From Pseudoselenomonas ruminantium (GTDB lineage: Bacteria > Bacillota > Negativicutes > Selenomonadales > Selenomonadaceae), in assembly GCF_900142515.1 (NCBI RefSeq), contig NZ_FRBC01000007.1, forward strand, positions 1 through 64,000: a DNA stretch of 64,000 bases, in the 5' to 3' direction. Below the pieces are notes generated by a model. It was given only the letters and a program-made list of their open reading frames with translations. It searched no databases and was not told the DNA's origin. Both the position numbers and the translations under genes were made by a program. Below are positions 1-64,000 of the stretch, piece by piece (the first letter of the stretch is position 1; every line of letters begins with the position of its first letter).

Positions 1-234
1 GATATAACCGTAGGTCATGAATCCGAATAGCACTGTTTTCAGCATGCTGGCCGGGTTGTACCTGATACGCCCGGCAACATGAGCCGGAATCTGATTCAGA
101 TACTTCTCCAAGTCGATTTCCTCCATAAATCGGTCGAAAACCAGCACCGGATCACAGATATCCAGATAATCTGAAATAAATATTGGCAAAACAGCCTGTT
201 TTGGTTTAGAATAATTGGTGGTTGAATTTTTCAT
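1..234 (-). CDS. IS1182-type transposase, 5' part (cut by window edge)
   Basis: Read on the minus strand from an ATG at 234, the frame stays open to base 1 and gives 78 residues beginning MKNSTTNYSKPKQAVLPIF. The block with YLNQIP, GRIRYNPASMLKTVLFG and MTYGY is the pattern at the start of IS1182/DUF772-type DDE transposases, which join IS ends during cut-and-paste movement. The catalytic part lies outside the window, so activity cannot be judged. It is read in the same direction as lacG and lies just past the lacG 3' end. Confidence 0.7.
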   Translation of the reverse strand, partial: MKNSTTNYSKPKQAVLPIFISDYLDICDPVLVFDRFMEEIDLEKYLNQIPAHVAGRIRYNPASMLKTVLFGFMTYGYI

Positions 235-254
235 AGCAAGTAAATTTTACCACA

Positions 255-297
255 AAAGGCGGTTAGCTGACTTGGTTTTAGTCAGCTAACCGCCTTT
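255..297 (-). terminator. 17-bp perfect hairpin downstream of lacG
   Basis: The arms 255-271 and 281-297 are perfect inverted repeats (AAAGGCGGTTAGCTGAC and its complement) around a 9-base loop. Read on the minus strand the stem is followed by TTTTGTGG, a short T tract, so it can end transcription of lacG 48 bp upstream. It also lies close to the transposase gene and could belong to the end of the insertion sequence. Confidence 0.5.
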
Positions 298-344
298 GTT
301 ATAAGGGGGCGTGTTATTTCACAGCCCCTTTTGTCATGCCAAGA

Positions 345-1775
345 TCAATATGCAATTTCTTCCACGGGAAGCAATTCTCTCCGCTGGCTCATTGCCTTGT
401 ACCAGTAAGCGCTTTTCTTGGGATAACGCTTCTGGTCGGTATAATCCACATAGAATAACCCATAACGCTTATTATAGCCATTGCTCCAGGATAATACATC
501 CATGAGACTCCAGATATAATAGCCGCCCACATTGACGCCCTCAGCTATGGCTTTCAAAATGGCTTCCAGATGCTTCGTCACATACTCGATGCGAGGCGTA
601 TCGTCAATTTTGCCGTCTTCAAAATCATCCTTATAGCCCATGCCATTTTCAGAAATGAAGATTTCCTTGTAATTCGGATAATCCCGGGCAATGCGCTTGA
701 GCTGCATATACATGCCTTCCGGATAGATTGGCCAGTCCCAATCAGTAGTCGGCACTTCCGGATTCGAAACGCGGGCACCAATTCCCTTGAGGCAGAATAC
801 ACTGGTACCTTTTTCACCAGTGCTATTGTTGACCACCTGACTCTCGCCCTCATAAGCCTGCAGGAAATGGCTGGAATAGTAATTCATCCCCAGGAAATCA
901 ATCTGTTCCGCCGCTTTGGCAAAATCCACAAAATCCTGTGCTTCGGTGATGAGTTCCCCATTATTTTTCTGCAGGATCTCATGGATAAGTTCCATGGTTG
1001 TATCCGAGTATTTGCCCAGATAGCAGGCATCCAGCATGAAACGGTTGGAAATGGCATCATCCAGATCCCGGGCATGCTGGTTCTCCGGAGTGTCCATAAT
1101 AGGCACCTTGCCTTCCAGCGTATGCACGATGCCGATTTTCCCCGGCAGATTCATGCTCTTGTAGAGATTCAACGCCCGGGCATGAGCCACCATCAGATTG
1201 TGCTCAATCTGGATAGCCTTGGCGATCTGGAAGGTTTCGTTGGGCGGGAAATTCCCGGCCAGATAACCGTTCTGGGCAATGGACCAGGGCTCGTTGAAAG
1301 TGGCCCATTTCGTGACCCGGTCGCCGAAGGCTTCAAAGCAGATCCTGGCATAGTCCACGAACTTGTCAATCAGTTCCCGGTTCAGCCAATGACCGTTTTG
1401 GAAATATTTAAGGGGTGTATCGAAATGATGCAGTGTCACAAAGGGTTCCACGCCCTGTCGGATGCACTCATCAATCAGCTTGTTGTAATAGTCAATGCCC
1501 GCCGGATTGACTTTTCCTTCACCCTCGGGGAGGATGCGCGTCCAGGACAGGGAAATACGGATGCCATTGATGTTGAAGTCATGTGCCAGCTGCAAGTCCT
1601 GCTTATACTGATGGTAAAAATCCGAAGCCGGATCAGCATTGAAGCGGGAACCGGGCCGGTTCATATACGCATCCCAGACGCAGGGGCCCCGCCCATCCTC
1701 CTGGGTAGCGCCCTCCACCTGATAAGCTGCCGTGGCCCCGCCGAAAATAAAATCCTCAGGAAATTTCTGTGCCAT
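345..1775 (-). CDS. lacG: 6-phospho-beta-galactosidase (GH1)
   Basis: Splits lactose-6-phosphate, or other phosphorylated beta-galactosides made by the lactose PTS, into galactose-6-phosphate and the second sugar. The 476 residues match LacG length. GH1 landmarks are the acid/base glutamate in TFNEPW (about residue 162) and the nucleophile in ISENGMGY (about 376). The C-terminal WSLMDVLSWSNGYNKRYGLF block holds the Ser, Lys and Tyr that bind the 6-phosphate in LacG enzymes, and FIFGGATAAYQVEGAT is typical of LacG. ATG at 1775 follows a GAGG site, 16 bp after lacF. A 6-phospho-beta-glucosidase is the alternative, but lacAB and lacF next door favour LacG. Confidence 0.93.
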   Translation of the reverse strand: MAQKFPEDFIFGGATAAYQVEGATQEDGRGPCVWDAYMNRPGSRFNADPASDFYHQYKQDLQLAHDFNINGIRISLSWTRILPEGEGKVNPAGIDYYNKLIDECIRQGVEPFVTLHHFDTPLKYFQNGHWLNRELIDKFVDYARICFEAFGDRVTKWATFNEPWSIAQNGYLAGNFPPNETFQIAKAIQIEHNLMVAHARALNLYKSMNLPGKIGIVHTLEGKVPIMDTPENQHARDLDDAISNRFMLDACYLGKYSDTTMELIHEILQKNNGELITEAQDFVDFAKAAEQIDFLGMNYYSSHFLQAYEGESQVVNNSTGEKGTSVFCLKGIGARVSNPEVPTTDWDWPIYPEGMYMQLKRIARDYPNYKEIFISENGMGYKDDFEDGKIDDTPRIEYVTKHLEAILKAIAEGVNVGGYYIWSLMDVLSWSNGYNKRYGLFYVDYTDQKRYPKKSAYWYKAMSQRRELLPVEEIAY

Positions 1776-1791
1776 AACCGAGCCTCATTTC

Positions 1792-2109
1792 TTATTTATC
1801 GCGAAACATCTTCAAGAAACGCTTATCCATATCGGAAAGCAGCATTGCCGTCATCAGGTGATCCTGTGCATGCACGGTCAGGAACCCGATCTCAATATCT
1901 TCCCCAGCCGCTTCCTTCGTGATCAATTCCGTCTGCTGATTGTGGGCATTCAGGATCAGGTCATCCCCTTCCTTGATCAGCGCCTCTGCCTTGGCAAAGT
2001 CCTTCTCGCCAATGGCATCCATAGCTGCGAGATACTTCGTCCGCGCATCCCCTGCATAAGCCACAATCTCCATCGCAATCATTGCCATCTCATCTTTCGT
2101 CATTGCCAT
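1792..2109 (-). CDS. lacF: PTS lactose-type EIIA component
   Basis: Soluble phosphocarrier that takes phosphate from HPr and passes it to the EIIB domain of the lactose permease. About 105 residues, all-helical, of the PTS lactose/cellobiose EIIA family. The phosphorylated histidine is in the VHAQDHLMTAM motif near residue 78. ATG at 2109 (MAMTKDEMAM) is chosen because AGAGGTG lies 9 bases upstream; an earlier in-frame ATG at 2133 has no good site. It sits between lacB and lacG, but its membrane partner LacE is 15 kb away at 16884-18545. Confidence 0.9.
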   Translation of the reverse strand: MAMTKDEMAMIAMEIVAYAGDARTKYLAAMDAIGEKDFAKAEALIKEGDDLILNAHNQQTELITKEAAGEDIEIGFLTVHAQDHLMTAMLLSDMDKRFLKMFRDK

Positions 2110-2159
2110 AAATGTCACACCTCTTCCAATCAATTACTTCAGTACGCTGAACCCATTAC

Positions 2160-2215
2160 GCTGAAAAGCACCCTTTTCGCCCTTCGGGCACTTCCCCCAA
2201 GGAGAAAGCTAAAAG
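2160..2215. repeat. GC-rich palindromic intergenic repeat between lacB and lacF
   Basis: The 140-bp lacB-lacF gap contains a stretch read on the minus strand as CTCCTTGGGGGAAG then TGCCCGAAGGGCG, two adjoining small hairpins. The style resembles the elements at 33324-33380, 37231-37314 and 50591-50654. No T tract follows, so a terminator role is unlikely; it may affect mRNA stability between the two genes. Confidence 0.4.
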
Positions 2216-2249
2216 TAAGTAAGCTAACTAAAATCAATTATACCACATA

Positions 2250-2765
2250 TCAATCGTGATAAAACCCTTCATCCCACTTTTGCAGATATTCATCAAAGAG
2301 CCCGTCATTCTCAATGCAGTCATTATCCGGAACAAGGGCATCAATCTTCGCGATCAAGGCGTCTTTTTCCGGTGTCGGCTTGTATTCTGCCTTCAGGAAC
2401 GCTTCCAGGATATACTCAATGGAGCCAATGCCGATAACGCGGCCTCCGCAGCCAATCACATTGGCATTGAGGTTTTCTTTTGCCGCCACAGCCGTCTGTA
2501 CATCAGCCACACAGGCAGCCCGCACACCCTTGACTTTCTGGGCAGCATTATTGATGCCGATACCCGTACCGCAGATGCATACGCCCAAATCCGCTTCGCC
2601 AGTGGCTACCAGCTTGCCGACCTTGCGGCCATAGATGGGGTAATGGGTGCGCACGAAATCGTAGGTACCCACGTCGATAACCTCATGTCCCTGCTTTTTC
2701 AGGAATTCTGCTGCCTTGATTTTGATATCCGTAACAATATGGTCACAGCCAATCGCAATTTTCAT
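2250..2765 (-). CDS. lacB: Galactose-6-phosphate isomerase subunit LacB
   Basis: With LacA it forms the heteromeric isomerase turning galactose-6-phosphate into tagatose-6-phosphate. The 171 residues equal the family length. [15 protein letters not shown] at the start and [26 protein letters not shown] (about residues 65-90) are the RpiB/LacAB fold with the anion-binding GTGIG loop. ATG at 2765 is preferred over 2783 because GGGAGG lies 9 bases before it. It starts 14 bp after lacA ends. Confidence 0.93.
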
Positions 2766-2779
2766 CTTCAATTCCTCCC

Positions 2780-3199
2780 TCAAAGTTCCCGGTTCAGCAT
2801 GTCAATGCGAATCTGATGACGTCCACCATCATACTCAGTCTTGACGAAATTCTCCGCCAGTTCGCAGGACAGCTGCTTGGCCGTGACGTTAGCGCCCAAT
2901 GTGATGATCTGGGTGCTGTTATGGCGGCGGGTCATGGAGGAAGTGTAGTCCTCATAGGTCGGGGCACAGACGATGCCATGATGCTTGGCAGCAATCATGA
3001 AGGGGGTCACGCCATAGTCATCCACAACAATACCTCTGGTAATCCCCTTCGTTTGAATGGCCTCTACCACATTTTCTGTGGCGGTAAAAATATCCGCAGC
3101 AGAAAGATCTTCTATCTCATAACCTTTGCCGGTCAAATATGCTTTGATGCTTTCTTTGAGTTCTGCGCCAGCACCATTGGCAGCCAATGCAACTTTCAT
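2780..3199 (-). CDS. lacA: Galactose-6-phosphate isomerase subunit LacA
   Basis: Partner of LacB. The 139 residues start [18 protein letters not shown] and contain [20 protein letters not shown] and [13 protein letters not shown]. In LacA the loop equivalent to GTGIG is changed, as here (DYGVTP), so catalysis is thought to depend on the LacB interface. First gene of lacA-lacB-lacF-lacG; its promoter carries the composite element shared with gatY and lacE. Confidence 0.9.
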
Positions 3200-3239
3200 G
3201 ATGTAACTTCCTTTCTGTTCTAACCTTCGTTATGCTCTT

Positions 3240-3292
3240 ATTATACGGCCTCCTTTTTCTTCCTTGTTTTCATTATTTGAAAGCATTTTCGT
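3240..3292 (-). promoter_or_regulatory. lacA promoter with composite lac-regulon element
   Basis: On the minus strand a TATAAT -10 box occupies 3240-3245. Exactly 19 bp upstream is GAAAACA (3265-3271), and 5 bp further an imperfect palindrome (TTGAAAGCATTTTCGT on the plus strand, 3277-3292). The gatY and lacE promoters have the same parts at the same distances. There is no good -35 hexamer, which suggests an activator; that role is inferred. Confidence 0.7.
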
Positions 3293-3303
3293 CAGTTGTC
3301 CTT

Positions 3304-3331
3304 TTGAAAATGTCTGTTTTAACTTTATAAT
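3304..3331 (+). promoter_or_regulatory. Promoter of the divergent RpiR-type regulator gene
   Basis: TTGAAA (3304-3309) and TATAAT (3326-3331) with a 16-bp spacer. The -35 box is inside TTTTGAAAATG, a half of the lac-regulon palindrome, so the regulator may control its own gene. TAAGGAG at 3351-3357 serves the ATG at 3368. Confidence 0.65.
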
Positions 3332-3367
3332 ATAAATATTGAATGAAATTTAAGGAGCTGAACAATC

Positions 3368-4174
3368 ATGTTAATCAAAATCGACCATGATTTCCACGAG
3401 CATCTGACGGAAACGGAGAAAAAGGTCATTGGCTTTATCAATATGAATGCGGAGAAGATTTCCTCCATGTCCATCAGTGATGTGGCGGAGGCAACCTATT
3501 CTTCTCCGGCCACTGTTTCCCGCACCATCAAGAAATGCGGCATCTCAGGCTTTGCAGAATTGCGGTATATGATTACCCAGAAAACCGTCGTACATAAGGA
3601 CAGCATTCAAGTCAATGAGATTTTCAACAAGAGTCTGATGGAAGTGACACAGACCATTGAACAGCTCAGCATTGAGACCATTCTGGCTGTGGTCCGGGAG
3701 ATCCGGCAGGCCAAGCGCATCTATCTGCTTTCCCGCGGCCTTACGGAACATGTGGCCGATGAATTTGCCTTGAAATTGCAGCTGCAGGGCTATAATGTCT
3801 TTGCCAACAGTGATCCGTCCATCATGCAGGATATGACGCGGCGGGTGAAGAATCAGGAACTCGTGATTATCTTCTCCCTGTCGGGCAAGACTCCGGAACT
3901 CTTAACTGCCGCCGAAAATGCGTCATCCCTGGGTGCCCGTATCATCACGATCACCTGCGGCGCTCCGGATACCCCGCTGGCTCGCATCGCCCACCTCACC
4001 GCCTATGGTTTCAAGCACAGCCATGTGTCCATCAAGAACGTAGACGCCACCTCCCGCCTGCCCATCTACGTCATCAGCCGCATCATCATCGACTATCTGA
4101 CCAAACAGCAGGAAGAAGAACGCGAAAAAGCCGCTCAAAAAGAGGCGGCTTATCGCAGGGAACACTATTTTTAA
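3368..4174 (+). CDS. RpiR-family transcriptional regulator
   Basis: The 268-residue protein has an N-terminal HTH_6 domain (about 1-80, with SISDVAEATYSSPATVSRTI as recognition region) and a C-terminal SIS sugar-phosphate binding domain (about 120-245, with YLLSRGLTEH and IIFSLSGKTPELL). RpiR proteins sense phosphosugars and can repress or activate. It is transcribed away from lacABFG and lies between the two lac units, which makes it the best candidate for the regulon, possibly sensing galactose-6-phosphate or tagatose-6-phosphate. The tail is lysine- and glutamate-rich. Confidence 0.88.
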   Translation: MLIKIDHDFHEHLTETEKKVIGFINMNAEKISSMSISDVAEATYSSPATVSRTIKKCGISGFAELRYMITQKTVVHKDSIQVNEIFNKSLMEVTQTIEQLSIETILAVVREIRQAKRIYLLSRGLTEHVADEFALKLQLQGYNVFANSDPSIMQDMTRRVKNQELVIIFSLSGKTPELLTAAENASSLGARIITITCGAPDTPLARIAHLTAYGFKHSHVSIKNVDATSRLPIYVISRIIIDYLTKQQEEEREKAAQKEAAYRREHYF

Positions 4175-4186
4175 GTAAGTACGTGC

Positions 4187-4359
4187 TGCAGACGGGGGCA
4201 TGTTTTGTGGACTTCGCTAAATGTCTGGCAAGATAATAGAGCATCTCGTTGTTACCCGCGCCGGTCACCACGGCGCATTGACATCGTAATGTATTGTTTA
4301 TGCACCTCGCCAGCCAGCATAGCAATCGCTACGTTCCACAAAACACGCCCCCGTCTGCA
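4187..4359 (-). repeat. Palindromic structured element, copy A1
   Basis: A 173-bp element bounded by 25-base inverted arms (4187-4211 and 4335-4359, 24 of 25 matching). Read on the minus strand the single mismatch becomes a G-U pair. The inside holds a hairpin GCGCCG-TGGTGAC-CGGCGC followed near the end by AGACATTTAGCG, both also in copy A2. Short reading frames through it are not preserved between copies, so I treat it as non-coding. It lies just after the RpiR-type gene. Confidence 0.75.
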
Positions 4360-4399
4360 AGCTGATTTATCATGCCTTTGCACAATCACGTTCTACCTT

Positions 4400-4571
4400 G
4401 GCGCTGGCGCTTGCTTTTTGGCCAGAGCGCACTGCCGAAGGCTGGCTCGTCATACGAAAGGACGGGAGGCAAAGCTGAAAGACGCGACGTGGTGACCGGA
4501 GCATGCGACTAAGAAAACGGCACTGTCATACGAGACATTTGCGCGGCGGCCAAAAAGCAAGTGCCAGCGCC
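4400..4571 (+). repeat. Palindromic structured element, copy A2
   Basis: A 172-bp element with 24-base arms (4400-4423 and 4548-4571, one mismatch that is G-U on the plus strand). Its inner part GCGACGTGGTGACCGGAGC matches 17 of 19 bases of copy A1 in opposite orientation, and AGACATTTGCG lies near its end. Together A1 and A2 form a head-to-head pair with a 40-bp gap, filling the 432-bp space between the convergent RpiR-type gene and lacC. I see nothing else in that space. Confidence 0.75.
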
Positions 4572-4606
4572 TGCACGCAAGCACCCGCGCCTAGCATGCA
4601 CTAACA

Positions 4607-5536
4607 TCAGGCAATCTTCTCGATGGATATCTCGGCAAGCAGCTTCTCCACCACGCCTTTACGTACGAACCCGCTCTCCGCCTCCAGTGCATTAGCCGTC
4701 CCGCAGGCGGCTCCTAACCGCAGTGTTTCTTCGATTGGCAAGTTACGCGACAGGCCTGCCGCAATCCCTGCCACATAGGAATCTCCCGAGCCCACAGGAT
4801 TCTGGCACTCAATCTCCGGCACGGTGACGCGGTAAATTTCATCATTCACGCCGACCAGTGAACCGCGGCTTCCCAGCGAAATCGCAGCCATCTCAATCCC
4901 TTCATCCATAAAGTGGCGAATCTCCCGCACCAAATCTTCCTCGCTGTGCAGGCGGTAGCCCCGCAGGGCTTCAATCTCATCCTGATTGGGCTTGATGAAA
5001 TCCGGCCGCGCCGCAATCCCTCTGGCCAGCAAGTCGCCGCTGGTATCGAGCAGGAATTTCCTGCCAGCCTCATGGGCTTCCTCAATCAGGGAGGCGTAAA
5101 AATCAACCGGCACCCCTCGGGGCACGCTGCCCGAGGCCACCACAATATCAGCTTTCCCTAAAAGCTCCGTGTATTTTTCACGGAACTTTTTTAATTCCTC
5201 CAGGCTCACTTCCGGTCCCGGCTCCAAGATTTCCGTCTGGGCACCATCCTCGGTAAGTATCGCCAGACAGGAACGGGTTTCCCCTGCCACGCCGACGAAA
5301 TCGCCGGTGATGCCATAATCATAGAGCCGGCCAGCCACGAATTCCCCGGTTTTGCCGCCAAGGAAGCCCGTCACCACCGTATCTTCCCCAAGGATGGTAT
5401 CCACGTTGGCCACATGGATGCCCTTACCGCCGGGAGTATTATCCACGGATTTGGCCCGGACGATCTTCCCCTTGGCAAAATCCACCAGCTCATAGCGCTT
5501 ATCCAAGGAGGCATTGAGATTTATCACGAGTATCAT
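4607..5536 (-). CDS. lacC: Tagatose-6-phosphate kinase (PfkB family)
   Basis: Phosphorylates tagatose-6-phosphate to tagatose-1,6-bisphosphate with ATP. The 309 residues start MILVINLNASLDKRYEL and show PfkB signatures: the N-terminal DNTPGGKGIHVANV and the C-terminal NPVGSGDSYVAGIAAGL with the catalytic base in GSGD. Length and start fit LacC/1-phosphofructokinase. Encoded 29 bp after gatY, whose product uses its product. 1-phosphofructokinase activity cannot be excluded from sequence, but the context supports LacC. Confidence 0.87.
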   Translation of the reverse strand: MILVINLNASLDKRYELVDFAKGKIVRAKSVDNTPGGKGIHVANVDTILGEDTVVTGFLGGKTGEFVAGRLYDYGITGDFVGVAGETRSCLAILTEDGAQTEILEPGPEVSLEELKKFREKYTELLGKADIVVASGSVPRGVPVDFYASLIEEAHEAGRKFLLDTSGDLLARGIAARPDFIKPNQDEIEALRGYRLHSEEDLVREIRHFMDEGIEMAAISLGSRGSLVGVNDEIYRVTVPEIECQNPVGSGDSYVAGIAAGLSRNLPIEETLRLGAACGTANALEAESGFVRKGVVEKLLAEISIEKIA

Positions 5537-5565
5537 AAGCTATCCCTTCCCTGCGTTTTCCGCAT

Positions 5566-6432
<867 letters not shown>

Positions 6433-6473
6433 TTATGTAAAAACATTTAACCTGAGCTTGTGTTTATGCTTTC

Positions 6474-6526
6474 ATTATAGAGATTCCGAAACCTCCTTTG
6501 TTTTCGCCTTTTGAAAATGTTTTCAA
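6474..6526 (-). promoter_or_regulatory. gatY promoter with composite lac-regulon element
   Basis: TATAAT on the minus strand (6474-6479), 19 bp upstream GAAAACA (6499-6505), then after 5 bp the perfect 16-base palindrome TTGAAAATGTTTTCAA (6511-6526). Spacing equals that at lacA and lacE. No good -35 hexamer is present. Confidence 0.75.
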
Positions 6527-6530
6527 GGCA

Positions 6531-6575
6531 AAAAAAAACCCCGCCGGCTCGCAAAAGCCAGTGGAGCTTTGGGGA
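6531..6575 (-). terminator. Terminator of the fructan operon
   Basis: On the minus strand a GC-rich two-step hairpin (outer CCCC/GGGG, inner GGCTTTTGCGAGCC) runs into nine T residues, just after the secreted GH32 gene. It directly abuts the gatY operator. Confidence 0.75.
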
Positions 6576-6602
6576 TGAGCAAGGGGATGATCAATAAGTC
6601 CA

Positions 6603-8081
6603 TCAAAAAGTACTGCTGCGCAGATTGGTCAGCATCACCTCGCTATCGCTGGAGAAAATTCCCCATTGATGTTCTGGCAGGCCGTACATGCGCGTGCTCA
6701 AAGCCATCTGGTCGTTTACGTAGAGCACAGCCACCGTGCCATCGATGAGCAGGGTGAAGTCATAGCTTTGCCCTGCCTGTAAGCTGACCGGTACGGAAAG
6801 TTCCGGCTTGGCCTTGTTTATTTTGGCTGTATCGGTGTTGTAGAAGGCCACCTGCTGTTTGCCCGGATCGAATACCAGATTCAAAGCACCGGTCTTGTTG
6901 GGGCCAACATTGAACATCAAGCCGAATTTTCCCTGTGGATTTACAGGGGTAAAACGCCCCGTGATTTTCCGGATGCCCTTGATCCGCGGCAGCACAACAC
7001 TTTCATAGCCATTGGCCCCGAAGCGATAATCCTGACCATTTACCGTGACATCACTGCTCTGCGTAACCGGCTTCAACGCTTCTTCCTTATTCATGCGCGC
7101 GGCTGCCTTTTGAACCGGTACCGGATACAGCGTGCCATCGGCCCGCTGCTTGAGCTGATGCGTCACCATATTGCCCGCCCAATCGGTCGGTTTTTTATCC
7201 TGCCCATCCCACTTGGTCGGCGTCCAGCCCACCAGATAGAGATCGTTGTCATCCTTGGCCAGCTTGGCCGCATAGAAGCCACTGGCATCAAAGGCATCCT
7301 GTGCCGGCTTCTCAAATGGCCCTTGGGAATCCTTGGCCACACGGTAATGAACGACACGGCTCGGCCACTGATCCGAAAAGGTCAGATACCAGTAATCGCC
7401 GTATTTGACGAGTGTCGGACATTCCATATTGGCATCACTGCCCATATCATTTTCAAAGAAGATGCCCTTATTTTCCCAATGCTTGAGATCCTTTGACGTA
7501 TAGCGGGCAATCACGCCGCGCGCCTTCTTGCTGCGGGTGGTGATCAGCATCCAGTATTCATCATAATCGGCATTGTAGAATACATTGGGATCCCGGAACG
7601 TGTCATCATAGATATAAGGCTTGCTGCCACGGAAGGTATCCTCCGGCAGTTTCTGCCAACTCACGAGATCTGTGCTGACTGCGTGCATGATGTTTTCCTT
7701 CGGCATCGTGCGCCAGTTGAATCCCGTGTAGAACGCATGGTAAAGACCATCCTTATCCCGTACCACAGAACCGGTCCCCAGCGCCGAATCCTTGGCAAAC
7801 TCATTCGTCGTATCGTAAGGGATAACCCAGCTGTCGTGATGGAAATCGGTAAAATCTTTCGTCGTCCAGAGGCTCCAGGGGTGGAAGCCCGTATCCCCAT
7901 CACGCATATCCTCCAGATAAAAGATCCGGAACTGTTGCCCATCGTAGAACGGCATGGTATCCCCCACCCAGCTGTAACCGGTATTCGGGAAAAGTGCCTG
8001 ATGCGCCAATACCTGTGAACCGCCCAGGCAAAGAGTCGAAGCGGCCAGCAAGGCTGCCAGGATTTGTTTTTTCAATTTCAT
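6603..8081 (-). CDS. Secreted GH32 fructan hydrolase (levanase/inulinase type)
   Basis: Predicted exported beta-fructosidase releasing fructose or fructo-oligosaccharides from fructan. Of 492 residues, 1-26 form a signal peptide (MKLKKQILAALLAASTLCL, cleavage near VLA-HQ). GH32 landmarks are FRDPNVF (transition-state Asp) and MECPTLV (acid/base Glu). The usual WMNDPNG box is replaced by SWVGDTMPFYDG, with the Asp of VGD as probable nucleophile. A C-terminal beta-sandwich follows from about residue 350. ATG at 8081 is preferred to 8204 because GGAAGG precedes it and the signal peptide begins there. Last gene of the fructan operon. Confidence 0.82.
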   Translation of the reverse strand: MKLKKQILAALLAASTLCLGGSQVLAHQALFPNTGYSWVGDTMPFYDGQQFRIFYLEDMRDGDTGFHPWSLWTTKDFTDFHHDSWVIPYDTTNEFAKDSALGTGSVVRDKDGLYHAFYTGFNWRTMPKENIMHAVSTDLVSWQKLPEDTFRGSKPYIYDDTFRDPNVFYNADYDEYWMLITTRSKKARGVIARYTSKDLKHWENKGIFFENDMGSDANMECPTLVKYGDYWYLTFSDQWPSRVVHYRVAKDSQGPFEKPAQDAFDASGFYAAKLAKDDNDLYLVGWTPTKWDGQDKKPTDWAGNMVTHQLKQRADGTLYPVPVQKAAARMNKEEALKPVTQSSDVTVNGQDYRFGANGYESVVLPRIKGIRKITGRFTPVNPQGKFGLMFNVGPNKTGALNLVFDPGKQQVAFYNTDTAKINKAKPELSVPVSLQAGQSYDFTLLIDGTVAVLYVNDQMALSTRMYGLPEHQWGIFSSDSEVMLTNLRSSTF

Positions 8082-8115
8082 GTTCTGCCTTCCTTTCAAA
8101 TCTGCCGTAAACCGC

Positions 8116-9468
8116 TTAGAAATACATTTCCCACTGGGTGCGGAAGAAGCTGTAAGCATAGCGTCTGCCAGGATCCCTGTCAAGGCATTTGCCCATCTTG
8201 CCAAAGGTATAATTGATCAGCAGTTTCGTATTGCGTACCGGCACGAAGTCAACACCCACGCGGAGGCCGTTGAACTCGCCCCAACGAGAATACTGCCATA
8301 CCTTATCACCATCATTATTCGCAAGATTTTCGGCTTTATAATCACCATGCGTAAACTCTGCAATATCATCATTGAACCAATTGGTCATGCCGGAATGGCC
8401 ACGCTGCAGATATTTCTTGATATAAATATCATAGGAACCGGGGATATCCGGACGGGCTTCCTTGTACTGCAGCTGAAGAACATGCGACTTATTCAAGGTC
8501 TGCGAATCAGATTTTGCCATGGCGGCCCAGAATTTCAAATCACGATTGAGCTTGGTATCGAAACCAAACGACCAGGTCTTACGTTCGAGACGGTCAGTAC
8601 GGCGCTTGATCTTGCCATAATGCGTGGCGAGATTGGTATTCTTGGCTATGGGGATTTCACCAATCAGGGACACAACTTTCAAGTTTCCATCGCCGCCTTC
8701 ATTCCAATAATTCAACTCATTTTCCTTGTCGCCATAGAAAATCTTGCTATAGGTATTACCAGCACTCAGCGTAAAGTTCGCTTTGCGCCCCCATTTGGTC
8801 GGTATTCCATAGCTGGCCTGCCAGCCATCAATCTTATCATCGAACGTGAACTTGTAGGGAGATTGCAGATAATAGCGGCCTGCTTTGACATTGACTTCAC
8901 CTACACGGCCTTCCGCGTAAAGCTGCAGAACCGGACGGGAATACTTCTTGCCGCCGGGCTCATTATAACCACCATGTCCTTCATAAGCACCATGATTGTC
9001 CGTAAGATTATTCTCGAATTCATGTTCACTATGCAGCGACCAGCGATCATTGATGCGATACTTCGTGAACAGGTTGAGCCAGATGGTCTTATAATCATTG
9101 GGATCATTCCGGTCTTCATAATGATGCTTATCCCAACGCAGACGGCCATAGCCGTGAATTTCCACCGGCGGCTGCCAGCTTCTTTTCTCCACCTTTTTCA
9201 TGCGTTTGTCCAGACTTTCCAGCTGGGCATTCAAACGACTCTGCAGTTCCTGCGCCTGATGCAGCTGCTCCTCCAACTGCTTGCGCATCACCTGCAAGGA
9301 TTCCTGTGTCACGGGCTGCTGTGCATCAGCTCCCGTTTGATTTTCCGTTACTGCATTCTGTTCCATGGCCGGCTTCGTATCCATGACCACTGGCTGTGCC
9401 CCTACCGTACTGCTCATGCTGATAGCCAGCGCCGGCACCAGGCCACAAATCATCCGCTTCTTGTTCAT
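8116..9468 (-). CDS. Outer-membrane porin of the fructan locus, without SLH domain
   Basis: The 450-residue protein has a signal peptide (to about residue 25), a glutamine-rich coiled coil (about 50-95, LEEQLHQAQELQSRLNAQLE), then a long run of alternating beta strands ending in aromatic WEMYF, typical of a beta-barrel terminus. Unlike the porins at 15385-16773 and 52394-53938 it has no SLH domain, so wall attachment must differ. Position between the permease and the secreted GH32 suggests it passes fructo-oligosaccharides. ATG at 9468 is chosen for the signal peptide and GGGAG upstream. Confidence 0.8.
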   Translation of the reverse strand: MNKKRMICGLVPALAISMSSTVGAQPVVMDTKPAMEQNAVTENQTGADAQQPVTQESLQVMRKQLEEQLHQAQELQSRLNAQLESLDKRMKKVEKRSWQPPVEIHGYGRLRWDKHHYEDRNDPNDYKTIWLNLFTKYRINDRWSLHSEHEFENNLTDNHGAYEGHGGYNEPGGKKYSRPVLQLYAEGRVGEVNVKAGRYYLQSPYKFTFDDKIDGWQASYGIPTKWGRKANFTLSAGNTYSKIFYGDKENELNYWNEGGDGNLKVVSLIGEIPIAKNTNLATHYGKIKRRTDRLERKTWSFGFDTKLNRDLKFWAAMAKSDSQTLNKSHVLQLQYKEARPDIPGSYDIYIKKYLQRGHSGMTNWFNDDIAEFTHGDYKAENLANNDGDKVWQYSRWGEFNGLRVGVDFVPVRNTKLLINYTFGKMGKCLDRDPGRRYAYSFFRTQWEMYF

Positions 9469-9540
9469 GCTCTTTTCTCCCTCCAAAAAAGGAAACCGTC
9501 AAGTTTTGCCCTGCGGTTTCCTGTATCATCAACGTTCCTT

Positions 9541-10815
9541 TCAAGCTTCCAACGGCTGACCAGCCACATCCCGATCATCCCGTTTCAGGATGACAAAGGC
9601 ATAAAGCGTAGCCGCGAAGACAATTCCCGCAATCACGAGGAACGTATTCTGATAGCCAATGCTGTCACGCAGGCTGCCCAGCGGCACGGAGAAAATGATA
9701 CCACCCACGGAAGCCGCAATCTGGAACCCTACCATGTACAGGGTAGCCGATACACGTGTATCGAAATGCAAAGTGAAATAGCGGAAGATTGCCAGCACAA
9801 AGAGTGCCGTTTCCGGAGCATGCAGGAGTTTTATAAGGCCAATCCCCAGCGGAGTCGTAGCCAGGCCACAGCCGCCAATGCGGCAGATCATGATCATGCA
9901 GCCTAAAAGCAGCGCATGACGTACACCAATCTTTTTCATCAGCACCGGTACCAGCCCCATCATCAGGAATTCCAAAAATACCTGCACAGAGTTCAAGATA
10001 CCATAAGCCTGCTGGCCTTCTTCCGGAGTGGCAAAGAACTGCGTGAAGAATTCCGGGAACATCTGCTGATCAAAAACCGTATAAAAAGTCCAGCTCAGAA
10101 TAACAAAAACAATGATTTTCCAAACATCAAGGATACCAAATACCTGAATGATTTCCTTGAGCGAAGGAGATTTGACCGCCTTGTCGCGTTCCTCGCTGTT
10201 CTCATACGCAGCAACATTTGCATCCTTGTTTTCCGGCTTCATAAATAGCAGTACGGCAAGCAGTACAGCCGATACCGCCGAACCAGTCCAGAACACCAGA
10301 TACGGATTGATTGTGAAGAGGAAACCTGCCGCCAGAGCTGACATTGCATAACCAAAGGAACCCCAGGCGCGGGCCTGACCATACTCAAAGCTGTAACGAC
10401 GGCTGAGACGCTCCGTCACTGCCTCGAAGACCGGGCAGGCAGCCAGGTATGCCACAGCCAGATAGACCGCACCGACCATAGCACCAACATAGAAATTGCT
10501 CTCCAGCATGGGCACATACACCCAGGTGAAGAACGGTGCCAACAGGACCTGGCAACCCACCATGGCAATCAGCAGGTTTTTTTTCAGCCCCAGTTTATCC
10601 TGCAGTGATCCATAGACAAACATCAGTACCAGCGCCACAGCTGAACCAAAGGTATAGATGGTGCCGACCTGTGCCCCCGTAAATCCCTGCTTAGTCGTCA
10701 GCCATATCTGGAAGAAGGACCACCAGATTCCCCAGCCTGCAAAGAATAAGAGTATTTCCAACGAACCCGCCCGATAGAACGGATTGCGTAAAGCTTTCGA
10801 AAAAACGTTTTGCAT
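9541..10815 (-). CDS. OHS-family sugar/proton symporter (sucrose permease type)
   Basis: A 424-residue major facilitator protein with about 12 membrane segments, resembling the oligosaccharide:H+ symporter group of LacY, RafB and CscB (start FYRAGSLEILLFFAGWGIWW, ARAWGSFGYAMSALAAG in the middle). It probably imports sucrose or short fructo-oligosaccharides unphosphorylated, which suits the cytoplasmic GH32 24 bp upstream. ATG at 10815 follows AGGGGAG. Confidence 0.8.
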   Translation of the reverse strand: MQNVFSKALRNPFYRAGSLEILLFFAGWGIWWSFFQIWLTTKQGFTGAQVGTIYTFGSAVALVLMFVYGSLQDKLGLKKNLLIAMVGCQVLLAPFFTWVYVPMLESNFYVGAMVGAVYLAVAYLAACPVFEAVTERLSRRYSFEYGQARAWGSFGYAMSALAAGFLFTINPYLVFWTGSAVSAVLLAVLLFMKPENKDANVAAYENSEERDKAVKSPSLKEIIQVFGILDVWKIIVFVILSWTFYTVFDQQMFPEFFTQFFATPEEGQQAYGILNSVQVFLEFLMMGLVPVLMKKIGVRHALLLGCMIMICRIGGCGLATTPLGIGLIKLLHAPETALFVLAIFRYFTLHFDTRVSATLYMVGFQIAASVGGIIFSVPLGSLRDSIGYQNTFLVIAGIVFAATLYAFVILKRDDRDVAGQPLEA

Positions 10816-10839
10816 GATTATTCTCCCCTTCAGCTTGAA

Positions 10840-12216
10840 TCAATACTGATTACATTCGCCCTCCAGCCGCCACGCCTTGACCTGATTGGCAGCCTTAGCC
10901 AGCAGGCGGCAGTTGACATCTTTTTCCCAATAAATGCGTTCCGTGAACGTCAGTTCTCCGTCTGCCACGAACAGTTCTGCCGAGCTCTTGTCGATGAAGA
11001 TCTGCAGTTTCAGCGGCTCTTTGCTGGTCAGTACCGCAGCCCGCTCGCCGTCTTTCGTGTTGCGATTCAGCACAAAGCGTCCGCCAGGCTCCAGACTCAG
11101 CTGCAGGCTCTTATCCCCATCGGACAGCAGCAGGAGTACCCCCTCGGCCTTTTCTGTAAAAGTCAGTTCCAGCTCTGCCTGACGCCCCAGCTTGTAATCA
11201 CGCTCCGCTTCAAGGCAGCCATTCAGCAGGACTTCCTGCCGTAAGCCTGTAAGCTCGCGCACTGGTTTCTGCAGGAGGCGGCCATCTTTCACAGACAGTT
11301 CCCGCGGTAATGTGAGTGCTCCGGCCCAGCCATCTTCGATTTCTGGCATCGGGGAATCCCAGGCATTCATCCAGGCGATCATCACCCGCCGGCCATCCGG
11401 CGTCAACATCGTCTGTGTCGCATAGAAATCATGACCATTATCAATTTCCACAAAACCAGCATGCTGTAGTTTCTTATCCTCGACATTTCCCAGCAGATAA
11501 CCGGTCTGATTCAGATTGCGGAAGCGGTCACCATCGGCCTCAAGTCCCTGCGGGGACATCAGCAGTATATCCTTGCCATCCAGATGGAAGAAGTCCGGGC
11601 ATTCCCACATATAGCCTTCCTGCTCCTTGCCCACAGATTTGCAAAGTTCCGTATCCAACTGCCAGTGCAGAAGATCTGGCGAGCTGTATACCAGTGCCCG
11701 GCCCAGGCCATCCACATCCTGACTGCCCAGCACCATGTAGAACGTATCACCTTCCTGCCAGACCTTCGGATCGCGGAAATGCTTCGTATTGCCTGCCGGC
11801 GTTCTGAGCACCGGATTGGCACCATACTTCGTGAAGTGGATGCCGTCCTCACTCCAGGCCACGCGCTGATCCTGATAGAAATCCTCCGGATCTACCGCAT
11901 TGGGCGTATGATGCCCCGTGTAGATCAGCCAGAGCTTATCATCATAGACCACCGCACTGCCGGAAAAACAGCCGTTCTCATTTTCATCCGGTGCCAATGC
12001 TACTGGCAGTGTTTCCCAGTGAACCAGGTCACGGCTGCGGGCATGCCCCCAGTGCATCGGGCCCCACTCAGCAGCATAGGGATAATACTGATAAAATATA
12101 TGATACCATCCTTTGAAGAAGGAAAAACCATTCGGATCATTCATCCAGCCCCCCGGTGTCATTACATGATACCCCAGGCGATATCGCTGATTTGTGATTG
12201 TTATCGGCTCTTTCAT
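10840..12216 (-). CDS. Cytoplasmic GH32 sucrose/fructo-oligosaccharide hydrolase
   Basis: Hydrolyses sucrose, sucrose-6-phosphate or small fructans. The 458 residues lack a signal peptide and carry the full GH32 set: WMNDPNGF (nucleophile Asp), FRDPKVW and MWECPDFF (acid/base Glu), with a C-terminal beta-sandwich after about 320. With a symporter rather than a PTS in the operon, unphosphorylated substrate (CscA-like) is more likely than ScrB function. ATG at 12216 is preferred: GGGAG lies 9 bases upstream, and a longer frame would run into the operator. First gene of the operon. Confidence 0.88.
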   Translation of the reverse strand: MKEPITITNQRYRLGYHVMTPGGWMNDPNGFSFFKGWYHIFYQYYPYAAEWGPMHWGHARSRDLVHWETLPVALAPDENENGCFSGSAVVYDDKLWLIYTGHHTPNAVDPEDFYQDQRVAWSEDGIHFTKYGANPVLRTPAGNTKHFRDPKVWQEGDTFYMVLGSQDVDGLGRALVYSSPDLLHWQLDTELCKSVGKEQEGYMWECPDFFHLDGKDILLMSPQGLEADGDRFRNLNQTGYLLGNVEDKKLQHAGFVEIDNGHDFYATQTMLTPDGRRVMIAWMNAWDSPMPEIEDGWAGALTLPRELSVKDGRLLQKPVRELTGLRQEVLLNGCLEAERDYKLGRQAELELTFTEKAEGVLLLLSDGDKSLQLSLEPGGRFVLNRNTKDGERAAVLTSKEPLKLQIFIDKSSAELFVADGELTFTERIYWEKDVNCRLLAKAANQVKAWRLEGECNQY

Positions 12217-12262
12217 GAACATGCGCTCCCTTGTTTCATCTAATCTATCGTGTTTCCTCTTT

Positions 12263-12323
12263 TTGAACCGGTTCAATGAACCGGTTCAAAAAGTATTTTA
12301 GACTTATTTGTATCGATTGTCAA
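12263..12323 (-). promoter_or_regulatory. Fructan operon promoter with twin LacI-type operators
   Basis: On the minus strand TTGACA (12318-12323) and TAAAAT (12295-12300) are 17 bp apart, a strong promoter. Immediately downstream are two adjoining palindromes, TTGAACCGGTTCAA (12263-12276) and TGAACCGGTTCA (12277-12288), which cover the start-site region. Central CCGG palindromes are typical LacI-family operators; the regulator at 12405-13379 is the obvious partner. Confidence 0.82.
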
Positions 12324-12404
12324 TGGTTTTGTAATTTATTTTTTTATATCTGTATTCTGACTATTGTGATTATAACGGTAAGCATACCGCCCAAGACCTG
12401 TGCG

Positions 12405-13379
12405 TTAACAGGTCTCTCCCGGCAGCAAGATTGGTGGCAATACCCATGGTGAATCATCCGGCCTGCCATTGATCATGTTCACGATTTTCTGCGCCGCCAC
12501 CCCGGCCAGATCTTCGATGGGCTGACGTACTGCAGTCAACCTGCAGATACCATTCTGGGTGATGAACGTGCCATCATAGGCCACCATCTTCAACTGCTCT
12601 GGTACTTTGATCCCGCGCCGCACAGCCACCTGCAGGCAACTGGATACCGATATATCCGACCCCAATATGCCATCCACATCCGGATAATCCACAAAAATCT
12701 GCTCTGCCAGCGCCAACGATTCCGCCAGCCCAAAGCCATTCCAAGGAAGCGCCACGACATCCGTCTTCACCCCATGCGCCTGCATGACCTCATTGAAGGC
12801 CTGATGGTATTCGCCAGCTGGAGTCTTGACCATCTGCGATCCAGAAATCTCCACGATATGCCGGCAGTCATGCTGCAAAAAAGCCTGCGCGGCCAAATGT
12901 CCGCCCTGCACATGATCCGTATGCACGATGGGAATATCCGGACTCAGGTAACGGTCAAACGCGATAATAGGCTGCTTCAGTCCCTGATAGAGCGATGTAT
13001 CCAACGAATGCGCTCCCATGATGATGCCGTCCATATTCTGACGCTGCAGCATCTCGATAAACACATGCTCCGCATTCTCCTTTTGCCGGGTACAGCAAAG
13101 CATGGTCTTATAGCCCAGATGATACAAGGCTTCCTCCAATGCTCCCACCAATTCCGCAAAAAAAGGATGGGAAACCGTCGGTACAATGATCCCCACCGTC
13201 ATGGTTCGCCTGAGCGATAGATTGCGGGCCATCTCACTGGGTACATACTGCAGTTTCTTCACAGCCGCCTGTACCTTTTGCCTGATTGCCGCCGAACCGT
13301 AATCATTATGATTGAGCACCATGGAAACCGTGCCCACCGACACGCCCGCTTCCCGCGCTACATCACGAATTCTGGCCAA
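12405..13379 (-). CDS. LacI-family repressor of the fructan locus
   Basis: The 324-residue protein starts ARIRDVAREAGVSVGTVSMVL, a canonical LacI HTH plus hinge helix (to about residue 60), followed by a periplasmic-binding-like sensor domain (GIIVPTVSHPFFAELV, VDGILGSDIS). The start is probably TTG at 13379, since AGGAGG lies 8 bases upstream; a GTG at 13388 would overlap that site. Upstream, TTGGCA and TACAAT 18 bp apart form a promoter. Probably represses the adjacent fructan operon and responds to sucrose or fructose; the inducer is not visible. Confidence 0.88.
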   Translation of the reverse strand: MARIRDVAREAGVSVGTVSMVLNHNDYGSAAIRQKVQAAVKKLQYVPSEMARNLSLRRTMTVGIIVPTVSHPFFAELVGALEEALYHLGYKTMLCCTRQKENAEHVFIEMLQRQNMDGIIMGAHSLDTSLYQGLKQPIIAFDRYLSPDIPIVHTDHVQGGHLAAQAFLQHDCRHIVEISGSQMVKTPAGEYHQAFNEVMQAHGVKTDVVALPWNGFGLAESLALAEQIFVDYPDVDGILGSDISVSSCLQVAVRRGIKVPEQLKMVAYDGTFITQNGICRLTAVRQPIEDLAGVAAQKIVNMINGRPDDSPWVLPPILLPGETC

Positions 13380-13471
13380 ACTCCGCACCTCCTGTTACAA
13401 TAAATCATCAGCAACACGCTACTCATTGTAACCTAAATCAACGTATTTTGCCAATAGTATTTAGCAGTCAA

Positions 13472-13511
13472 AAATCGCTCTCACCAGCCCCTATGCTTGT
13501 GAGAGCGATTT
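13472..13511 (-). terminator. Terminator of the galactan operon
   Basis: On the minus strand AAATCGCTCTCAC and its complement form a 13-bp stem, followed by TTTTTG, right after the GH53 stop codon. Confidence 0.85.
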
Positions 13512-13520
13512 CCAGCCTCT

Positions 13521-15371
13521 TTATTTCTGCTTATAGAATTCGAAGTTATCCAGTGATCCCCAGGTTCCCGGAGCTGCTTCCATGGTCACAGCCACGGTGC
13601 ATTTGCCGTCTTTTACCTCCACGTCCTTGATGGTGAACGTATGCCACTCGTTCCATTTCGTATCATGGATATCTACAGTCTGCGTGCCCGCGCTGGTCGC
13701 AGCGGTGAGCTGGTATTTGCTCTGGCCGCCGCCACCCTGGGTGGACACGGCTACGGTGTACTTGCCGTCAGCAAGGCCCGTGAATTCCTGGCTGGCCGTG
13801 AACTTGAAAGCCTTGTCGCTCCAATAATGCATGGCGCTGGTATCCAGTGCATCGCCGCCCTTGGTCACCACATCGAGCACCTTATCGCCGGTAATCGTCC
13901 AGCCATCCAGATTCTGCGCCTGTTCGAAATTGCCGTTCTTGAACAAATTCACCTTGTCGATGACGGATATGAGTCCCGTAACCGGATGTTTCTTGCCATC
14001 GACCGTAACGCTGCCCTTGACCGTATAATCCCCAGCCTGCTCGAATACTGGCGCAGGGTTATCCCAGCTAATCTCCAGATTCTCTGCATGATCATCCGAG
14101 AAGGTCACCCTTGTCTTGACCGGCAGTTTTGCCGATACACCCTTGCCGGCCTCAGCAGCCACGGCATCCACATCCTTGAATACCGGTTTGACTGTGGGCA
14201 GGCTCTGATTGCTGACATCGTTGAATACCTTCCACGATTCCAACGCCTTGCCCTTGTTGTCGAACATCACGAGATTATCCCATTCATCACCCTTATCCTT
14301 GAAGGCGCCTGCTCCGGGCACGGCATACCAGTCCGGTTCCCAGTAGAACATCCCGATGCCCTTGCCATTCGGCACATCAGCCAGGCTCTGCATGACGGTC
14401 CGAAGTCCCGTAGCCTGCCCCTGCACCGTGGAGCGGAAACCGCCCACGAGTTCAGCCTGAGCATCATAAGGGTTCTTCGTATCGTCGAAGTTCTCATTGG
14501 TATAGCCGAAGGCCGTTTCCACGATCACGACATCCTTGCCATAGCGGGCAGCCAGATCATTGATATTATTCCGCATCGCATCCATATTGCCATGCCAGAA
14601 GGGATAATAGGACAGGCCGATGATATCGAAATCATTGACGCCGTTATCTTTGATCAGCTGATTGTAGAAATTCTGCGAAGCTGCATTATCCCCACCTTTG
14701 TCGATATGGATCATGGTCCTGATGTTAGGATCTGTTTCATGGACAGCCTTGAGACCGCTGGCCACAAAGGATGCCAAGGTCTTGCCATTGTCATTGGACG
14801 GCAGTTTCCCGAGCGGCCAGATCATGCCATTGGTGATTTCATTACCCACCTGCACCATTTCCGGCAAGTGGCCTGCCTTTTTGAAATCACCCAGCACTTT
14901 TTTCGTGTAGTTATAGACGCTCTTGCTCACCTGCGAAGCCGTCTGCTTCTCCCATGCCTTGGGCACATACTGCTTGCCCGGATCTGCCCAGAAGTCGCTG
15001 TAATGGAAGTCAATGAGCACCTTCATGCCCAGTTCGTGAGCCCGCTTGGTCATGGCTATCGCACGCGCCGCCGTGGTATAGCCGCCGCCATTGGCATGGT
15101 CGGGATCGTTCCAGATACGCACGCGGATCCAATTGATACCGTATTTCTTCATCAGCGCCAGCTCGTCCATTTCCGTGCCGTCCATATCGTAGAATTTACC
15201 GCCGAGGGCTTCGAGTTCTGGCAGCATGGACACATCGGCACCCTTGATGAAATCCGCACTGAGATTGGGAATGGGATTGACCTGCACGGCCGCATCAGCG
15301 GGAGCAGCCACGAACAGGGAACCTGCCGTCAGAGCAGCCATAACTAAAGATTTCAAAGTTGATTTACGCAT
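13521..15371 (-). CDS. Secreted arabinogalactan endo-beta-1,4-galactanase (GH53)
   Basis: Cuts beta-1,4-galactan side chains of pectin into galacto-oligosaccharides outside the cell. Of 616 residues, 1-27 are a signal peptide (cleavage after APADA), about 35-390 a GH53 barrel with FIKGADVSMLPELEALGGKF, the acid/base in VGNEITNG and the nucleophile in VIVETAFGYT, then an Ig-like region and a C-terminal sandwich (NLFKNGNFEQAQNLDGW) that resembles a carbohydrate-binding module. ATG at 15371 has GAGG 8 bases upstream. Last gene of lacE-porin-GH53, tying the lac pathway to galactan. Confidence 0.9.
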   Translation of the reverse strand: MRKSTLKSLVMAALTAGSLFVAAPADAAVQVNPIPNLSADFIKGADVSMLPELEALGGKFYDMDGTEMDELALMKKYGINWIRVRIWNDPDHANGGGYTTAARAIAMTKRAHELGMKVLIDFHYSDFWADPGKQYVPKAWEKQTASQVSKSVYNYTKKVLGDFKKAGHLPEMVQVGNEITNGMIWPLGKLPSNDNGKTLASFVASGLKAVHETDPNIRTMIHIDKGGDNAASQNFYNQLIKDNGVNDFDIIGLSYYPFWHGNMDAMRNNINDLAARYGKDVVIVETAFGYTNENFDDTKNPYDAQAELVGGFRSTVQGQATGLRTVMQSLADVPNGKGIGMFYWEPDWYAVPGAGAFKDKGDEWDNLVMFDNKGKALESWKVFNDVSNQSLPTVKPVFKDVDAVAAEAGKGVSAKLPVKTRVTFSDDHAENLEISWDNPAPVFEQAGDYTVKGSVTVDGKKHPVTGLISVIDKVNLFKNGNFEQAQNLDGWTITGDKVLDVVTKGGDALDTSAMHYWSDKAFKFTASQEFTGLADGKYTVAVSTQGGGGQSKYQLTAATSAGTQTVDIHDTKWNEWHTFTIKDVEVKDGKCTVAVTMEAAPGTWGSLDNFEFYKQK

Positions 15372-15384
15372 TATTTTCACCTCA

Positions 15385-16773
15385 TCAGAAGCTATAGGAC
15401 AGAGCGCCTAAGAAAATATCGTCATATTTGCTGAAGCCTGCGGTGTTCTTATCATAAGGTCTGAGTTTGTAATAGCAGAGTTCCAGATTCGTATTAGCAG
15501 CCAGCATGTAATCACCGGCAATACCCCAACCACGGGCACCATCGCGGCCATAGCCATTACCACCGGCAATGTTCATATGATGCGCCCAGTAAGTGCTATC
15601 CACAGCCACTTTGCCAAAGGCGAAATATTCACCATAGATCTTCCAGGTATTGGCCTTGCTCCAGATCATATTGCCGTAAGTCAGGCGAGTCCAGAAGCCG
15701 TTCTTGCCATTTTCCACCACGCCGGTATTGTTGCGTACACCTTCCGCAATCAGATTCCATTTTGATGTCAGCTGGGCATTGAAGCCAATCGCATGCTGAT
15801 TCAGTTTGTAATTACGCTGTACCCAGGAGGCATCTTTGAGTTGTACCCAATTATTCAGCTGCGTATTGGTATGCAATGTGCTATAGGTGGCAGAGACCTT
15901 TGGACTCACCTGATAGGCCACATTGGCAAAGAAGGAAGGCATATTCTCTGCCTGCCAGCCTTCGGCTGCAATATCACCATAGCCCACCATAGCATTGAGT
16001 TTCGGTCCGAACTGATGGGACACATAGAAGCCATCAACAGGATTCTCCCAATAGATCAGCCCCTGCCCCATGCTCAGCTCCGTACGCCCTACGGAAAGCT
16101 TCGTGCCCGCATGGTTCCAGTTCAGGCTGAACTTATCCAGCCGGAAATGATCCTGATTGTTGGTGCCATGGCCATTCCAGGCATTGTCATTCTTGCCGCC
16201 TGCTCCGTCATGGACAAAGGACTTATCCTCGTATTTGATGCGGCCGTCCACACTGAGGTTCTTTGCCGGTTCAGCATAAATGCCCAGGCGTACCCGCTTT
16301 TCAGCCGCACTCTTGCGATCTCTTTGCCCATTAGTGGCCGGTTTCGTCATGGAGCCATCCTTGTTGGTTATATAGCGCAGGCGGGCATCGCCATACCATT
16401 TGAAGCCCGACCATTTCTTCAATTCCTGCACATCACTTTCCACATTTTTGAGCCTTACATCCATATCCTTCAGCTCAGCTGCAAATTCCTTTTCCAGCTT
16501 TTTCATGGCGCCTTTGTCTGCCGGGCGGGCCGTATCGTATTTGGCCAGTGCCTTGCTGACCAATTCGGCCATCTCATAGCGGTTCATGGTCTTCGTGCCC
16601 TGGAAGGTACCATCGCCATAGCCTTCCAGCACGCCATCTTTGGCCAGCATGGTAACCGCATCATAAGCCCAATGGCCTTCCGGCAGGTCCTTGAAGGGAT
16701 TCTGGGCAGCATAAGCCGTAGAGCCCAGAGTCGTTGCTGCCAGCACTGCCGCCATAAGAGCTGATTTTTTCAT
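15385..16773 (-). CDS. SLH-domain outer-membrane porin (OmpM type), galactan locus
   Basis: A 462-residue porin with signal peptide (1-22), an SLH domain (about 25-85: NPFKDLPEGHWAYDAVTMLAKDG), a coiled coil (about 95-130) and a beta-barrel ending in GALSYSF. In Negativicutes the SLH domain of such proteins binds modified peptidoglycan and tethers the outer membrane; S. ruminantium Mep45 is the studied example. Lying between lacE and the galactanase, it probably lets galacto-oligosaccharides through the outer membrane. ATG at 16773 follows AGGAGG. Confidence 0.88.
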   Translation of the reverse strand: MKKSALMAAVLAATTLGSTAYAAQNPFKDLPEGHWAYDAVTMLAKDGVLEGYGDGTFQGTKTMNRYEMAELVSKALAKYDTARPADKGAMKKLEKEFAAELKDMDVRLKNVESDVQELKKWSGFKWYGDARLRYITNKDGSMTKPATNGQRDRKSAAEKRVRLGIYAEPAKNLSVDGRIKYEDKSFVHDGAGGKNDNAWNGHGTNNQDHFRLDKFSLNWNHAGTKLSVGRTELSMGQGLIYWENPVDGFYVSHQFGPKLNAMVGYGDIAAEGWQAENMPSFFANVAYQVSPKVSATYSTLHTNTQLNNWVQLKDASWVQRNYKLNQHAIGFNAQLTSKWNLIAEGVRNNTGVVENGKNGFWTRLTYGNMIWSKANTWKIYGEYFAFGKVAVDSTYWAHHMNIAGGNGYGRDGARGWGIAGDYMLAANTNLELCYYKLRPYDKNTAGFSKYDDIFLGALSYSF

Positions 16774-16820
16774 GATGATTCCTCCTAAAATTCCTAATCT
16801 TCTGTAAAATTTTGCATAAA

Positions 16821-16868
16821 AATACTCCTGCTGCCACTGTTGCCATTACAGCTGGCAGCAGGAGTATT
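16821..16868 (-). terminator. Intercistronic terminator between lacE and the porin gene
   Basis: On the minus strand the 16-bp arms AATACTCCTGCTGCCA and complement run directly into TTTTT. It lies 15 bp after lacE and before the porin gene, so only part of the transcription from the lacE promoter should continue. Confidence 0.8.
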
Positions 16869-16883
16869 CGTTCCTACTAATTT

Positions 16884-18545
16884 TTAATGAGCCATCAACG
16901 CCAGGGCAAAATCCAGTGCCTTGTCCGGGTCACGGGTCAGGCCTACGTATTCCCGGCCACTCGTAGTGGCACTCTTGACACCTTTGGCCTCACAGTCACT
17001 CTTGAGCTCATCATACATGGATGCCATCTGGGGGGCTAAGACAATCAGATCGAAGTCCGTGATGATATCCTTGTGCTGGCCATAGGCCATAGCAATGGAT
17101 TCCACAGGAGCATGACGATGTTCAGCGCCTTTCGTGATGGCCTTGGCCAACATGGAGCTGGTAGCACCGGAAGCGCAGAGCACCAATACGCGCTTGTCCT
17201 CGCTGGGCAGTTCCTCGGCTGCCACAACCGGTACCGCTTCCTCAGCGGGAGCTTCTGCCTGCGCTTCTTCCGTCACACCAGCTTTTTCCTTTTCCACCAG
17301 CTGGGCATCATAGACACGGAAGAACGGATAGTACATAACTGCATCCATAACCAGGAGCAGCGGGGCCAGCACAAAGGCCAGCTGGGCAAAGCCCGTACCG
17401 ATGATCAGGCCGATGGGCGCGGGGGTCGTCCAAGGCAGGATGTAGGTAAAGGCGTTCATGCCCAAATTGTCCACGAAGAACTTGAACACCCAGACATTGA
17501 GAATCGGGGTCAGGACAAAGGGGAAGAACAAGACCGGATTCAGGACGATGGGAGCGCCGAAGATAATCGGTTCATTGACCGCAAAGGTCACCGGCACGAT
17601 AGAAGCCCGCCCCACAGCCCGAAGCTGCTTGGACTTGGCAATGAAGGCGCACATGGCGCAGAACATCAGGGTTGCGCCCGTGCCGCCCAGCGTAGCGACA
17701 AAATAAGAAGTCGGATGCGTGAGGATATTCGTGGCATGGCCACCGGCACTGACGATCTGCAGATTTGCCTCGATATTGGCAATGTAGATAGCCGTCACTG
17801 CCGGTTCCACAATGGAGGGGCCGTGGATACCTACGAACCAGAACATGGCCATGGCACCGTAGATAATGGCCAGGCCGATATAACCATCAGCCGCCACAAA
17901 CAGGGGTTTGAACACTTCCAGAATCCAGGCACCGAACATCATGCCCGTAGCTTCCTTGAATACAATACCGAAAACCCAGTAGATCATGACCGCTACCGAC
18001 AGGGGGATGAGGTCGGCAAAGGTCTGGGCGATATAATGCGGAACTTCGTCCGGAAGTTTTATGGTAATATTGCGCTTAACGAAGAATTTGTAGATATTCG
18101 GCACCGTGAAGGCTACTACAAATGCAGAAAGCAAGCCTTTCGTGCCCATGAACTCGGTGGAGATGCCCCCTTCCACAGGAGCAACCGCCAGCAGCAGCAG
18201 ACAGATGATGGAAACGATCATGACGGATACGTCATTGATCTGCCGCAGTTTCGGCATCTTGGTGTTGAGACTGTCCGTCAGGCTCTTGGCAATAGTAGCC
18301 ACCATCAGGATCCCCAGCATGCCCATGCTGTAATTATAAGCCTGCCATAATACCGCACTGATCTTTTCCGGCCACTTATAGTCGAAAATCTCCGGCACAC
18401 AGGCTACCAGAATGAACAAGGACGAGAACAGGATTACCGGTATACAACTGACAAAGCCATCCCGGATTGCCCGCAGGTAGATATTGTTAGAAACCTTCTC
18501 AAAAAAAGGCTTCATGGTTTCTACCATTTTGATGAGTTTTTCCAT
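16884..18545 (-). CDS. lacE: PTS lactose-type EIICB permease
   Basis: Imports and phosphorylates lactose or related beta-galactosides. The 553 residues consist of a membrane EIIC domain (about 1-415, IHGPSIVEPAVTAIY and NEPIIFGAPIVLNP), an alanine/glutamate-rich linker (about 420-445) and a cytoplasmic EIIB domain with the phosphorylated Cys in LVLCASGATSSML (about residue 457). Length and domain order equal LacE. The EIIA partner is lacF at 1792-2109. Its promoter carries the lac-regulon element and the operon continues with a porin and GH53, so galactobiose is a plausible substrate. Confidence 0.92.
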   Translation of the reverse strand: MEKLIKMVETMKPFFEKVSNNIYLRAIRDGFVSCIPVILFSSLFILVACVPEIFDYKWPEKISAVLWQAYNYSMGMLGILMVATIAKSLTDSLNTKMPKLRQINDVSVMIVSIICLLLLAVAPVEGGISTEFMGTKGLLSAFVVAFTVPNIYKFFVKRNITIKLPDEVPHYIAQTFADLIPLSVAVMIYWVFGIVFKEATGMMFGAWILEVFKPLFVAADGYIGLAIIYGAMAMFWFVGIHGPSIVEPAVTAIYIANIEANLQIVSAGGHATNILTHPTSYFVATLGGTGATLMFCAMCAFIAKSKQLRAVGRASIVPVTFAVNEPIIFGAPIVLNPVLFFPFVLTPILNVWVFKFFVDNLGMNAFTYILPWTTPAPIGLIIGTGFAQLAFVLAPLLLVMDAVMYYPFFRVYDAQLVEKEKAGVTEEAQAEAPAEEAVPVVAAEELPSEDKRVLVLCASGATSSMLAKAITKGAEHRHAPVESIAMAYGQHKDIITDFDLIVLAPQMASMYDELKSDCEAKGVKSATTSGREYVGLTRDPDKALDFALALMAH

Positions 18546-18608
18546 GATGATTCCCTTTCTTTCTCTCTGACTAAAGAACCTTTGCTAAGTTCTTCTTGTT
18601 ATGCTTAC

Positions 18609-18661
18609 AGTATAGAGGAAAATTGTTTCCCCGTGTTTTCACGTTTTGAAAATGTTTTCAA
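18609..18661 (-). promoter_or_regulatory. lacE promoter with composite lac-regulon element
   Basis: TATACT on the minus strand (18609-18614), 19 bp upstream GAAAACA (18634-18640), then after 5 bp the palindrome TTGAAAATGTTTTCAA (18646-18661). Over 28 bases the operator region differs from that of gatY at only two positions, though the genes lie 12 kb apart. Confidence 0.75.
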
Positions 18662-18679
18662 TCCTGTTTGCACGCAAAA

Positions 18680-18717
18680 AGAACTGCCCTCTCATTGTCA
18701 CCAAAGAGGGCAGTTCT
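18680..18717 (-). terminator. Terminator after the HAD phosphatase gene
   Basis: On the minus strand AGAACTGCCCTCT and its complement form a 13-bp stem followed by TTTTT, just after the stop at 18740. Confidence 0.85.
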
Positions 18718-18739
18718 GTCAAGAGACATATGTCACAAA

Positions 18740-19381
18740 CTATATATTAATCTCGCTGAAGCTATTGACGATCTCATCAGCCTGACTCAGATCCTGCTCG
18801 CCGGAATTCGGGTTCCGATAAGCCACGCAGTACATGCCGGCGGCCTTGGCAGCCCGGATGCCATTGGTGGTATCTTCCACCACCATGCACGCCTCCGGCT
18901 TCACGCCCAGCCGTTGGGCGCTTATCAGATAGATAGCCGGATGGGGCTTGCTTTCCGGCAGCTCTCCCCCTGAGAGGATCGAAGTGAAATACTTCCGGAT
19001 ACCAAAACTATCCAGCACTGCATTCATGGCCCGCACATTAGAAGACGTAGCCAAGGCTATGGGAAAACCTTTTTCATGCAGTTTTTTGATGAATTCCACA
19101 CAGCCCGGCACCGGTTCAATTTCCCCGCTTTCCAGCACTTCCAGATAATGGTCATGCTTATAAGCAGCCATATCAGCAGCCGTGACATCAGTACGGCCAT
19201 ATTTCTGCAGGGTATCCCCGAAAATCACCCGGCTCGTACGCCCCATATAATGAACCAGATCCGCTTCATCAAAGGGCAGATCAAAATGAGCAAAGGTATC
19301 CATCTTCACCCGGCTATGGATGGGCTCACTGTCGATGATAACCCCGTCCATGTCAAAGATAACGGCTTTTTTTTCAATCAA
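18740..19381 (-). CDS. HAD-superfamily phosphatase (beta-phosphoglucomutase-like)
   Basis: About 213 residues. The nucleophile motif KAVIFDMDGVIIDSE is at the N-terminus, ATSSNVRAM is motif II, KPHPAIYL contains motif III and VVEDTTNGIRAAKAAG is motif IV; the helical cap lies between about 15 and 85. Such enzymes dephosphorylate sugar phosphates or act as phosphoglucomutases; the substrate cannot be told. The likely start is TTG at 19381, with AAGGAG about 10 bases before it, and it overlaps the stop codon of the EAL gene (TTGA), so the two are translationally coupled. Confidence 0.82.
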   Translation of the reverse strand: MIEKKAVIFDMDGVIIDSEPIHSRVKMDTFAHFDLPFDEADLVHYMGRTSRVIFGDTLQKYGRTDVTAADMAAYKHDHYLEVLESGEIEPVPGCVEFIKKLHEKGFPIALATSSNVRAMNAVLDSFGIRKYFTSILSGGELPESKPHPAIYLISAQRLGVKPEACMVVEDTTNGIRAAKAAGMYCVAYRNPNSGEQDLSQADEIVNSFSEINI

Positions 19382-21120
19382 TCTTCCTGACTCCTTGCAA
19401 TCAGACCTTTGAATGTATCCACATCCAGCGGTCTGGAAAAATAATAACCCTGGACTTCCAAACAACCTATGCGTTCCAGGAATTCCAGCTGTTCTCTGGT
19501 TTCCACACCTTCCACCACCACATCCATATGCAGGCGCTTGCCCAGTTCCACGATGGTTTCCATGATGGCACCGGCACGGCTGGACTTATCCACTTCCTGC
19601 ACAAAGGCCATGTCAATCTTGAGCACATCTACTGGCAGATCCTTGAGCATGGACAAGGACGAAAAACCACTGCCAAAATCGTCCATCATCACAGGGAATC
19701 CGCTTCCACGGAAGGCCCTGACTATCGCCATCAGTTGATGCGGATTTTCCATATAGGCACTCTCTGTGATCTCCAATTTCAACAGCCTGGGTTCCAGCTC
19801 ATATTTTTTCACCAAATCTTTCAGGTATTTCAGCAAATCCTGACTGAAGAAATTCAAGCGGGACACATTGACAGAAATCGGTACAGGCTTGATGCCTGCA
19901 TCCAGCTGCGAGCGCAGTACCTTGCAGGCTTCTTCCCATACAAAGCGATCCAGCCGCACGATAAAACCATTCTTTTCAAATACAGGAATGAACTTGCCCG
20001 GCATGATTATTCCCTTAGGATAATTCCAGCGCACAAGAGCCTCTGCTCCGATGACTCTCTGTTCCTCCATCCCATATACCGGCTGCAACTGAATGAAAAA
20101 CTGATGTTCCTGCAATGCATATTCCATATTGCGGACAATCATCTGCTCCTCAATCATCTGGTCACGCATTGCCTTATCATAGAAAGCGTAACGGGGCATA
20201 TACTTCCCTTTGATCCGGTTTAGTGCCATATGGGCGCGGTCACACATCTGATCCACCGGCAGGAAGGCATTATCTACCGGATAGACACCTGCATAGAAAA
20301 GAACATTGTGGCTGATTCCTAAAGACTGGATGGTGCTGTCCAGCCCGGCAATCAATTTATCCATATCCAATTTCTGGGTCGGCAGACACAGGGCAAAATG
20401 GTCAGCCTCAATACGGGCACAAACGCCCTCATCCCCCGTCAGCACATCCAGATAGAACGCTGCGGTCTTCAACACCAGGTTCCCAGTCTCAATGCGGAAC
20501 AAGTCATTGACAACCTTGAAGCAGCTGATATCCATATAGACAATGCTGTGCGGGATCTGATAATGCGCCTGCATGCGCTCCGAGGCCCGCCGGTAAAAAG
20601 CCTCCCTGTTGTAAATCCCCGTCAGCTGATCCCGCTCAACAAATTGATGCATTTCCGCCAGCTGCCGATTCTGGGCTACCTGCGCAGCCCGCCGCCATTC
20701 ATTCTCTTCCCGGGCCATGACATTGCGGATACGGCAACGCACGATAGTGGGATTATAGGGTTTCGTGATGAAATCCGCCGCCCCCATCTCCATGGCCCGC
20801 GCCTCACTATCACCATCATTATTGGCGGTCATGACCACCACAGGGATTCCTGCATATTGATCATTCTGCTTCATGAAGGACAGCACCTGAAAACCATCCA
20901 TAACCGGCATGACAAGGTCTACCAGCACGATGCTGACCTTGTTGCCCGCAATAGCCTGCAGTGCCTCCTGACCATTCTCAGCCTCTATGATCTCATAATC
21001 ATCCTGAAAAAACTGGGTCAGCACCACCCGGTTTATTTCCACATCATCCACAATTAACATCACAGGTTTATCGTCCACATTATCGCCTTCTTTACTGTGT
21101 GAGTTCATTATTTTGCCCAT
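19378..21120 (-). CDS. Response regulator with degenerate GGDEF and intact EAL domain
   Basis: The 580-residue protein has a receiver domain (about 18-135, phospho-acceptor Asp in VLVDLVMPVMDG, KPY near 120), a GGDEF-like domain (about 170-310) whose GGDEF is replaced by IEADHF, and an EAL domain (about 325-575) retaining AEALVRW, SVNVSRL, LEITES, MDDFGSG, LKID and EGVET. It therefore probably degrades cyclic di-GMP under control of a histidine kinase not in this window, affecting motility or attachment. The start is uncertain: ATG at 21120, a second ATG four codons on, or a GTG before DDKPVMLIVDD with AGAAGG upstream. Confidence 0.85.
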   Translation of the reverse strand: MGKIMNSHSKEGDNVDDKPVMLIVDDVEINRVVLTQFFQDDYEIIEAENGQEALQAIAGNKVSIVLVDLVMPVMDGFQVLSFMKQNDQYAGIPVVVMTANNDGDSEARAMEMGAADFITKPYNPTIVRCRIRNVMAREENEWRRAAQVAQNRQLAEMHQFVERDQLTGIYNREAFYRRASERMQAHYQIPHSIVYMDISCFKVVNDLFRIETGNLVLKTAAFYLDVLTGDEGVCARIEADHFALCLPTQKLDMDKLIAGLDSTIQSLGISHNVLFYAGVYPVDNAFLPVDQMCDRAHMALNRIKGKYMPRYAFYDKAMRDQMIEEQMIVRNMEYALQEHQFFIQLQPVYGMEEQRVIGAEALVRWNYPKGIIMPGKFIPVFEKNGFIVRLDRFVWEEACKVLRSQLDAGIKPVPISVNVSRLNFFSQDLLKYLKDLVKKYELEPRLLKLEITESAYMENPHQLMAIVRAFRGSGFPVMMDDFGSGFSSLSMLKDLPVDVLKIDMAFVQEVDKSSRAGAIMETIVELGKRLHMDVVVEGVETREQLEFLERIGCLEVQGYYFSRPLDVDTFKGLIARSQED

Positions 21121-21181
21121 AGGTATACTGATTATATTATACTACAAGACCGGTGTAAAATCCTGCAAAGAAAAGATGGCA

Positions 21182-21222
21182 AAAGACTCTACTTTGTCTT
21201 GCAGGAACAAAATAGAGTCTTT
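21182..21222 (-). terminator. Terminator of the purine permease gene
   Basis: On the minus strand AAAGACTCTA and complement form a stem after the permease stop, followed by TTTTG. Confidence 0.7.
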
Positions 21223-21244
21223 CACCAAAAGCTTTATGTAAATT

Positions 21245-22540
21245 CTAGAACCTTGCCTGGAAAACAAGATTCAAGAGGAAAAGAAAGCCCAATACATAGC
21301 CAAGGGCATGTACCTCCCGCCAGCTGCCTTTCAGGCACTTGAGCAGGGGATATGCGGTGAAGCCAAAAGCCAGGCCGGTCGAAATACTGCCGGACAAGGG
21401 AATCAGCACCACCACCAAAAATGCCGGGAACCATTCTGAAAAATCGTTAAACGTCATATATTCAAGCTGCTGCATCATCATTGCTCCCGTAATGATGATG
21501 ACCGGAGCAATTGCCGCAGATGGTACATAAGCCAGCAGGGGAATGAAAAACAAAGAGAGAATAAATAGTATGGAAGCAGTGAATGCCATCAATCCTGTGC
21601 GGCCGCCGCTGGCAATACCTGCCGCACTTTCCGCTGCCGCTACCGTAGGACTGGTCCCCATCGCACTGGAAATAATCGTAGTGAACGCCGAACCCTTGAA
21701 CGTCTTGGCAAACTTGGCCTGATTCGGCAGGATTCCCTCCAGCAGCCCCATGGTTTCAAAGACCATGATCATGGACATGGAGAACACGGCCACCAAAAAG
21801 AGCGCGCTGTTCAAATGGGAAAAATCTGCCTGCATAAGCAGCTGAGGGTATTCATGGATATCCGCTACATTCACGGTAATCTGTGTGCTCTCCGTGACAC
21901 CTGCGAAATAGCCAACCACACTGGTCACAATAATCGCGATGAAGAAACTGCCCATCACATTCCTCAGATACAGCCAGAGGCTCAGGATCAAGCCAAAAAT
22001 AGCCAGGAGCGCCGCCGGATTCGTCAGCGACCCCAATTCAATGATCGAGTTGCTGCCGCGCTGGATCAGCGATGCTTTTTCCAGACCAATCTCCACCAAA
22101 AACAGGCCTATGCCCGCGGTAATGGCACATTTCAAGGATGCCGGCACCGCACGGCTCAGCTTGCCAGCCAAAGGTGAGCAGGCAACAACCGCAAAGATCA
22201 ATCCCGATACTGCTGAAATCGCCAAAGCTTCATGCCAACTAAGTCCCATCTGCACGCAGATGGTATAGGTAAAGAATGCGTTGATCCCCATCCCCGGGGT
22301 GAGCACAATCGGTGCATTGGCCACAAAAGCCATCAACAAACAGCCTACAACCGATGAAAAAATCGTGGCAAAAACTGACAGTTCCACGGGAATCCCCGCG
22401 TCAGCCAAAATCAACGGATTGACAATTATGATATAGGAAATAGCAAAAAATGCTGTAATCCCAGCCATAACTTCCCTCTGCCATACCTTGGGATGGTCAA
22501 AAGCATGGCCAAAAACCTTACGCATAATTCTCACTATCAC
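21245..22540 (-). CDS. NCS2-family guanine/hypoxanthine permease (AzgA/PbuG type)
   Basis: About 431 residues with some 12-13 membrane segments. ITAFFAISYIIIVNPLILADAG, NAPIVLTPGMGINAFFTY and GTSPTVAAAESAAGIASGGRTGL are typical of the AzgA branch, which takes up guanine, hypoxanthine or adenine with protons. The guanine deaminase at 26284 could use its substrate. Start alternatives are a GTG at 22534 and an ATG at 22525; no strong site decides. No purine riboswitch is visible upstream. Confidence 0.85.
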   Translation of the reverse strand: MIVRIMRKVFGHAFDHPKVWQREVMAGITAFFAISYIIIVNPLILADAGIPVELSVFATIFSSVVGCLLMAFVANAPIVLTPGMGINAFFTYTICVQMGLSWHEALAISAVSGLIFAVVACSPLAGKLSRAVPASLKCAITAGIGLFLVEIGLEKASLIQRGSNSIIELGSLTNPAALLAIFGLILSLWLYLRNVMGSFFIAIIVTSVVGYFAGVTESTQITVNVADIHEYPQLLMQADFSHLNSALFLVAVFSMSMIMVFETMGLLEGILPNQAKFAKTFKGSAFTTIISSAMGTSPTVAAAESAAGIASGGRTGLMAFTASILFILSLFFIPLLAYVPSAAIAPVIIITGAMMMQQLEYMTFNDFSEWFPAFLVVVLIPLSGSISTGLAFGFTAYPLLKCLKGSWREVHALGYVLGFLFLLNLVFQARF

Positions 22541-22583
22541 TCCATTCGTATCATTTCACATATACTTTAGCGGTTTTAGCCAC

Positions 22584-22621
22584 AAAAAAAAAGGACATCG
22601 GTCCAAAAATGTCCTTTTTTT
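22584..22621. other. A/T-flanked hairpin between divergent permease and Crp-type genes
   Basis: A GGACAT/ATGTCC stem extended by A and T runs, with a 10-base loop. T runs follow on both strands, so it can work as a terminator either way. It lies upstream of the starts of both divergent genes. Confidence 0.55.
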
Positions 22622-22677
22622 CAAAAAAAAAATGCTATATAATGGATATGATTTTCAAGACAGGAAAGGATAAATCT

Positions 22678-23328
22678 ATGGAATTAGAATTCATTTTAGA
22701 ACACATGCCAGAAGAAATCAGGCGGCAGACTACCCATAAAAATTACGTCAGCGGGGAAACCATTGTCCGCAAAGGCGAAGACGCCAAGCATGTCTATTTG
22801 ATTACCAAAGGCAGCACCCGGGTCAGCAATGAATTCGCCAGTGGCCAGCGTTATACCTTTGCCTCTCTGGGCATAGCCGAGCTCATCGGCGACCTGGACG
22901 TATTGGCCGGCACAGGTGTCTATGCTGCCACCAATGAAGCCGATAGTGCCTGCGAGGTCATCGCCATGCGCGCTGAAACATTCCTTCAATGGATGCATAT
23001 GGACAACGAATTTGCCGTAATGGTTGCCCGGATGCTGGCCGCCAAAATGTACCCTACCTCCAACGAAGCCGGCCGCATAAAATTCCAGCCGAGTTTTGAA
23101 CGGCTCCACAGCTATCTTCTGAAGCGTCTGGGAGATATCCAGACCGATCTCTTCATCCTTCATACCAGCCGCCAGCAGATTGCTGACGATATCGGCACCA
23201 GCGTGAAAACGGTCAATCGCGGTGTATTGAAATTAAAAGAAGCAGGTCTTATCACCCTGCTCCACGGAAAGATCACCATCAACAAAGACCAGCAAAAAGC
23301 ATTGAAAGATGCCCTTGCCGATGAATGA
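22678..23328 (+). CDS. Crp/Fnr-family transcriptional regulator
   Basis: The 216-residue protein has a cyclic-nucleotide-binding-type beta-roll (about 1-115), a dimer helix and a C-terminal Crp HTH (about 140-205, SRQQIADDIGTSVKTVNRGVLKLKEAG). No Fnr-type cysteine cluster is visible, so it is not an iron-sulphur oxygen sensor; the effector is unknown. ATG at 22678 is chosen because AGGAAAGGA precedes it and a TATAAT (22638-22643) lies upstream, which excludes the earlier ATG at 22609. Divergent from the purine permease gene. Confidence 0.85.
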   Translation: MELEFILEHMPEEIRRQTTHKNYVSGETIVRKGEDAKHVYLITKGSTRVSNEFASGQRYTFASLGIAELIGDLDVLAGTGVYAATNEADSACEVIAMRAETFLQWMHMDNEFAVMVARMLAAKMYPTSNEAGRIKFQPSFERLHSYLLKRLGDIQTDLFILHTSRQQIADDIGTSVKTVNRGVLKLKEAGLITLLHGKITINKDQQKALKDALADE

Positions 23329-23351
23329 ACCGGCCTCATGGCCTGACGCAC

Positions 23352-23394
23352 AAAAAGCAAGATGAAAAGTCTGCTGATTTTTCATCTTGCTTTT
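23352..23394. terminator. Bidirectional terminator between the Crp-type gene and tRNAs
   Basis: AAAAAGCAAGATGAAAA and its complement form a 17-bp stem. T-rich flanks on both strands suit both the plus-strand regulator gene and the minus-strand tRNA operon. Confidence 0.8.
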
Positions 23395-23405
23395 CCATGC
23401 AAAAA

Positions 23406-23437
23406 ACGGGAACCCCTTCATCCGAAAAGGCTCCCGT
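23406..23437 (-). terminator. First terminator of the tRNA operon
   Basis: On the minus strand ACGGGAGCC and a complementary arm form a stem followed by six T residues, 13 bp after the last tRNA. Confidence 0.7.
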
Positions 23438-23449
23438 ATATCATTCAAG

Positions 23450-23526
23450 TGGTGCTCGCCGAGGGATTCGAACCCCCGACCCCCTCCATGTGACGGAGAT
23501 GCTCTAGCCAACTGAGCTAGGCGAGC
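23450..23526 (-). tRNA. tRNA-Val (CAC)
   Basis: The minus strand folds into a full cloverleaf: acceptor GCTCGCC/GGCGAGC with encoded ACCA, D stem GCTC/GAGC, anticodon stem TCTCC/GGAGG with loop GTCACAT, T loop TTCGAAT. The 7-base loop gives anticodon CAC (valine, GUG). Position 32 is G, which is unusual. Reading the loop as GTC (aspartate) breaks the stem. Confidence 0.75.
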
Positions 23527-23530
23527 AATA

Positions 23531-23607
23531 TGGTGGGGTTAACAGAATTCGAATCTGTGACCTCCTCGATGTCAACGAGACACTCTAACCAACTGAGCTA
23601 TAACCCC
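23531..23607 (-). tRNA. tRNA-Val (GAC)
   Basis: Cloverleaf on the minus strand: acceptor GGGGTTA/TAACCCC with encoded ACCA, anticodon stem TCTCG/CGAGG, loop TTGACAT with anticodon GAC, T loop TTCGAAT. Only 4 bp separate it from the neighbouring tRNA. Confidence 0.85.
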
Positions 23608-23615
23608 AATAAAAA

Positions 23616-23693
23616 TGGTGACCCAGGAGGGACTCGAACCCCCGACCCTTTGATTCGTAGTCAAATACTCTAATCCAACTGAGCTACTGAGTC
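23616..23693 (-). tRNA. tRNA-Arg (ACG)
   Basis: Cloverleaf on the minus strand: acceptor GACTCAG/CTGGGTC with encoded ACCA, anticodon stem TTTGA/TCAAA, loop CTACGAA with anticodon ACG (A34 normally edited to inosine). First gene of the three-tRNA operon. Confidence 0.88.
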
Positions 23694-23724
23694 ACAATAA
23701 TTGCTCTCGCAATCAACATATATT

Positions 23725-23753
23725 ATTATAGCGATTACGAAAGCAATTGTCAA
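23725..23753 (-). promoter_or_regulatory. Promoter of the tRNA operon
   Basis: TTGACA (23748-23753) and TATAAT (23725-23730) on the minus strand, 17 bp apart: a consensus sigma-70-type promoter in front of the tRNA-Arg gene. Confidence 0.88.
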
Positions 23754-23766
23754 CACTTATTAAAAA

Positions 23767-25257
23767 TTATTTTTCAAAAGCAGGTTCCGATGCCATAGTC
23801 TCCTCATCCTGCTTGTTGATGAGCTTGTTGAGCAGCGGTACCGTAGCAGCCATAACCACCGTTACGCCCAGGGTCACAAGACCGATCTGCGTGAAGACAT
23901 CAGAATATACGCCCAACGTCAGAACAGGATCCGTAACATCCTTCGGCACAGCCGTGAGGCTGGCTACCCAACCACCGATGATGGAAGAAATAGCCGTGGT
24001 GAGGAACCATGCCCCCATCAGGAAGCCAATGAGTTTCTGCGGCACGAGCTTGGAAATCATGGACAAGCCCAGACCACTGATCAGCAGCTCGCCGATAGAG
24101 CTAAGGAAATAAGAACCAACCAGCCACCATGCAGATACGATACCGCCTTCGCTGGCAAAGTTAGCCGAGAAACCAACTACAAGGAAAGAACCTGCCGTCA
24201 GCAGCATGCCCAGAGCAAACTTAGCCGGCATGGACAGATCCTTGCCCTGGCTGCCAAAACGAGAATACATGAATGCCAGGACCGGGCTGGCCAGCATGAT
24301 CCAGAACGGATTAAGCGTCTGGAAAACCTGCGCATCCGGAATGTTGATCCCCATGATGCTGTGTTCCACGTTCTTGATGGCAAAGAAGTTCAGGGACGTC
24401 GGCATCTGATTGTAAAGCGTGAAGAACACGATAGCTTCCACAATCAGGATCATTGCTGCGATCATATGGCTGCGGGTTGCACCCTTAGACTGGATGATCA
24501 TCTTGAAGAATACACCATACACCAGGATGCCGATGATCAGGAGCAGCCAGTGAGCAACGGACAGGTGCGAGAGCAGCCAGCTGGAGACGAAGGTCATCGC
24601 TACCACACCAGCGATAACAGCAGCCAGTTTCGTGTAAGAAAGCTTTTCCGCACCAGCCGGGGAATCAATGCCCCGTACCAGATAACGGAAGCTGACAAAA
24701 CCACCGATAGCCAGCACCAAGCCCATAGCGCAAATCATAAAACCTAAATCCAGGCCATACTTTGCACCGATGATCGGCACCAGCAACATGGAGATGAAGG
24801 AACCGATATTCACGGCCATGTAATACATGGTAAAGGCACTATCGAGTTCTTCTTCAGCCCCTTCATAGAGCTTGGAAAGCAGAGATGACGGATTTGCCTT
24901 GAAAATACCATTACCGCAGGCAATAGCGCCCAATGCCAGGAACACCATTTCCTTATTGGTTCCAGACATGCCCATCATAAAATAGCCAATCATCAGGACA
25001 ACAGCACCCAAAGTGATGGTACGCTGCGTTCCCAGCACCTTATCCCCCAGGAAACCGCCGATGGATACATAACCATATACCATGGCGCTGAATGCACCAA
25101 ATACTACAAAGGACTCTGCATCTTCCATGCCCAGGCTCTTAACGAAGAAGCCCGCCAGCACAGCCTGCAGACCGTAAAAACCAAACCGCTCCCAGAATTC
25201 CAGGAAGAAAAGCATATTAAACGCTTTTTTGCGATTCACAGGTTGCGTTTCTACCAT
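23767..25257 (-). CDS. dtpT: POT-family di/tripeptide:proton symporter
   Basis: About 496 residues with some 14 membrane segments. The N-terminal FFLEFWERFGFYGLQAVLAGFF carries the ExxERF-type motif of POT transporters, and FTMYYMAVNIGSF matches the second PTR2 signature. It imports small peptides with protons, in keeping with a rumen amino-acid fermenter. ATG at 25257 (MVETQPVNRK) is preferred over 25263 because GGAG lies 7 bases upstream. Monocistronic. Confidence 0.9.
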   Translation of the reverse strand: MVETQPVNRKKAFNMLFFLEFWERFGFYGLQAVLAGFFVKSLGMEDAESFVVFGAFSAMVYGYVSIGGFLGDKVLGTQRTITLGAVVLMIGYFMMGMSGTNKEMVFLALGAIACGNGIFKANPSSLLSKLYEGAEEELDSAFTMYYMAVNIGSFISMLLVPIIGAKYGLDLGFMICAMGLVLAIGGFVSFRYLVRGIDSPAGAEKLSYTKLAAVIAGVVAMTFVSSWLLSHLSVAHWLLLIIGILVYGVFFKMIIQSKGATRSHMIAAMILIVEAIVFFTLYNQMPTSLNFFAIKNVEHSIMGINIPDAQVFQTLNPFWIMLASPVLAFMYSRFGSQGKDLSMPAKFALGMLLTAGSFLVVGFSANFASEGGIVSAWWLVGSYFLSSIGELLISGLGLSMISKLVPQKLIGFLMGAWFLTTAISSIIGGWVASLTAVPKDVTDPVLTLGVYSDVFTQIGLVTLGVTVVMAATVPLLNKLINKQDEETMASEPAFEK

Positions 25258-25329
25258 AATCATTCTCCTAACTTCTCAAAAATACATATACACAGCATCA
25301 CCAATCGGCAATGTTTGTTACGGGTAGAC

Positions 25330-25371
25330 ATTATAGCACAAATAAAAGTATCTGCAAAGTGTTGCAAAGTG
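25330..25371 (-). promoter_or_regulatory. dtpT promoter with direct repeats over the -35 box
   Basis: Minus strand: TATAAT (25330-25335), 17-bp spacer, TTTGCA (25353-25358). The -35 box is inside one of two direct repeats CACTTTGCA (25353-25361 and 25363-25371), 10 bp or one helical turn apart, a likely binding site for a regulator. The rest of the 463-bp gap to the next gene is A/T-rich and I see no gene in it. Confidence 0.6.
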
Positions 25372-25617
25372 TAAAAACTGTTACATATACAACTATACAT
25401 TTTTCCGCTCTGTAAAACAAAGACATTTGTCCTATTGTTGCATGCATTTCTATATCTTACTGAATATATATCCTGTAAGAAAAAGTTGCGCATGAAAAAT
25501 AGCACAAAAAAATATACATATCTGTAATGTTGTAATATAAAAGATACATTAGCACTCAATGTCCACACTGTGTATACACAGTCCCCTGCACTTATCTGCG
25601 GAACAAGTTTACAAAAT

Positions 25618-25646
25618 TTGAACCATAATGCGGTATCTGTTACAAT
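25618..25646 (+). promoter_or_regulatory. Promoter of the unknown gene at 25721
   Basis: TTGAAC (25618-25623) and TACAAT (25641-25646), 17 bp apart; AAGGAAAGG precedes the ATG at 25721. Confidence 0.65.
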
Positions 25647-25720
25647 AAGGCAGGGATACGATCATACCGTCTCCCCTCGGAAATGAAACGTTTATTCTAT
25701 TTACAAGGAAAGGTTTTGCT

Positions 25721-26107
25721 ATGCTCTATATTATCAACAGCCTCATCACGGAAGGCGAATCCACTACCTTTTCTCTGGTCGGTGTGACCAGCGACAAGGA
25801 CAAGGCTGCCCAATTGGCCGCAGATGTTTACAAAGATTACAACAAAGTTGCCTCCTTCCAGAACATCGAGATGATTACAGAATGGCTGGCCACCAGGAAG
25901 AGTTATTCCTTCCGCAAGGACAAAAGTCATCGCTTGCAGCTGTCTATCACGGAACTTGCAGAAGAAAGCGCCGCACCGGAAAACAAGATCATCTTCTCCG
26001 CAGCAGCAGAACAGGATGAACTGATGCGCAAAGTCAGCGAAGCCCTTTTCGAAGGCAAACATCATGCTGAGCGCAATAATGAAACACCTTCCTGTCCCAT
26101 CGGCTGA
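25721..26107 (+). CDS. Protein of unknown function, 128 residues
   Basis: Starts MLYIINSLITEGESTTFSLV. No signal peptide, membrane segment or recognised domain. Composition is mixed alpha/beta with many charged residues, so a small cytoplasmic protein is likely. It has its own promoter, a good ribosome site and a terminator (26130-26155), so it is a real single gene. It lies between the peptide transporter and guanine deaminase genes, which gives no clear clue. Confidence 0.65.
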   Translation: MLYIINSLITEGESTTFSLVGVTSDKDKAAQLAADVYKDYNKVASFQNIEMITEWLATRKSYSFRKDKSHRLQLSITELAEESAAPENKIIFSAAAEQDELMRKVSEALFEGKHHAERNNETPSCPIG

Positions 26108-26129
26108 AGCAGTGACTATTTACGAAAGG

Positions 26130-26155
26130 ACCTTCCCTTTTGGGAAGGTTTTTTA
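26130..26155 (+). terminator. Terminator of the unknown gene
   Basis: ACCTTCCC-TTTT-GGGAAGGT followed by six T residues, 22 bp after the stop. Confidence 0.9.
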
Positions 26156-26283
26156 TTGTCCTGTCACGATTAAACAAAATAAAGTAATCCATAAACAGAC
26201 ACATGTCCTTTCTTGTTTCTTATTTTTTTCGTAAAATAGTGATAAATGGAAAACAAATGAATCATCACAAGGGAGTGTTGTTT

Positions 26284-27567
26284 ATGGAAAGACATGGATC
26301 CTTCGTCCTGCAAGGCAATATCATTTATACCCCCGACAAAGATCATTTTATTACATTGAAAAATGGCTATATTGTAGTCGAAGAAGGCAGGATCTCGGCT
26401 ATCTGTGCCACCAAACCAGCAGCAGCTGCTGCACTTCCCCTTAAAGATTGCCGCGGCAAGCTGATCATGCCAGGTTTTGCAGATCTGCATCTGCACGCGC
26501 CTCAGTATATCCAGATTGGCATGGGCATGGATGATCAGCTGCTGGACTGGCTCAACCGTTACACCTTCAAGGAAGAGCCGAAGTTCGCCGATCCTGATTA
26601 TGCCCGCCAGATCTACCCCCTTTTGGCAGAAGAACTGGCTGATTGTGGCACTACCTCTGCTTCTATTTTTGCTACCATTCACCCGGAAAGTACGGATATC
26701 CTATGCGACATCCTCGCACAAAAGGGTTTACGTACCTATGTCGGAAAAGTCAATATGGACAATAATTCCGCACCGGCATTGACAGAAGACACCGCCCAAT
26801 CTCTGTCAGACACCGAGGCCTTCATCAAAAAGTGGCATAAGCATCCGCTTGTCAAGCCAATCATCACGCCGCGTTTTGTCCCCTCTGTCACTGCAGGCAT
26901 GATGACAGGCCTGGGAAAACTTGTCCGCGAATACAACGTGCCAGTACAGAGCCATTTATCGGAAAACAAGGGCGAAATCCAGCTCGTGAAGGAACTTTTC
27001 CCGGAAGACCAATACTATATGAGCGTCTATGACCGTTTTGATCTCTTCGGCACTACGCCGACCCTGATGGCTCACTGCATCCATCTGTCCGAAGAAGAAA
27101 TTGCTATCATGGCCCGAAAAGATGTATATGCCGTGCATTGCCCTGCTTCTAATCTCAATCTAGCCAGTGGGCTGATGCCCCTGCGCCGGATGCTGGATGC
27201 CGGTGTCAAAGTGGTATTGGGCAGCGATATCGGCGGCGGTCATACCCTCTTCATCCCCCACGAAATCGTCCGGGCTATCGAAATTTCCAAAATCCGCAGC
27301 ATCGACCATCCAGAAGAAGCGCCATTGAAACTTTGTGAAGCTTTCTATCTGGCTACAAAAGCTGGTGGATCCTTCTTTGGACAGACAGGAAGTCTGGAAC
27401 CAGACTATAGTGCAGATTTCCTTGTTGTCACGCTGCCCATATTCCAACAGGATCGCACCATCGAGGAACAGCTGCAATACTTCATCTATCATGGCAGAGC
27501 ACAAGATATCGAAGATGTTTATGTACAAGGACGGCCTGTCAAGCATACAGACAAACCTGCTGTTTAA
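26284..27567 (+). CDS. guaD: Guanine deaminase
   Basis: Converts guanine to xanthine and ammonia. The 427-residue amidohydrolase has the first metal motif in PGFADLHLHAPQYIQIGMG, then LDWLNRYTFKEE typical of GuaD, VQSHLSENKGEI, LMAHCIHLSEEE and the metal Asp in LGSDIGGGHTLF. ATG at 26284 (MERHGSFVLQGN) is chosen because AAGGGAG lies about 10 bases upstream; an earlier ATG at 26203 has none. Co-transcribed with the downstream membrane-protein gene, 12 bp away. Confidence 0.92.
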   Translation: MERHGSFVLQGNIIYTPDKDHFITLKNGYIVVEEGRISAICATKPAAAAALPLKDCRGKLIMPGFADLHLHAPQYIQIGMGMDDQLLDWLNRYTFKEEPKFADPDYARQIYPLLAEELADCGTTSASIFATIHPESTDILCDILAQKGLRTYVGKVNMDNNSAPALTEDTAQSLSDTEAFIKKWHKHPLVKPIITPRFVPSVTAGMMTGLGKLVREYNVPVQSHLSENKGEIQLVKELFPEDQYYMSVYDRFDLFGTTPTLMAHCIHLSEEEIAIMARKDVYAVHCPASNLNLASGLMPLRRMLDAGVKVVLGSDIGGGHTLFIPHEIVRAIEISKIRSIDHPEEAPLKLCEAFYLATKAGGSFFGQTGSLEPDYSADFLVVTLPIFQQDRTIEEQLQYFIYHGRAQDIEDVYVQGRPVKHTDKPAV

Positions 27568-27579
27568 GGAGTGCTGTCT

Positions 27580-28104
27580 ATGGAACAGATCATAAGTGCA
27601 ATCAAGAACATCAACCGTGAAGATACCATCATGGCTACAGCTTCCGGGCTGACTGCCGTTTTCCTGCTGGTGGATATCCCGGTCTGGGCCGTGTTCATCG
27701 GCTGGACCTGGTATCTGTCCATCGGTGCTGATGTACGTGCCATAAAAGAGGGTACCATCACCTGCATACTGGGTGGCATACTGGCCCTGTCGTCGGTGGT
27801 CTGCATCGATCTGCTGCAGCCTTGCCTGCCCTGGCTGCTGCCCAATATGATTGGCGTTTTCCCCAATATCCTGCTCCTGATTCTTTCCTTCAAGATTCCC
27901 GGCATTCAGCCGCTGGTTGGCTTCAATGCCTTCTCCTGCATTTTTGCCGGCTACTATCTGAACGCTTTCCCCGTCCATACCAATTACTGGCTCAATATCG
28001 TATTGGCCTTCCTCTATATCAACGGCGGCAATATCATCGGCCTGTTTGAAGGTTATATCGTACAGAAGATCTGCCGTTTGGCCGGCTATCCCCCCAAAAA
28101 GTAA
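27580..28104 (+). CDS. DUF1097-type inner-membrane protein
   Basis: 174 residues with about five hydrophobic segments and little else. The pattern PVWAVFIGWTWYLSIGADVRAIKEG, with small residues in the helices, resembles DUF1097 proteins such as E. coli YcdZ, whose role is unknown. Lying 12 bp after guaD and ending at the same terminator, it may serve purine or ammonia/xanthine transport, but this is only context. ATG at 27580 follows AAGGAG. Confidence 0.65.
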   Translation: MEQIISAIKNINREDTIMATASGLTAVFLLVDIPVWAVFIGWTWYLSIGADVRAIKEGTITCILGGILALSSVVCIDLLQPCLPWLLPNMIGVFPNILLLILSFKIPGIQPLVGFNAFSCIFAGYYLNAFPVHTNYWLNIVLAFLYINGGNIIGLFEGYIVQKICRLAGYPPKK

Positions 28105-28120
28105 ATCCTCAAAGAAAAAA

Positions 28121-28160
28121 GCTGTGAAGCTGCGGATACATCCGCAGGCTTCACAGCCTT
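28121..28160 (+). terminator. Terminator of guaD operon
   Basis: GCTGTGAAGC-TGCGGA-TACA-TCCGCA-G-GCTTCACAGC, a 16-bp stem with one bulge, followed by CTTTG. It ends just before the opposing tRNA-Arg. Confidence 0.75.
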
Positions 28161-28176
28161 TGCTATATTCTGTAAC

Positions 28177-28253
28177 TGGTGCGATTGGCGCGATTCGAAC
28201 GCGCGACCTGCCGCTTAGGAGGCGGACGCTCTATCCAACTGAGCTACAACCGC
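28177..28253 (-). tRNA. tRNA-Arg (CCT)
   Basis: Cloverleaf on the minus strand: acceptor GCGGTTG/CAATCGC with encoded ACCA, D stem GCTC/GAGC, anticodon stem TCCGC/GCGGC, loop CTCCTAA with anticodon CCT, T stem GCGCG/CGCGC. A TATAAT on the minus strand at 28264-28269 is its probable -10 box. Confidence 0.9.
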
Positions 28254-28289
28254 AACATAAGATATTATAACAGAAAATGCACAAAAAAT

Positions 28290-28311
28290 AAAGAGGCCAA
28301 TCGGCCTCTTT
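28290..28311 (-). terminator. Terminator of murA
   Basis: On the minus strand AAAGAGGCC and complement form a 9-bp stem followed by TTTATTTTTT, directly after the murA stop. Confidence 0.85.
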
Positions 28312-28316
28312 TATGT

Positions 28317-29582
28317 TCAGGACTCCCGGCGGCAGATATCTGCTCCGAGCCCCACTAATTTCTGTACGAGATTGTCGTAACCACGATCGATGTGATGGAT
28401 ATAGCCGACCTGAGTCTCGCCTTCGGCAACCAGCCCCGCCAGCACCATAGCGGCACCAGCGCGAAGGTCAGTCGCCTTCACCTGACAGCCCGTAAGGTTC
28501 TCCACCCCTTCCACCACGGAAGTACGGCCATCAATCTTGATATTGGAACCCATACGTTTCAATTCATCCACATGCATGAAACGGTTTTCAAACACCGTCT
28601 CCGTCACCATTCCCGTGCCCTCGGAAATCGCCAGCATCGCCATGAACTGTGCCTGCATATCCGTGGGGAAACCGGGATATGGCATAGTCTTGATGTCCAC
28701 AGCCTTGGTGCGTTTATTGCACGTCACGCGGATGCCATCCACATCTTCTTCAATCGTAACGCCAGCCTCTTTAAGCTTGGCAATAACAGGTTTCAGATGC
28801 TCACTGATGGCATTCTCGATATAAACATCCCCCTGAGTCATGGCTGCAGCCACCATATAGGTACCTGCCTCAATGCGGTCCGGAATGATGGTATAGTCAC
28901 GGCCCGTCAATTTGGATACGCCTTCAATCTTGATGACGTTCGTGCCAGCGCCACGAATCTTAGCCCCCATCACATTGAGGTAATTGGCCAGATCGACAAT
29001 CTCAGGTTCCTGCGCAGGGTTTTCCAGAACCGTAACGCCCTCCGCCATGGAAGCCGCCATCAGGATGTTCTCCGTAGCACCCACACTGGGGAAATCCAAA
29101 TAGATTTTCGTACCCTTCAGGCCTTCCGGAGCAGTCGCCTCGATAAAACCATGACCGATCTTTATCTTCGCCCCTAAAGCTTCAAAGCCCTTCAAGTGCA
29201 GGTCAATGGGACGTGTCCCGATTGCACAACCTCCCGGCAAAGAAATCTTCGCCTGGCCGCAACGGGCCAACAATGGCCCCATGATCAAGAAAGATGCCCG
29301 CATCTTCCTGACCAGGTCATATGGAGCCTCACAGCTGCCAATCACCGTGCTGTCCACCTTCAGCTGATGTTTTTCTTCATCAAACTCAGCCTTGACCCCT
29401 AATTTTTTCAAAACCTCGGTAATGGTGTGCACATCCTCCAGTGCCGGAACTTCATCCAGGAGACTTTCCCTATCTTGTCCCAGGAGCGTCGCCGCAATGA
29501 TTGGCAGAACGGCGTTCTTGGCTCCGCTGATTTTTACGCGCCCCTTGAGCGGACGCCCCCCATGTATAATCAACTTTTCCAT
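28317..29582 (-). CDS. murA: UDP-N-acetylglucosamine 1-carboxyvinyltransferase
   Basis: First committed step of peptidoglycan synthesis, transferring enolpyruvate from PEP to UDP-GlcNAc; target of fosfomycin. The 421 residues start [31 protein letters not shown]. The loop [19 protein letters not shown] (about 112-130) carries the catalytic Cys that fosfomycin attacks, so no target-based resistance is expected. ATG at 29582 has AGGAGG 10 bases upstream; the longer frame to 29642 is not needed. Confidence 0.96.
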
Positions 29583-29682
29583 TAAGTTCTTTATCCTCCT
29601 AATAGTCGCGCCTTTAAAAAGCACCAACCAATAGTTTACCATTAACCGCCAGTCTTTACAATAGGTCAGTTCACATTTACGC

Positions 29683-31707
29683 TCAGTCCCGTTCTACAGT
29701 CAATGCGGCATGGATCACATTATCAATGATGTAGCCGGTACTGAATTTTGTCTCTCCCGGAGTAGCCGCAGGTTTGCCGAATTTATCCAAGTTGCTGACC
29801 CTTGCCTTGGCCTTGCGGGCAGCAGCCTGCTGTGCCCGCAGCACTTCCCGTTTGCTGGGCGGATTCTGCACGGCACCGGGCGTGATGACGATTTCATTAT
29901 TCCGCCCTGCCTTCTGCAGTTTCTGCAAGCGAGCCTCTGTTGTCAGCTTGCTTTCAGCCTCACTGGTCACATCCACACCAGCCTGCTGCAGGAGCATCAG
30001 ACTGGTCACAGGCACCAGGCCGCCGCCGCGGATGTCGAGATTCATCGTGCCTGCAGGCTGGGCATCGGGCACCGTATACGGAATGATCAACGTTTCCTGC
30101 GATTTACGGTAAGGTTTGATGGTCGTCGTGAATTTCACGGTATCACCAGGTTTCACCTTCTTTTTGTCCGGTACTGCCGATACCAGCGAAGCCGTTTTAC
30201 GCCCGCCATCCAAGGTTATATCCACCTGCACATCAATGATATCCGATTCTTTGTCCGTATTCTGGCAGATGGTACTCATGGCCTGCATGAGTTCCGCCAT
30301 GGCAATCTGCCCTACATCTGCAGCATTGTAAAACATATTGTCCCGGACAAAGATCCCGTCCTTCACTGCATCCGTACGGATCTTGAAGCCGACTTTCGCC
30401 GTGCTGCCACTCAGATTATCGCTGGTCTTGGACAATGCCGCATAGGCAATACCACCAGACAGCTGCGGCAAGAAATCCTCATCATAGGCAATCCGCGCAC
30501 CATAGTTATCATTGCGGGAAAGGGATTTATCCCTGACATTGACCTTGATGGGCACCACCGAAGGAAATTTCCCCAGGATACCGGATATCCCAGTGGCCCT
30601 GTCCTGATTGATGCGGCCAATGATACTGCCTATATTGGCAATCTTCATGCCATTGCTCTGGCCACTGATCGTACCGACAACCGTAGCATCCGTCATGAAG
30701 TAATTCACATTGCCCCGATGGAGGAAGGGATGACCGAAGGCCAGAATCTTATCTCCATCCACAGCCGTTACCGTTCCCGTTGCCCCCACAGCAAAATCAC
30801 CATAAGCTACTGCCACACCAACAGCAGCGCCCGGCACCAGGCTGGCATGGTAATCGGTCGTATTCAGCTCCGCCCCGGTAGGTGCCCCCATAGGCAGGAA
30901 CGTATAACTGTCCTGCGGATCGATCTGCCGTTTCAGGAAATCCAGCCCCGCCTGATTGAATCCGGAAAAATACATGACATCCTTGGGTTCGGATTTCACG
31001 TCCTTCTTTGCTGCCTTAGCTGGGGACTTATCCTTATCACCAGCATGTTCCCCGGCAGCTTCTGGCTGAGTCTTCTCTGACGCACCAGCCTTTTCTTTAT
31101 CTTTCTGCGCATTTTTCCGTTCAGCTTCAGCAGCAGCCCGGGCACGCGCAATCAATTCATCTCCATAGACCTTCTTATCTTTGTTCTTGGCCCGTTCTTC
31201 CTTTTTTTTCTTATCCTCTTCGGCCTCTTTCTTTCTGGTCTCAGCAGCTTTTTTGAGATTCACCGTTGACAAAGTGGTCTTATTTTTATTATCCGGCATA
31301 GACCAAAGCGGTGTCATCTCATCAATCGGGGTGATGAAGAATGTGTAAGGCGTCATTCCCTTGATGCCAGCGGCCACCGCGCCGACCAGATAACCATTCA
31401 CATAGACAGGGCTGCCGCTCATCCCCTGCAGGATACCGCCAGTCTGCTCAATGACCGGTCCGGAAGCCTTAGCCATGATCATGGGCTGGGAACCCTTGCC
31501 GTTATCCATATTACCTACAATATCCACCTGGAAATCTTTAAGCTGGCCACTGCTGTCCACTACAGTATAAGCCGTCCCCACCATGCCTTCCTCTACCTGA
31601 CTGTGAGGCATAATAGGATCCATGGCATAGGTTGAAGCAGGTACCCACATCATCATACTGGCCAAACCTGCCGCCACCATCTTCCTTATATCTTTACGCA
31701 AAATCAT
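29683..31707 (-). CDS. S55 (SpoIVB-like) peptidase family protein, exported
   Basis: 674 residues. An N-terminal signal sequence ends near residue 28; residues about 30-150 hold the S55 core with [26 protein letters not shown], whose Ser in GMSGSP is the likely nucleophile. A lysine/glutamate/alanine-rich insert (about 155-250) follows, then the second half of the family with [15 protein letters not shown]. SpoIVB triggers sigma-K release in spore formers; here, in a probable non-sporulating diderm and beside murA, the role must be different, perhaps envelope signalling. Substrate unknown. Confidence 0.75.
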
Positions 31708-31801
31708 TCACCTCATTTGCAGTTCTATCTCAAACTTATCCATCATTTCATTATACAGCCAGAAAATCCGTTTTGCTATAGGAACAAAGTCCCATAAGCA
31801 T

Positions 31802-33283
31802 TTATTTTTTGGTCAGGATAAGGGCACTGCCCACATAGCGTTCCGAGCCATCACTCGGAGAGTTCTGTACCTGTCCGCCGATAACCAAGGCGCTGGAACC
31901 GCCACCGTCAAGATTCATGGCATCTTTGGCCCCCATCTTCACCAAGAGTTTCGCCCAATCAGTCAAAGTCAATCCCCGGCTGTTGCTCTGGCGGCCATCC
32001 ACCACGCCGAAAAGATAGTTGCCATTTTTGAGAATGGCGACTGCACTGCGCGGTGCCCGTCCATAACGGATATCACCGGGGAATTGTTCCTCACCGGCAG
32101 TTACGCATACCTGGCCATTCTGCACCAGGCGCGGTCCGGCCCCCATGATATCCGGCGCCTTGTCCCAGCGAGCCCCCAGCTCCTGCGTGATTTCCCCCCG
32201 GTCACCGACCTGGACTCCCGCAAAGGCCTCGGCAGCAGTCCCATGTACTGACACCACCCAGCCATCAGCAGGAATCGGCGAATTGCCATCGCTGATGGCC
32301 GTTACCGTGCCATTGACCACCGTATACTCCTTGCCATACTCATTGGTACGGGTACGGCTGCCATACCAGTGGTTATAGATCGTGACATTATTGGCCCCTC
32401 GTTCGCAGTCCACACCTGAAACCGGCATACTGACCGAACCCAGCAGCACACTGCCTTCATAGGATACCGGCCCCATAAAGGGCTGGCCATAGCTGTTGAT
32501 CCCTAACGCCGTGCGCCGATAATAGGTAGTCCCTGCCATATCCCCATCAATCTTGATCATGCCAATCGCATCACCATTCCCGGCAAAATAAGTAGCATTG
32601 ACCGCAGCCACGGCATCGGTCATATCCGACATGCCACTGGTGGTCTGCAAGCCCGGAACACGTCCCTTGGCCAGCACCGGTTTGACCTTATAAAGATCCT
32701 TATCCGCCTCAACAAAATAAGCTGAAATCTTCCCCGCATCATCCCAATAAACATATTCACGTTTGGCCACACCCGGAGCCATCATTTCCGTATACAGGCC
32801 ATCAAAATCCAGCGGCATCATATCCTTCATATCAGCACGGGCAGGCTTTGTTCCCGTCGCAGGTTTTGCAGGGATAACCGGTTTCCTGACGGCAGATTGC
32901 TGCGGCATGACATCCACGAAGATCCGATCCGGAGCAGCAAGTTTCCCCAATTTATAGGTCAGCCCCGGCCGCAGGCGGATACTTACGAGCAAATGCCCAT
33001 CCTTCACCTTGTAATCTACAGATTCTACCCGGCTGCCAGAAATTGCTTCCTTGCTGACATAACGCTTGACAGCATCACTGAAATCCAGCGTCAGGACCCG
33101 CTTATCCGCTGACAGCGACACATTGTACCGGGGCATTTCCGACCAGTCAAAAACCAGCCGGTCATGCGCTGTCCCACTGTGATAACGCACAGCAGTCAGG
33201 TCTGCCGCTTCGATACAGGCGGGAGCACTCAAAAAAGATAACGTCAAAGCCCAAGCAGCTAAGCTGCGTTTTTTTATCAACAA
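31802..33283 (-). CDS. Exported phosphodiester glycosidase (NAGPA) domain protein
   Basis: 493 residues: signal peptide (1-26), an AMIN-like beta domain (about 28-130), a proline/alanine/lysine linker, and a NAGPA/DUF2233 domain (about 230-490) with LFGVVDGRQSNSRGLTLTDW and DAMNLDGGGSSALV, the conserved end of that family. Such proteins cleave GlcNAc-phosphodiesters or related envelope glycans; an envelope role fits the murA and flagellar neighbours. The start appears to be TTG at 33283, with AGGAGG 9 bases before it. Confidence 0.8.
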   Translation of the reverse strand: MLIKKRSLAAWALTLSFLSAPACIEAADLTAVRYHSGTAHDRLVFDWSEMPRYNVSLSADKRVLTLDFSDAVKRYVSKEAISGSRVESVDYKVKDGHLLVSIRLRPGLTYKLGKLAAPDRIFVDVMPQQSAVRKPVIPAKPATGTKPARADMKDMMPLDFDGLYTEMMAPGVAKREYVYWDDAGKISAYFVEADKDLYKVKPVLAKGRVPGLQTTSGMSDMTDAVAAVNATYFAGNGDAIGMIKIDGDMAGTTYYRRTALGINSYGQPFMGPVSYEGSVLLGSVSMPVSGVDCERGANNVTIYNHWYGSRTRTNEYGKEYTVVNGTVTAISDGNSPIPADGWVVSVHGTAAEAFAGVQVGDRGEITQELGARWDKAPDIMGAGPRLVQNGQVCVTAGEEQFPGDIRYGRAPRSAVAILKNGNYLFGVVDGRQSNSRGLTLTDWAKLLVKMGAKDAMNLDGGGSSALVIGGQVQNSPSDGSERYVGSALILTKK

Positions 33284-33323
33284 AGAAAAAACCTCCTACA
33301 TCAACAAACAAATCCGCAATGTA

Positions 33324-33380
33324 CCGCCCCCTTTCAGGGAAGATGGCCACAAAGTGACCCTCTCCCTCGAAAGGGGGCGG
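33324..33380. repeat. Palindromic intergenic repeat after flgJ
   Basis: CCGCCCCCTTTC at 33324-33335 pairs with GAAAGGGGGCGG at 33369-33380, with inner arms that also pair around an AAA loop. T tracts are weak on both strands, so it is more likely a dispersed repeat than a classical terminator. Confidence 0.55.
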
Positions 33381-33398
33381 CTTTTGCTATTCATTTTA

Positions 33399-33851
33399 TC
33401 ACATTTCACTTTTTTGTGCGACCTGTTGATTGGCTTTGAGCACCTGCGGTTTCAGCTGCTTATACATCATATCGGCAATACCGATGCCACCGCCGGCAGC
33501 TACTTTTTTCATCAGTTCATCATCCCGCATATCCTGAAAGATCTTCTGCCCATGTGACTCCCCAAAAAGAGAATCCTCGGGGACCGTTGCCCTCATCTGA
33601 CGATACATCATGTTCAGGAACATAGCCTCAAAGCCCTCACAGGCTTCCTTCAATTCCTTGTCCCGCTTCGCCATGGCCGCATCATCCATGATATTTTTCC
33701 CTTTGCTGTTGGCTGCAGCAGTAGTCTTCCCCTGCAACTCCTTCAGCATATCCGCAAATTCAGCTGACTCAGCTGATGCCCGGGCAGAATCATAATTATT
33801 ATTCGCCAGGGTTCCTAACCCCTGCGCGCTCAAAGGTTCTATCTGCATCAT
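33399..33851 (-). CDS. flgJ: Flagellar rod-binding protein, FlgJ N-terminal domain only
   Basis: About 150 residues with the rod-binding signature KELKEACEGFEAMFLNMMYRQMRATVP and GIADMMYKQL. The C-terminal muramidase domain of enterobacterial FlgJ is absent, so peptidoglycan opening must be done by another enzyme. ATG at 33851 or the next codon is the start, behind GAGG. Last gene of the flagellar run, 11 bp after flgI. Confidence 0.88.
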   Translation of the reverse strand: MMQIEPLSAQGLGTLANNNYDSARASAESAEFADMLKELQGKTTAAANSKGKNIMDDAAMAKRDKELKEACEGFEAMFLNMMYRQMRATVPEDSLFGESHGQKIFQDMRDDELMKKVAAGGGIGIADMMYKQLKPQVLKANQQVAQKSEM

Positions 33852-33862
33852 CCGCACCTCAC

Positions 33863-34975
33863 TTAAATCAATTGCAGTTCCGCATGAAGGGCACCCGCGG
33901 CTTTCATCGCCTGCAAGATCGAAATCGTATCCCTTGGCGTTGCTCCTACGGCATTCAATGCACCGACGATATCGCTGACGTTGGCCGTAGCGGGCAATAC
34001 GATGGTACTGGCTTTATCTTCCTTGACCTCTACATTTTCATTGCGGGTCTCAATGGTTGTACCATAACTAAAAGGTGCCGGCTGATTGGCTTCCTTCGTC
34101 TTTTTCACCTGGATTGACAGGCCGCCCTGAGTAATAGCAATCTCGTCTACCGATACGTCACCGCCCATCACGATAGTTCCCGTACGCTCATTGACGACAA
34201 TCTTGGCCACTTTATCCGGCATCACCGGCAATTCCTCAATGGATGCTACAAACCCCACCACATTGCCCCGGTAGTAGGCAGGAATGTCAATATCGATACG
34301 TCCCGGATTAACCGCCACTGCAATGCCGCCATACTGGGAGTTGATCGCTGTTGCCATCCGGCTTGCCGTGGTGAAATCCGGATGGGAAAGTGACAACGAG
34401 AGCTTCCCATTATTGCCCAGATCATCTTCTACAGTACGCTCCACAATGGCTCCATTAGGTGTCATCCCCACCGTCGGAAAGTTCTTGGTTGCGGTGGACG
34501 AACCACGCCCGGCAGCAAACCCGCCTGTAGACACAGCGCCCTGAGCCACAGCATACACCGTGCCATTTCCTGCCCGCAACGGAGTCTGCAGCAAAGTCCC
34601 GCCCTGAATGCTATCCGCATCACCAATGGACGATACCGTAATATCAATGGTATCCCCTTCCCGGACAAAAGGAGGCAGTGTAGCCGTCACCATAACCGCT
34701 GCCACATTATCCGATTTCAGGGACCCTTGATTGACCGTCACCCCATAGGTCTTGAGCATATTGACGATAGACTGTATGGTCTCTGTTGTCTTATTGGAGT
34801 CACCGGTGCCATTAAGGCCCACCACCAGCCCATATCCCATCAGCTGATTGGAACGGACTCCCTGCACTTTGGCCACATCCTTTATACGCGTCACCGCGTT
34901 ATCGGCTGCTGCCTGCGATGGCCAGCCCCCCAGCATCAGGGCACCAGCCAATAAACAAGCCAGTATTTTCTTCAT
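33863..34975 (-). CDS. flgI: Flagellar P-ring protein FlgI
   Basis: Forms the ring in the peptidoglycan layer around the flagellar rod. The 370 residues have a signal peptide (MKKILACLLAGALMLGG, cleavage near QAAA) and the family core RIKDVAKVQGVRSNQLMGYGLVVGLNGTGD, ending IVGALNAVGATPRDTISILQAMKAAGALHAELQLI. ATG at 34975 is chosen because GGAGG lies 5 bases upstream and the signal peptide begins there. A P-ring gene is strong evidence for a diderm cell. Confidence 0.95.
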   Translation of the reverse strand: MKKILACLLAGALMLGGWPSQAAADNAVTRIKDVAKVQGVRSNQLMGYGLVVGLNGTGDSNKTTETIQSIVNMLKTYGVTVNQGSLKSDNVAAVMVTATLPPFVREGDTIDITVSSIGDADSIQGGTLLQTPLRAGNGTVYAVAQGAVSTGGFAAGRGSSTATKNFPTVGMTPNGAIVERTVEDDLGNNGKLSLSLSHPDFTTASRMATAINSQYGGIAVAVNPGRIDIDIPAYYRGNVVGFVASIEELPVMPDKVAKIVVNERTGTIVMGGDVSVDEIAITQGGLSIQVKKTKEANQPAPFSYGTTIETRNENVEVKEDKASTIVLPATANVSDIVGALNAVGATPRDTISILQAMKAAGALHAELQLI

Positions 34976-34992
34976 ACGAGCCTCCCATTTCA

Positions 34993-35598
34993 TCAGAACA
35001 AAATGTTAAATACCTGCGTCAAAATCCCCTGCCGCTGTTTGGCATTGAGTGGCCCCTTGCCATCAAATCTCACCATGGCATTGGCGATTTTGGTGGAGGC
35101 AATGATATTATTGGCTGTCACATCTTCCGGACGGCAGATTCCCCGGAATGTGATCTTGTGTTCATTTTTGTTATGCCAGATAGACTGCGTCCCCTCCAGC
35201 ACCAGATTGCCATTGGGCTGTATATCGACCACCGTCACCGTCACATTGGCTGTAGTCGAATTTTTCGCAGAAGATGCACCATTTGCTTTGAACGAATCTG
35301 AGCCGCTGGCCGATGCTGCCCGCAGGAAATCGAAAATCCCCACGCCTGTAGACAACGAAACATTGCCGCTCTTGCTGTTAGAACTTGATTTGCTGGTGGA
35401 AAGACTCGTGGACTCACTGATGGCAATCGTCAGGATATCCCCAACATCCTGCGCCTTCCGGTCGGAAAAGATATTGCGATATCTGCCACCGCCAGCCCAG
35501 AGGGACTGCGCCGAAGCTGCCGGTGGTGCGAGGCTCAGAAACAAGCCACCCACCGCCAATGCCAAAGCAATCTTTTTATGATATTGTTGTATCTGCAT
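34993..35598 (-). CDS. flgH: Flagellar L-ring protein FlgH
   Basis: Forms the outer-membrane ring of the flagellar basal body. The 201 residues include a signal peptide (1-30, SLAPPAASA) and the FlgH core SLWAGGGRYRNIFSDRKAQDVGDILTIAI and GNLVLEGTQSIWHNKNEHKITFRGICRPEDV. Unlike FlgH of Proteobacteria there is no lipobox cysteine after the signal peptide, so it should be a plain exported protein. Encoded 17 bp before flgI. Confidence 0.92.
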   Translation of the reverse strand: MQIQQYHKKIALALAVGGLFLSLAPPAASAQSLWAGGGRYRNIFSDRKAQDVGDILTIAISESTSLSTSKSSSNSKSGNVSLSTGVGIFDFLRAASASGSDSFKANGASSAKNSTTANVTVTVVDIQPNGNLVLEGTQSIWHNKNEHKITFRGICRPEDVTANNIIASTKIANAMVRFDGKGPLNAKQRQGILTQVFNILF

Positions 35599-35613
35599 AT
35601 TTCTTACCTGCCT

Positions 35614-36402
35614 TTACTGACCTGCAATTTCCACGGTCTCAGCATCAACGACCTTGCCGACGAGCATCTTGCCGGAACGGGCATTGCGCACTCGGATCGA
35701 GCCTCCGACCCTTCCCTTCTGCAAGGCAACGCCTTCCGCCTTAACCTGCACACCATGATAACTGGTGACCAGCTTCACAGGGCTGCCGGTATTGATTACC
35801 ACGGGATTCTGCAGCATATTCTGCTCCAATGGCTGCCCCATATGGATATAACGCACGGGCACCCGCCCTGCGATATCCTCGTATTTTGTCAGATAACGCC
35901 CCGCACCGCCAAAGACTTCCCGTTCTTCGAGCCGTACAGCTTTTTCGCTGATTCCCTGCTCCAATGGCAGATTGCTGCCTGCCACCAGCACTTTCTCAAA
36001 CACCTGCACCCGGTAATAGCAGATTGTACGGCGATAGAGTTTTTCATTGATATAGACCCGGATATGCACAGGCTGGACGTTGCCATAACGGAGTTTCCCC
36101 GGCAGTTCTGCTTCGTAGCGGATCTTTCCTGCCGGCAGGCGCATATCCGGCGGCGAAGTTGTCAGCGTCAGTACATAGCGCCTTTTTTCACCGATCTTAT
36201 GCAGTTCAAGCTCCACCTGCTGTCGGGCAATCCCTGACAACTTCTGGGAACTCATCATCTGCGGGAAAGCCTCTGCCTGCTGTCTGCCGCCATAAAGGGC
36301 TTCTGCCTGCGGCAGAGAAACACAAAACAACAGACAGAAGAAGCCAATCCATAACATCCATGATGTAAATAGACTGGCCAGACGGGTTCTCTTAACTTTC
36401 AT
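35614..36402 (-). CDS. flgA: Flagellar basal-body P-ring formation protein FlgA
   Basis: Periplasmic chaperone for P-ring assembly. About 262 residues: an N-terminal hydrophobic signal (SWMLWIGFFCLLFCV), a variable middle and a C-terminal SAF domain with VRYIHMGQPLEQNMLQNPVVINTGSPV and NARSGKMLVGKVVDAETVEI, the conserved FlgA end. ATG at 36402 overlaps the flgG stop by one base (TGATG), so translation is coupled. Confidence 0.88.
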   Translation of the reverse strand: MKVKRTRLASLFTSWMLWIGFFCLLFCVSLPQAEALYGGRQQAEAFPQMMSSQKLSGIARQQVELELHKIGEKRRYVLTLTTSPPDMRLPAGKIRYEAELPGKLRYGNVQPVHIRVYINEKLYRRTICYYRVQVFEKVLVAGSNLPLEQGISEKAVRLEEREVFGGAGRYLTKYEDIAGRVPVRYIHMGQPLEQNMLQNPVVINTGSPVKLVTSYHGVQVKAEGVALQKGRVGGSIRVRNARSGKMLVGKVVDAETVEIAGQ

Positions 36403-37193
36403 CAACGTTTCAAACCATTGGCAATTTCCAACATGGAATCCGACGTGGTCACTGCCTTGGAATTGGATTCATAAGCACGCTGAGCCACAATCATATTGAC
36501 CATTTCTTCAACAATCTGTACATTGCTCATTTCCAGCGTATTTTGAGTCAGAGTGCCGCTCCCGTCAGTTCCAGGATTGCTCTCAATAGCATCCCCGGAT
36601 GCCTCCGACACGATAAAGAGGTTCTTGCCGATAGCCGTCAGACCGGCAGGATTGACAAACCGCGCCAAAGTAATCTGCCCTACATTCTGCTGCGTACCAC
36701 CTGCAGGGGTCTCCGAAACCTGACCATCACCAGAAATAACGATGGAATCCACAGGAGAATTCTCACCAAACGTAATGCCATCCGCCAGCAGATAACCATC
36801 GCTTGTTACCAGTCGCCGTTGCGAATCCAGCTTGAAGGAACCATCACGGGTATAACCTGTGGTCCCATCCGGCAAAGTCACCCGGAAATAGCCTTCGCCC
36901 TGAATCCCCACATCCAGCGGATTGTCTGTAGTTTGCAGCGGCCCTTGGGTTATCACCCGCTGGGTAGCCGCCACACGCGTCCCCAGTCCGATCTGCAGGC
37001 CCGTAGGATACTGATTGTCCTGTCCGCTCTGCGCTCCGGCATCCCGAAGGGTCTGATAGATCAGATCCTGGAATTCCGCCCGGACCTTCTTGCCGCCATA
37101 AGTATTGACATTGGCAATATTATTAGCAATCACATCAATATTAGTCTGCTGCCCTTTCATACCAGAAGCCGCCGACCAAAGCGCTCTCATCAT
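36402..37193 (-). CDS. flgG: Flagellar distal-rod protein FlgG
   Basis: Builds the distal rod of the flagellum. The 263 residues begin MMRALWSAASGMKGQQTNIDVIANNIANVNT, the flagellar rod/hook N-terminal signature, and end TLEMSNVQIVEEMVNMIVAQRAYESNSKAVTT, the coiled-coil C-terminal signature; GLQIGLGTRV is FlgG-like. ATG at 37193 has GGAGG 8 bases upstream. Confidence 0.93.
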   Translation of the reverse strand: MMRALWSAASGMKGQQTNIDVIANNIANVNTYGGKKVRAEFQDLIYQTLRDAGAQSGQDNQYPTGLQIGLGTRVAATQRVITQGPLQTTDNPLDVGIQGEGYFRVTLPDGTTGYTRDGSFKLDSQRRLVTSDGYLLADGITFGENSPVDSIVISGDGQVSETPAGGTQQNVGQITLARFVNPAGLTAIGKNLFIVSEASGDAIESNPGTDGSGTLTQNTLEMSNVQIVEEMVNMIVAQRAYESNSKAVTTSDSMLEIANGLKR

Positions 37194-37230
37194 AACGGGT
37201 TCCTCCCAACTATGCGAAAAATCTCAACAA

Positions 37231-37314
37231 CAGCCCCTCTCACCGCTGCGCGGTTCCCCGACCGGGGTGTCCGCCGGACACCCGCGCCTTCGGCGCCCCC
37301 AAAGGGGGCGGGCT
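37231..37314. repeat. GC-rich multi-hairpin repeat between flgF and flgG
   Basis: Within the 196-bp flgF-flgG gap are successive palindromes: CCCCGACCGGGG, GGTGTCCGCCGGACACC, GCGCCTTCGGCGC and CCCCCAAAGGGGG. The outer ends AGCCCC and GGGGCGGGCT also pair. It is a dispersed intergenic repeat by style; without a T tract it is not a standard terminator, but it may weaken flgG expression. Confidence 0.6.
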
Positions 37315-37389
37315 AGACTATAATGGTATATCGTTATCCTGCGCCCAAGAATACCTCTCCCATATATATCGAACAAAACTCCAAAAATC

Positions 37390-38190
37390 TTAAGACAATC
37401 TGCCAACTTCCCCCACAGATTTTTCCAACATGGAATCCTGCGTTGTGACGGCCTTGGATCCGGCTTCATAAAGCCGGTAATTATTGATAAGCTCTACCAT
37501 TTCGGAAACCACATTTGTATTGGAACGCTCCAATAACCCCTGCTGGATCTCCCCTGTGGCTGGCTGCGGCTGCGCGCCTTCCTGAGGGAAATAGAGATTA
37601 TCTCCCTGCTTGAGCACCGCCCGCCGGTTATCAAACTGCACAAACTGCAACTGCCCCACCTGCTGGCCATCAGCATAGATTTCCCCCTGGGAACCTACCA
37701 TGACCTGAACTGCATCCTGCGGGATTGTGATACCTTGCCCATTCCGCCCCAAAACCATTTGCCCATTCACGGTCTGGATCTGGCCATTAGCCGACTTATA
37801 GAAATTCCCGTCACGGGTATACCGCACTCCATTTGGTGTCTGAATGGCAAAATAGCCTTCGCCAGATATAGCCAGGTCCAAGGGATTGCCTGTGGTCTCA
37901 AAAGCTCCCTGCGTATGCTCCGTAGCGATCTCATCAATATGCGAACCCAGTCCTAACGTCCCCACCACAGGATAAGAATCTCCCACATGGAACTGTTTGA
38001 AGCTGGTCACATCATTTTTATTGATGCCATCGTTGATACGCTTGATCAACATAGGATGGAACTCCCGGCTAACAGCCTCATCCCGCTTAAATCCATTTGT
38101 ATTGGCATTGGCCAGATTATTGGCCAGCGTATCCGTACGCTTTGTTTCCGTAATCATGCCCGCACCAGCAGTATATAAACCACGCCACAT
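37390..38190 (-). CDS. flgF: Flagellar proximal-rod protein FlgF
   Basis: Rod protein of the FlgF/FlgG family. The 266 residues start MWRGLYTAGAGMITETKRTDTLANNLANANT and end LERSNTNVVSEMVELINNYRLYEAGSKAVTT. Gene order before flgG and divergence from FlgG support FlgF; a second FlgG-like rod protein is the alternative. It lies 110 bp after mreB. Confidence 0.88.
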   Translation of the reverse strand: MWRGLYTAGAGMITETKRTDTLANNLANANTNGFKRDEAVSREFHPMLIKRINDGINKNDVTSFKQFHVGDSYPVVGTLGLGSHIDEIATEHTQGAFETTGNPLDLAISGEGYFAIQTPNGVRYTRDGNFYKSANGQIQTVNGQMVLGRNGQGITIPQDAVQVMVGSQGEIYADGQQVGQLQFVQFDNRRAVLKQGDNLYFPQEGAQPQPATGEIQQGLLERSNTNVVSEMVELINNYRLYEAGSKAVTTQDSMLEKSVGEVGRLS

Positions 38191-38242
38191 AATGCGTCCT
38201 CCTTACCCCATCTCACATTTATCCTTGCTTCGTTTATTCGCG

Positions 38243-38275
38243 AAAAAAGGCGAAACTCCTTTCGGGTTTCGCCTT
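38243..38275 (-). terminator. Terminator of mreB
   Basis: On the minus strand AAGGCGAAAC and complement form a 10-bp stem followed by six T residues, between mreB and flgF; the flagellar genes probably start from their own promoter. Confidence 0.85.
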
Positions 38276-38299
38276 CGTCAAAAAATTATTTTCTTTCTA

Positions 38300-39322
38300 T
38301 CAATGGCCTGTCTTGATGTTCTTGGCCTTGCCATCGAATTTGTCGAAGCTGTCCAGAGCCATACCGCAGCCAATGGCCACACAGCTCATGGCATCTTCAG
38401 CCAGCGCGGTGGGAATATCCGTCTCCTTGCGAACCAGCTCATCCAAACCATAAAGCATAGCTCCGCCGCCTGTGAGCACAATACCGCAATTCATCACGTC
38501 AGCGGCCAGTTCCGGCGGAGTTTCCTCCAAGACCTTCTTCACGCAGGCCACAATTTTCGTCACGGAATCATGCATGGCCGCCGAAGCCTGTTCCGTGGTG
38601 ATGGTGACGTTCTTGGGCAGGCCGGAAAGCATATCGCGTCCGCGAATCTCCATCGTTTCATTGCGGGCACCCACGAAAGCGGCACCGACACGCATCTTGA
38701 TGTCCTCAGCCGTACGCTCACCGATCATCATATTGAATTCCTTTTTCACATAGGCCATGATGTCCTCATCAAAACGGTCACCAGCCACCCGGAGCGATGC
38801 GCTGTTGACGATACCGCCCAGGGAAATCACCGCGATGTCCGTCGTGCCGCCGCCGATATCCACGACCATAGAACCACGTGGTTCCACGATATCCAGACCG
38901 GCGCCGAGAGCTGCCGCCAGCGGTTCTTCAATCAGCTGGGTATGGCGGGCACCAGCCTGCTCCGCAGCTTCCTGCACAGCTCTCTGTTCTACCATGGTGC
39001 AGCCGGAAGGAATGCAGATCATGATACGGGGACGGAATACAAAACGGCGGCCCACTACCTTTTCAATGAAGTGGCGCAGCATGCTTTCCGTGATATCATA
39101 ATCCGCGATAACACCTTCACGCAGCGGACGGATGGCAACGATGTTGCCCGGCGTACGGCCAATCATCTGACGCGCTTCCTCACCGATAGCCAGTACCCGG
39201 TTGGTATCCCGGTCTACCGCCACCACGGATGGCTCCCTCAGGACAATGCCCTTGCCCTTCACATAAACCAGCACATTCGCCGTACCTAAGTCAATACCAA
39301 TATCTAAAGACATGCCAAACAT
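38300..39322 (-). CDS. mreB: Rod-shape determining protein MreB
   Basis: Actin-like filament protein guiding lateral wall synthesis. The 340 residues hold the actin-fold nucleotide motifs: IGIDLGTANVLVYVKGKGIVLREPSVVA (phosphate 1), MVVDIGGGTTDIAVISLGG (phosphate 2) and GIVLTGGGAMLYGLDELV (adenosine). Start at ATG 39322 (MFGMSLDIG) or the ATG three codons on; AAGGAG lies about 11 bases before the first. Its position before flgF is a recurrent arrangement in Negativicutes, as far as I recall. Confidence 0.95.
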   Translation of the reverse strand: MFGMSLDIGIDLGTANVLVYVKGKGIVLREPSVVAVDRDTNRVLAIGEEARQMIGRTPGNIVAIRPLREGVIADYDITESMLRHFIEKVVGRRFVFRPRIMICIPSGCTMVEQRAVQEAAEQAGARHTQLIEEPLAAALGAGLDIVEPRGSMVVDIGGGTTDIAVISLGGIVNSASLRVAGDRFDEDIMAYVKKEFNMMIGERTAEDIKMRVGAAFVGARNETMEIRGRDMLSGLPKNVTITTEQASAAMHDSVTKIVACVKKVLEETPPELAADVMNCGIVLTGGGAMLYGLDELVRKETDIPTALAEDAMSCVAIGCGMALDSFDKFDGKAKNIKTGH

Positions 39323-39522
39323 ATGTCAAAAATCTCCTTCCGAAGTCATCTTCATCGCAACACACTATAATATATAATAAAAAAACATGAATTACAACAG
39401 CTTTCCCTTTTAAAATCGGATATAATTTTTAGCTCAGCCAAAAATTGACACATTTTCCCTTCATTTACAACATTTCACCAATTTTGCGAAAAATATTGCT
39501 TTTGTTTCTTTAAAAATCTTTG

Positions 39523-39551
39523 TTGACACCAGGTATTAATAGTGCTACGAT
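39523..39551 (+). promoter_or_regulatory. ldh promoter
   Basis: TTGACA (39523-39528) and TACGAT (39546-39551) with a 17-bp spacer. The remainder of the 281-bp mreB-ldh gap is A/T-rich with no gene. AGGGGG precedes the ldh ATG. Confidence 0.8.
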
Positions 39552-39603
39552 TAACACGACTTAGGGATATATTTCACAATTAGACTCAGGGGGTAATAAC
39601 AAA

Positions 39604-40560
39604 ATGAACAACAGAAGAAAAATCGTCGTCATCGGCGCCAGCAACGTTGGTTCCGCAGTAGCCAACAAGATTGCTGACTTCCAGCTTGCTACGGAAGTAG
39701 TCCTCATCGACCTCAACGAAGACAAAGCTTGGGGCGAAGCTAAGGACTCCAGCCATGCAACGAGCTGCATCTACAGCACGAACATCAAGTTCCACCTCGG
39801 TGACTATGAAGACTGCAAAGATGCAAACATCATCGTTATCACTGCTGGTCCTTCCATCCGCCCGGGCGAAACTCCGGACCGTCTGAAGCTGGCTGGCACC
39901 AACGCTAAGATCATGAGCTCCGTAATGGGCGAGATCGTTAAACGTACGAAGGAAGCCATGATCATCATGATCACGAATCCGCTCGATGTTGCTACTTATG
40001 TTGTTTCCACCCAGTTCGATTATCCGCGCAACCTCATCCTCGGTACTGGTACGATGCTCGAAACTTACCGTTTCCGCCGCATCCTGGCTGACAAGTACCA
40101 GGTGGATCCGAAGAACATCAACGGTTATGTTCTTGGTGAGCACGGCAACGCTGCATTCGTTGCTTGGTCCACGACTGGCTGCGCTGGTTTCCCCATTGAT
40201 GATCTGGATGAATATTTCCACCGCACGGAAAAACTCAGCCACGAAGCTGTTGAACAGGAACTGGTTCAGGTTGCTTATGATGTCATCAACAAGAAGGGCT
40301 TCACGAACACCGGTATCGCTATGGCAGCTTGCCGCTTCATCAAGTCCGTTCTCTATGATGAACACACGATCCTGCCCTGCTCCGCAGTTCTCGAAGGCGA
40401 ATATGGCATCAAAGACGTTGCCCTCTCCATTCCTCGTATGGTTTGCGCTGATGGTATCATGCGCTCCTTCGAAGTTCATCTCACGGATGATGAACTGGAG
40501 AAGATGCACAAAGCTGCTCAGAGCGTTCGTTCCGCTCTCGATGGCGCTGGCATCAAATAA
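39604..40560 (+). CDS. ldh: L-lactate dehydrogenase
   Basis: Reduces pyruvate to L-lactate with NADH. The 318 residues show the Rossmann start RKIVVIGASNVGSAVANKI, TNPLDVATYV and the catalytic His in LGEHGNAAFVAWS. The sequence looks like the S. ruminantium enzyme as I remember it. The active-site loop reads TAGPSIRPGETPDRLKL: the specificity residue that is Gln in ordinary LDH is Ile here, and the loop is two residues longer. Codon choice is noticeably biased (regular CGT, GGT, ATC), as in a highly expressed gene. Confidence 0.93.
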   Translation: MNNRRKIVVIGASNVGSAVANKIADFQLATEVVLIDLNEDKAWGEAKDSSHATSCIYSTNIKFHLGDYEDCKDANIIVITAGPSIRPGETPDRLKLAGTNAKIMSSVMGEIVKRTKEAMIIMITNPLDVATYVVSTQFDYPRNLILGTGTMLETYRFRRILADKYQVDPKNINGYVLGEHGNAAFVAWSTTGCAGFPIDDLDEYFHRTEKLSHEAVEQELVQVAYDVINKKGFTNTGIAMAACRFIKSVLYDEHTILPCSAVLEGEYGIKDVALSIPRMVCADGIMRSFEVHLTDDELEKMHKAAQSVRSALDGAGIK

Positions 40561-40577
40561 TTGCTATATGGCAAACA

Positions 40578-40607
40578 AAAACGCTGGACTTTTGTCCAGC
40601 GTTTTTT
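40578..40607 (+). terminator. Terminator of ldh
   Basis: AAAACGCTGGAC-TTTT-GTCCAGCGTTTTTT, a strong intrinsic terminator 17 bp after the stop. Confidence 0.93.
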
Positions 40608-40664
40608 ATACGCAATTGATACGTTCGTGCTAAAAGTATTCCGTTCATACGCCATCAGCGGTTC

Positions 40665-40845
40665 ACGGGGGAGTGCTTTTTCTGTTTCCGCTAAACGACC
40701 CTCCCTGCAAGATTAGAGTTACTTAGCCGGATGCGCCGGGCAAGCCAGCGGCGCGTCTTTCAACGTGCTCTTTAGCTGCTGCCTGCGTCGGGCCGGTCTT
40801 CGCTGCGCTCAGACAGTCGCTCCTACAGAAAAAGCACTTCCCCGT
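40665..40845 (-). repeat. Palindromic structured element, copy B1
   Basis: A 181-bp element with 21-base arms (40665-40685 and 40825-40845, one mismatch). Read on the minus strand it contains GACTGTCTGAGCGCAGCG, a hairpin GCGCCG-(10)-CGGCGC, and GTCGTTTAGCG before the closing arm, the same order as copy B2. It is in the same orientation as copy A1. Confidence 0.75.
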
Positions 40846-40958
40846 TCGCCTCAAGCCACGATTTTGCCAATTGGCACGAATCGGTTATCCCGCGACAAGA
40901 ACATCGATGTGCTTGTAGCTTACAGCTAGAACATAGCAATATACACAAACGTAACTTT

Positions 40959-41155
40959 GGGTGGAGGTGGGGATGCTTTTTCGCCGACGGAACGACTGTC
41001 CGAACGAAGTGAGGACTGGCCCACAAACAGCATGTGCTGGACGCTTCGTTGACAGACGCGCCGCCGGCCTGCCCGGCGCCAAGTTGCTGGAAGTTGCGTA
41101 CTTTTGCTGGCGGGTCATTTAGTGGAGCGGCGAAAAAGTATTCCCACCTCCGCCC
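40959..41155 (+). repeat. Palindromic structured element, copy B2
   Basis: A 197-bp element with 28-base arms (40959-40986 and 41128-41155). All three arm mismatches are G-U pairs on the plus strand. It contains GACTGTCCGAACGAAGTG, a hairpin GCGCCG-(10)-CGGCGC and GTCATTTAGTGGA. With B1 it makes a head-to-head pair filling most of the 729-bp space between convergent ldh and sucD; the 113-bp gap between them holds a 12-base palindrome TGCCAATTGGCA and no gene that I can see. Confidence 0.78.
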
Positions 41156-41208
41156 CACTGCGCCGTAACAAACAGAGTTCAGGCGCGCACCAACAAACTG
41201 GCATGAAT

Positions 41209-41243
41209 AAAGTCCGCTGACAAAACTTTTGTCAGCGGACTTT
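41209..41243 (-). terminator. Terminator of sucCD
   Basis: AAAGTCCGCTGACAAAA and complement make a 17-bp stem with almost no loop; on the minus strand it precedes TTTATTC, after sucD. Confidence 0.8.
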
Positions 41244-41289
41244 TAAGGTTTATGGGAATATTTTACATCGCTCTTTTGGCAGTTTGTTT

Positions 41290-42195
41290 TCAGCAGGTAT
41301 GGCACTCGTCGTAGATGCCGGCTTTTTTCAGCGTATCGACAACCGTTGCACCGATATGGGCTACGGTATCGGCTACCTGAATATCCACGGCATTGAGAGC
41401 CTTGATCTTATCAGCAGCCGTACCTTTGCCACCGGAGATGATGGCACCAGCGTGGCCCATGCGTTTTCCCGGAGGCGCCTGACGGCCGGAGATGAAGGCT
41501 GCTACCGGTTTTTCCGGCATGTTTTCCTTGATCCACTTAGCCGCATCTTCCTCAGCCGTACCGCCAATCTCACCGATCATCAACACAGCCTTGGTTTCCG
41601 GATCCTCTTTGAAGAGCTGCAGTGCATCGATAAAGTCTGTGCCCTTGACCGGGTCACCGCCGATACCGATAGCTGTCGTCACGCCGATACCAGCATTCAT
41701 CAGCTGGAACGCAGCTTCATACGTCAGGGTTCCGGAGCGGGAAACCAGGCCTACATGACCCTTCTTCTGGATATTGCCCGGGATGATGCCGAGCTTGGCT
41801 TCATCCGTGGTCAGGATGCCCGGGCAGTTCGGCCCGATCAGGCGGGTCTTCTTGCCTTCCATATAGCGGCGTACCTTGACCATATCCTCAACCGGGATGT
41901 GTTCCGTAATGCAGACCACCAAATCAAGTCCGGCATCCACACCTTCCATGATGGAGTCAGCGGCGAACCTTGCGGGTACATAGACCACGGAGGCCGTAGC
42001 CCCTGTTGCGTCCACTGCGTCCTTGACGGTGTTGAATACGGGAACACCCTCTACTACCTGGCCGGCTTTGCCCGGCGTCACACCAGCGACAATCTTCGTG
42101 CCATAGGCCAGCATCTGTTTCGTATGGAAGGTGGCCTGTTTGCCCGTAATGCCCTGTACGATTACCTTTGTATCTTTATTGACTAAAACACCCAT
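41290..42195 (-). CDS. sucD: Succinyl-CoA ligase alpha subunit
   Basis: Catalytic half of ADP-forming succinyl-CoA synthetase, interconverting succinyl-CoA and succinate with ATP. The 301 residues begin with the CoA-binding Rossmann domain ([22 protein letters not shown]), contain [17 protein letters not shown] and [12 protein letters not shown], and the phosphorylated His in MGHAGAII (about residue 250). Encoded 15 bp after sucC. In succinate/propionate-forming Selenomonas it works near the end of fermentation. Confidence 0.95.
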
Positions 42196-42210
42196 GTCAG
42201 ATGGCCTCCC

Positions 42211-43398
42211 TTATTCTGCTGCTTTGACTCGTTTGACGATCTCTTCTGCGCCGCCCTCCATAGTCGGTGCCATGATGACATTGGCAATGGGGGAATCCTG
42301 CAAGATCTTGCGGCCCTGTTCCACATTGGTACCCTCTAAGCGCACCACAACAGGCACCGGCAGGGATTTGCCATCATCAGAAATGATCTTCGCAGCTTCC
42401 ACGATACCAGCGGCTACCGCATCACAACGGTTGATACCGCCGAAGATGTTGACGAAGATACCTTTGGCTTGACCGCCATCCAGCATGATCTGGAATGCTT
42501 CGGCAATCTTTTCCGGTGAGGAATCGCCGCCCACATCGAGGAAGTTGGCCGGTTCACCGCCATAATGCTTGATGATATCCACCGTAGCCATAGCCAAGCC
42601 GGCACCATTGACCATGCAGGCCACATCGCCGCCGAGGTTGACATAGTTAAGGCCAGCTTCTGCTGCACGGCGTTCCTTCGGATCTTCCTCGCTCTCATCG
42701 CGGAGTTCTTCGATATCCGGATGACGGAAGAGCGCACTGTCATCAAAGTTCAGCTTTGCATCAAGAGCCACGACATCATCATCGGCCGTCACCACCAGCG
42801 GATTGATCTCAGCCAACGAGCAGTCCTTGCCGACAAAGGCATTGTAGAGGCAGCCCATCAGCTTGGTTGCCTTGCGGATGGCCTCCTGCGGGATATTGAT
42901 ATTGTAAGCCATGCGGGTAGCCTGGAAAGGTGCCAGTCCCACAGCCGGATCGATGTATTCCTTGAAGATCTTGTCCGGCATCTCAGCTGCAACCTTCTCG
43001 ATCTCCATACCACCTTCTTCAGAGCCCATCATGACCACACGGGCCGTCTGACGGTCAATGACGAAGGAGAGATAATATTCCTTCTTGATATTGGAACCAG
43101 CTTCAATCAGGAGGCGGCCAACTTTCTTGCCTTCCGGGCCTGTCTGATGGGTAACCAGCGTCTTGCCTAAAAGTTCCGTAGCATAGGTCTTCACCTCGTC
43201 CAGGTTCTTCGCCAGTTTGACGCCGCCTGCCTTGCCACGCCCGCCTGCATGGATCTGGGCTTTGACCACGACCACCGGTGTACCGAGCTTCTTGGCATTT
43301 TCCACGGCTTCTTCCACACTAAAGGCAGGGTATCCTTCTGGTACATTGACACCATAGGATTTCAATACTGCCTTGCTTTGATACTCATGAATATTCAT
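42211..43398 (-). CDS. sucC: Succinyl-CoA ligase beta subunit
   Basis: ATP-grasp subunit that binds the nucleotide. 395 residues beginning [22 protein letters not shown], with [20 protein letters not shown] and the C-terminal [19 protein letters not shown] typical of SucC. ATG at 43398 has GGAGG 8 bases upstream; a TTG directly before it is less likely. The 263-bp space up to galM is A/T-rich; a TTGACA on the minus strand near 43620 may be part of its promoter. Confidence 0.95.
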
Positions 43399-43661
43399 CA
43401 AACATGCCTCCCTAAAATTGGTATGACGTTTCGAGAATACCTAACTAGCTTTCGTTCTCGTTTACATGTATATTGTATGCTTTTTTCGTATTTTTGTCTA
43501 CTATTTATTATTCATAACTAGCATTCGCAAAAATTATCATAATTTATGCTTATTTAGTGAAATTTTTCTTTTTCCCGCTTATTTGATAAATATTCCATAT
43601 CAATTAAATAAATCTCACTTATTTGTCAAGAAATTTCACTCCTGCTGCTGACAAACTATAC

Positions 43662-44789
43662 TCAATCCTTCGGGAACAACACAAATATCGTCTGCGCTTC
43701 CCACTTTTCACCCGCTTTGATCACAGGCTGCGGGAAAGCGGGATTGGCCAGGGAATTGGGGAAATACTGGGTTTCCAGGCAGAAACCGGAACGGCGTGGG
43801 AAGGTCACACCATCTTTGCCTGGCAGGCTGCCATCCAGGAAGTTGCCCGTGTAGAACTGAACTCCCGGCAAGGTGGTATAGCAAGTCAGGGTCAGGCCGC
43901 TCTGGTCCGATTCCGCATAAGCAGCCTTCTTGAGCCCCCTTTTCTGATAATCAATCGGGCAATGGGGATCATAGCCGAACATCCCCGGTTTCATCTCCAC
44001 ATGCACCGGTTCATCCCGCAATACCCAGTTATGGTCATACCCTTTACCCATAACCAGTTCATCAAAATCATCATCAATATGCTCACCGATGCGTACCGGC
44101 TGCCGCAAATCCATCGGCGTGCCCTCAACCGGCAGGATCCGTCCATCAGGCAGGGATTCGCTGTCAGCCCAGGTATACTGATCGGCAAAGATCTGGATTT
44201 TCTGATCGAGAATGGACGGTGAGGCAAAACCATCCAGATTGAAATAGCTATGGTTGGTCAGGTTGCAGATGGTATCCTTATCACTGACAGCCTCATATTG
44301 GATCGACAGTTCATTATCGTTGGACAGCGAATAGATAACGGTTACATCCATATTGCCAGGATATCCCCCATCACCATCCTTGCTATGATAGGTGAGTTTT
44401 ATCCCTTCATAGATTTCCTCAGCCTGCCAAAGTTCATTATGGAAGCCTTTGGAACCACCATGGATATGGTTCTGCATCCTGGAACCGTCATTGAGATCCA
44501 GCTGGTACTCCTGTCCGTTGATGACAGCCTTGCCACCAGCAATGCGGTTCGCATGACGTCCCACTAAGCCCCCCATGCTGGTATCATCCTTTTCATAAGC
44601 AGCGGCATCCGCATAACCCAACAGAATATCTATCTTCTTTGCATCCTTGCCAAAAACCCGCCAGCTCACCAGCCGTGCACCGTAGTTGGTAATCTTTACT
44701 TCCGTGCCTTTGGTATTGCGCAATGTGTAAAGGAACACCTCCTGCCCATCACTCAATTTGCCAAAAGATTCTTGCTTAACTGTTGCCAT
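43662..44789 (-). CDS. galM: Aldose 1-epimerase (galactose mutarotase)
   Basis: Interconverts alpha and beta anomers of galactose or glucose. The 375 residues include MQNHIHGGSKGFHNELW with one active-site His, NLTNHSYFNL with the second, YDHNWVLRDE and CLETQYFPNSLANPAF with the catalytic Glu, all GalM landmarks. Single gene on the minus strand, not linked to other sugar genes here. Confidence 0.93.
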   Translation of the reverse strand: MATVKQESFGKLSDGQEVFLYTLRNTKGTEVKITNYGARLVSWRVFGKDAKKIDILLGYADAAAYEKDDTSMGGLVGRHANRIAGGKAVINGQEYQLDLNDGSRMQNHIHGGSKGFHNELWQAEEIYEGIKLTYHSKDGDGGYPGNMDVTVIYSLSNDNELSIQYEAVSDKDTICNLTNHSYFNLDGFASPSILDQKIQIFADQYTWADSESLPDGRILPVEGTPMDLRQPVRIGEHIDDDFDELVMGKGYDHNWVLRDEPVHVEMKPGMFGYDPHCPIDYQKRGLKKAAYAESDQSGLTLTCYTTLPGVQFYTGNFLDGSLPGKDGVTFPRRSGFCLETQYFPNSLANPAFPQPVIKAGEKWEAQTIFVLFPKD

Positions 44790-45003
44790 TTAACATACCT
44801 CCCAGGTTTTTGACTTAGAATTGCGTATGATTTCCTACAATTCTATACAAGTTCACTTTACTCTTTCTTGTTTTATTTGTCAACCACCTGTGAAGATTCA
44901 ATTTAATTTATCATTTTTGACAAAGTGTGTTATAATACTTTATATTGGTTACATATTTATAAATGAAATTATTTTATATGTTTTCAAGGGGGATTATCAA
45001 GAT

Positions 45004-45279
45004 ATGGCAAACGCTAAACACGCTTATGTCTTCTTCAACTGCGATGAAGAAAAGACACAGAAAACCATGAACATCTTCTACAACAAGACCATCTATCAGG
45101 GAACGAAAAAAGCCCGCAAGGAATTGCTGGCCAAGGTCGAAGAAGAAGTGAAAGCCGGCCGCATCAATGTGATTGATGACAATATGGATGCCGTGAGCAC
45201 GGCCATTCTGGAAGGGGAACCCACCAACGCCAGCAAGTACATCCAGTATGGCGCTATCGAAAGCTTTCCCATCGTGTAA
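45004..45279 (+). CDS. Small protein of unknown function, 91 residues
   Basis: Starts MANAKHAYVFFNCDEEKTQK behind AAGGGGG. It has a lysine/glutamate-rich helical middle (ARKELLAKVEEEVKAG) and ends IQYGAIESFPIV; no signal peptide or cysteine cluster. It has its own -10 box (TATAAT, 44931-44936, with an upstream TG) and a strong terminator, so it is a genuine single-gene unit. Codon use is like that of well-expressed neighbours. I cannot assign a function. Confidence 0.75.
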   Translation: MANAKHAYVFFNCDEEKTQKTMNIFYNKTIYQGTKKARKELLAKVEEEVKAGRINVIDDNMDAVSTAILEGEPTNASKYIQYGAIESFPIV

Positions 45280-45298
45280 ACACACATACGCAGAACGA

Positions 45299-45336
45299 AA
45301 AACCTCCAGCTCGATGAATAAGCTGGAGGTTTTTTC
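45299..45336. terminator. Bidirectional terminator between the small gene and the pectin cluster
   Basis: AACCTCCAGCT and complement form an 11-bp stem with A runs before and T runs after, usable on both strands: by the 91-residue gene and by the opposing gltD-like gene. Confidence 0.85.
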
Positions 45337-45396
45337 GTACAATTATTCATATTATGTTTTTATCGATTTTCCCTTGGCAGACGCCTATTTACGATC

Positions 45397-46614
45397 TTAT
45401 AACGACTGCAAATAGGCGTCCATTTGTTCTGCCACTTTCTTCGCAGCCTTAGCAGCCTCCACTACATTCCATGGGCCAGTGACCACATCACCAGCAGAGA
45501 AGATTCCCGGTCGGGTGGTCTGTCCATGCTCGTCCACAGCAACCAGTCCCTTGTCATTCACATCGAGCCCGGATGTGGTGTTCACGAGCTTATCCTTAGG
45601 ACGCTGGCTGACGGCGATGATGGTACTGTCAGCGGGAGCCAGTTCTGCCAGCCCCTGGCTGACCATTTCGCCGGCCTCGGAAAATTCCCGTTTGACAAAG
45701 ACAGGCCCTTGTTCTGTAATCTTCTCTACCGCCATGCCATAGAGTATCTCCGCACCGTCCGCGATTGCATAATCCAGTTCGCGCTGGCTGGCCGTGACAT
45801 GATTGCTGCGGGCATAGATGCTAACGAAACGGCAGCCCTGACGCAAAGCTGTACGAGCCGCATCCATGGCCGAATTGCCAGCGCCAATCACCGCCACCCG
45901 CTCACCCAGTGCATAGGCACCGGGATTCTGCAGATAGTCAATAGCATAATGGACATTGCCCAGGCTCTCACCGGGCACGCCTAAACGCCGTGCCCGCCAG
46001 GTGCCCGTACCGATGAAGATTGCCTGATAACCATCGCTGATCAGATCATCCAGATGCAGAGCACCGCCAATGGTGGTATGCGGCCGGATATGAATGCCGA
46101 GCAGGCGCATTTTTTCCTTGTAACGGCTCAGAATCGTCCGCGGCAGGCGAAAATCCGGAATGCCATAGCGCATCATGCCACCGATATGGCTCTTGCGCTC
46201 AAAGATGGTCACATCATAACCTTTCTGTGCCATCTCCACTGCCACTACCAGTCCGGCTGGACCGCTGCCAATCACCGCCACCCGCTGTCCCTTGAGCGGT
46301 TTCTTCTCCAGCTGCAGCTTCTCAAAGAAGCCATTGGAGATATAATGCTCAATGCTGGAAATCTGCACCGCACTGCCCTTGCGCCCCTGAATACAATGGC
46401 CTTCGCATTGTTTTTCATGGTCACAGACCAGAGAACAGATGATGCTCATGGGATTGTTGGCAAATAACATCGCTGCGGCCTCATTGCCCTGACCGGCCAG
46501 GAACAACCGGATCATTTCCGGGATATTGGTGCCGATGGGACAACCTTGCAGCTGACACAGTGGCTTCTTGCATTGCAGGCAACGCCTCGCTTCGTTGATT
46601 ACATGAACTGCCAT
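45397..46614 (-). CDS. GltD-like NAD(P)H:flavin oxidoreductase
   Basis: 405 residues. The N-terminus has a cysteine-rich, iron-sulphur-type domain (ARRCLQCKKPLCQLQGCPIG, then CSLVCDHEKQCEGHC). A FAD site (VAVIGSGPAGLVVAVEMAQKG), MMRYGIPDFRLP, an NAD(P) site (VAVIGAGNSAMDAARTA) and GIFSAGDVVTGPWNVVEAAKAAKK follow. This is the glutamate synthase small-subunit fold, also seen in NfnB and in partner-less homologues. No large subunit gene lies nearby. As the last gene of the pectin run (31 bp after kduD) it may balance NAD(H)/NADP(H), which is a guess. Confidence 0.8.
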   Translation of the reverse strand: MAVHVINEARRCLQCKKPLCQLQGCPIGTNIPEMIRLFLAGQGNEAAAMLFANNPMSIICSLVCDHEKQCEGHCIQGRKGSAVQISSIEHYISNGFFEKLQLEKKPLKGQRVAVIGSGPAGLVVAVEMAQKGYDVTIFERKSHIGGMMRYGIPDFRLPRTILSRYKEKMRLLGIHIRPHTTIGGALHLDDLISDGYQAIFIGTGTWRARRLGVPGESLGNVHYAIDYLQNPGAYALGERVAVIGAGNSAMDAARTALRQGCRFVSIYARSNHVTASQRELDYAIADGAEILYGMAVEKITEQGPVFVKREFSEAGEMVSQGLAELAPADSTIIAVSQRPKDKLVNTTSGLDVNDKGLVAVDEHGQTTRPGIFSAGDVVTGPWNVVEAAKAAKKVAEQMDAYLQSL

Positions 46615-46645
46615 TAGGATTCACCTCTAAATTGTTTTCTCTGTC

Positions 46646-47437
46646 TTAGGGCTGTTTGCCGATATAGGCCAGAATACCGCCATCCACATAAAGGATATGG
46701 CCGTTGACAAAGTTCGAAGCATCAGAGGCTAAGAAAATGGCCGGACCTTCCAGATCCTCGGTAGTCCCCCAACGGTTAGCCGGCGTCTTGGCCAGGATAA
46801 ACTCATTGAAAGGATGTCCCGGCGCGCGCAAAGGAGCCGTCTGCGGCGTGGCGATATAGCCCGGTCCAATGCCATTGCACTGGATATTGGCATTTCCATA
46901 CTCCGAACAGATATTGCGCGTCAGCATCTTGAGGCCCCCCTTGGCTGCCGCATAAGCCGATACCGTCTCCCGCCCCAGTTCGCTCATCATGGAGCAGATA
47001 TTGATGATCTTGCCATGCCCTTTTTTCAGCATGCCCGGAATAACAGCCTTGGATACGATAAATGGCGCATTGAGGTCGATATCCACCACCTGCCGGAAAT
47101 CCTCGGCTGACATTTCCAGCATGGGAATGCGCTTGATGATGCCGGCATTGTTCACGAGGATATCAATCGTCCCCAATTCCTTTTCGATATCGGCGACCAT
47201 CTGCTGTACTTCCTCTTCCTTGGTCACATCGCAATAATAGCCCTTGGCCTCGATACCCTCGGCTTTGTATGCTGCCAGTGCTTCCTCCATATGCTTCTCA
47301 CCACGGCAATTGAAAGCGATCTTGGCACCAGCCTTGGCATAAGCCTTGGCAATGGCAAAGCCTATGCCATAAGCCGCACCAGTCACCAGCGCCACCTTGC
47401 CGTCCAGCGAGAATTGTTTCAGATATTCCATATCCAT
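46646..47437 (-). CDS. kduD: 2-dehydro-3-deoxy-D-gluconate 5-dehydrogenase
   Basis: Short-chain dehydrogenase reducing 2,5-diketo-3-deoxygluconate to 2-keto-3-deoxygluconate. 263 residues with LVTGAAYGIGFAIAKAYAKAG (nucleotide site), NNAGI, Ser in NICSMMSELG and the YAAAK catalytic pair. ATG at 47437 (MDMEYLKQF) is preferred since AAGGAG then lies 9 bases away; ATG at 47443 is possible. Next to kduI, with which it forms the unsaturated-uronate branch. Confidence 0.9.
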   Translation of the reverse strand: MDMEYLKQFSLDGKVALVTGAAYGIGFAIAKAYAKAGAKIAFNCRGEKHMEEALAAYKAEGIEAKGYYCDVTKEEEVQQMVADIEKELGTIDILVNNAGIIKRIPMLEMSAEDFRQVVDIDLNAPFIVSKAVIPGMLKKGHGKIINICSMMSELGRETVSAYAAAKGGLKMLTRNICSEYGNANIQCNGIGPGYIATPQTAPLRAPGHPFNEFILAKTPANRWGTTEDLEGPAIFLASDASNFVNGHILYVDGGILAYIGKQP

Positions 47438-47450
47438 CTCCATGCGCTCC

Positions 47451-48293
47451 TTATCTCAGTTCCGTATTCTTGATGTGGTCCATATCGTCAAAAGCCTTGT
47501 TCTCGCCGCCCATAGCCCAGATAAACGTATAGTTGGCCGTGCCGCAGCCGGCATGGATGCTCCAGGAGGGGCTGATGATGGCCTGCTCATCCTGCATCAC
47601 CACATGGCGGGTTTCCTGCGGTTCGCCCATCATATGGAACACCACTTCGTCCTTCGGAATCTCAAAATAGAAATAGATTTCCATACGGCGCTCATGGGTA
47701 TGCGCGGGCATTGTATTCCAGACACTGCCCGGCTCCAGAGATGTCATGCCCATGGAAAGCTGGCAGGTTTCCAAAACGTCTGGATGGATGAACTGATTGA
47801 TGGTGCGCTTGTTGCTGGTCTTGGCATCGCCACAGGGAACCTTGTTGGCATCCTTGATGGTCAGAAGCTTTGTCTGGCAAGCCTTATGAGCTGGCGCCGA
47901 GACCATGTAGAATTTGGCCGGCTTGCTGCCATCCTGGCTCTTGAAGGTGACTGCTTTCGTGCCCATGGTGATATAGAGACAGTCTTTATAGCCCAATTCA
48001 TAGGCCACGCCATCAGCTGTGATCGTGCCAGCGCCGCCTACGTTGAAGATGCCGATTTCCCGGCGTTCCAAAATGAACTCCGTACCGAAATTATGCCATA
48101 CATCAATTCCCTTGTCCAGCGCTACTTCCTCTCGAACCGGCATGCAGCCAAAAGTCACCATACGGTCCACATGGGAGTACACGGCCGTCACTTCATCGGC
48201 ACGGAACAAGTTCTCGATCAAAAACTCCTGCCGCACTTCCTCGGTCGTATAACGCTTGAAATCTCTTTGATTTGCCGAATAACGAATATCCAT
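47451..48293 (-). CDS. kduI: 5-dehydro-4-deoxy-D-glucuronate isomerase
   Basis: Isomerises 4-deoxy-5-ketouronate, released from unsaturated pectin oligosaccharides, to 2,5-diketo-3-deoxygluconate. 280 residues, bicupin; MPAHTHERRMEIYFYFE holds the zinc ligands, and MDIRYSANQRDFKRYTTEEVR is the usual KduI start. Lies 3 bp after kdgK and 13 bp before kduD. Confidence 0.95.
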   Translation of the reverse strand: MDIRYSANQRDFKRYTTEEVRQEFLIENLFRADEVTAVYSHVDRMVTFGCMPVREEVALDKGIDVWHNFGTEFILERREIGIFNVGGAGTITADGVAYELGYKDCLYITMGTKAVTFKSQDGSKPAKFYMVSAPAHKACQTKLLTIKDANKVPCGDAKTSNKRTINQFIHPDVLETCQLSMGMTSLEPGSVWNTMPAHTHERRMEIYFYFEIPKDEVVFHMMGEPQETRHVVMQDEQAIISPSWSIHAGCGTANYTFIWAMGGENKAFDDMDHIKNTELR

Positions 48294-48296
48294 TGT

Positions 48297-49244
48297 TCAA
48301 ACTGCCTCCATAAAATGTTGTAATTCCGTGCGATTGGGCAGGCCCTCATTGTCACCTGCCGACATGATGGCCAATGCGCCAATCGCGGCGCCGCGCAGGG
48401 CGGCTTCTTCCAGCGTCCTGCCTTCCAGCAGGGCCGACACGGTGCCCACGGCAAAACCATCCCCGGCGCCTACCGTATCCACCACATGTTCCACCCGGAA
48501 GGACGGCGCGATAAATTCCTTGCCATTCCGCTCCTTGCCATAAGCACCCTTGCTGCCGCCCAATTTGATGACCACGGCTTTAGCACCACGGTCCAGATAG
48601 AAGTCGGCTACCTGCTCCGGCTTTTCCATCCCGGTAAGGATCTTGCCTTCCCCGAGTCCCGGCAGCACCAGGTCGGCCTTCGCGGCCAGACGGTTCAATG
48701 TCCTGACCATGACCTTATGGGACGGCCAGAGAGCCGGGCGCAGGTTTGGATCGAAGGAGACCATTGCCTGATGGGCATGGGCCTCATCCATCAGTTTTTC
48801 CACTGCGGCACAGCAGCTGGCGGATAGCGCTGCGGGAATGCCTGTCACATGGACATGCCTCACCCCCTGCCAGTCAATGCCCTGCAGATCCTCCGGCGTG
48901 AAATAGGAAAAGGCCGTATGGCGGCGATAATTGACCACCAGCGGATCTACACCCTCCGGCGCTTTTTCCTTGAACTGCATGCCGGTCAGATGTTCCCGGT
49001 CAACCTGCACATAACCGGCTTCGATGCCATTTTCCTGCAGGAAATCCCGGATATGCTGGCCGATGGGATCACTGCCCACCCGGGAGACATAGGAAACCGT
49101 ATGTCCCAGCCTGGAAAGGCCGATAGAAAAATTCACCTCCGCACCGCATACCAGACGGGTGAAGGTCTGTACATCCTTCAACGGTTTTGCCTCCTCCGCA
49201 ACAAAGAGTCCCATGGGCTCGCCGATTGTCAGTACCTCAGCCAT
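48297..49244 (-). CDS. kdgK: 2-keto-3-deoxygluconate kinase
   Basis: Phosphorylates KDG to KDPG, where the galacturonate and unsaturated-uronate branches meet. 315-residue PfkB-family protein: LTIGEPMGLFVAEEAKPLKDV, FSIGLSRLGHTVSYVSRVG, FDPNLRPALW and the catalytic VDTVGAGDGFAVG (about residues 250-262). Co-transcribed with kduI and a TIM-barrel protein gene. Confidence 0.92.
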   Translation of the reverse strand: MAEVLTIGEPMGLFVAEEAKPLKDVQTFTRLVCGAEVNFSIGLSRLGHTVSYVSRVGSDPIGQHIRDFLQENGIEAGYVQVDREHLTGMQFKEKAPEGVDPLVVNYRRHTAFSYFTPEDLQGIDWQGVRHVHVTGIPAALSASCCAAVEKLMDEAHAHQAMVSFDPNLRPALWPSHKVMVRTLNRLAAKADLVLPGLGEGKILTGMEKPEQVADFYLDRGAKAVVIKLGGSKGAYGKERNGKEFIAPSFRVEHVVDTVGAGDGFAVGTVSALLEGRTLEEAALRGAAIGALAIMSAGDNEGLPNRTELQHFMEAV

Positions 49245-49285
49245 AAATATCTATCCTTTCTCGCCTCTGCTGACAGCTTTTTGCC

Positions 49286-50125
49286 TCAAACCTCAGCATA
49301 GATTTCTTCCAAATATTTTCGCGCAGCCACGGCATTTTCTGGAATCGTATTTTCCAGCGTTGCCTGGATGCCGTATTTTTCCTGTTTCAGATAAGCCAAC
49401 AATGGCTTATAATCCATCAGTCCCGTGCCCGGAGCAACGGCTGACAGCTTTTCTCCCTGCACCTGGAAATCCTTCAGATGCACCACTTCCACATATTCAC
49501 CGAACTGTTCGATTGCTTCCCCGATAACCCTCTCCCTGTCCTGATAGTTTTCGCCAGACAGGAGATTCACCGGATCGAAGATGATCCGCAAATTCGGCGA
49601 AGCCACTTCCCGGATTACCCGCCGAGCCACCTGGGGATTCCAGACAATGTGGTTCCAGACCGGCTCTATGGCCAGCAGCACGCCTAATTTCTCAGCGGCC
49701 TCCACCACTGGCTCCAGACCATGCAGGAACGTTTGCAGGGCCATTTCCGTATGACATTGTGGTTCATATTGATATTCTGCATTGGGAGCGCCGGTTTCCG
49801 TCCCTACCACCGAACAGCCCAGACTCACCGCCATGCGCAGATGGGCGATGTAATTTTCTTGAATCCTCTGCAATTCTGCGCGGTCCGGATGGGCCAGATT
49901 CTTATAACAGCCCAACACCGCCACATCCACATCATGCGAGGCAAAGATATCCCGGATATATTTGCCAAATCCAGCGGTCAATTTTCCCGGTTCCAGCTTG
50001 AAACCAGGTATGGTCTTTTCCAAGGCCAGATGCACGCAGGAAAATCCCTGCCCCCGTGCCCAGGCTGCCCGCTCGGCTAAACTTCCCGGCCGCATGTCAT
50101 GCAGCCGAATCCCTAATTGCAACAT
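49286..50125 (-). CDS. Sugar phosphate isomerase/epimerase-like TIM-barrel protein
   Basis: About 279 residues of the xylose-isomerase-like (AP endonuclease 2) fold: FSCVHLALEKTIPGFK, VGTETGAPNAEY, LLAIEPVWNHIVWNPQV, IIFDPVNLL and VEVVHLKDFQV carry the acidic and His residues that bind a divalent metal in this family. Members epimerise or isomerise sugars and sugar acids; the place in the pectin run suggests a uronate-related sugar, perhaps a rhamnogalacturonan breakdown product. ATG at 50125 has GAAGGG 6 bases upstream. Confidence 0.75.
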   Translation of the reverse strand: MLQLGIRLHDMRPGSLAERAAWARGQGFSCVHLALEKTIPGFKLEPGKLTAGFGKYIRDIFASHDVDVAVLGCYKNLAHPDRAELQRIQENYIAHLRMAVSLGCSVVGTETGAPNAEYQYEPQCHTEMALQTFLHGLEPVVEAAEKLGVLLAIEPVWNHIVWNPQVARRVIREVASPNLRIIFDPVNLLSGENYQDRERVIGEAIEQFGEYVEVVHLKDFQVQGEKLSAVAPGTGLMDYKPLLAYLKQEKYGIQATLENTIPENAVAARKYLEEIYAEV

Positions 50126-50183
50126 TGTCATCCCTTCTTTTCATATCCCTTATTTATATTCCATATAGGTGTCAATAAATCCT

Positions 50184-50576
50184 TCATTCAGTTTCCACAT
50201 GGGCACTGATTTTCCAGACAGCAATATCACTGCTGGAGAATTCCGACGCGTGTATATTCTCTGCCGTCAGCGTATAGGGAACCTTGTCACTGCCCACGGA
50301 AATATCCAGATCACTGCCCCGGCAACTGCCTACCAGCAGCGGATAACCATCGGCGTCCGACAGGGTATAACGAACGGTAAGCTGCCTGACCTTCTGGAAT
50401 TCTTCACTTTCATTCTTAAAATTGCCATGCAGCAAAACCTTGCTGCCGGAAAGTTCTACCTGCGTCACCTTGAAGGATACTTCCTTGTCTGCCGCTTCCG
50501 TGACAGCCAGGAAACTATTGCAGCACAACAGGCACAAGAGGAACATGATGCCCGTCAGACGGTATAATCTTTTCAT
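50184..50576 (-). CDS. Exported protein of unknown function, 130 residues
   Basis: A signal sequence (RLTGIMFLLCLLCCNSFLA, cleavage near TEAA) precedes about 100 residues rich in beta strand (VSFKVTQVELSGSKVLLHGNF, KVRQLTVRYTLSDADGYPLL), suggesting a small beta-sandwich. The cysteines before the cleavage site do not make a clear lipobox. It follows the secreted GH28 gene inside the pectin run, so an envelope or substrate-binding role is conceivable. Function unknown. ATG at 50576 follows GGAGG. Confidence 0.65.
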   Translation of the reverse strand: MKRLYRLTGIMFLLCLLCCNSFLAVTEAADKEVSFKVTQVELSGSKVLLHGNFKNESEEFQKVRQLTVRYTLSDADGYPLLVGSCRGSDLDISVGSDKVPYTLTAENIHASEFSSSDIAVWKISAHVETE

Positions 50577-50590
50577 GTACTGACCTCCAG

Positions 50591-50654
50591 TCTAACCTCA
50601 TCCGCCCCTTACGGGGCGCCTTCCCCAGAGGGGAAGGCTTGCCGGAGGGTTAGA
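50591..50654. repeat. Palindromic intergenic repeat overlapping the GH28 stop codon
   Basis: Outer arms TCTAACC (50591-50597) and GGTTAGA (50648-50654) enclose two hairpins, GCCCCTTACGGGGC and CCTTCCCCAGAGGGGAAGG. The right arm supplies the TAA stop of the secreted GH28 gene, as if the element had come to rest at the gene end. No T tract. Confidence 0.65.
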
Positions 50655-52362
50655 ATTTATTGATAGGGGTATTACTCTGTTTTACATTGTCGAAATCGAT
50701 GTTTTCGGCATTGGTGATGATCCAGGGCTGGCCTTTATCAATCGTGACGTTCTTGAAGCTGATATCATGATGTTTGGCTTCGGGCAAACCCACGATTTCG
50801 ATAGCAGCTTTGCCGGTTTTCTCCACCGTGCAATCCTCTACACGGATATTGTAGAAACTGCCAGCCTTGCTGGCCTTGGGGAAATCGGTCTTGGCATTGG
50901 GATCGCTGTAAGCCGTCGTGGCAATGAAGAAATTCTTCGTAAGGTTCCGGGCCGCATTATTGCGGAAATAGATATCCCGTGCACCACCGCCGTTGGCAGG
51001 ATTGGTCTTCATGCGCAGGGCAATCTCCGTGCCATCAATGACATTATCCTCTGCCAGCAGGTTCTGGATGTAGGCTGCCGTATGGCTGCCCATGACCACA
51101 GCTCCATGCCCATGATGGAAGGAGTTGTTGAAGATCCAGATATCCTCGGTGGGAGCGCCTTTCTCACCCTTTGCTCCCTGACCGGCGGCAAAGTTCACAC
51201 AGTCATCACCGTTGTTGAACACATTGTCATAAACCTTCAGACCCTTGCCATGACCAAACTCGATACCATCACCATTATTGCAGTTGAACGTCTGGAAATT
51301 CGTGTTTTCCACTACCACATCATTGCACTTCTGCAGCACCAGCGTGTGGTTGGCCGGATTTTTGAGCGTTACCCCCGTGACGTAAACATGGTCGACGCCC
51401 TTCAGCAGGATCAGGCTGGAACGACGGGGATAAGCCTTGTTCTCATCCATCCCCTCATCCTTCTCCAAAGCAGCTACCTGATTAGCGGCCAATACGCCGA
51501 TCTTGGAAACATGATTGGCCGGCAGCGGTTCGCCTTTCTTTGCTCTGGCCCTGTAAAGATAATTTCCCTTCTCATCCATCTTCCAGCCATTACCATCGAT
51601 AGTGCCTTCCCCGACAATGCGGATATTCTGCAGCTGCTTGCCATCCTGACCGGGGCGGGCATTGATCAGAGAAAAATAACGTTCATCAGAAAGATAGGGA
51701 TAAAGCTTGTAATGATAAGGATAAGCGGACGGATCTTCTGTGCCCAGAAGCGTCGCGCCTTTCTGCACTTCCAGCGTCATGTCGCTCTTGAGCCACAGAC
51801 TGCCGGTCTTGAAATTTCCCGCCGGAATGACAACCGTGCCGCCAGCAGGGCAGGCATCAATCGCCTTTTGGATAGCCTCGGTATTCAGGGTGCTGCCATC
51901 CCCGACAGCACCATACCGGGTCACATCCAGGGATTCACCAGCCGTAAGTGTAGCCGTGCTGAACTTATTGCTGTCCGCCGATTCTTCCCCTTTTGCATCC
52001 ACAGCCCGTACGGTAAAGCTGTGCCTGCTGTTCGCCTGCAGGCCCGTAACCCGGTAATTATGGCTTACAACCTTCTGTCCCTGCGGAGATCCGGCGTAGA
52101 AATCCCGGATTTCCTTTTTGGCTTCAGAAGAAAAATCCTTATCGGTCTGCGCTACCAATTTCCCATCCATATAAACGTTGTAGCTGACCACATCATCGCC
52201 TTTGGCCGGACGGTCCCAAACAAGGCTCAGACTGCTTTCCGTCACAGCCTGCCCCGGAGCCGTAAGTCCCGTGGGTGCAGCAGGTGCTGCCCACACATCC
52301 TGACTCAAAGCCATGCCAATAACCAATGCCAACGCAGCGATTTTCTTTTTTGTACTAAACAT
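50650..52362 (-). CDS. Secreted GH28 polygalacturonase with fibronectin type III domain
   Basis: 570 residues: signal peptide (1-25, ending DVWA-AP), a fibronectin type III domain (about 28-145: TGLTAPGQAVTESSLSLVWDRP to HSFTVRAVDAKG), then a right-handed beta-helix GH28 domain with VTRYGAVGDGSTLNTEAIQKAI, NCNNGDGIEFG, NNGDDCVNFAAG, HHGHGAVVMGS and LRMKTNPANGG, the conserved catalytic aspartates, His and Arg/Lys patch. Probably an exo- or endo-acting hydrolase of pectin or rhamnogalacturonan at the cell surface, feeding the SLH porin encoded just upstream. Confidence 0.88.
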   Translation of the reverse strand: MFSTKKKIAALALVIGMALSQDVWAAPAAPTGLTAPGQAVTESSLSLVWDRPAKGDDVVSYNVYMDGKLVAQTDKDFSSEAKKEIRDFYAGSPQGQKVVSHNYRVTGLQANSRHSFTVRAVDAKGEESADSNKFSTATLTAGESLDVTRYGAVGDGSTLNTEAIQKAIDACPAGGTVVIPAGNFKTGSLWLKSDMTLEVQKGATLLGTEDPSAYPYHYKLYPYLSDERYFSLINARPGQDGKQLQNIRIVGEGTIDGNGWKMDEKGNYLYRARAKKGEPLPANHVSKIGVLAANQVAALEKDEGMDENKAYPRRSSLILLKGVDHVYVTGVTLKNPANHTLVLQKCNDVVVENTNFQTFNCNNGDGIEFGHGKGLKVYDNVFNNGDDCVNFAAGQGAKGEKGAPTEDIWIFNNSFHHGHGAVVMGSHTAAYIQNLLAEDNVIDGTEIALRMKTNPANGGGARDIYFRNNAARNLTKNFFIATTAYSDPNAKTDFPKASKAGSFYNIRVEDCTVEKTGKAAIEIVGLPEAKHHDISFKNVTIDKGQPWIITNAENIDFDNVKQSNTPINKF

Positions 52363-52393
52363 TTACTTGCAGCCTCCTCAAAGCCATAACCGA

Positions 52394-53938
52394 TCAGAAG
52401 TAGTAATACGCCTGCACACGATACTGATTGCCATGATCCATATCCGTACTCGTCTTGCCCAAAGAATGATAGTGCATCCAGCGGAAGTCGAACATCACAT
52501 TCTGGATGGGCACATAGCGATAATCGAGGATAAAGCCCCGTTGTCCTTCACCCGACTTATTCTTCAAGTCATAGGTGGACTTGATGCCGGTATAGCGTTC
52601 CTGATGCAGCAGGTCGAGCTGGAGCTTGCTGGAATGCGGATTGCTGGCTGCTACCTGTCCCCAGCGGAAGGATATGCCATAGGCCTTGTTCTGACGGCCA
52701 TGATCGCTGTTCTTGCCCCGCGTATCATCGGAGATAGCAAAGTTGCCCAGGACTTTCAGCTTGCGGGAAGCCTGCCAGCTGACACTGGTCTCGAAGATGT
52801 TAGGATCATTATAGTGTGAGGTCTTCGCTTTAGCCCTAAGAGCAGCGAGATCACTCTTGGCAAAAGCAATATCCTTGCCACTGCGGTAGTCACCGCTGCC
52901 CCGGGCGGTCAGATGCCAGAAGCCCATATTCCAGGCAAAGTCCTTGCTGGCCTGATAAGAAGTCTGTATCTGTGTCATATTAACGCCCAGGCCGTCCGGA
53001 TTCATATCTGAACCTGATACGCCCCGTTCTGCCTTATATCCATACGCACTTCCAGCTTTGTCTGAATATGTCGTATTGATTTTCCCATCGTCACCGCTCC
53101 AGCTTGAAGTATTGTAATCCACCTTGCCCCAGGTGGCCCCAGCCTTCCATTTGCCCATCTTACGGGTGTAATCAATCCCCTGATAATACTGCCCCATGAT
53201 CATGGAATCACCATAGACCGTCGAGCCCTTCACACGGCCGATGCGCACGGAACCGCCTGCCAGCGGACCGGTCACAAAGGCCTTATTGACATCTGCGGTG
53301 CCAGAGGTATTCTCACCGGTCGTACGGGAATCACCGTCGCCATCTTTTGCCCCCAGGAAGTCAATCTCCCCGGTCCAGCCAGCCGCAATATCGAATTTCG
53401 TAAACAATTGCCAGAGCAGCTGATGGTTCTTGGTCCCGCCAAAAGTACTATAATTTTTCTCCTTTTTATCATTCTCTGAATGTCCCCAGTCATCACGCAG
53501 GCGGATCAAGCCGGTCAGACTGAAGTTCTTCGGCATCTGTTTGATCTTGGGGCCTTTAGGAGCTGCTTTGGCCTCGTCCGTCTTTGCTTTGACACCGGGC
53601 AGTTTCACATGCATGTCCGTGAGTTCCCCGGAAAATTCCTGCATCAGGCGCTGGATGCGCTGCGTATCCTCTGCTCCAGCCCGGTCCATGGCACTCATGG
53701 CCTTAGCCGTGAAGATGGCCATTTCCATCCGGCTGATGATGCGCGTCTTCTTGAATTCCCCTTTTTCATAGCCGTAAATCAAACCGTTGTTGACCAGCGC
53801 ATCCACATCGTCATAATAGCCACTATCCGGCGGCACACTGGCAAAGGGATTATCGGCGGCTTCGGCCGCACCGGGCAGGCTGCCCATACCTAAAAATGCT
53901 GCACTGACTAGACCTAAAAGCATCTTCTGTTTTATCAT
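52394..53938 (-). CDS. SLH-domain outer-membrane porin, pectin locus
   Basis: 514 residues: signal peptide (MIKQKMLLGLVSAAFLGMGS, cleavage near AEAA), an SLH domain (about 25-85, NPFASVPPDSGYYDDVDALVNNG), a short linker helix and a beta-barrel ending VQAYYYF with an aromatic last residue. Probably admits oligogalacturonides through the outer membrane. ATG at 53938 begins the signal peptide; AGGAG lies 13 bases upstream, rather far. Second SLH porin of the window, only distantly like the first. Confidence 0.87.
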   Translation of the reverse strand: MIKQKMLLGLVSAAFLGMGSLPGAAEAADNPFASVPPDSGYYDDVDALVNNGLIYGYEKGEFKKTRIISRMEMAIFTAKAMSAMDRAGAEDTQRIQRLMQEFSGELTDMHVKLPGVKAKTDEAKAAPKGPKIKQMPKNFSLTGLIRLRDDWGHSENDKKEKNYSTFGGTKNHQLLWQLFTKFDIAAGWTGEIDFLGAKDGDGDSRTTGENTSGTADVNKAFVTGPLAGGSVRIGRVKGSTVYGDSMIMGQYYQGIDYTRKMGKWKAGATWGKVDYNTSSWSGDDGKINTTYSDKAGSAYGYKAERGVSGSDMNPDGLGVNMTQIQTSYQASKDFAWNMGFWHLTARGSGDYRSGKDIAFAKSDLAALRAKAKTSHYNDPNIFETSVSWQASRKLKVLGNFAISDDTRGKNSDHGRQNKAYGISFRWGQVAASNPHSSKLQLDLLHQERYTGIKSTYDLKNKSGEGQRGFILDYRYVPIQNVMFDFRWMHYHSLGKTSTDMDHGNQYRVQAYYYF

Positions 53939-54013
53939 CGTTTCGTTTTCACTCCTAAGGACACACAATACGAAAAATCAACAGCCAACTACTTACTAAA
54001 TCCTTTTCCACGT

Positions 54014-55117
54014 TCAAAGGCGCTCATATTCCGCAGCCGCCAGGATGAAGGGGCCCAATCCCTTGGGTTCATTGGTCACAATAGGTTCACTGATATAGTA
54101 GGCAAAGGAACCATCCCGCTCGCCGTAAGCCTTGGTGGGCTGGCCGCCCAGACCGGCGACGAAACAGATCTTATTGAGGCAGATCGTGCCCATGGGCGTT
54201 TCGGTGATGAATTCATCAATGAGCCCATGATAGGAGAGTTTGGCAAACTCCCGCATGCTTTCCGGCAGCCAGCCCATGCGCACACCCTTGAACAGAGCGT
54301 AGGCGATCATGGACGAACCCGAAGCCTCCACATAGTTGCCCTTGCGGTCGCCGCAGTCCGGCACCTGATACCAGACATGGGACTGGGGGCTTGCCACTTT
54401 GATCAGTGCCTGCATCGTGTCGTTGAGGATCTGGATGAGCTCCGGCTTATACTGATTGTCAGCCGGCAGCTCTGCCAGCGTATCCACCAGCGCCATGCAG
54501 TACCAGCCAATGGAACGCGCCCAGAAATGCTTGGACAGGCCGGTCAGCTTGTTGGCCCAGGGCTGCTGGCGGGCATCGTCATAGGCGTGATACAGAAGGC
54601 CCGTCTGCTCATCAAGCGTGTGCTTGCGGGCAATGATGAATTGCCGGGCAATATCATCATATTCTTCCATGCTGCGGCTGAACTCGCTGACGTACTTGGC
54701 ATAGAAGGTCGCGCCCATATAAAGGCCGTCCAGCCAGATCTGTTCCGGATAGATCTCCTTGTGCCAGAACACCCCTTCCTTCGTGCGGGGATGATGCTCA
54801 ATCTGGCTGCGCAAGAGCTCCAAGGCCTTGCGGTATTTCTCCTCATGGGTTTCCTTGTAGATGGTCAGCAGGATCTTGCCATTGTTGAGGTGATCGATAT
54901 TGTATTCCTTCACATCATACCCGCGGATACTGCCATCCTCCCCGATGAAGGTATCCATGCAGGACTTGATGTAGTCAAAGTATTTCTGCTCTCCCGTCTG
55001 CCGCCAGACCTCAGCAATGCCGTCCAGCGTCAGGCCAAATTCATAAGCCCAGTAACTCGTAAGGTCGGTCTTGCGCTGGATAACGGAGTCGGCCATCCAC
55101 TGTGAATATTTTTTCAT
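54014..55117 (-). CDS. Unsaturated rhamnogalacturonyl/glucuronyl hydrolase (GH105)
   Basis: Removes the 4,5-unsaturated uronic acid from the non-reducing end of pectin oligosaccharides; the product opens to 5-keto-4-deoxyuronate for KduI. 367 residues, alpha/alpha-barrel: SYWAYEFGLTLDGI with the catalytic Asp, KHFWARSIGWYCMALVDTL and GSSMIAYALFKGVRMGWLP match YteR/YesR. No signal peptide, so it acts inside the cell after import by the neighbouring transporter. Confidence 0.92.
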   Translation of the reverse strand: MKKYSQWMADSVIQRKTDLTSYWAYEFGLTLDGIAEVWRQTGEQKYFDYIKSCMDTFIGEDGSIRGYDVKEYNIDHLNNGKILLTIYKETHEEKYRKALELLRSQIEHHPRTKEGVFWHKEIYPEQIWLDGLYMGATFYAKYVSEFSRSMEEYDDIARQFIIARKHTLDEQTGLLYHAYDDARQQPWANKLTGLSKHFWARSIGWYCMALVDTLAELPADNQYKPELIQILNDTMQALIKVASPQSHVWYQVPDCGDRKGNYVEASGSSMIAYALFKGVRMGWLPESMREFAKLSYHGLIDEFITETPMGTICLNKICFVAGLGGQPTKAYGERDGSFAYYISEPIVTNEPKGLGPFILAAAEYERL

Positions 55118-55161
55118 TTTCTTCGTTCTCTCCTAAATATTGCAAAAATTATAAAGTAAAT

Positions 55162-56694
55162 TCAGTGCGAATGAACACCTGCAGGTTCATCATGGACACG
55201 CATCAGATCGTTATGACCGAAGCACTGCTCATACTTCCAACCCGTCAGGGATTCTACGGCCTTGCGGGTTTCTGGCGTAACATCAGCCATGCTGCCGCCC
55301 GAACGGATGCGATGCACCTCATCCACGAGGAGCTTGTGATTTTCCTTCGTCAGCGTCAGATTGCGGGAAATCAGGTAAACGATACCGCAGAGAACGATTG
55401 GCACCACGATGGTCATGACTAGCACGCCGTCAATGGCCAGTGCCGTCTGCTGGCCAGCGCCCTTCTCAAAGCCGAAGAGCGCCAAACCAACGCCCAGGAG
55501 GAAACCTTCCGCCGCCGAGGCGAGCTTGGACAGGAGGCCGTTCACGCCCGTGAAGATGCCCTCGCGGCGTTCCATGGTAACGGCTTCATCGATATCGGCC
55601 ATGAAGGGCAGCTGGAATACCGGGATATAGTCGGCACCGGCCTTGCCCACGTTGTTGATGATGGCCAGCACCGTCAGCCAGACAATCACAGCTTCTTCGC
55701 CCATGCTGGCCTGATTCTGGAACAGGATATAGTAACCAGCCAGCGAAGCCGTCACGATAACGCCAACCACCTTGAAGGCGAACGGGCCGCCGCGGCGGTA
55801 GCAGATGGTGATGAAGATAGCCAGAGCTATAAAGGATACCAAAGTGGCAAAACTCGTGATGATGGAAGTCGCGCTGACCGACAGGGACAGGGCGTAAACC
55901 ACATAATAGGTGAAGACACCAGCAGCCAGATTCTTGTAGATACCGATAAAGAGCATCATGCCCGCATGGAGGCGGAAAGCCCGGATGCGCATGGAGGCAA
56001 ACACGTCATTGACCAGCTTGCGCAGTACATGGGATACGGAACCCATCTCTTCCGTATAATGGATATCTTCCGGCGCACGTTCATAGGTCAGGAAATACAT
56101 CACCGCCAGCGAGAGGGATACCACCACAGCATAAGTCAGGCCAGTGTAGAAGAACGCGTCCAGATTGCCTTCACCGAAACGCTGGAAGAAGAAAGCCGGG
56201 AAAAGCAGGGCAATGGTGCTGGCAAAGGTGCCACAATACTGCTTGGCCGAAACCAGCTTGGTCTTTTCGGCAGCAACCTGCGTCATCTCTGCCGGCAGCG
56301 TCGGACCGGGCACCATCACGCTGGTAAAGACGATTTCGTAAATGATGTTAGCAACCACATAGAATTCAAAGCTATGCCCCGGCGTCCACAGGATTGGATA
56401 AGTGATCAGAACCAGAGGAATACCGGTCAGGACAAAGAACTTGCGCCGCCCGAATCGTTTGCCCAATCTGGTACGGCCAAAGTTGTCGCTGATATAGCCC
56501 ATCACCGGATTGCCCACAGCATCGATACATCTGGCAATGGTAAAGATGAGACCTGCCTGCACGGCAGGAATATCACAATACATGGTGTAGAACAACATCA
56601 GAAAAGCGGAACTGAGTGCCTGCGTACCACCACCCAGGAAGTTCAAACAGGCATAGCCCAGCACATTCCACCAAGTTACTTTTCTTGCTTCCAT
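55162..56694 (-). CDS. GPH-family sugar/cation symporter, probable oligogalacturonide importer
   Basis: 510 residues with about 12 membrane segments. The start GYACLNFLGGGTQALSSAFLMLFYT and the loop GYISDNFGRTRLGKRFGRRKFFVL are the glycoside-pentoside-hexuronide family signature. Encoded between the cytoplasmic GH28 and GH105 genes, it should import the uronic-acid oligosaccharides they cut. The C-terminal 60 residues are hydrophilic. ATG at 56694 follows AGGAGG. Confidence 0.87.
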   Translation of the reverse strand: MEARKVTWWNVLGYACLNFLGGGTQALSSAFLMLFYTMYCDIPAVQAGLIFTIARCIDAVGNPVMGYISDNFGRTRLGKRFGRRKFFVLTGIPLVLITYPILWTPGHSFEFYVVANIIYEIVFTSVMVPGPTLPAEMTQVAAEKTKLVSAKQYCGTFASTIALLFPAFFFQRFGEGNLDAFFYTGLTYAVVVSLSLAVMYFLTYERAPEDIHYTEEMGSVSHVLRKLVNDVFASMRIRAFRLHAGMMLFIGIYKNLAAGVFTYYVVYALSLSVSATSIITSFATLVSFIALAIFITICYRRGGPFAFKVVGVIVTASLAGYYILFQNQASMGEEAVIVWLTVLAIINNVGKAGADYIPVFQLPFMADIDEAVTMERREGIFTGVNGLLSKLASAAEGFLLGVGLALFGFEKGAGQQTALAIDGVLVMTIVVPIVLCGIVYLISRNLTLTKENHKLLVDEVHRIRSGGSMADVTPETRKAVESLTGWKYEQCFGHNDLMRVHDEPAGVHSH

Positions 56695-56732
56695 CTTGAT
56701 CCTCCTAACACACGACGTTAAAAGTCCGGCTC

Positions 56733-58217
56733 TTATCTGACCTGCCCGTCAGAATCAATGTCCACCAGCCGGTCCGGCTGGCGTCTTCCGTTAATGGTCA
56801 CATTCTCGAAGGCCAGTCCCTGGACATTTTCCAGCACAGCCTCGCCTTTCACCCCTTCCAGCTGCATATCCCGGAAGGTGATATTGGCAATCGGCGCATC
56901 GGCAAAGCCCTTGAGATAAAAGGCATAACGTGCATCAATGCTGCCGCCCTCTGCGGTCCGGAAACCATCCAGCGTGACATTATCCAGCTGCGGCAGGAAA
57001 TCACCTGCATGGCCCTCCTCGTAGAAGAAATCCGCGTGCACCACCGCCAGCCGCGCCTTGTTGACCACGCTGTCCTTCACATAGACATTTTCCAGCGTGC
57101 CGCCCCGCATGGCATTGGTCTTGAAGCGGATGGGGTAATCGAGATTCGGGCTGTCGAAATGGTTGCCCATAGCGAATACATCATGCACCCCGCCGGAAAT
57201 CTCACTGCCCAGGGTGATGCCGCCATGACCATTGGCAAAGCGGTTATAACGGATAACCACATTGGCCGTGGGCACCCCGATGCGCCGCCCATCCTCATTG
57301 CGTCCGGATTTTATCGCAATACAGTCATCGCCCGTGAGGAAATAACAGTCCTCAATCAGCACATTGCGGCTGGATTCCGGATCGATGCCATCATTGTTGT
57401 AGAGATCCGTCTCAATATGCACGCCTTTGATCCAGACATTCTCGCAGAGCACGGGATTGATTTCCCAAAAGGGTGAATTCACAATGTGCACGCCCATGAT
57501 GCGGATATCCCTGCTGTTGTAGAACTGGATGAAGGGCGGCCGCAGGGTGGAGACATCATCGGCAAAGATGCGCTCATTCACCGGAAGACCGGCAGCCCCG
57601 GCCTGGAACAGGCGCTGCCTTTGCTCCTCCTGATCCGGCTCACCGAAGTAACCGAACTTCCAGGGCATCCAGTTGAATTCGTCCGCCTGTCCGTCCAGCG
57701 TGCCCTGCCCCGTGATGCTGATATCTTCCGCGCCCTCTGCATAGATGAAGGGCGAGAAATTCATGCATTCCACGCCTTCCCAACGGGTATAGCGCAGGGG
57801 GTAAAAGACATTGCTCTTGTTGCGGATGAAACAGAGTCTTGCGCCAGCCGCTAAATGCAAATCCACATGCGATTTCAGGACCAGCGCACCGGTATACCAG
57901 ATGCCTGCGGGGATTTCCACCCGGCCGCCGCCCGCTGCGGCCATATCATCAATGGCCTGCTGGATTGCCTGTCCATGGTACAGCACATGCCGGCGCCGTT
58001 CCAACAAGCGTTCCTGCCGATAAGGCAGATCCTCTTTCAGCTCTGCCTTGCTGCCCTGATACGGCCCCAGAGGATGCTCATAGTAGATTTCCTCCACCGA
58101 ACGCCATAGCCCCTGATATCGGCTGTCCGTAATCCGGCAGAACCTGATACTAGGCAAAGGCGACCGAAACCTGGAGAGGATTTCCTCATAAAGTTTTTGA
58201 TTCCAGGAAAACGCCAC
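56733..58217 (-). CDS. Cytoplasmic GH28 exo-polygalacturonase-type hydrolase
   Basis: 494 residues, no signal peptide. GH28 beta-helix landmarks: NNDGIDPESSRNVLIEDCYF, TGDDCIAIKSGRNEDG, FANGHGGITLGSEISGG and YPIRFKTNAMRGG, with the three catalytic aspartates, the His and the RFK patch. The intracellular place suggests release of galacturonate from imported saturated oligosaccharides for UxaC. A GTG at 58217 (GTGGCGTTTTCC) appears to be the start, behind GAGG. Confidence 0.87.
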   Translation of the reverse strand: MAFSWNQKLYEEILSRFRSPLPSIRFCRITDSRYQGLWRSVEEIYYEHPLGPYQGSKAELKEDLPYRQERLLERRRHVLYHGQAIQQAIDDMAAAGGGRVEIPAGIWYTGALVLKSHVDLHLAAGARLCFIRNKSNVFYPLRYTRWEGVECMNFSPFIYAEGAEDISITGQGTLDGQADEFNWMPWKFGYFGEPDQEEQRQRLFQAGAAGLPVNERIFADDVSTLRPPFIQFYNSRDIRIMGVHIVNSPFWEINPVLCENVWIKGVHIETDLYNNDGIDPESSRNVLIEDCYFLTGDDCIAIKSGRNEDGRRIGVPTANVVIRYNRFANGHGGITLGSEISGGVHDVFAMGNHFDSPNLDYPIRFKTNAMRGGTLENVYVKDSVVNKARLAVVHADFFYEEGHAGDFLPQLDNVTLDGFRTAEGGSIDARYAFYLKGFADAPIANITFRDMQLEGVKGEAVLENVQGLAFENVTINGRRQPDRLVDIDSDGQVR

Positions 58218-58245
58218 GTTTATGACCTCATTTCCATTTTTCTAT

Positions 58246-58962
58246 TCAAGAAATCTTTAAATTACGCTTGGGCAAATAATCCCCTTTATCCTTCCGATAC
58301 AGACTATTGATGGACTGCTTGCCGCGTCCCCTCACCTCTTTGACGATAGCAGCAGCTTCGCGGACCAGTCTGGCAATGCCTTCCCAATCACCTTCAGCCA
58401 TCATCTGCTGCTTGACCATCCAGCTGCCACCGCAGGCGAGGATTTTCTCATCAGCCAGATAGGCACGGACATTTTCCGGCGTCAGGCCGCCAGTGGGCAT
58501 AAAGACCAGCTGCCCATAGGGTGCAGCCACCGCCTTGATCATCTTGAGTCCGCCTGCCGGCTCTGCGGGGAAGAACTTCACGAAATCCAGCCCCAGACCG
58601 ATGGCCTGTTCCATTTCGCTGGGCGTCTGCGTCCCCGGTGCCACCGGCATGCCTTTGGCCTGACAATATCTGACCACTTCCGGGTTGAGCCCCGGGCTGA
58701 CGATGAACTTTGCCCCCGCAGCGATGGCCAGGTCAGCTTCCTGCGTGGTCAGCACGGTTCCCGCCCCGACCAGAAGTTCCGGACGATGTTTTGCCATGCG
58801 GGAAATCACCTCGGCAGCAGCCGCCGTGCGGAACGTGACCTCCGCACAGGGCAGACCGTTATCGCAGAGGACATCGGCCAGCTGCTCTGCATACTGCGCA
58901 TCTTCCATCACCACCACAGGGATAATCCCAATCTCCTTGAACTGTTTGAATATCTCTTTCAT
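58246..58962 (-). CDS. eda: KDPG/KHG aldolase
   Basis: Cleaves KDPG to pyruvate and glyceraldehyde-3-phosphate, the last step of uronate breakdown. 238 residues: AEVTFRTAAAAEVI with the catalytic Glu, LLVGAGTVLTTQEADLAIAAGAKFIVSPG, the Schiff-base Lys in DFVKFFPAEPAGG and VFMPTGGLTPENV. About 25 extra basic residues at the C-terminus (SINSLYRKDKGDYLPKRNLK) go beyond the usual family end. Encoded between GH28 and uxaC. Confidence 0.93.
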   Translation of the reverse strand: MKEIFKQFKEIGIIPVVVMEDAQYAEQLADVLCDNGLPCAEVTFRTAAAAEVISRMAKHRPELLVGAGTVLTTQEADLAIAAGAKFIVSPGLNPEVVRYCQAKGMPVAPGTQTPSEMEQAIGLGLDFVKFFPAEPAGGLKMIKAVAAPYGQLVFMPTGGLTPENVRAYLADEKILACGGSWMVKQQMMAEGDWEGIARLVREAAAIVKEVRGRGKQSINSLYRKDKGDYLPKRNLKIS

Positions 58963-58994
58963 TCTCTCTAATTCCTTTCCTTTAGATGCCGCTC

Positions 58995-60428
58995 CTAAAT
59001 ATGAAAGTAGCGGACTGCGTTTTTATAACTGATGCCCTCCACAATCTTCTGCAAAGATGCTTCATGGCAGGGATACTCACCATGTTCTACCCAGTCACCG
59101 ATGATATTGCACAGGATGCGCCGGAAGTAATCATGACGGGTATAGGACAGGAACGACCGGGAATCGGTCAGCATGCCGACAAAATTCCCCAGCAGGGAAA
59201 GACGGGCCAGCGAGCGCATCTGCTTTTCCATGCCGTCCTTGGTATCGAGGAACCACCAGGCCGATCCCATCTGGATCTTGCCGGGCATTTCCTCGGACTG
59301 GAAGCAGCCCATCAGGGATGCGATCCGGTCGAAATCCGTGCTGTCCAGCGAGAACAGGATCATCTGCGGAAGGTTCCCTTCCTTGTAGAGCTCACTCATG
59401 AATTTCGCCAGATTGCCGATGCAGGTGGTCTGGGCGATCATGTCGAACCCCGTGTCCGGCCCCTGCAGGGCAAACATCTTTTCGTTGTTGTCGCGGCTGC
59501 AGGAGTAATGGATTTCCATCACGATCTGCTGCTTATGGTATTCCCGGGCCAGATGCAGGAGCACTTCGGTCTGATAAGCCTCGGCTTCCGCCGTCGTGAG
59601 CGTTTCGCCGTCAAGGGCTTTCTTATAGGCCTTATCCGCAGCCTCCAAGCCCTGATGGTTGAACATCACATAATCAAGGCCATGATCGCTGGCCCGGCAG
59701 CCGTGCTTCTTGAAATAAGCGATCCGTTCCGTAAGCGCTGCCAGCACATCCTCAATGGAAGCCAGTTTTTCCTTGCCCACGCAGGCCGCCAGTTTTTCCA
59801 TGTATTCACGGAAGCCCTCTTTATGGATATTGACCGCCTTGTCCGGACGGAAGGAAGGGCAGACCTTGAAATCCACCGTTTCATCGGCAGCCAGCTTCTC
59901 GTGCCATTCCAGCGTGTCGATGGGATCATCCGTAGTGCCGATGTAAGCGACCTTGGATTGGCGGATAAGCCCCCGCACGGACATATCCGGGTTGTGCTGC
60001 AGCATATCGTTGGCCTTGTCCCAAACGGCTTTCATATTGCTTTCGGTAAGGGGTTCGGTCACGCCGAAATACTTATGCAGCTCCAGATTGCACCAATGGT
60101 ACATGGGATTGCCGATGGCCATTTCCAGCGATTTCGTAAAAGCGCTGAACTTCTCATAGGGATCTGCCCCGCCGGTGACCATGTCCTCGGGTACGCCGTT
60201 GGTGCGCATCACCCGCCATTTATAATGGTCACCGAAGTAAGTGCCATCATCATTGCGCCCGCCCAGCCAAATCTGCGCGATATTGTCAAAGCGGCGGTCC
60301 TCAAAAATCTCCTTGGGTGAGATATGGCAATGATAGTCAACCAGCGGCAAGTCCCGGGCATATTCTTCATACAGCCGCGCACCTGTCTGATTGCGGAGCA
60401 TAAAATCTTTCCCCATAAAAGCCTTCAT
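58995..60428 (-). CDS. uxaC: Uronate isomerase
   Basis: Converts D-galacturonate to D-tagaturonate (and glucuronate to fructuronate). 477 residues of the amidohydrolase superfamily: PLVDYHCHISPKEIFED with the metal His pair, WRVMRTNGVPEDMVTG, EIHYSCSRDNNEKMF and MLTDSRSFLSYTRHDYFRRILC are family landmarks. ATG at 60428 follows GGAAGG. 19 bp after uxaA. Confidence 0.95.
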   Translation of the reverse strand: MKAFMGKDFMLRNQTGARLYEEYARDLPLVDYHCHISPKEIFEDRRFDNIAQIWLGGRNDDGTYFGDHYKWRVMRTNGVPEDMVTGGADPYEKFSAFTKSLEMAIGNPMYHWCNLELHKYFGVTEPLTESNMKAVWDKANDMLQHNPDMSVRGLIRQSKVAYIGTTDDPIDTLEWHEKLAADETVDFKVCPSFRPDKAVNIHKEGFREYMEKLAACVGKEKLASIEDVLAALTERIAYFKKHGCRASDHGLDYVMFNHQGLEAADKAYKKALDGETLTTAEAEAYQTEVLLHLAREYHKQQIVMEIHYSCSRDNNEKMFALQGPDTGFDMIAQTTCIGNLAKFMSELYKEGNLPQMILFSLDSTDFDRIASLMGCFQSEEMPGKIQMGSAWWFLDTKDGMEKQMRSLARLSLLGNFVGMLTDSRSFLSYTRHDYFRRILCNIIGDWVEHGEYPCHEASLQKIVEGISYKNAVRYFHI

Positions 60429-60447
60429 AACGGAAAATCAGTCCTTC

Positions 60448-61935
60448 CTATAAAACAACACCATCTTTGAATATGGAAATCTGGCGATAGCCATTTTTCT
60501 CATTGCAGGTCAGTTCGCCACCGGCCACCTGCAGGACTTTGTCCAGCAAGCGCCCACCAGCCGTGTCCAACGCTTCGCCTTCCGCCACCGTACCGGCATT
60601 GAAGTCAATCCAATGCGGTTTATGCTGGGCCAGGCGGCTGTTGGTAGCAATCTTCACGGTGGGTACCGGTGAACCAAAGGGCGTCCCCCGGCCTGTGGTG
60701 AAGAGGATCAAGGCAGCACCAGCAGCAGCCAGAGCCGTGCTGGAAACCAAGTCATTGCCCGGCCCATAGAGCAAGTTCAAACCTTGCTTCTTTACCTGCT
60801 CCCCGTACCCCAGCACATCTTCAATGGGCGCCGTACCTCCTTTTTGGACACAGCCACAGCTCTTGTCTTCCAGCGTGGTGATACCCCCCTGCTTGTTGCC
60901 AGGGCTGGGATTATCGTAGACCACTTCATGATGGGAAAGGAAGTAATCCTTGAAGCCATTGAGCATAGCCGCCGCCTTGTCAAATACCTGCTGGCTGCGG
61001 CACCGCCCCAAGAGGATGCCTTCGGCACCAAACATCTCCGGCACCTCGGTCAGGATGGTGCTGCCGCCCTGACTCAGCAGCAGGTCGCTGAACCTGCCGA
61101 CCGTGGGGTTGGCGGTGATTCCCGAAAGCCCATCAGAGGCTCCGCACTTCAGCCCCACCACCAGTTTGCTGGCTGGCAGGGACTGCCGTCTGAACCTGCT
61201 GGCATAAGCGGCCAGTTCCTGCAGGAGCTGACGTCCGGCAGCCAATTCATCTTCTGCCTGCTGGCAGTTGAGGAACCTTACCCGCTCCGGATCGAAAGCC
61301 CCCAATTCTTCCACAAACTGTTCATGGGTGCAGTTCTCACAGCCCAAGTGCACCACCAGCACACCACCGGCATTGGGGTGATTGACCAAAGCCGCCAGAA
61401 GCTTTCTGGTCTGGGCATGGTCCGCACCGGTCTGGCTGCAGCCAAAGGGATGAGTGAAGGCATGGATGCCGTCGATATGTTCCCCCAACAGATCCTGATT
61501 ATCCCGCGCCAGCTTCAGCACTACATCATTGACACAGCCCACTGTGGGGATGATCCAGATCTCATTGCGGATACCCGCCCGGCCATCTGGTCTCAGATAC
61601 CCGGCAAACTCTCGGGCTGGCTGCTCTGGCAGATCATGCACCTCCGGATAGTAAACGTATTCTATTTCTCCCTTGAGATTAGTCCGCAAGTTATGGGTAT
61701 GTACCCAGCAGCCCGGACTGATGTCCTGGGCTGCATGTCCGATGGGATACCCGTATTTGATGATGTTCTCGTTTTCTGCCACAGACTGCAACGCAATCTT
61801 ATGTCCCTGGGGAATTTCCTCACAGGCGGTAACTTCCACATTTCCCACCTGCAGGCATTCCCCTTTATCTATCTTGGTCAGCGCCACCGCCACATTATCT
61901 TCTGCGGCGATGCGCACTGCTTTTATCCTATCCAT
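60448..61935 (-). CDS. uxaA: Altronate dehydratase
   Basis: Dehydrates D-altronate to KDG; iron-dependent. About 495 residues: an N-terminal SAF domain (VALTKIDKGECLQVGNVEV, GHKIALQSV, WVHTHNLRTNL) and the large C-terminal domain with GYLRPDGRAGIRNEIWIIPTVGCVN, GLKCGASDGLSGITANPTVG and DKSCGCVQKGGTAPI. ATG at 61935 (MDRIKAVRIAAEDN) has AAGGA 7 bases upstream; the longer frame to 62067 would overlap uxaB and is rejected. Confidence 0.94.
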   Translation of the reverse strand: MDRIKAVRIAAEDNVAVALTKIDKGECLQVGNVEVTACEEIPQGHKIALQSVAENENIIKYGYPIGHAAQDISPGCWVHTHNLRTNLKGEIEYVYYPEVHDLPEQPAREFAGYLRPDGRAGIRNEIWIIPTVGCVNDVVLKLARDNQDLLGEHIDGIHAFTHPFGCSQTGADHAQTRKLLAALVNHPNAGGVLVVHLGCENCTHEQFVEELGAFDPERVRFLNCQQAEDELAAGRQLLQELAAYASRFRRQSLPASKLVVGLKCGASDGLSGITANPTVGRFSDLLLSQGGSTILTEVPEMFGAEGILLGRCRSQQVFDKAAAMLNGFKDYFLSHHEVVYDNPSPGNKQGGITTLEDKSCGCVQKGGTAPIEDVLGYGEQVKKQGLNLLYGPGNDLVSSTALAAAGAALILFTTGRGTPFGSPVPTVKIATNSRLAQHKPHWIDFNAGTVAEGEALDTAGGRLLDKVLQVAGGELTCNEKNGYRQISIFKDGVVL

Positions 61936-61946
61936 ATCCAATCCTT

Positions 61947-63446
61947 TCAAGCACATGCCAACAAACAACTGGCAAAGGCCTTTTTCGTGCCTTTCTGGCG
62001 AATCAGCTGCAAATCTTTCAGCACCTGCTTTTCCAGACCAGGAAGCTGCGTCAGATCGCAGCCCCACATCTTTTCATAGGCCAGCACATCATGAACCAGG
62101 ACGGCATCATCGCTATGACGATGTTCATAATAGAAATCCAGTACCCAGTCATCATCCTGCACCGGATAGATATCTCCCTGAGGGCGCCGGCACAAAAGCG
62201 CTTTTTCCTGCCGCGCCTGAATATCAGTGGAATAGAAGGCGATATACGCCGCCAGTGTCATCACGAGACTTTTGGGCAGCTTGCCAAACTTTTCCCGGTA
62301 TTCCAGCAGCGAGCCCATATCTCTCGCCTTCCACTTAGCCGTGGAATTCAGGGCAATACTGAGAAGCTGATGTTCCATGAACGGATTGTTGAACCGGTCG
62401 GCCACAGAAGCGGCAAATTTTTCACAATCCTGCTGATCCAACGGCAGGATGGGAATCACTTCCTCATAGAGCATGTGATTCATGAACTCCCGGATCACAT
62501 CATCGTTCATGCAATCCCTGACGATATCCTTGCCTGCGAGGAAACTGCCCAGGGCAAAGCCTGTATGGGCGCCATTCAGGATGCGCACCTTCCGCTTCTT
62601 GTAAGGCGCGATATCCGGCACCACATGGACATTCAAGCCCGCCCGCTTGAAGGGGAGCCTGTCCTCCAATTCTTTTGGCCCTTCAATATACCATACGCCA
62701 AACACCTCGCCGACATCCATCAGCCTGTCCTCATAGCCATTCGCCTGATTCAGCGCAGCGATTTCAACAGCATCCCGGATCTCACCGGGGACGATGCGGT
62801 CAACCAACGTCGAACAGAACATATTCTCCTGCTCCAGCCAGCGGGCGAAGCCATCGCCCAACTGCCAGTCCCGGGCATGCTGCAGGACGATCCGCTGCAG
62901 TTCCCGGCCATTATGATCAATCAGTTCACAGGAAAGGATGATCAGGCCTTTCTTTCCTGCCCGATAGCGTGCATACAAAAGTTTTGCCAGTTTTGCCGGG
63001 AAGCTGGCAGGGGGTATGTCATCTAACATTGCCGTCGGGTCATAGACAATACCAGCTTCCGTGGTGTTACTGGTGATATATTCCAGGGTATCCAGGCAGG
63101 CAACTTCCAGCAGTTTATCAAAATGTTCCAGGGGGTTATAGCATTTTTCCACTAAAGAAATCACCCTTCGTTCATCTACCTTCTGGCCTTTTTCATTGCC
63201 ACGGATATAGAGGGTGTAGAGACCTTCCTGTTCATTGAAGACCTTATCCTTCCCCTTGCCCCGTGGCTGGGTCAATATGGCCTTGCCGTTCCAGCCGGCT
63301 TTTTCATTGGCCACATCAAAGAAGTAATCCACAAAGGCTCGCAGGAAATTGCCCTCGCCAAACTGCAGCATCTTCACTGGCGCTTCTTTCAGGATATATC
63401 CCGGATAGCCAGTTTTCTCCAATACCTCATAATTCAGCCGTTCCAT
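61947..63446 (-). CDS. uxaB: Altronate oxidoreductase (tagaturonate reductase)
   Basis: Reduces D-tagaturonate to D-altronate with NADH. 499 residues of the mannitol dehydrogenase family: MLQFGEGNFLRAFVDYFFD, YITSNTTEAGIVYD, ILSCELIDHNGREL and VRILNGAHTGFALGSFLAGKD with active-site Lys/Asn/His residues. First gene of the pectin run; GGGAGG lies 11 bases before the ATG at 63446. Confidence 0.94.
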   Translation of the reverse strand: MERLNYEVLEKTGYPGYILKEAPVKMLQFGEGNFLRAFVDYFFDVANEKAGWNGKAILTQPRGKGKDKVFNEQEGLYTLYIRGNEKGQKVDERRVISLVEKCYNPLEHFDKLLEVACLDTLEYITSNTTEAGIVYDPTAMLDDIPPASFPAKLAKLLYARYRAGKKGLIILSCELIDHNGRELQRIVLQHARDWQLGDGFARWLEQENMFCSTLVDRIVPGEIRDAVEIAALNQANGYEDRLMDVGEVFGVWYIEGPKELEDRLPFKRAGLNVHVVPDIAPYKKRKVRILNGAHTGFALGSFLAGKDIVRDCMNDDVIREFMNHMLYEEVIPILPLDQQDCEKFAASVADRFNNPFMEHQLLSIALNSTAKWKARDMGSLLEYREKFGKLPKSLVMTLAAYIAFYSTDIQARQEKALLCRRPQGDIYPVQDDDWVLDFYYEHRHSDDAVLVHDVLAYEKMWGCDLTQLPGLEKQVLKDLQLIRQKGTKKAFASCLLACA

Positions 63447-63502
63447 ACCACATTTTACCTCCCGCAGCTTGTTTTCTTACTTGTTACTTATTATTTTAAT
63501 CG

Positions 63503-63522
63503 ATTTACTTTTCATAGTAAAT
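63503..63522. promoter_or_regulatory. Inverted repeat upstream of uxaB, candidate operator
   Basis: ATTTACT (63503-63509) and AGTAAAT (63516-63522) form a 7-bp inverted repeat with a 6-base gap, 57 bp upstream of the uxaB start in an A/T-rich promoter region. On the minus strand TAAAAT-like -10 candidates lie just downstream. A regulator site is plausible; its protein is unknown. Confidence 0.45.
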
Positions 63523-63578
63523 GTGTTTATCATCTTTTTGCTTGTGTTTAAAATTTATTTCTCAAAATTTCACAACAA

Positions 63579-63624
63579 AAAAGTTGTGTTTATAGCATTT
63601 ATTATGCGCATAAACACAACTTTT
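63579..63624 (-). terminator. Terminator of the AraC-family regulator gene
   Basis: AAAAGTTGTGTTTAT and its complement (15 bp each) form a long A/T-rich stem; on the minus strand it is followed by TTTTTTG, just after the regulator stop at 63647. It separates the regulator gene from the pectin run. Confidence 0.82.
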
Positions 63625-63646
63625 ATTTTATGGATGTATCTTATTT

Positions 63647-64000
63647 TTAATCTGCAGTTCCTTGATATTCCCGCGGGGAAATCCCCACATGCTTGCGGAA
63701 CATCTTGGAAAACTGCACATAGTCGCTATAGCCCACCTGCGCAGCCACTTCCTTGCATTGCAGGTTCTTGTCGTTTTTCAGCAAAGCCTTGGCCTTGCCC
63801 ATGCGGAACTGCAACAGATAGTCCGTGAAGCTGATACCCGTCTCCTTCTTGAAACGCCCCCCCATATAAGAAGCTGACATATGTGCCACCAGGGCCAGAT
63901 CGCCCAGCTTCACATCATCCATATAGTGTTCTTCGATATAGCGGCGCATGGACTCCACCAATTGACTGCCGCCCCATTTGCGGTCCCGCAGTGTGCCGAT
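63647..64000 (-). CDS. AraC-family regulator, C-terminal part (cut by window edge)
   Basis: The frame is open to base 64000, giving 117 residues of the C-terminus. Both AraC HTH motifs are present: KLGDLALVAHMSASYMGGRF and CKEVAAQVGYSDYVQFSKMF, followed by KHVGISPREYQ. The N-terminal sensor or receiver domain is outside the window, so a stand-alone AraC protein and a YesN-type response regulator cannot be told apart. Same strand and 200 bp upstream of uxaB, it is the likely regulator of the pectin genes. Confidence 0.85.
   Translation of the reverse strand: MGTLRDRKWGGSQLVESMRRYIEEHYMDDVKLGDLALVAHMSASYMGGRFKKETGISFTDYLLQFRMGKAKALLKNDKNLQCKEVAAQVGYSDYVQFSKMFRKHVGISPREYQGTAD

Follow-up and report, generated by a model that had tools for sequence, protein, structure and literature searches.

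Head-to-head pairs of folding modules in Selenomonas that probably belong to a MITE-like repeat family

Two loci, A and B, of the window (the whole stretch of 64,000 nucleotides from Pseudoselenomonas ruminantium analysed here, positions 1 to 64,000 of contig NZ_FRBC01000007.1) each carry a pair of self-complementary modules. Both loci are probably members of a mobile family of the Selenomonas group that is MITE-like and non-autonomous and is moved by an enzyme encoded elsewhere. The copies are dispersed, are present or absent at orthologous sites, covary at their paired positions, lie head-to-head and occur in opposite orientations at shared sites. Two traits of the family are unusual, namely that the arms of the modules drift freely yet pair, and that a site shared by two genomes can hold the element in opposite orientations. 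Elements of this make, built from paired folding modules, form a new and seemingly undescribed family of a kind already known; a literature search at the level of titles and abstract beginnings, with few subscription journals, returned no description of such a Selenomonas repeat.

Two pairs of modules and their relatives

Locus A is flanked by convergent genes for an RpiR/SIS regulator (end at 4174) and a PfkB kinase (start at 4607), and its two ends, compared by eye, resemble each other at 10 of 13 positions (Table 1). A sequence-only reading had described here two elements closed by inverted arms, in opposite orientations and 40 bp apart, with a common interior (17 of 19 bases) and a lone stem mismatch that is a G-U pair on the minus strand of A1 and the plus strand of A2. 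All of this is confirmed. The arms of A1 are 25 nt long and 96 % complementary, while those of A2 can be extended to 32 nt (4400-4431/4540-4571) at 88 % complementarity, with one mismatch in the outer 24 bp; the spacer occupies 4360-4399, the 19-nt core common to both modules is 89 % alike, and the sole mismatch of either main stem is G-U on the strands named. A1 and A2 rank first and second among the inverted repeats of the window (10-base seeds, loops below 260), and the arms of locus B rank fourth and seventh. Allowing up to three mismatches, the window contains the core pattern 2 times versus 0.18 expected, a number equalled by 1 of 100 shuffles. The predicted RNA fold of the A1 minus strand reaches -89.1 kcal/mol (z -8.2) and that of the A2 plus strand with its flanks -87.1 kcal/mol (z -3.1), and in both cases 0 of 200 shuffles folded as well.

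Table 1. Features of loci A and B in the window
Feature	Position	Strand	Remarks
Locus A element	4175..4605	.	Ends GTAAGTACGTGCT / AGCATGCACTAAC, read by eye
Module A1	4187..4359	- (sense)	P1 arms 4187-4211 and 4335-4359; 153 bits, in the model's seed
P3 hairpin of A1	4258..4276	-	GCGCCGTGGTGACCGGCGC
Module A2	4400..4571	+ (sense)	P1 arms 4400-4423 and 4548-4571; 161.7 bits, in the model's seed
P3 hairpin of A2	4484..4502	+	GCGACGTGGTGACCGGAGC; tandem G-A replaces G-C/C-G
Scar GCAAGCACCCGCGCC	4577..4591	+	Remnant 3' arm from an earlier A2 module, still whole in G006 (own A aligned with L233)
Locus B element	40612..41206	.	About 600 bp; limits set by eye; terminal inverted repeats at either end, both decayed
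Module B1	40665..40845	-	E 2.5e-11, model built without B
Central near-palindrome CAAGAACATCGATGTGCTTG	40896..40915	.	Between B1 and B2; kept among copies
Module B2	40963..41151	+	E 5.4e-16, model built without B

Locus B is a second, distant pair of modules, located between convergent genes for a lactate/malate dehydrogenase and a succinyl-CoA-ligase-like protein. The model built from A-type modules alone recovers B1 and B2 in the predicted orientation. The B pair is contained in a dispersed element of about 605 bp, which the sequence-only reading had not noticed; with terminal inverted repeats on its two sides, the whole forms a large imperfect palindrome. A BLAST search of its own genome recovered, besides the locus itself, 11 nearly complete copies (87-92 % identical), a further one at 77 % and numerous partial copies, and copies occupy many contig ends of this assembly. 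Aligned in one orientation, the copies have the common ends TAAATTGCAGTTTGTTG...CAACAAACTGCAATTTA, whereas those of the window copy itself have decayed, and the terminal inverted repeat AATTGCAGTTTGTTG is found at either end of B copies. With at most two mismatches, the B ends occur at 53 places in the genome compared with 2 for a reversed control. Across all loci collected by then, 59 distinct stretches carried both ends within the searched length range of 450-720 bp, and 48 of them measure 595-616 bp. Locus B is thus multi-copy, below 1 kb, non-coding as judged from the ORF list, and provided with terminal inverted repeats, four of the properties by which MITEs are recognised. By DNA comparison it is found in 16 of 22 genomes of the home genus, its own included, one of the 16 being represented by a single match at 8e-4.

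The relatives of locus A became visible only via related genomes. In its own genome, plain BLAST detected nothing beyond the locus and its own arms, and a 12-mer pattern from the core gave no excess (24 matches versus 34 in a reversed control). A-like modules are present elsewhere in many genomes of the home genus. The covariance model R1, built from 22 A-type modules, found at least 42 places in the genome itself (150 of 960 candidates scored), two of which are antisense to A1 and A2, leaving 40 sense modules. It also matched 17 of the 22 home-genus genomes and, at the level of the family, 22 of 189 genomes, which belong to 5 of 30 genera, one of the five being represented by a single weak match (8.8e-5). 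The same 22 genomes, none of them outside the home family, were recovered among 380 of the class; the repeats are present in many genomes and are not a peculiarity of this one. As the family and class searches used strict filters and scored 14 or 7 candidates per genome, weak members may have escaped and the copy numbers are minimum values. Four genera have modules with a recognisable core. A pattern search of a collection of named records returned at least 107 stretches, and all matches listed are titled Selenomonas ruminantium, for which reason the home genus is taken to be Selenomonas. No match was obtained among the viral contigs and phages searched, and a search of plasmids gave one matching record, pSR1 of S. 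ruminantium. This plasmid (L379, NC_002139) contains, at about 4406-4692, at least part of a B element, partly under a gene annotated as a HAMP-domain protein, and the record has a second matching place. In Rfam, searched with both loci (1601 and 751 bases), no family reached its gathering score and the matches at a permissive threshold were far below it. No known insertion sequence could be identified as the source either, and the repeats remain a family that is not recognised, as had been proposed.

Fold, covariation and strand

Each module of about 175 nt comprises a closing stem P1, a small hairpin P2 and an inner stem P4 around the hairpin P3. P1 (about 22-25 bp) is very variable in sequence among copies with its self-complementarity kept, and the arms can be grouped into 39 clusters that have no 13-mer in common. 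P3 is conserved, as is a CAUUU motif close to the 3' arm of the module. When the 22 A-type modules were aligned by MAFFT, with the consensus structure drawn from the same sequences, 99.4 % of P1 was paired, with both sides altered in 19 of 22 pairs; such double-sided changes also affected 4 of 7 pairs in P4, 1 of 7 in P3 and 0 of 2 in P2. The covariation score was 0.487, compared with 0.155 for shuffled sequences and at most 0.086 with the partners slid. Extending the analysis to 55 modules from several genera, in an alignment that was fitted to the model and is hence biased towards it, gave double-sided changes in 22/22 pairs of P1, 6/7 of P4, 2/7 of P3 and 1/2 of P2, and a score of 0.655 versus at most 0.112 after sliding; in both analyses the slide control is the only correction for kinship. 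The covariation expected of a folding element is therefore strong in P1 and P4, and since an inner helix covaries too, folding is kept beyond what simple DNA symmetry would entail, as the sequence-only reading had supposed. In P3, GC/GC is replaced by GA/GA in 9 of the 22 A-type modules, an alternative to Watson-Crick pairing which we take to be tandem sheared G-A.

Which strand folds can be approached through the mismatches of the arms. Among 124 arm pairs in 39 clusters, collected by a rule giving equal treatment to G-U and A-C and leaving out modules with weak arms, 103 cells are G-U and 40 A-C (22.8 versus 16.5 when weighted by cluster). Counted by cluster, 16 lean towards G-U and 10 towards A-C (p = 0.33). 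An earlier set of 90 arm pairs, which omitted 7 of the 155 modules because their arms were weak, contained 29 G-U versus 21 A-C distinct mismatch contexts. The large majority of arm cells (2608/2797) are Watson-Crick pairs, which the arm finder favours. Module B1 has an A-C mismatch when read on the sense strand, and its antisense strand is predicted to fold about as well as the sense strand (z -4.1 versus -3.6), while for B2 the sense strand is ahead (z -6.1 versus -4.2). Taken together, the strand data lean towards the sense strand, a lean and not proof. The proposal that these are either RNAs or mobile palindromes under selection for folding stands as far as mobility and retained folding are concerned; the use of the G-U pairs as an argument for RNA is not supported in that form, given the cluster counts and the A-C mismatch of B1. 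Sigma-70 promoters are not in excess in locus A or in locus B, and a separate transcript of 170-200 nt is thus without support so far.

Insertion, order, orientation and setting

Presence and absence at the same site is best documented for locus A. In 14 other genomes with a match to its left flank, the site is occupied once (genome G006, 88 % identity), empty in 11 cases and unclear in 2; at the empty sites (7 recognised by BLAST matches to both flanks, 4 by eye) gene runs straight to gene. For locus B, joining the flanks to search for empty sites did not yield a clean junction. Among 58 copies no clear target-site duplication emerged, the strongest of the weak signals being full 3-bp matches at one offset (6 versus 1.4 expected) and full 2-bp matches at another (12 versus 5.0 expected). 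An autonomous element with B ends was not recognised in the own genome, where the few unpaired end matches (2 mismatches allowed) are little above the control.

In genome G002, four elements (L120-L123; C1 178300-182700, 391000-395400, 1679100-1683500 and 2763300-2767700) are split at the same place between their modules. L120 and L122 have received, in opposite orientations, an IS that encodes a DDE transposase of 491 aa, presumably IS1182-like. It was rejected as the autonomous partner because it has its own ends and is inserted both ways (2 of the 4 inserts checked). The window's own genome encodes three Y1 transposase domains (L376-L378; G000:C49:73265, C46:33492 and C29:349), stretches of 118-121 aa that all exceed the IS200/IS605 cut-off and score 29.9 bits for REP_Tyr_transpos, for which the cut-off is 80. 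They were dismissed as movers, no module being found in the stretches around the three genes.

The paired layout noted for A1 and A2, likened at the time to that of BIMEs, is general in the home genus: all 54 distinct pairs of neighbours within 450 bp, from 12 clusters, are head-to-head, and the remaining 2 pairs counted are tandem ones of another genus, g8. For this count one antisense match and overlapping duplicates were removed and six loci were added by hand; some copies are present under two records, and only identical sequences were dropped. Modules on the same strand 0.7-1.7 kb apart also exist (L265, L269, L271, L274), and no partner was found for some home-genus modules (L266-L268). 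In genus g8, modules stand alone, follow one another in direct tandem (a run of three in L353) or lie head-to-head (L354). Two loci of that genus (L356:1988-2329 and L357:1825-2157) display a tandem duplication of the core, the second copy of which scores as a partial module. A distant second class of module (L270:344-541, L273:416-613, L328:1825-2025 and L330:1799-2001) is the partner upstream of a normal module; it has arms and an inner GTTAAGAA.ATTTTTTTGCC / GGCAAAAAAA hairpin, and L270 and L273 end in CATTAGCGGA.

At seven insertion sites shared with G006 or G002, chosen by eye (an eighth was unreadable), the element lies in opposite orientation in five, that of locus B in the window included, and in the same orientation in two. 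One of the seven sites combines flanks of 97 and 99 % identity with elements that, after flipping, reach 79.5 %. Such opposite orientations could be explained by flipping in place or by replacement at the same site. Between the own genome and G006, A1 is 97 % and A2 75 % alike, and 15 bases of an old 3' arm follow the own A2. In L262, L263 and L281, scars start, as judged by eye, within an older module, at its CATTT motif or close to it. From this contrast in divergence and from the arm scars, the modules seem to turn over by replacement. L281:686-1307 holds an A1 module nested in the still-matching arms of another, and an A2 module beside the remnants of an older one.

An intrinsic terminator adjoins an end of 24 of 56 B elements, compared with 43 of 814 intergenic and 82 of 4000 random positions, an excess that may partly reflect a preference for gene ends and includes sites that are not all independent. 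The 48 element sites comprise 14 between convergent genes, 26 between tandem genes, 3 between divergent genes and 5 within an ORF, the background of adjacent gene pairs at the same loci being 49 convergent, 148 tandem and 49 divergent; in both counts genes were defined by the longest ORF, an approach that proved unreliable at 16 loci (g8 and others, left out) and whose weakness the two counts share. If a repeat next to terminators reverses its orientation, read-through from one gene to the next could change.

Competing explanations and known systems

The MITE-like reading is drawn from the shared ends, dispersal, empty A sites, covariation, head-to-head order, flips, terminators and tandem G-A. 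What counts against it is that a clear target-site duplication, a parent element in the own genome, an Rfam match and an excess of promoters were not found, to which can be added the outcome of the strand test, the well-folding antisense strands of B, the 2/7 pairs of P3 and the modules that are single, in tandem or unpartnered. Mechanistically, an enzyme encoded elsewhere would move or flip the element and would require the modules to be folded as single strands, either as lagging-strand DNA or as RNA. Copies able to fold would then spread, template switching between the arms would help to maintain their perfection, and a benefit to the host would be unnecessary. A variant that we judge unlikely makes the module itself, and not the enclosing MITE, the mobile unit: a folded RNA or single-stranded DNA of about 175 nt would copy itself into or over older modules. 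Recognition by structure and not by sequence would leave the arms free to drift while pairing, and the copying would produce 3'-arm scars and nested copies such as those at 4577-4591 and in L262, L263 and L281. If correct, the module would represent a structure-addressed class of mobile element. About as doubtful is the idea that the modules are non-coding RNAs, made as transcripts of their own or as 3' ends of neighbouring mRNAs, with a cellular RNA function to which mobility is secondary. The covariation of P1 and P4 alongside conserved unpaired motifs would suit such RNAs, as would the tandem G-A of P3, a feature confined to the sense strand, the raw G-U excess and the scarcity of sites between divergent genes. 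However, the strand test is not significant at cluster level and the mismatch contexts differ little, the antisense strand of B1 folds at least as well as the sense strand, promoters are not enriched, each genome has many divergent copies, the A site is empty in most relatives checked, and a fixed gene neighbour was not noticed.

Near-perfect arms could also be a by-product of replication, template switching copying one arm onto the other and inverting the interior without any selection for folding. Two published accounts (PMC8794818, PMC8604942) describe both this homogenisation of inverted-repeat arms and inversion of the spacer or loop. The predominance of Watson-Crick cells, although favoured by the arm finder, and the opposite orientation at five of seven shared sites agree with it. 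Yet switching across P1 should invert the core of the module as well, which is at odds with the head-to-head order of all 54 home-genus pairs; the covariation of the short P4 arms, about 85 nt apart, is harder to explain in this way, and the core is still recognisable in four genera. As the full explanation we therefore regard template switching as rather unlikely, a little less so than the two preceding proposals, and it may contribute to arm upkeep here. The least probable of the alternatives, to which we give little credence, treats the modules as REP/BIME-type elements whose mover is a tyrosine transposase (Y1/RAYT) that recognises the hairpin in single-stranded DNA. The head-to-head layout, the extragenic position and the three Y1 genes of the genome are in its favour, but the Y1 domains score as IS200/IS605 and fall below the REP-associated cut-off, no module lies near their genes in the stretches examined, the modules are several-fold longer than REPs, no GTAG/CGTC tag is common to the four window modules, and B bears terminal inverted repeats. 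The family offers a natural setting in which to test how long hairpins persist, whether by selection of the folded strand or by copying from arm to arm, a question made testable by the several sites shared between genomes and the 39 arm clusters.

Among known systems, REP/BIME elements likewise form intergenic palindromes in facing pairs (on REP elements see PMC3733652). The Selenomonas module is longer, about 175 nt (172-189 nt for the window modules) as opposed to 20-40 for a REP, and the Selenomonas genome is without a RAYT above the cut-off. GTAG is found in the first 40 nt of A1 and B1 and is absent from A2 and B2, while CGTC is found in none of the four. In the attC sites of integrons, too, the fold of a single strand outweighs sequence for recombination; their boxes GTTRRRY and RYYYAAC were sought in the four window modules and were found in none. 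Ypal, ERIC, Correia and Rickettsia palindromic elements are, like the modules, foldable repeats of 100-200 bp. They generally keep family-wide arm sequences, whereas the Selenomonas arms differ among copies and covary. ERIC and RPE are also named in a review (PMC10969869) that deals with bacterial MITEs such as QMITE2 of Coxiella, whose transcript is predicted to fold stably. By that review, bacterial MITEs and the Selenomonas elements are alike in being short, non-coding, dispersed and intergenic, with a stable predicted fold and, in B, terminal inverted repeats. The Selenomonas elements differ in that no clear target duplication is seen and no parent IS was found in the own genome, and they are set apart by their two structured modules, their hypervariable self-paired arms and their opposite orientations at shared sites.
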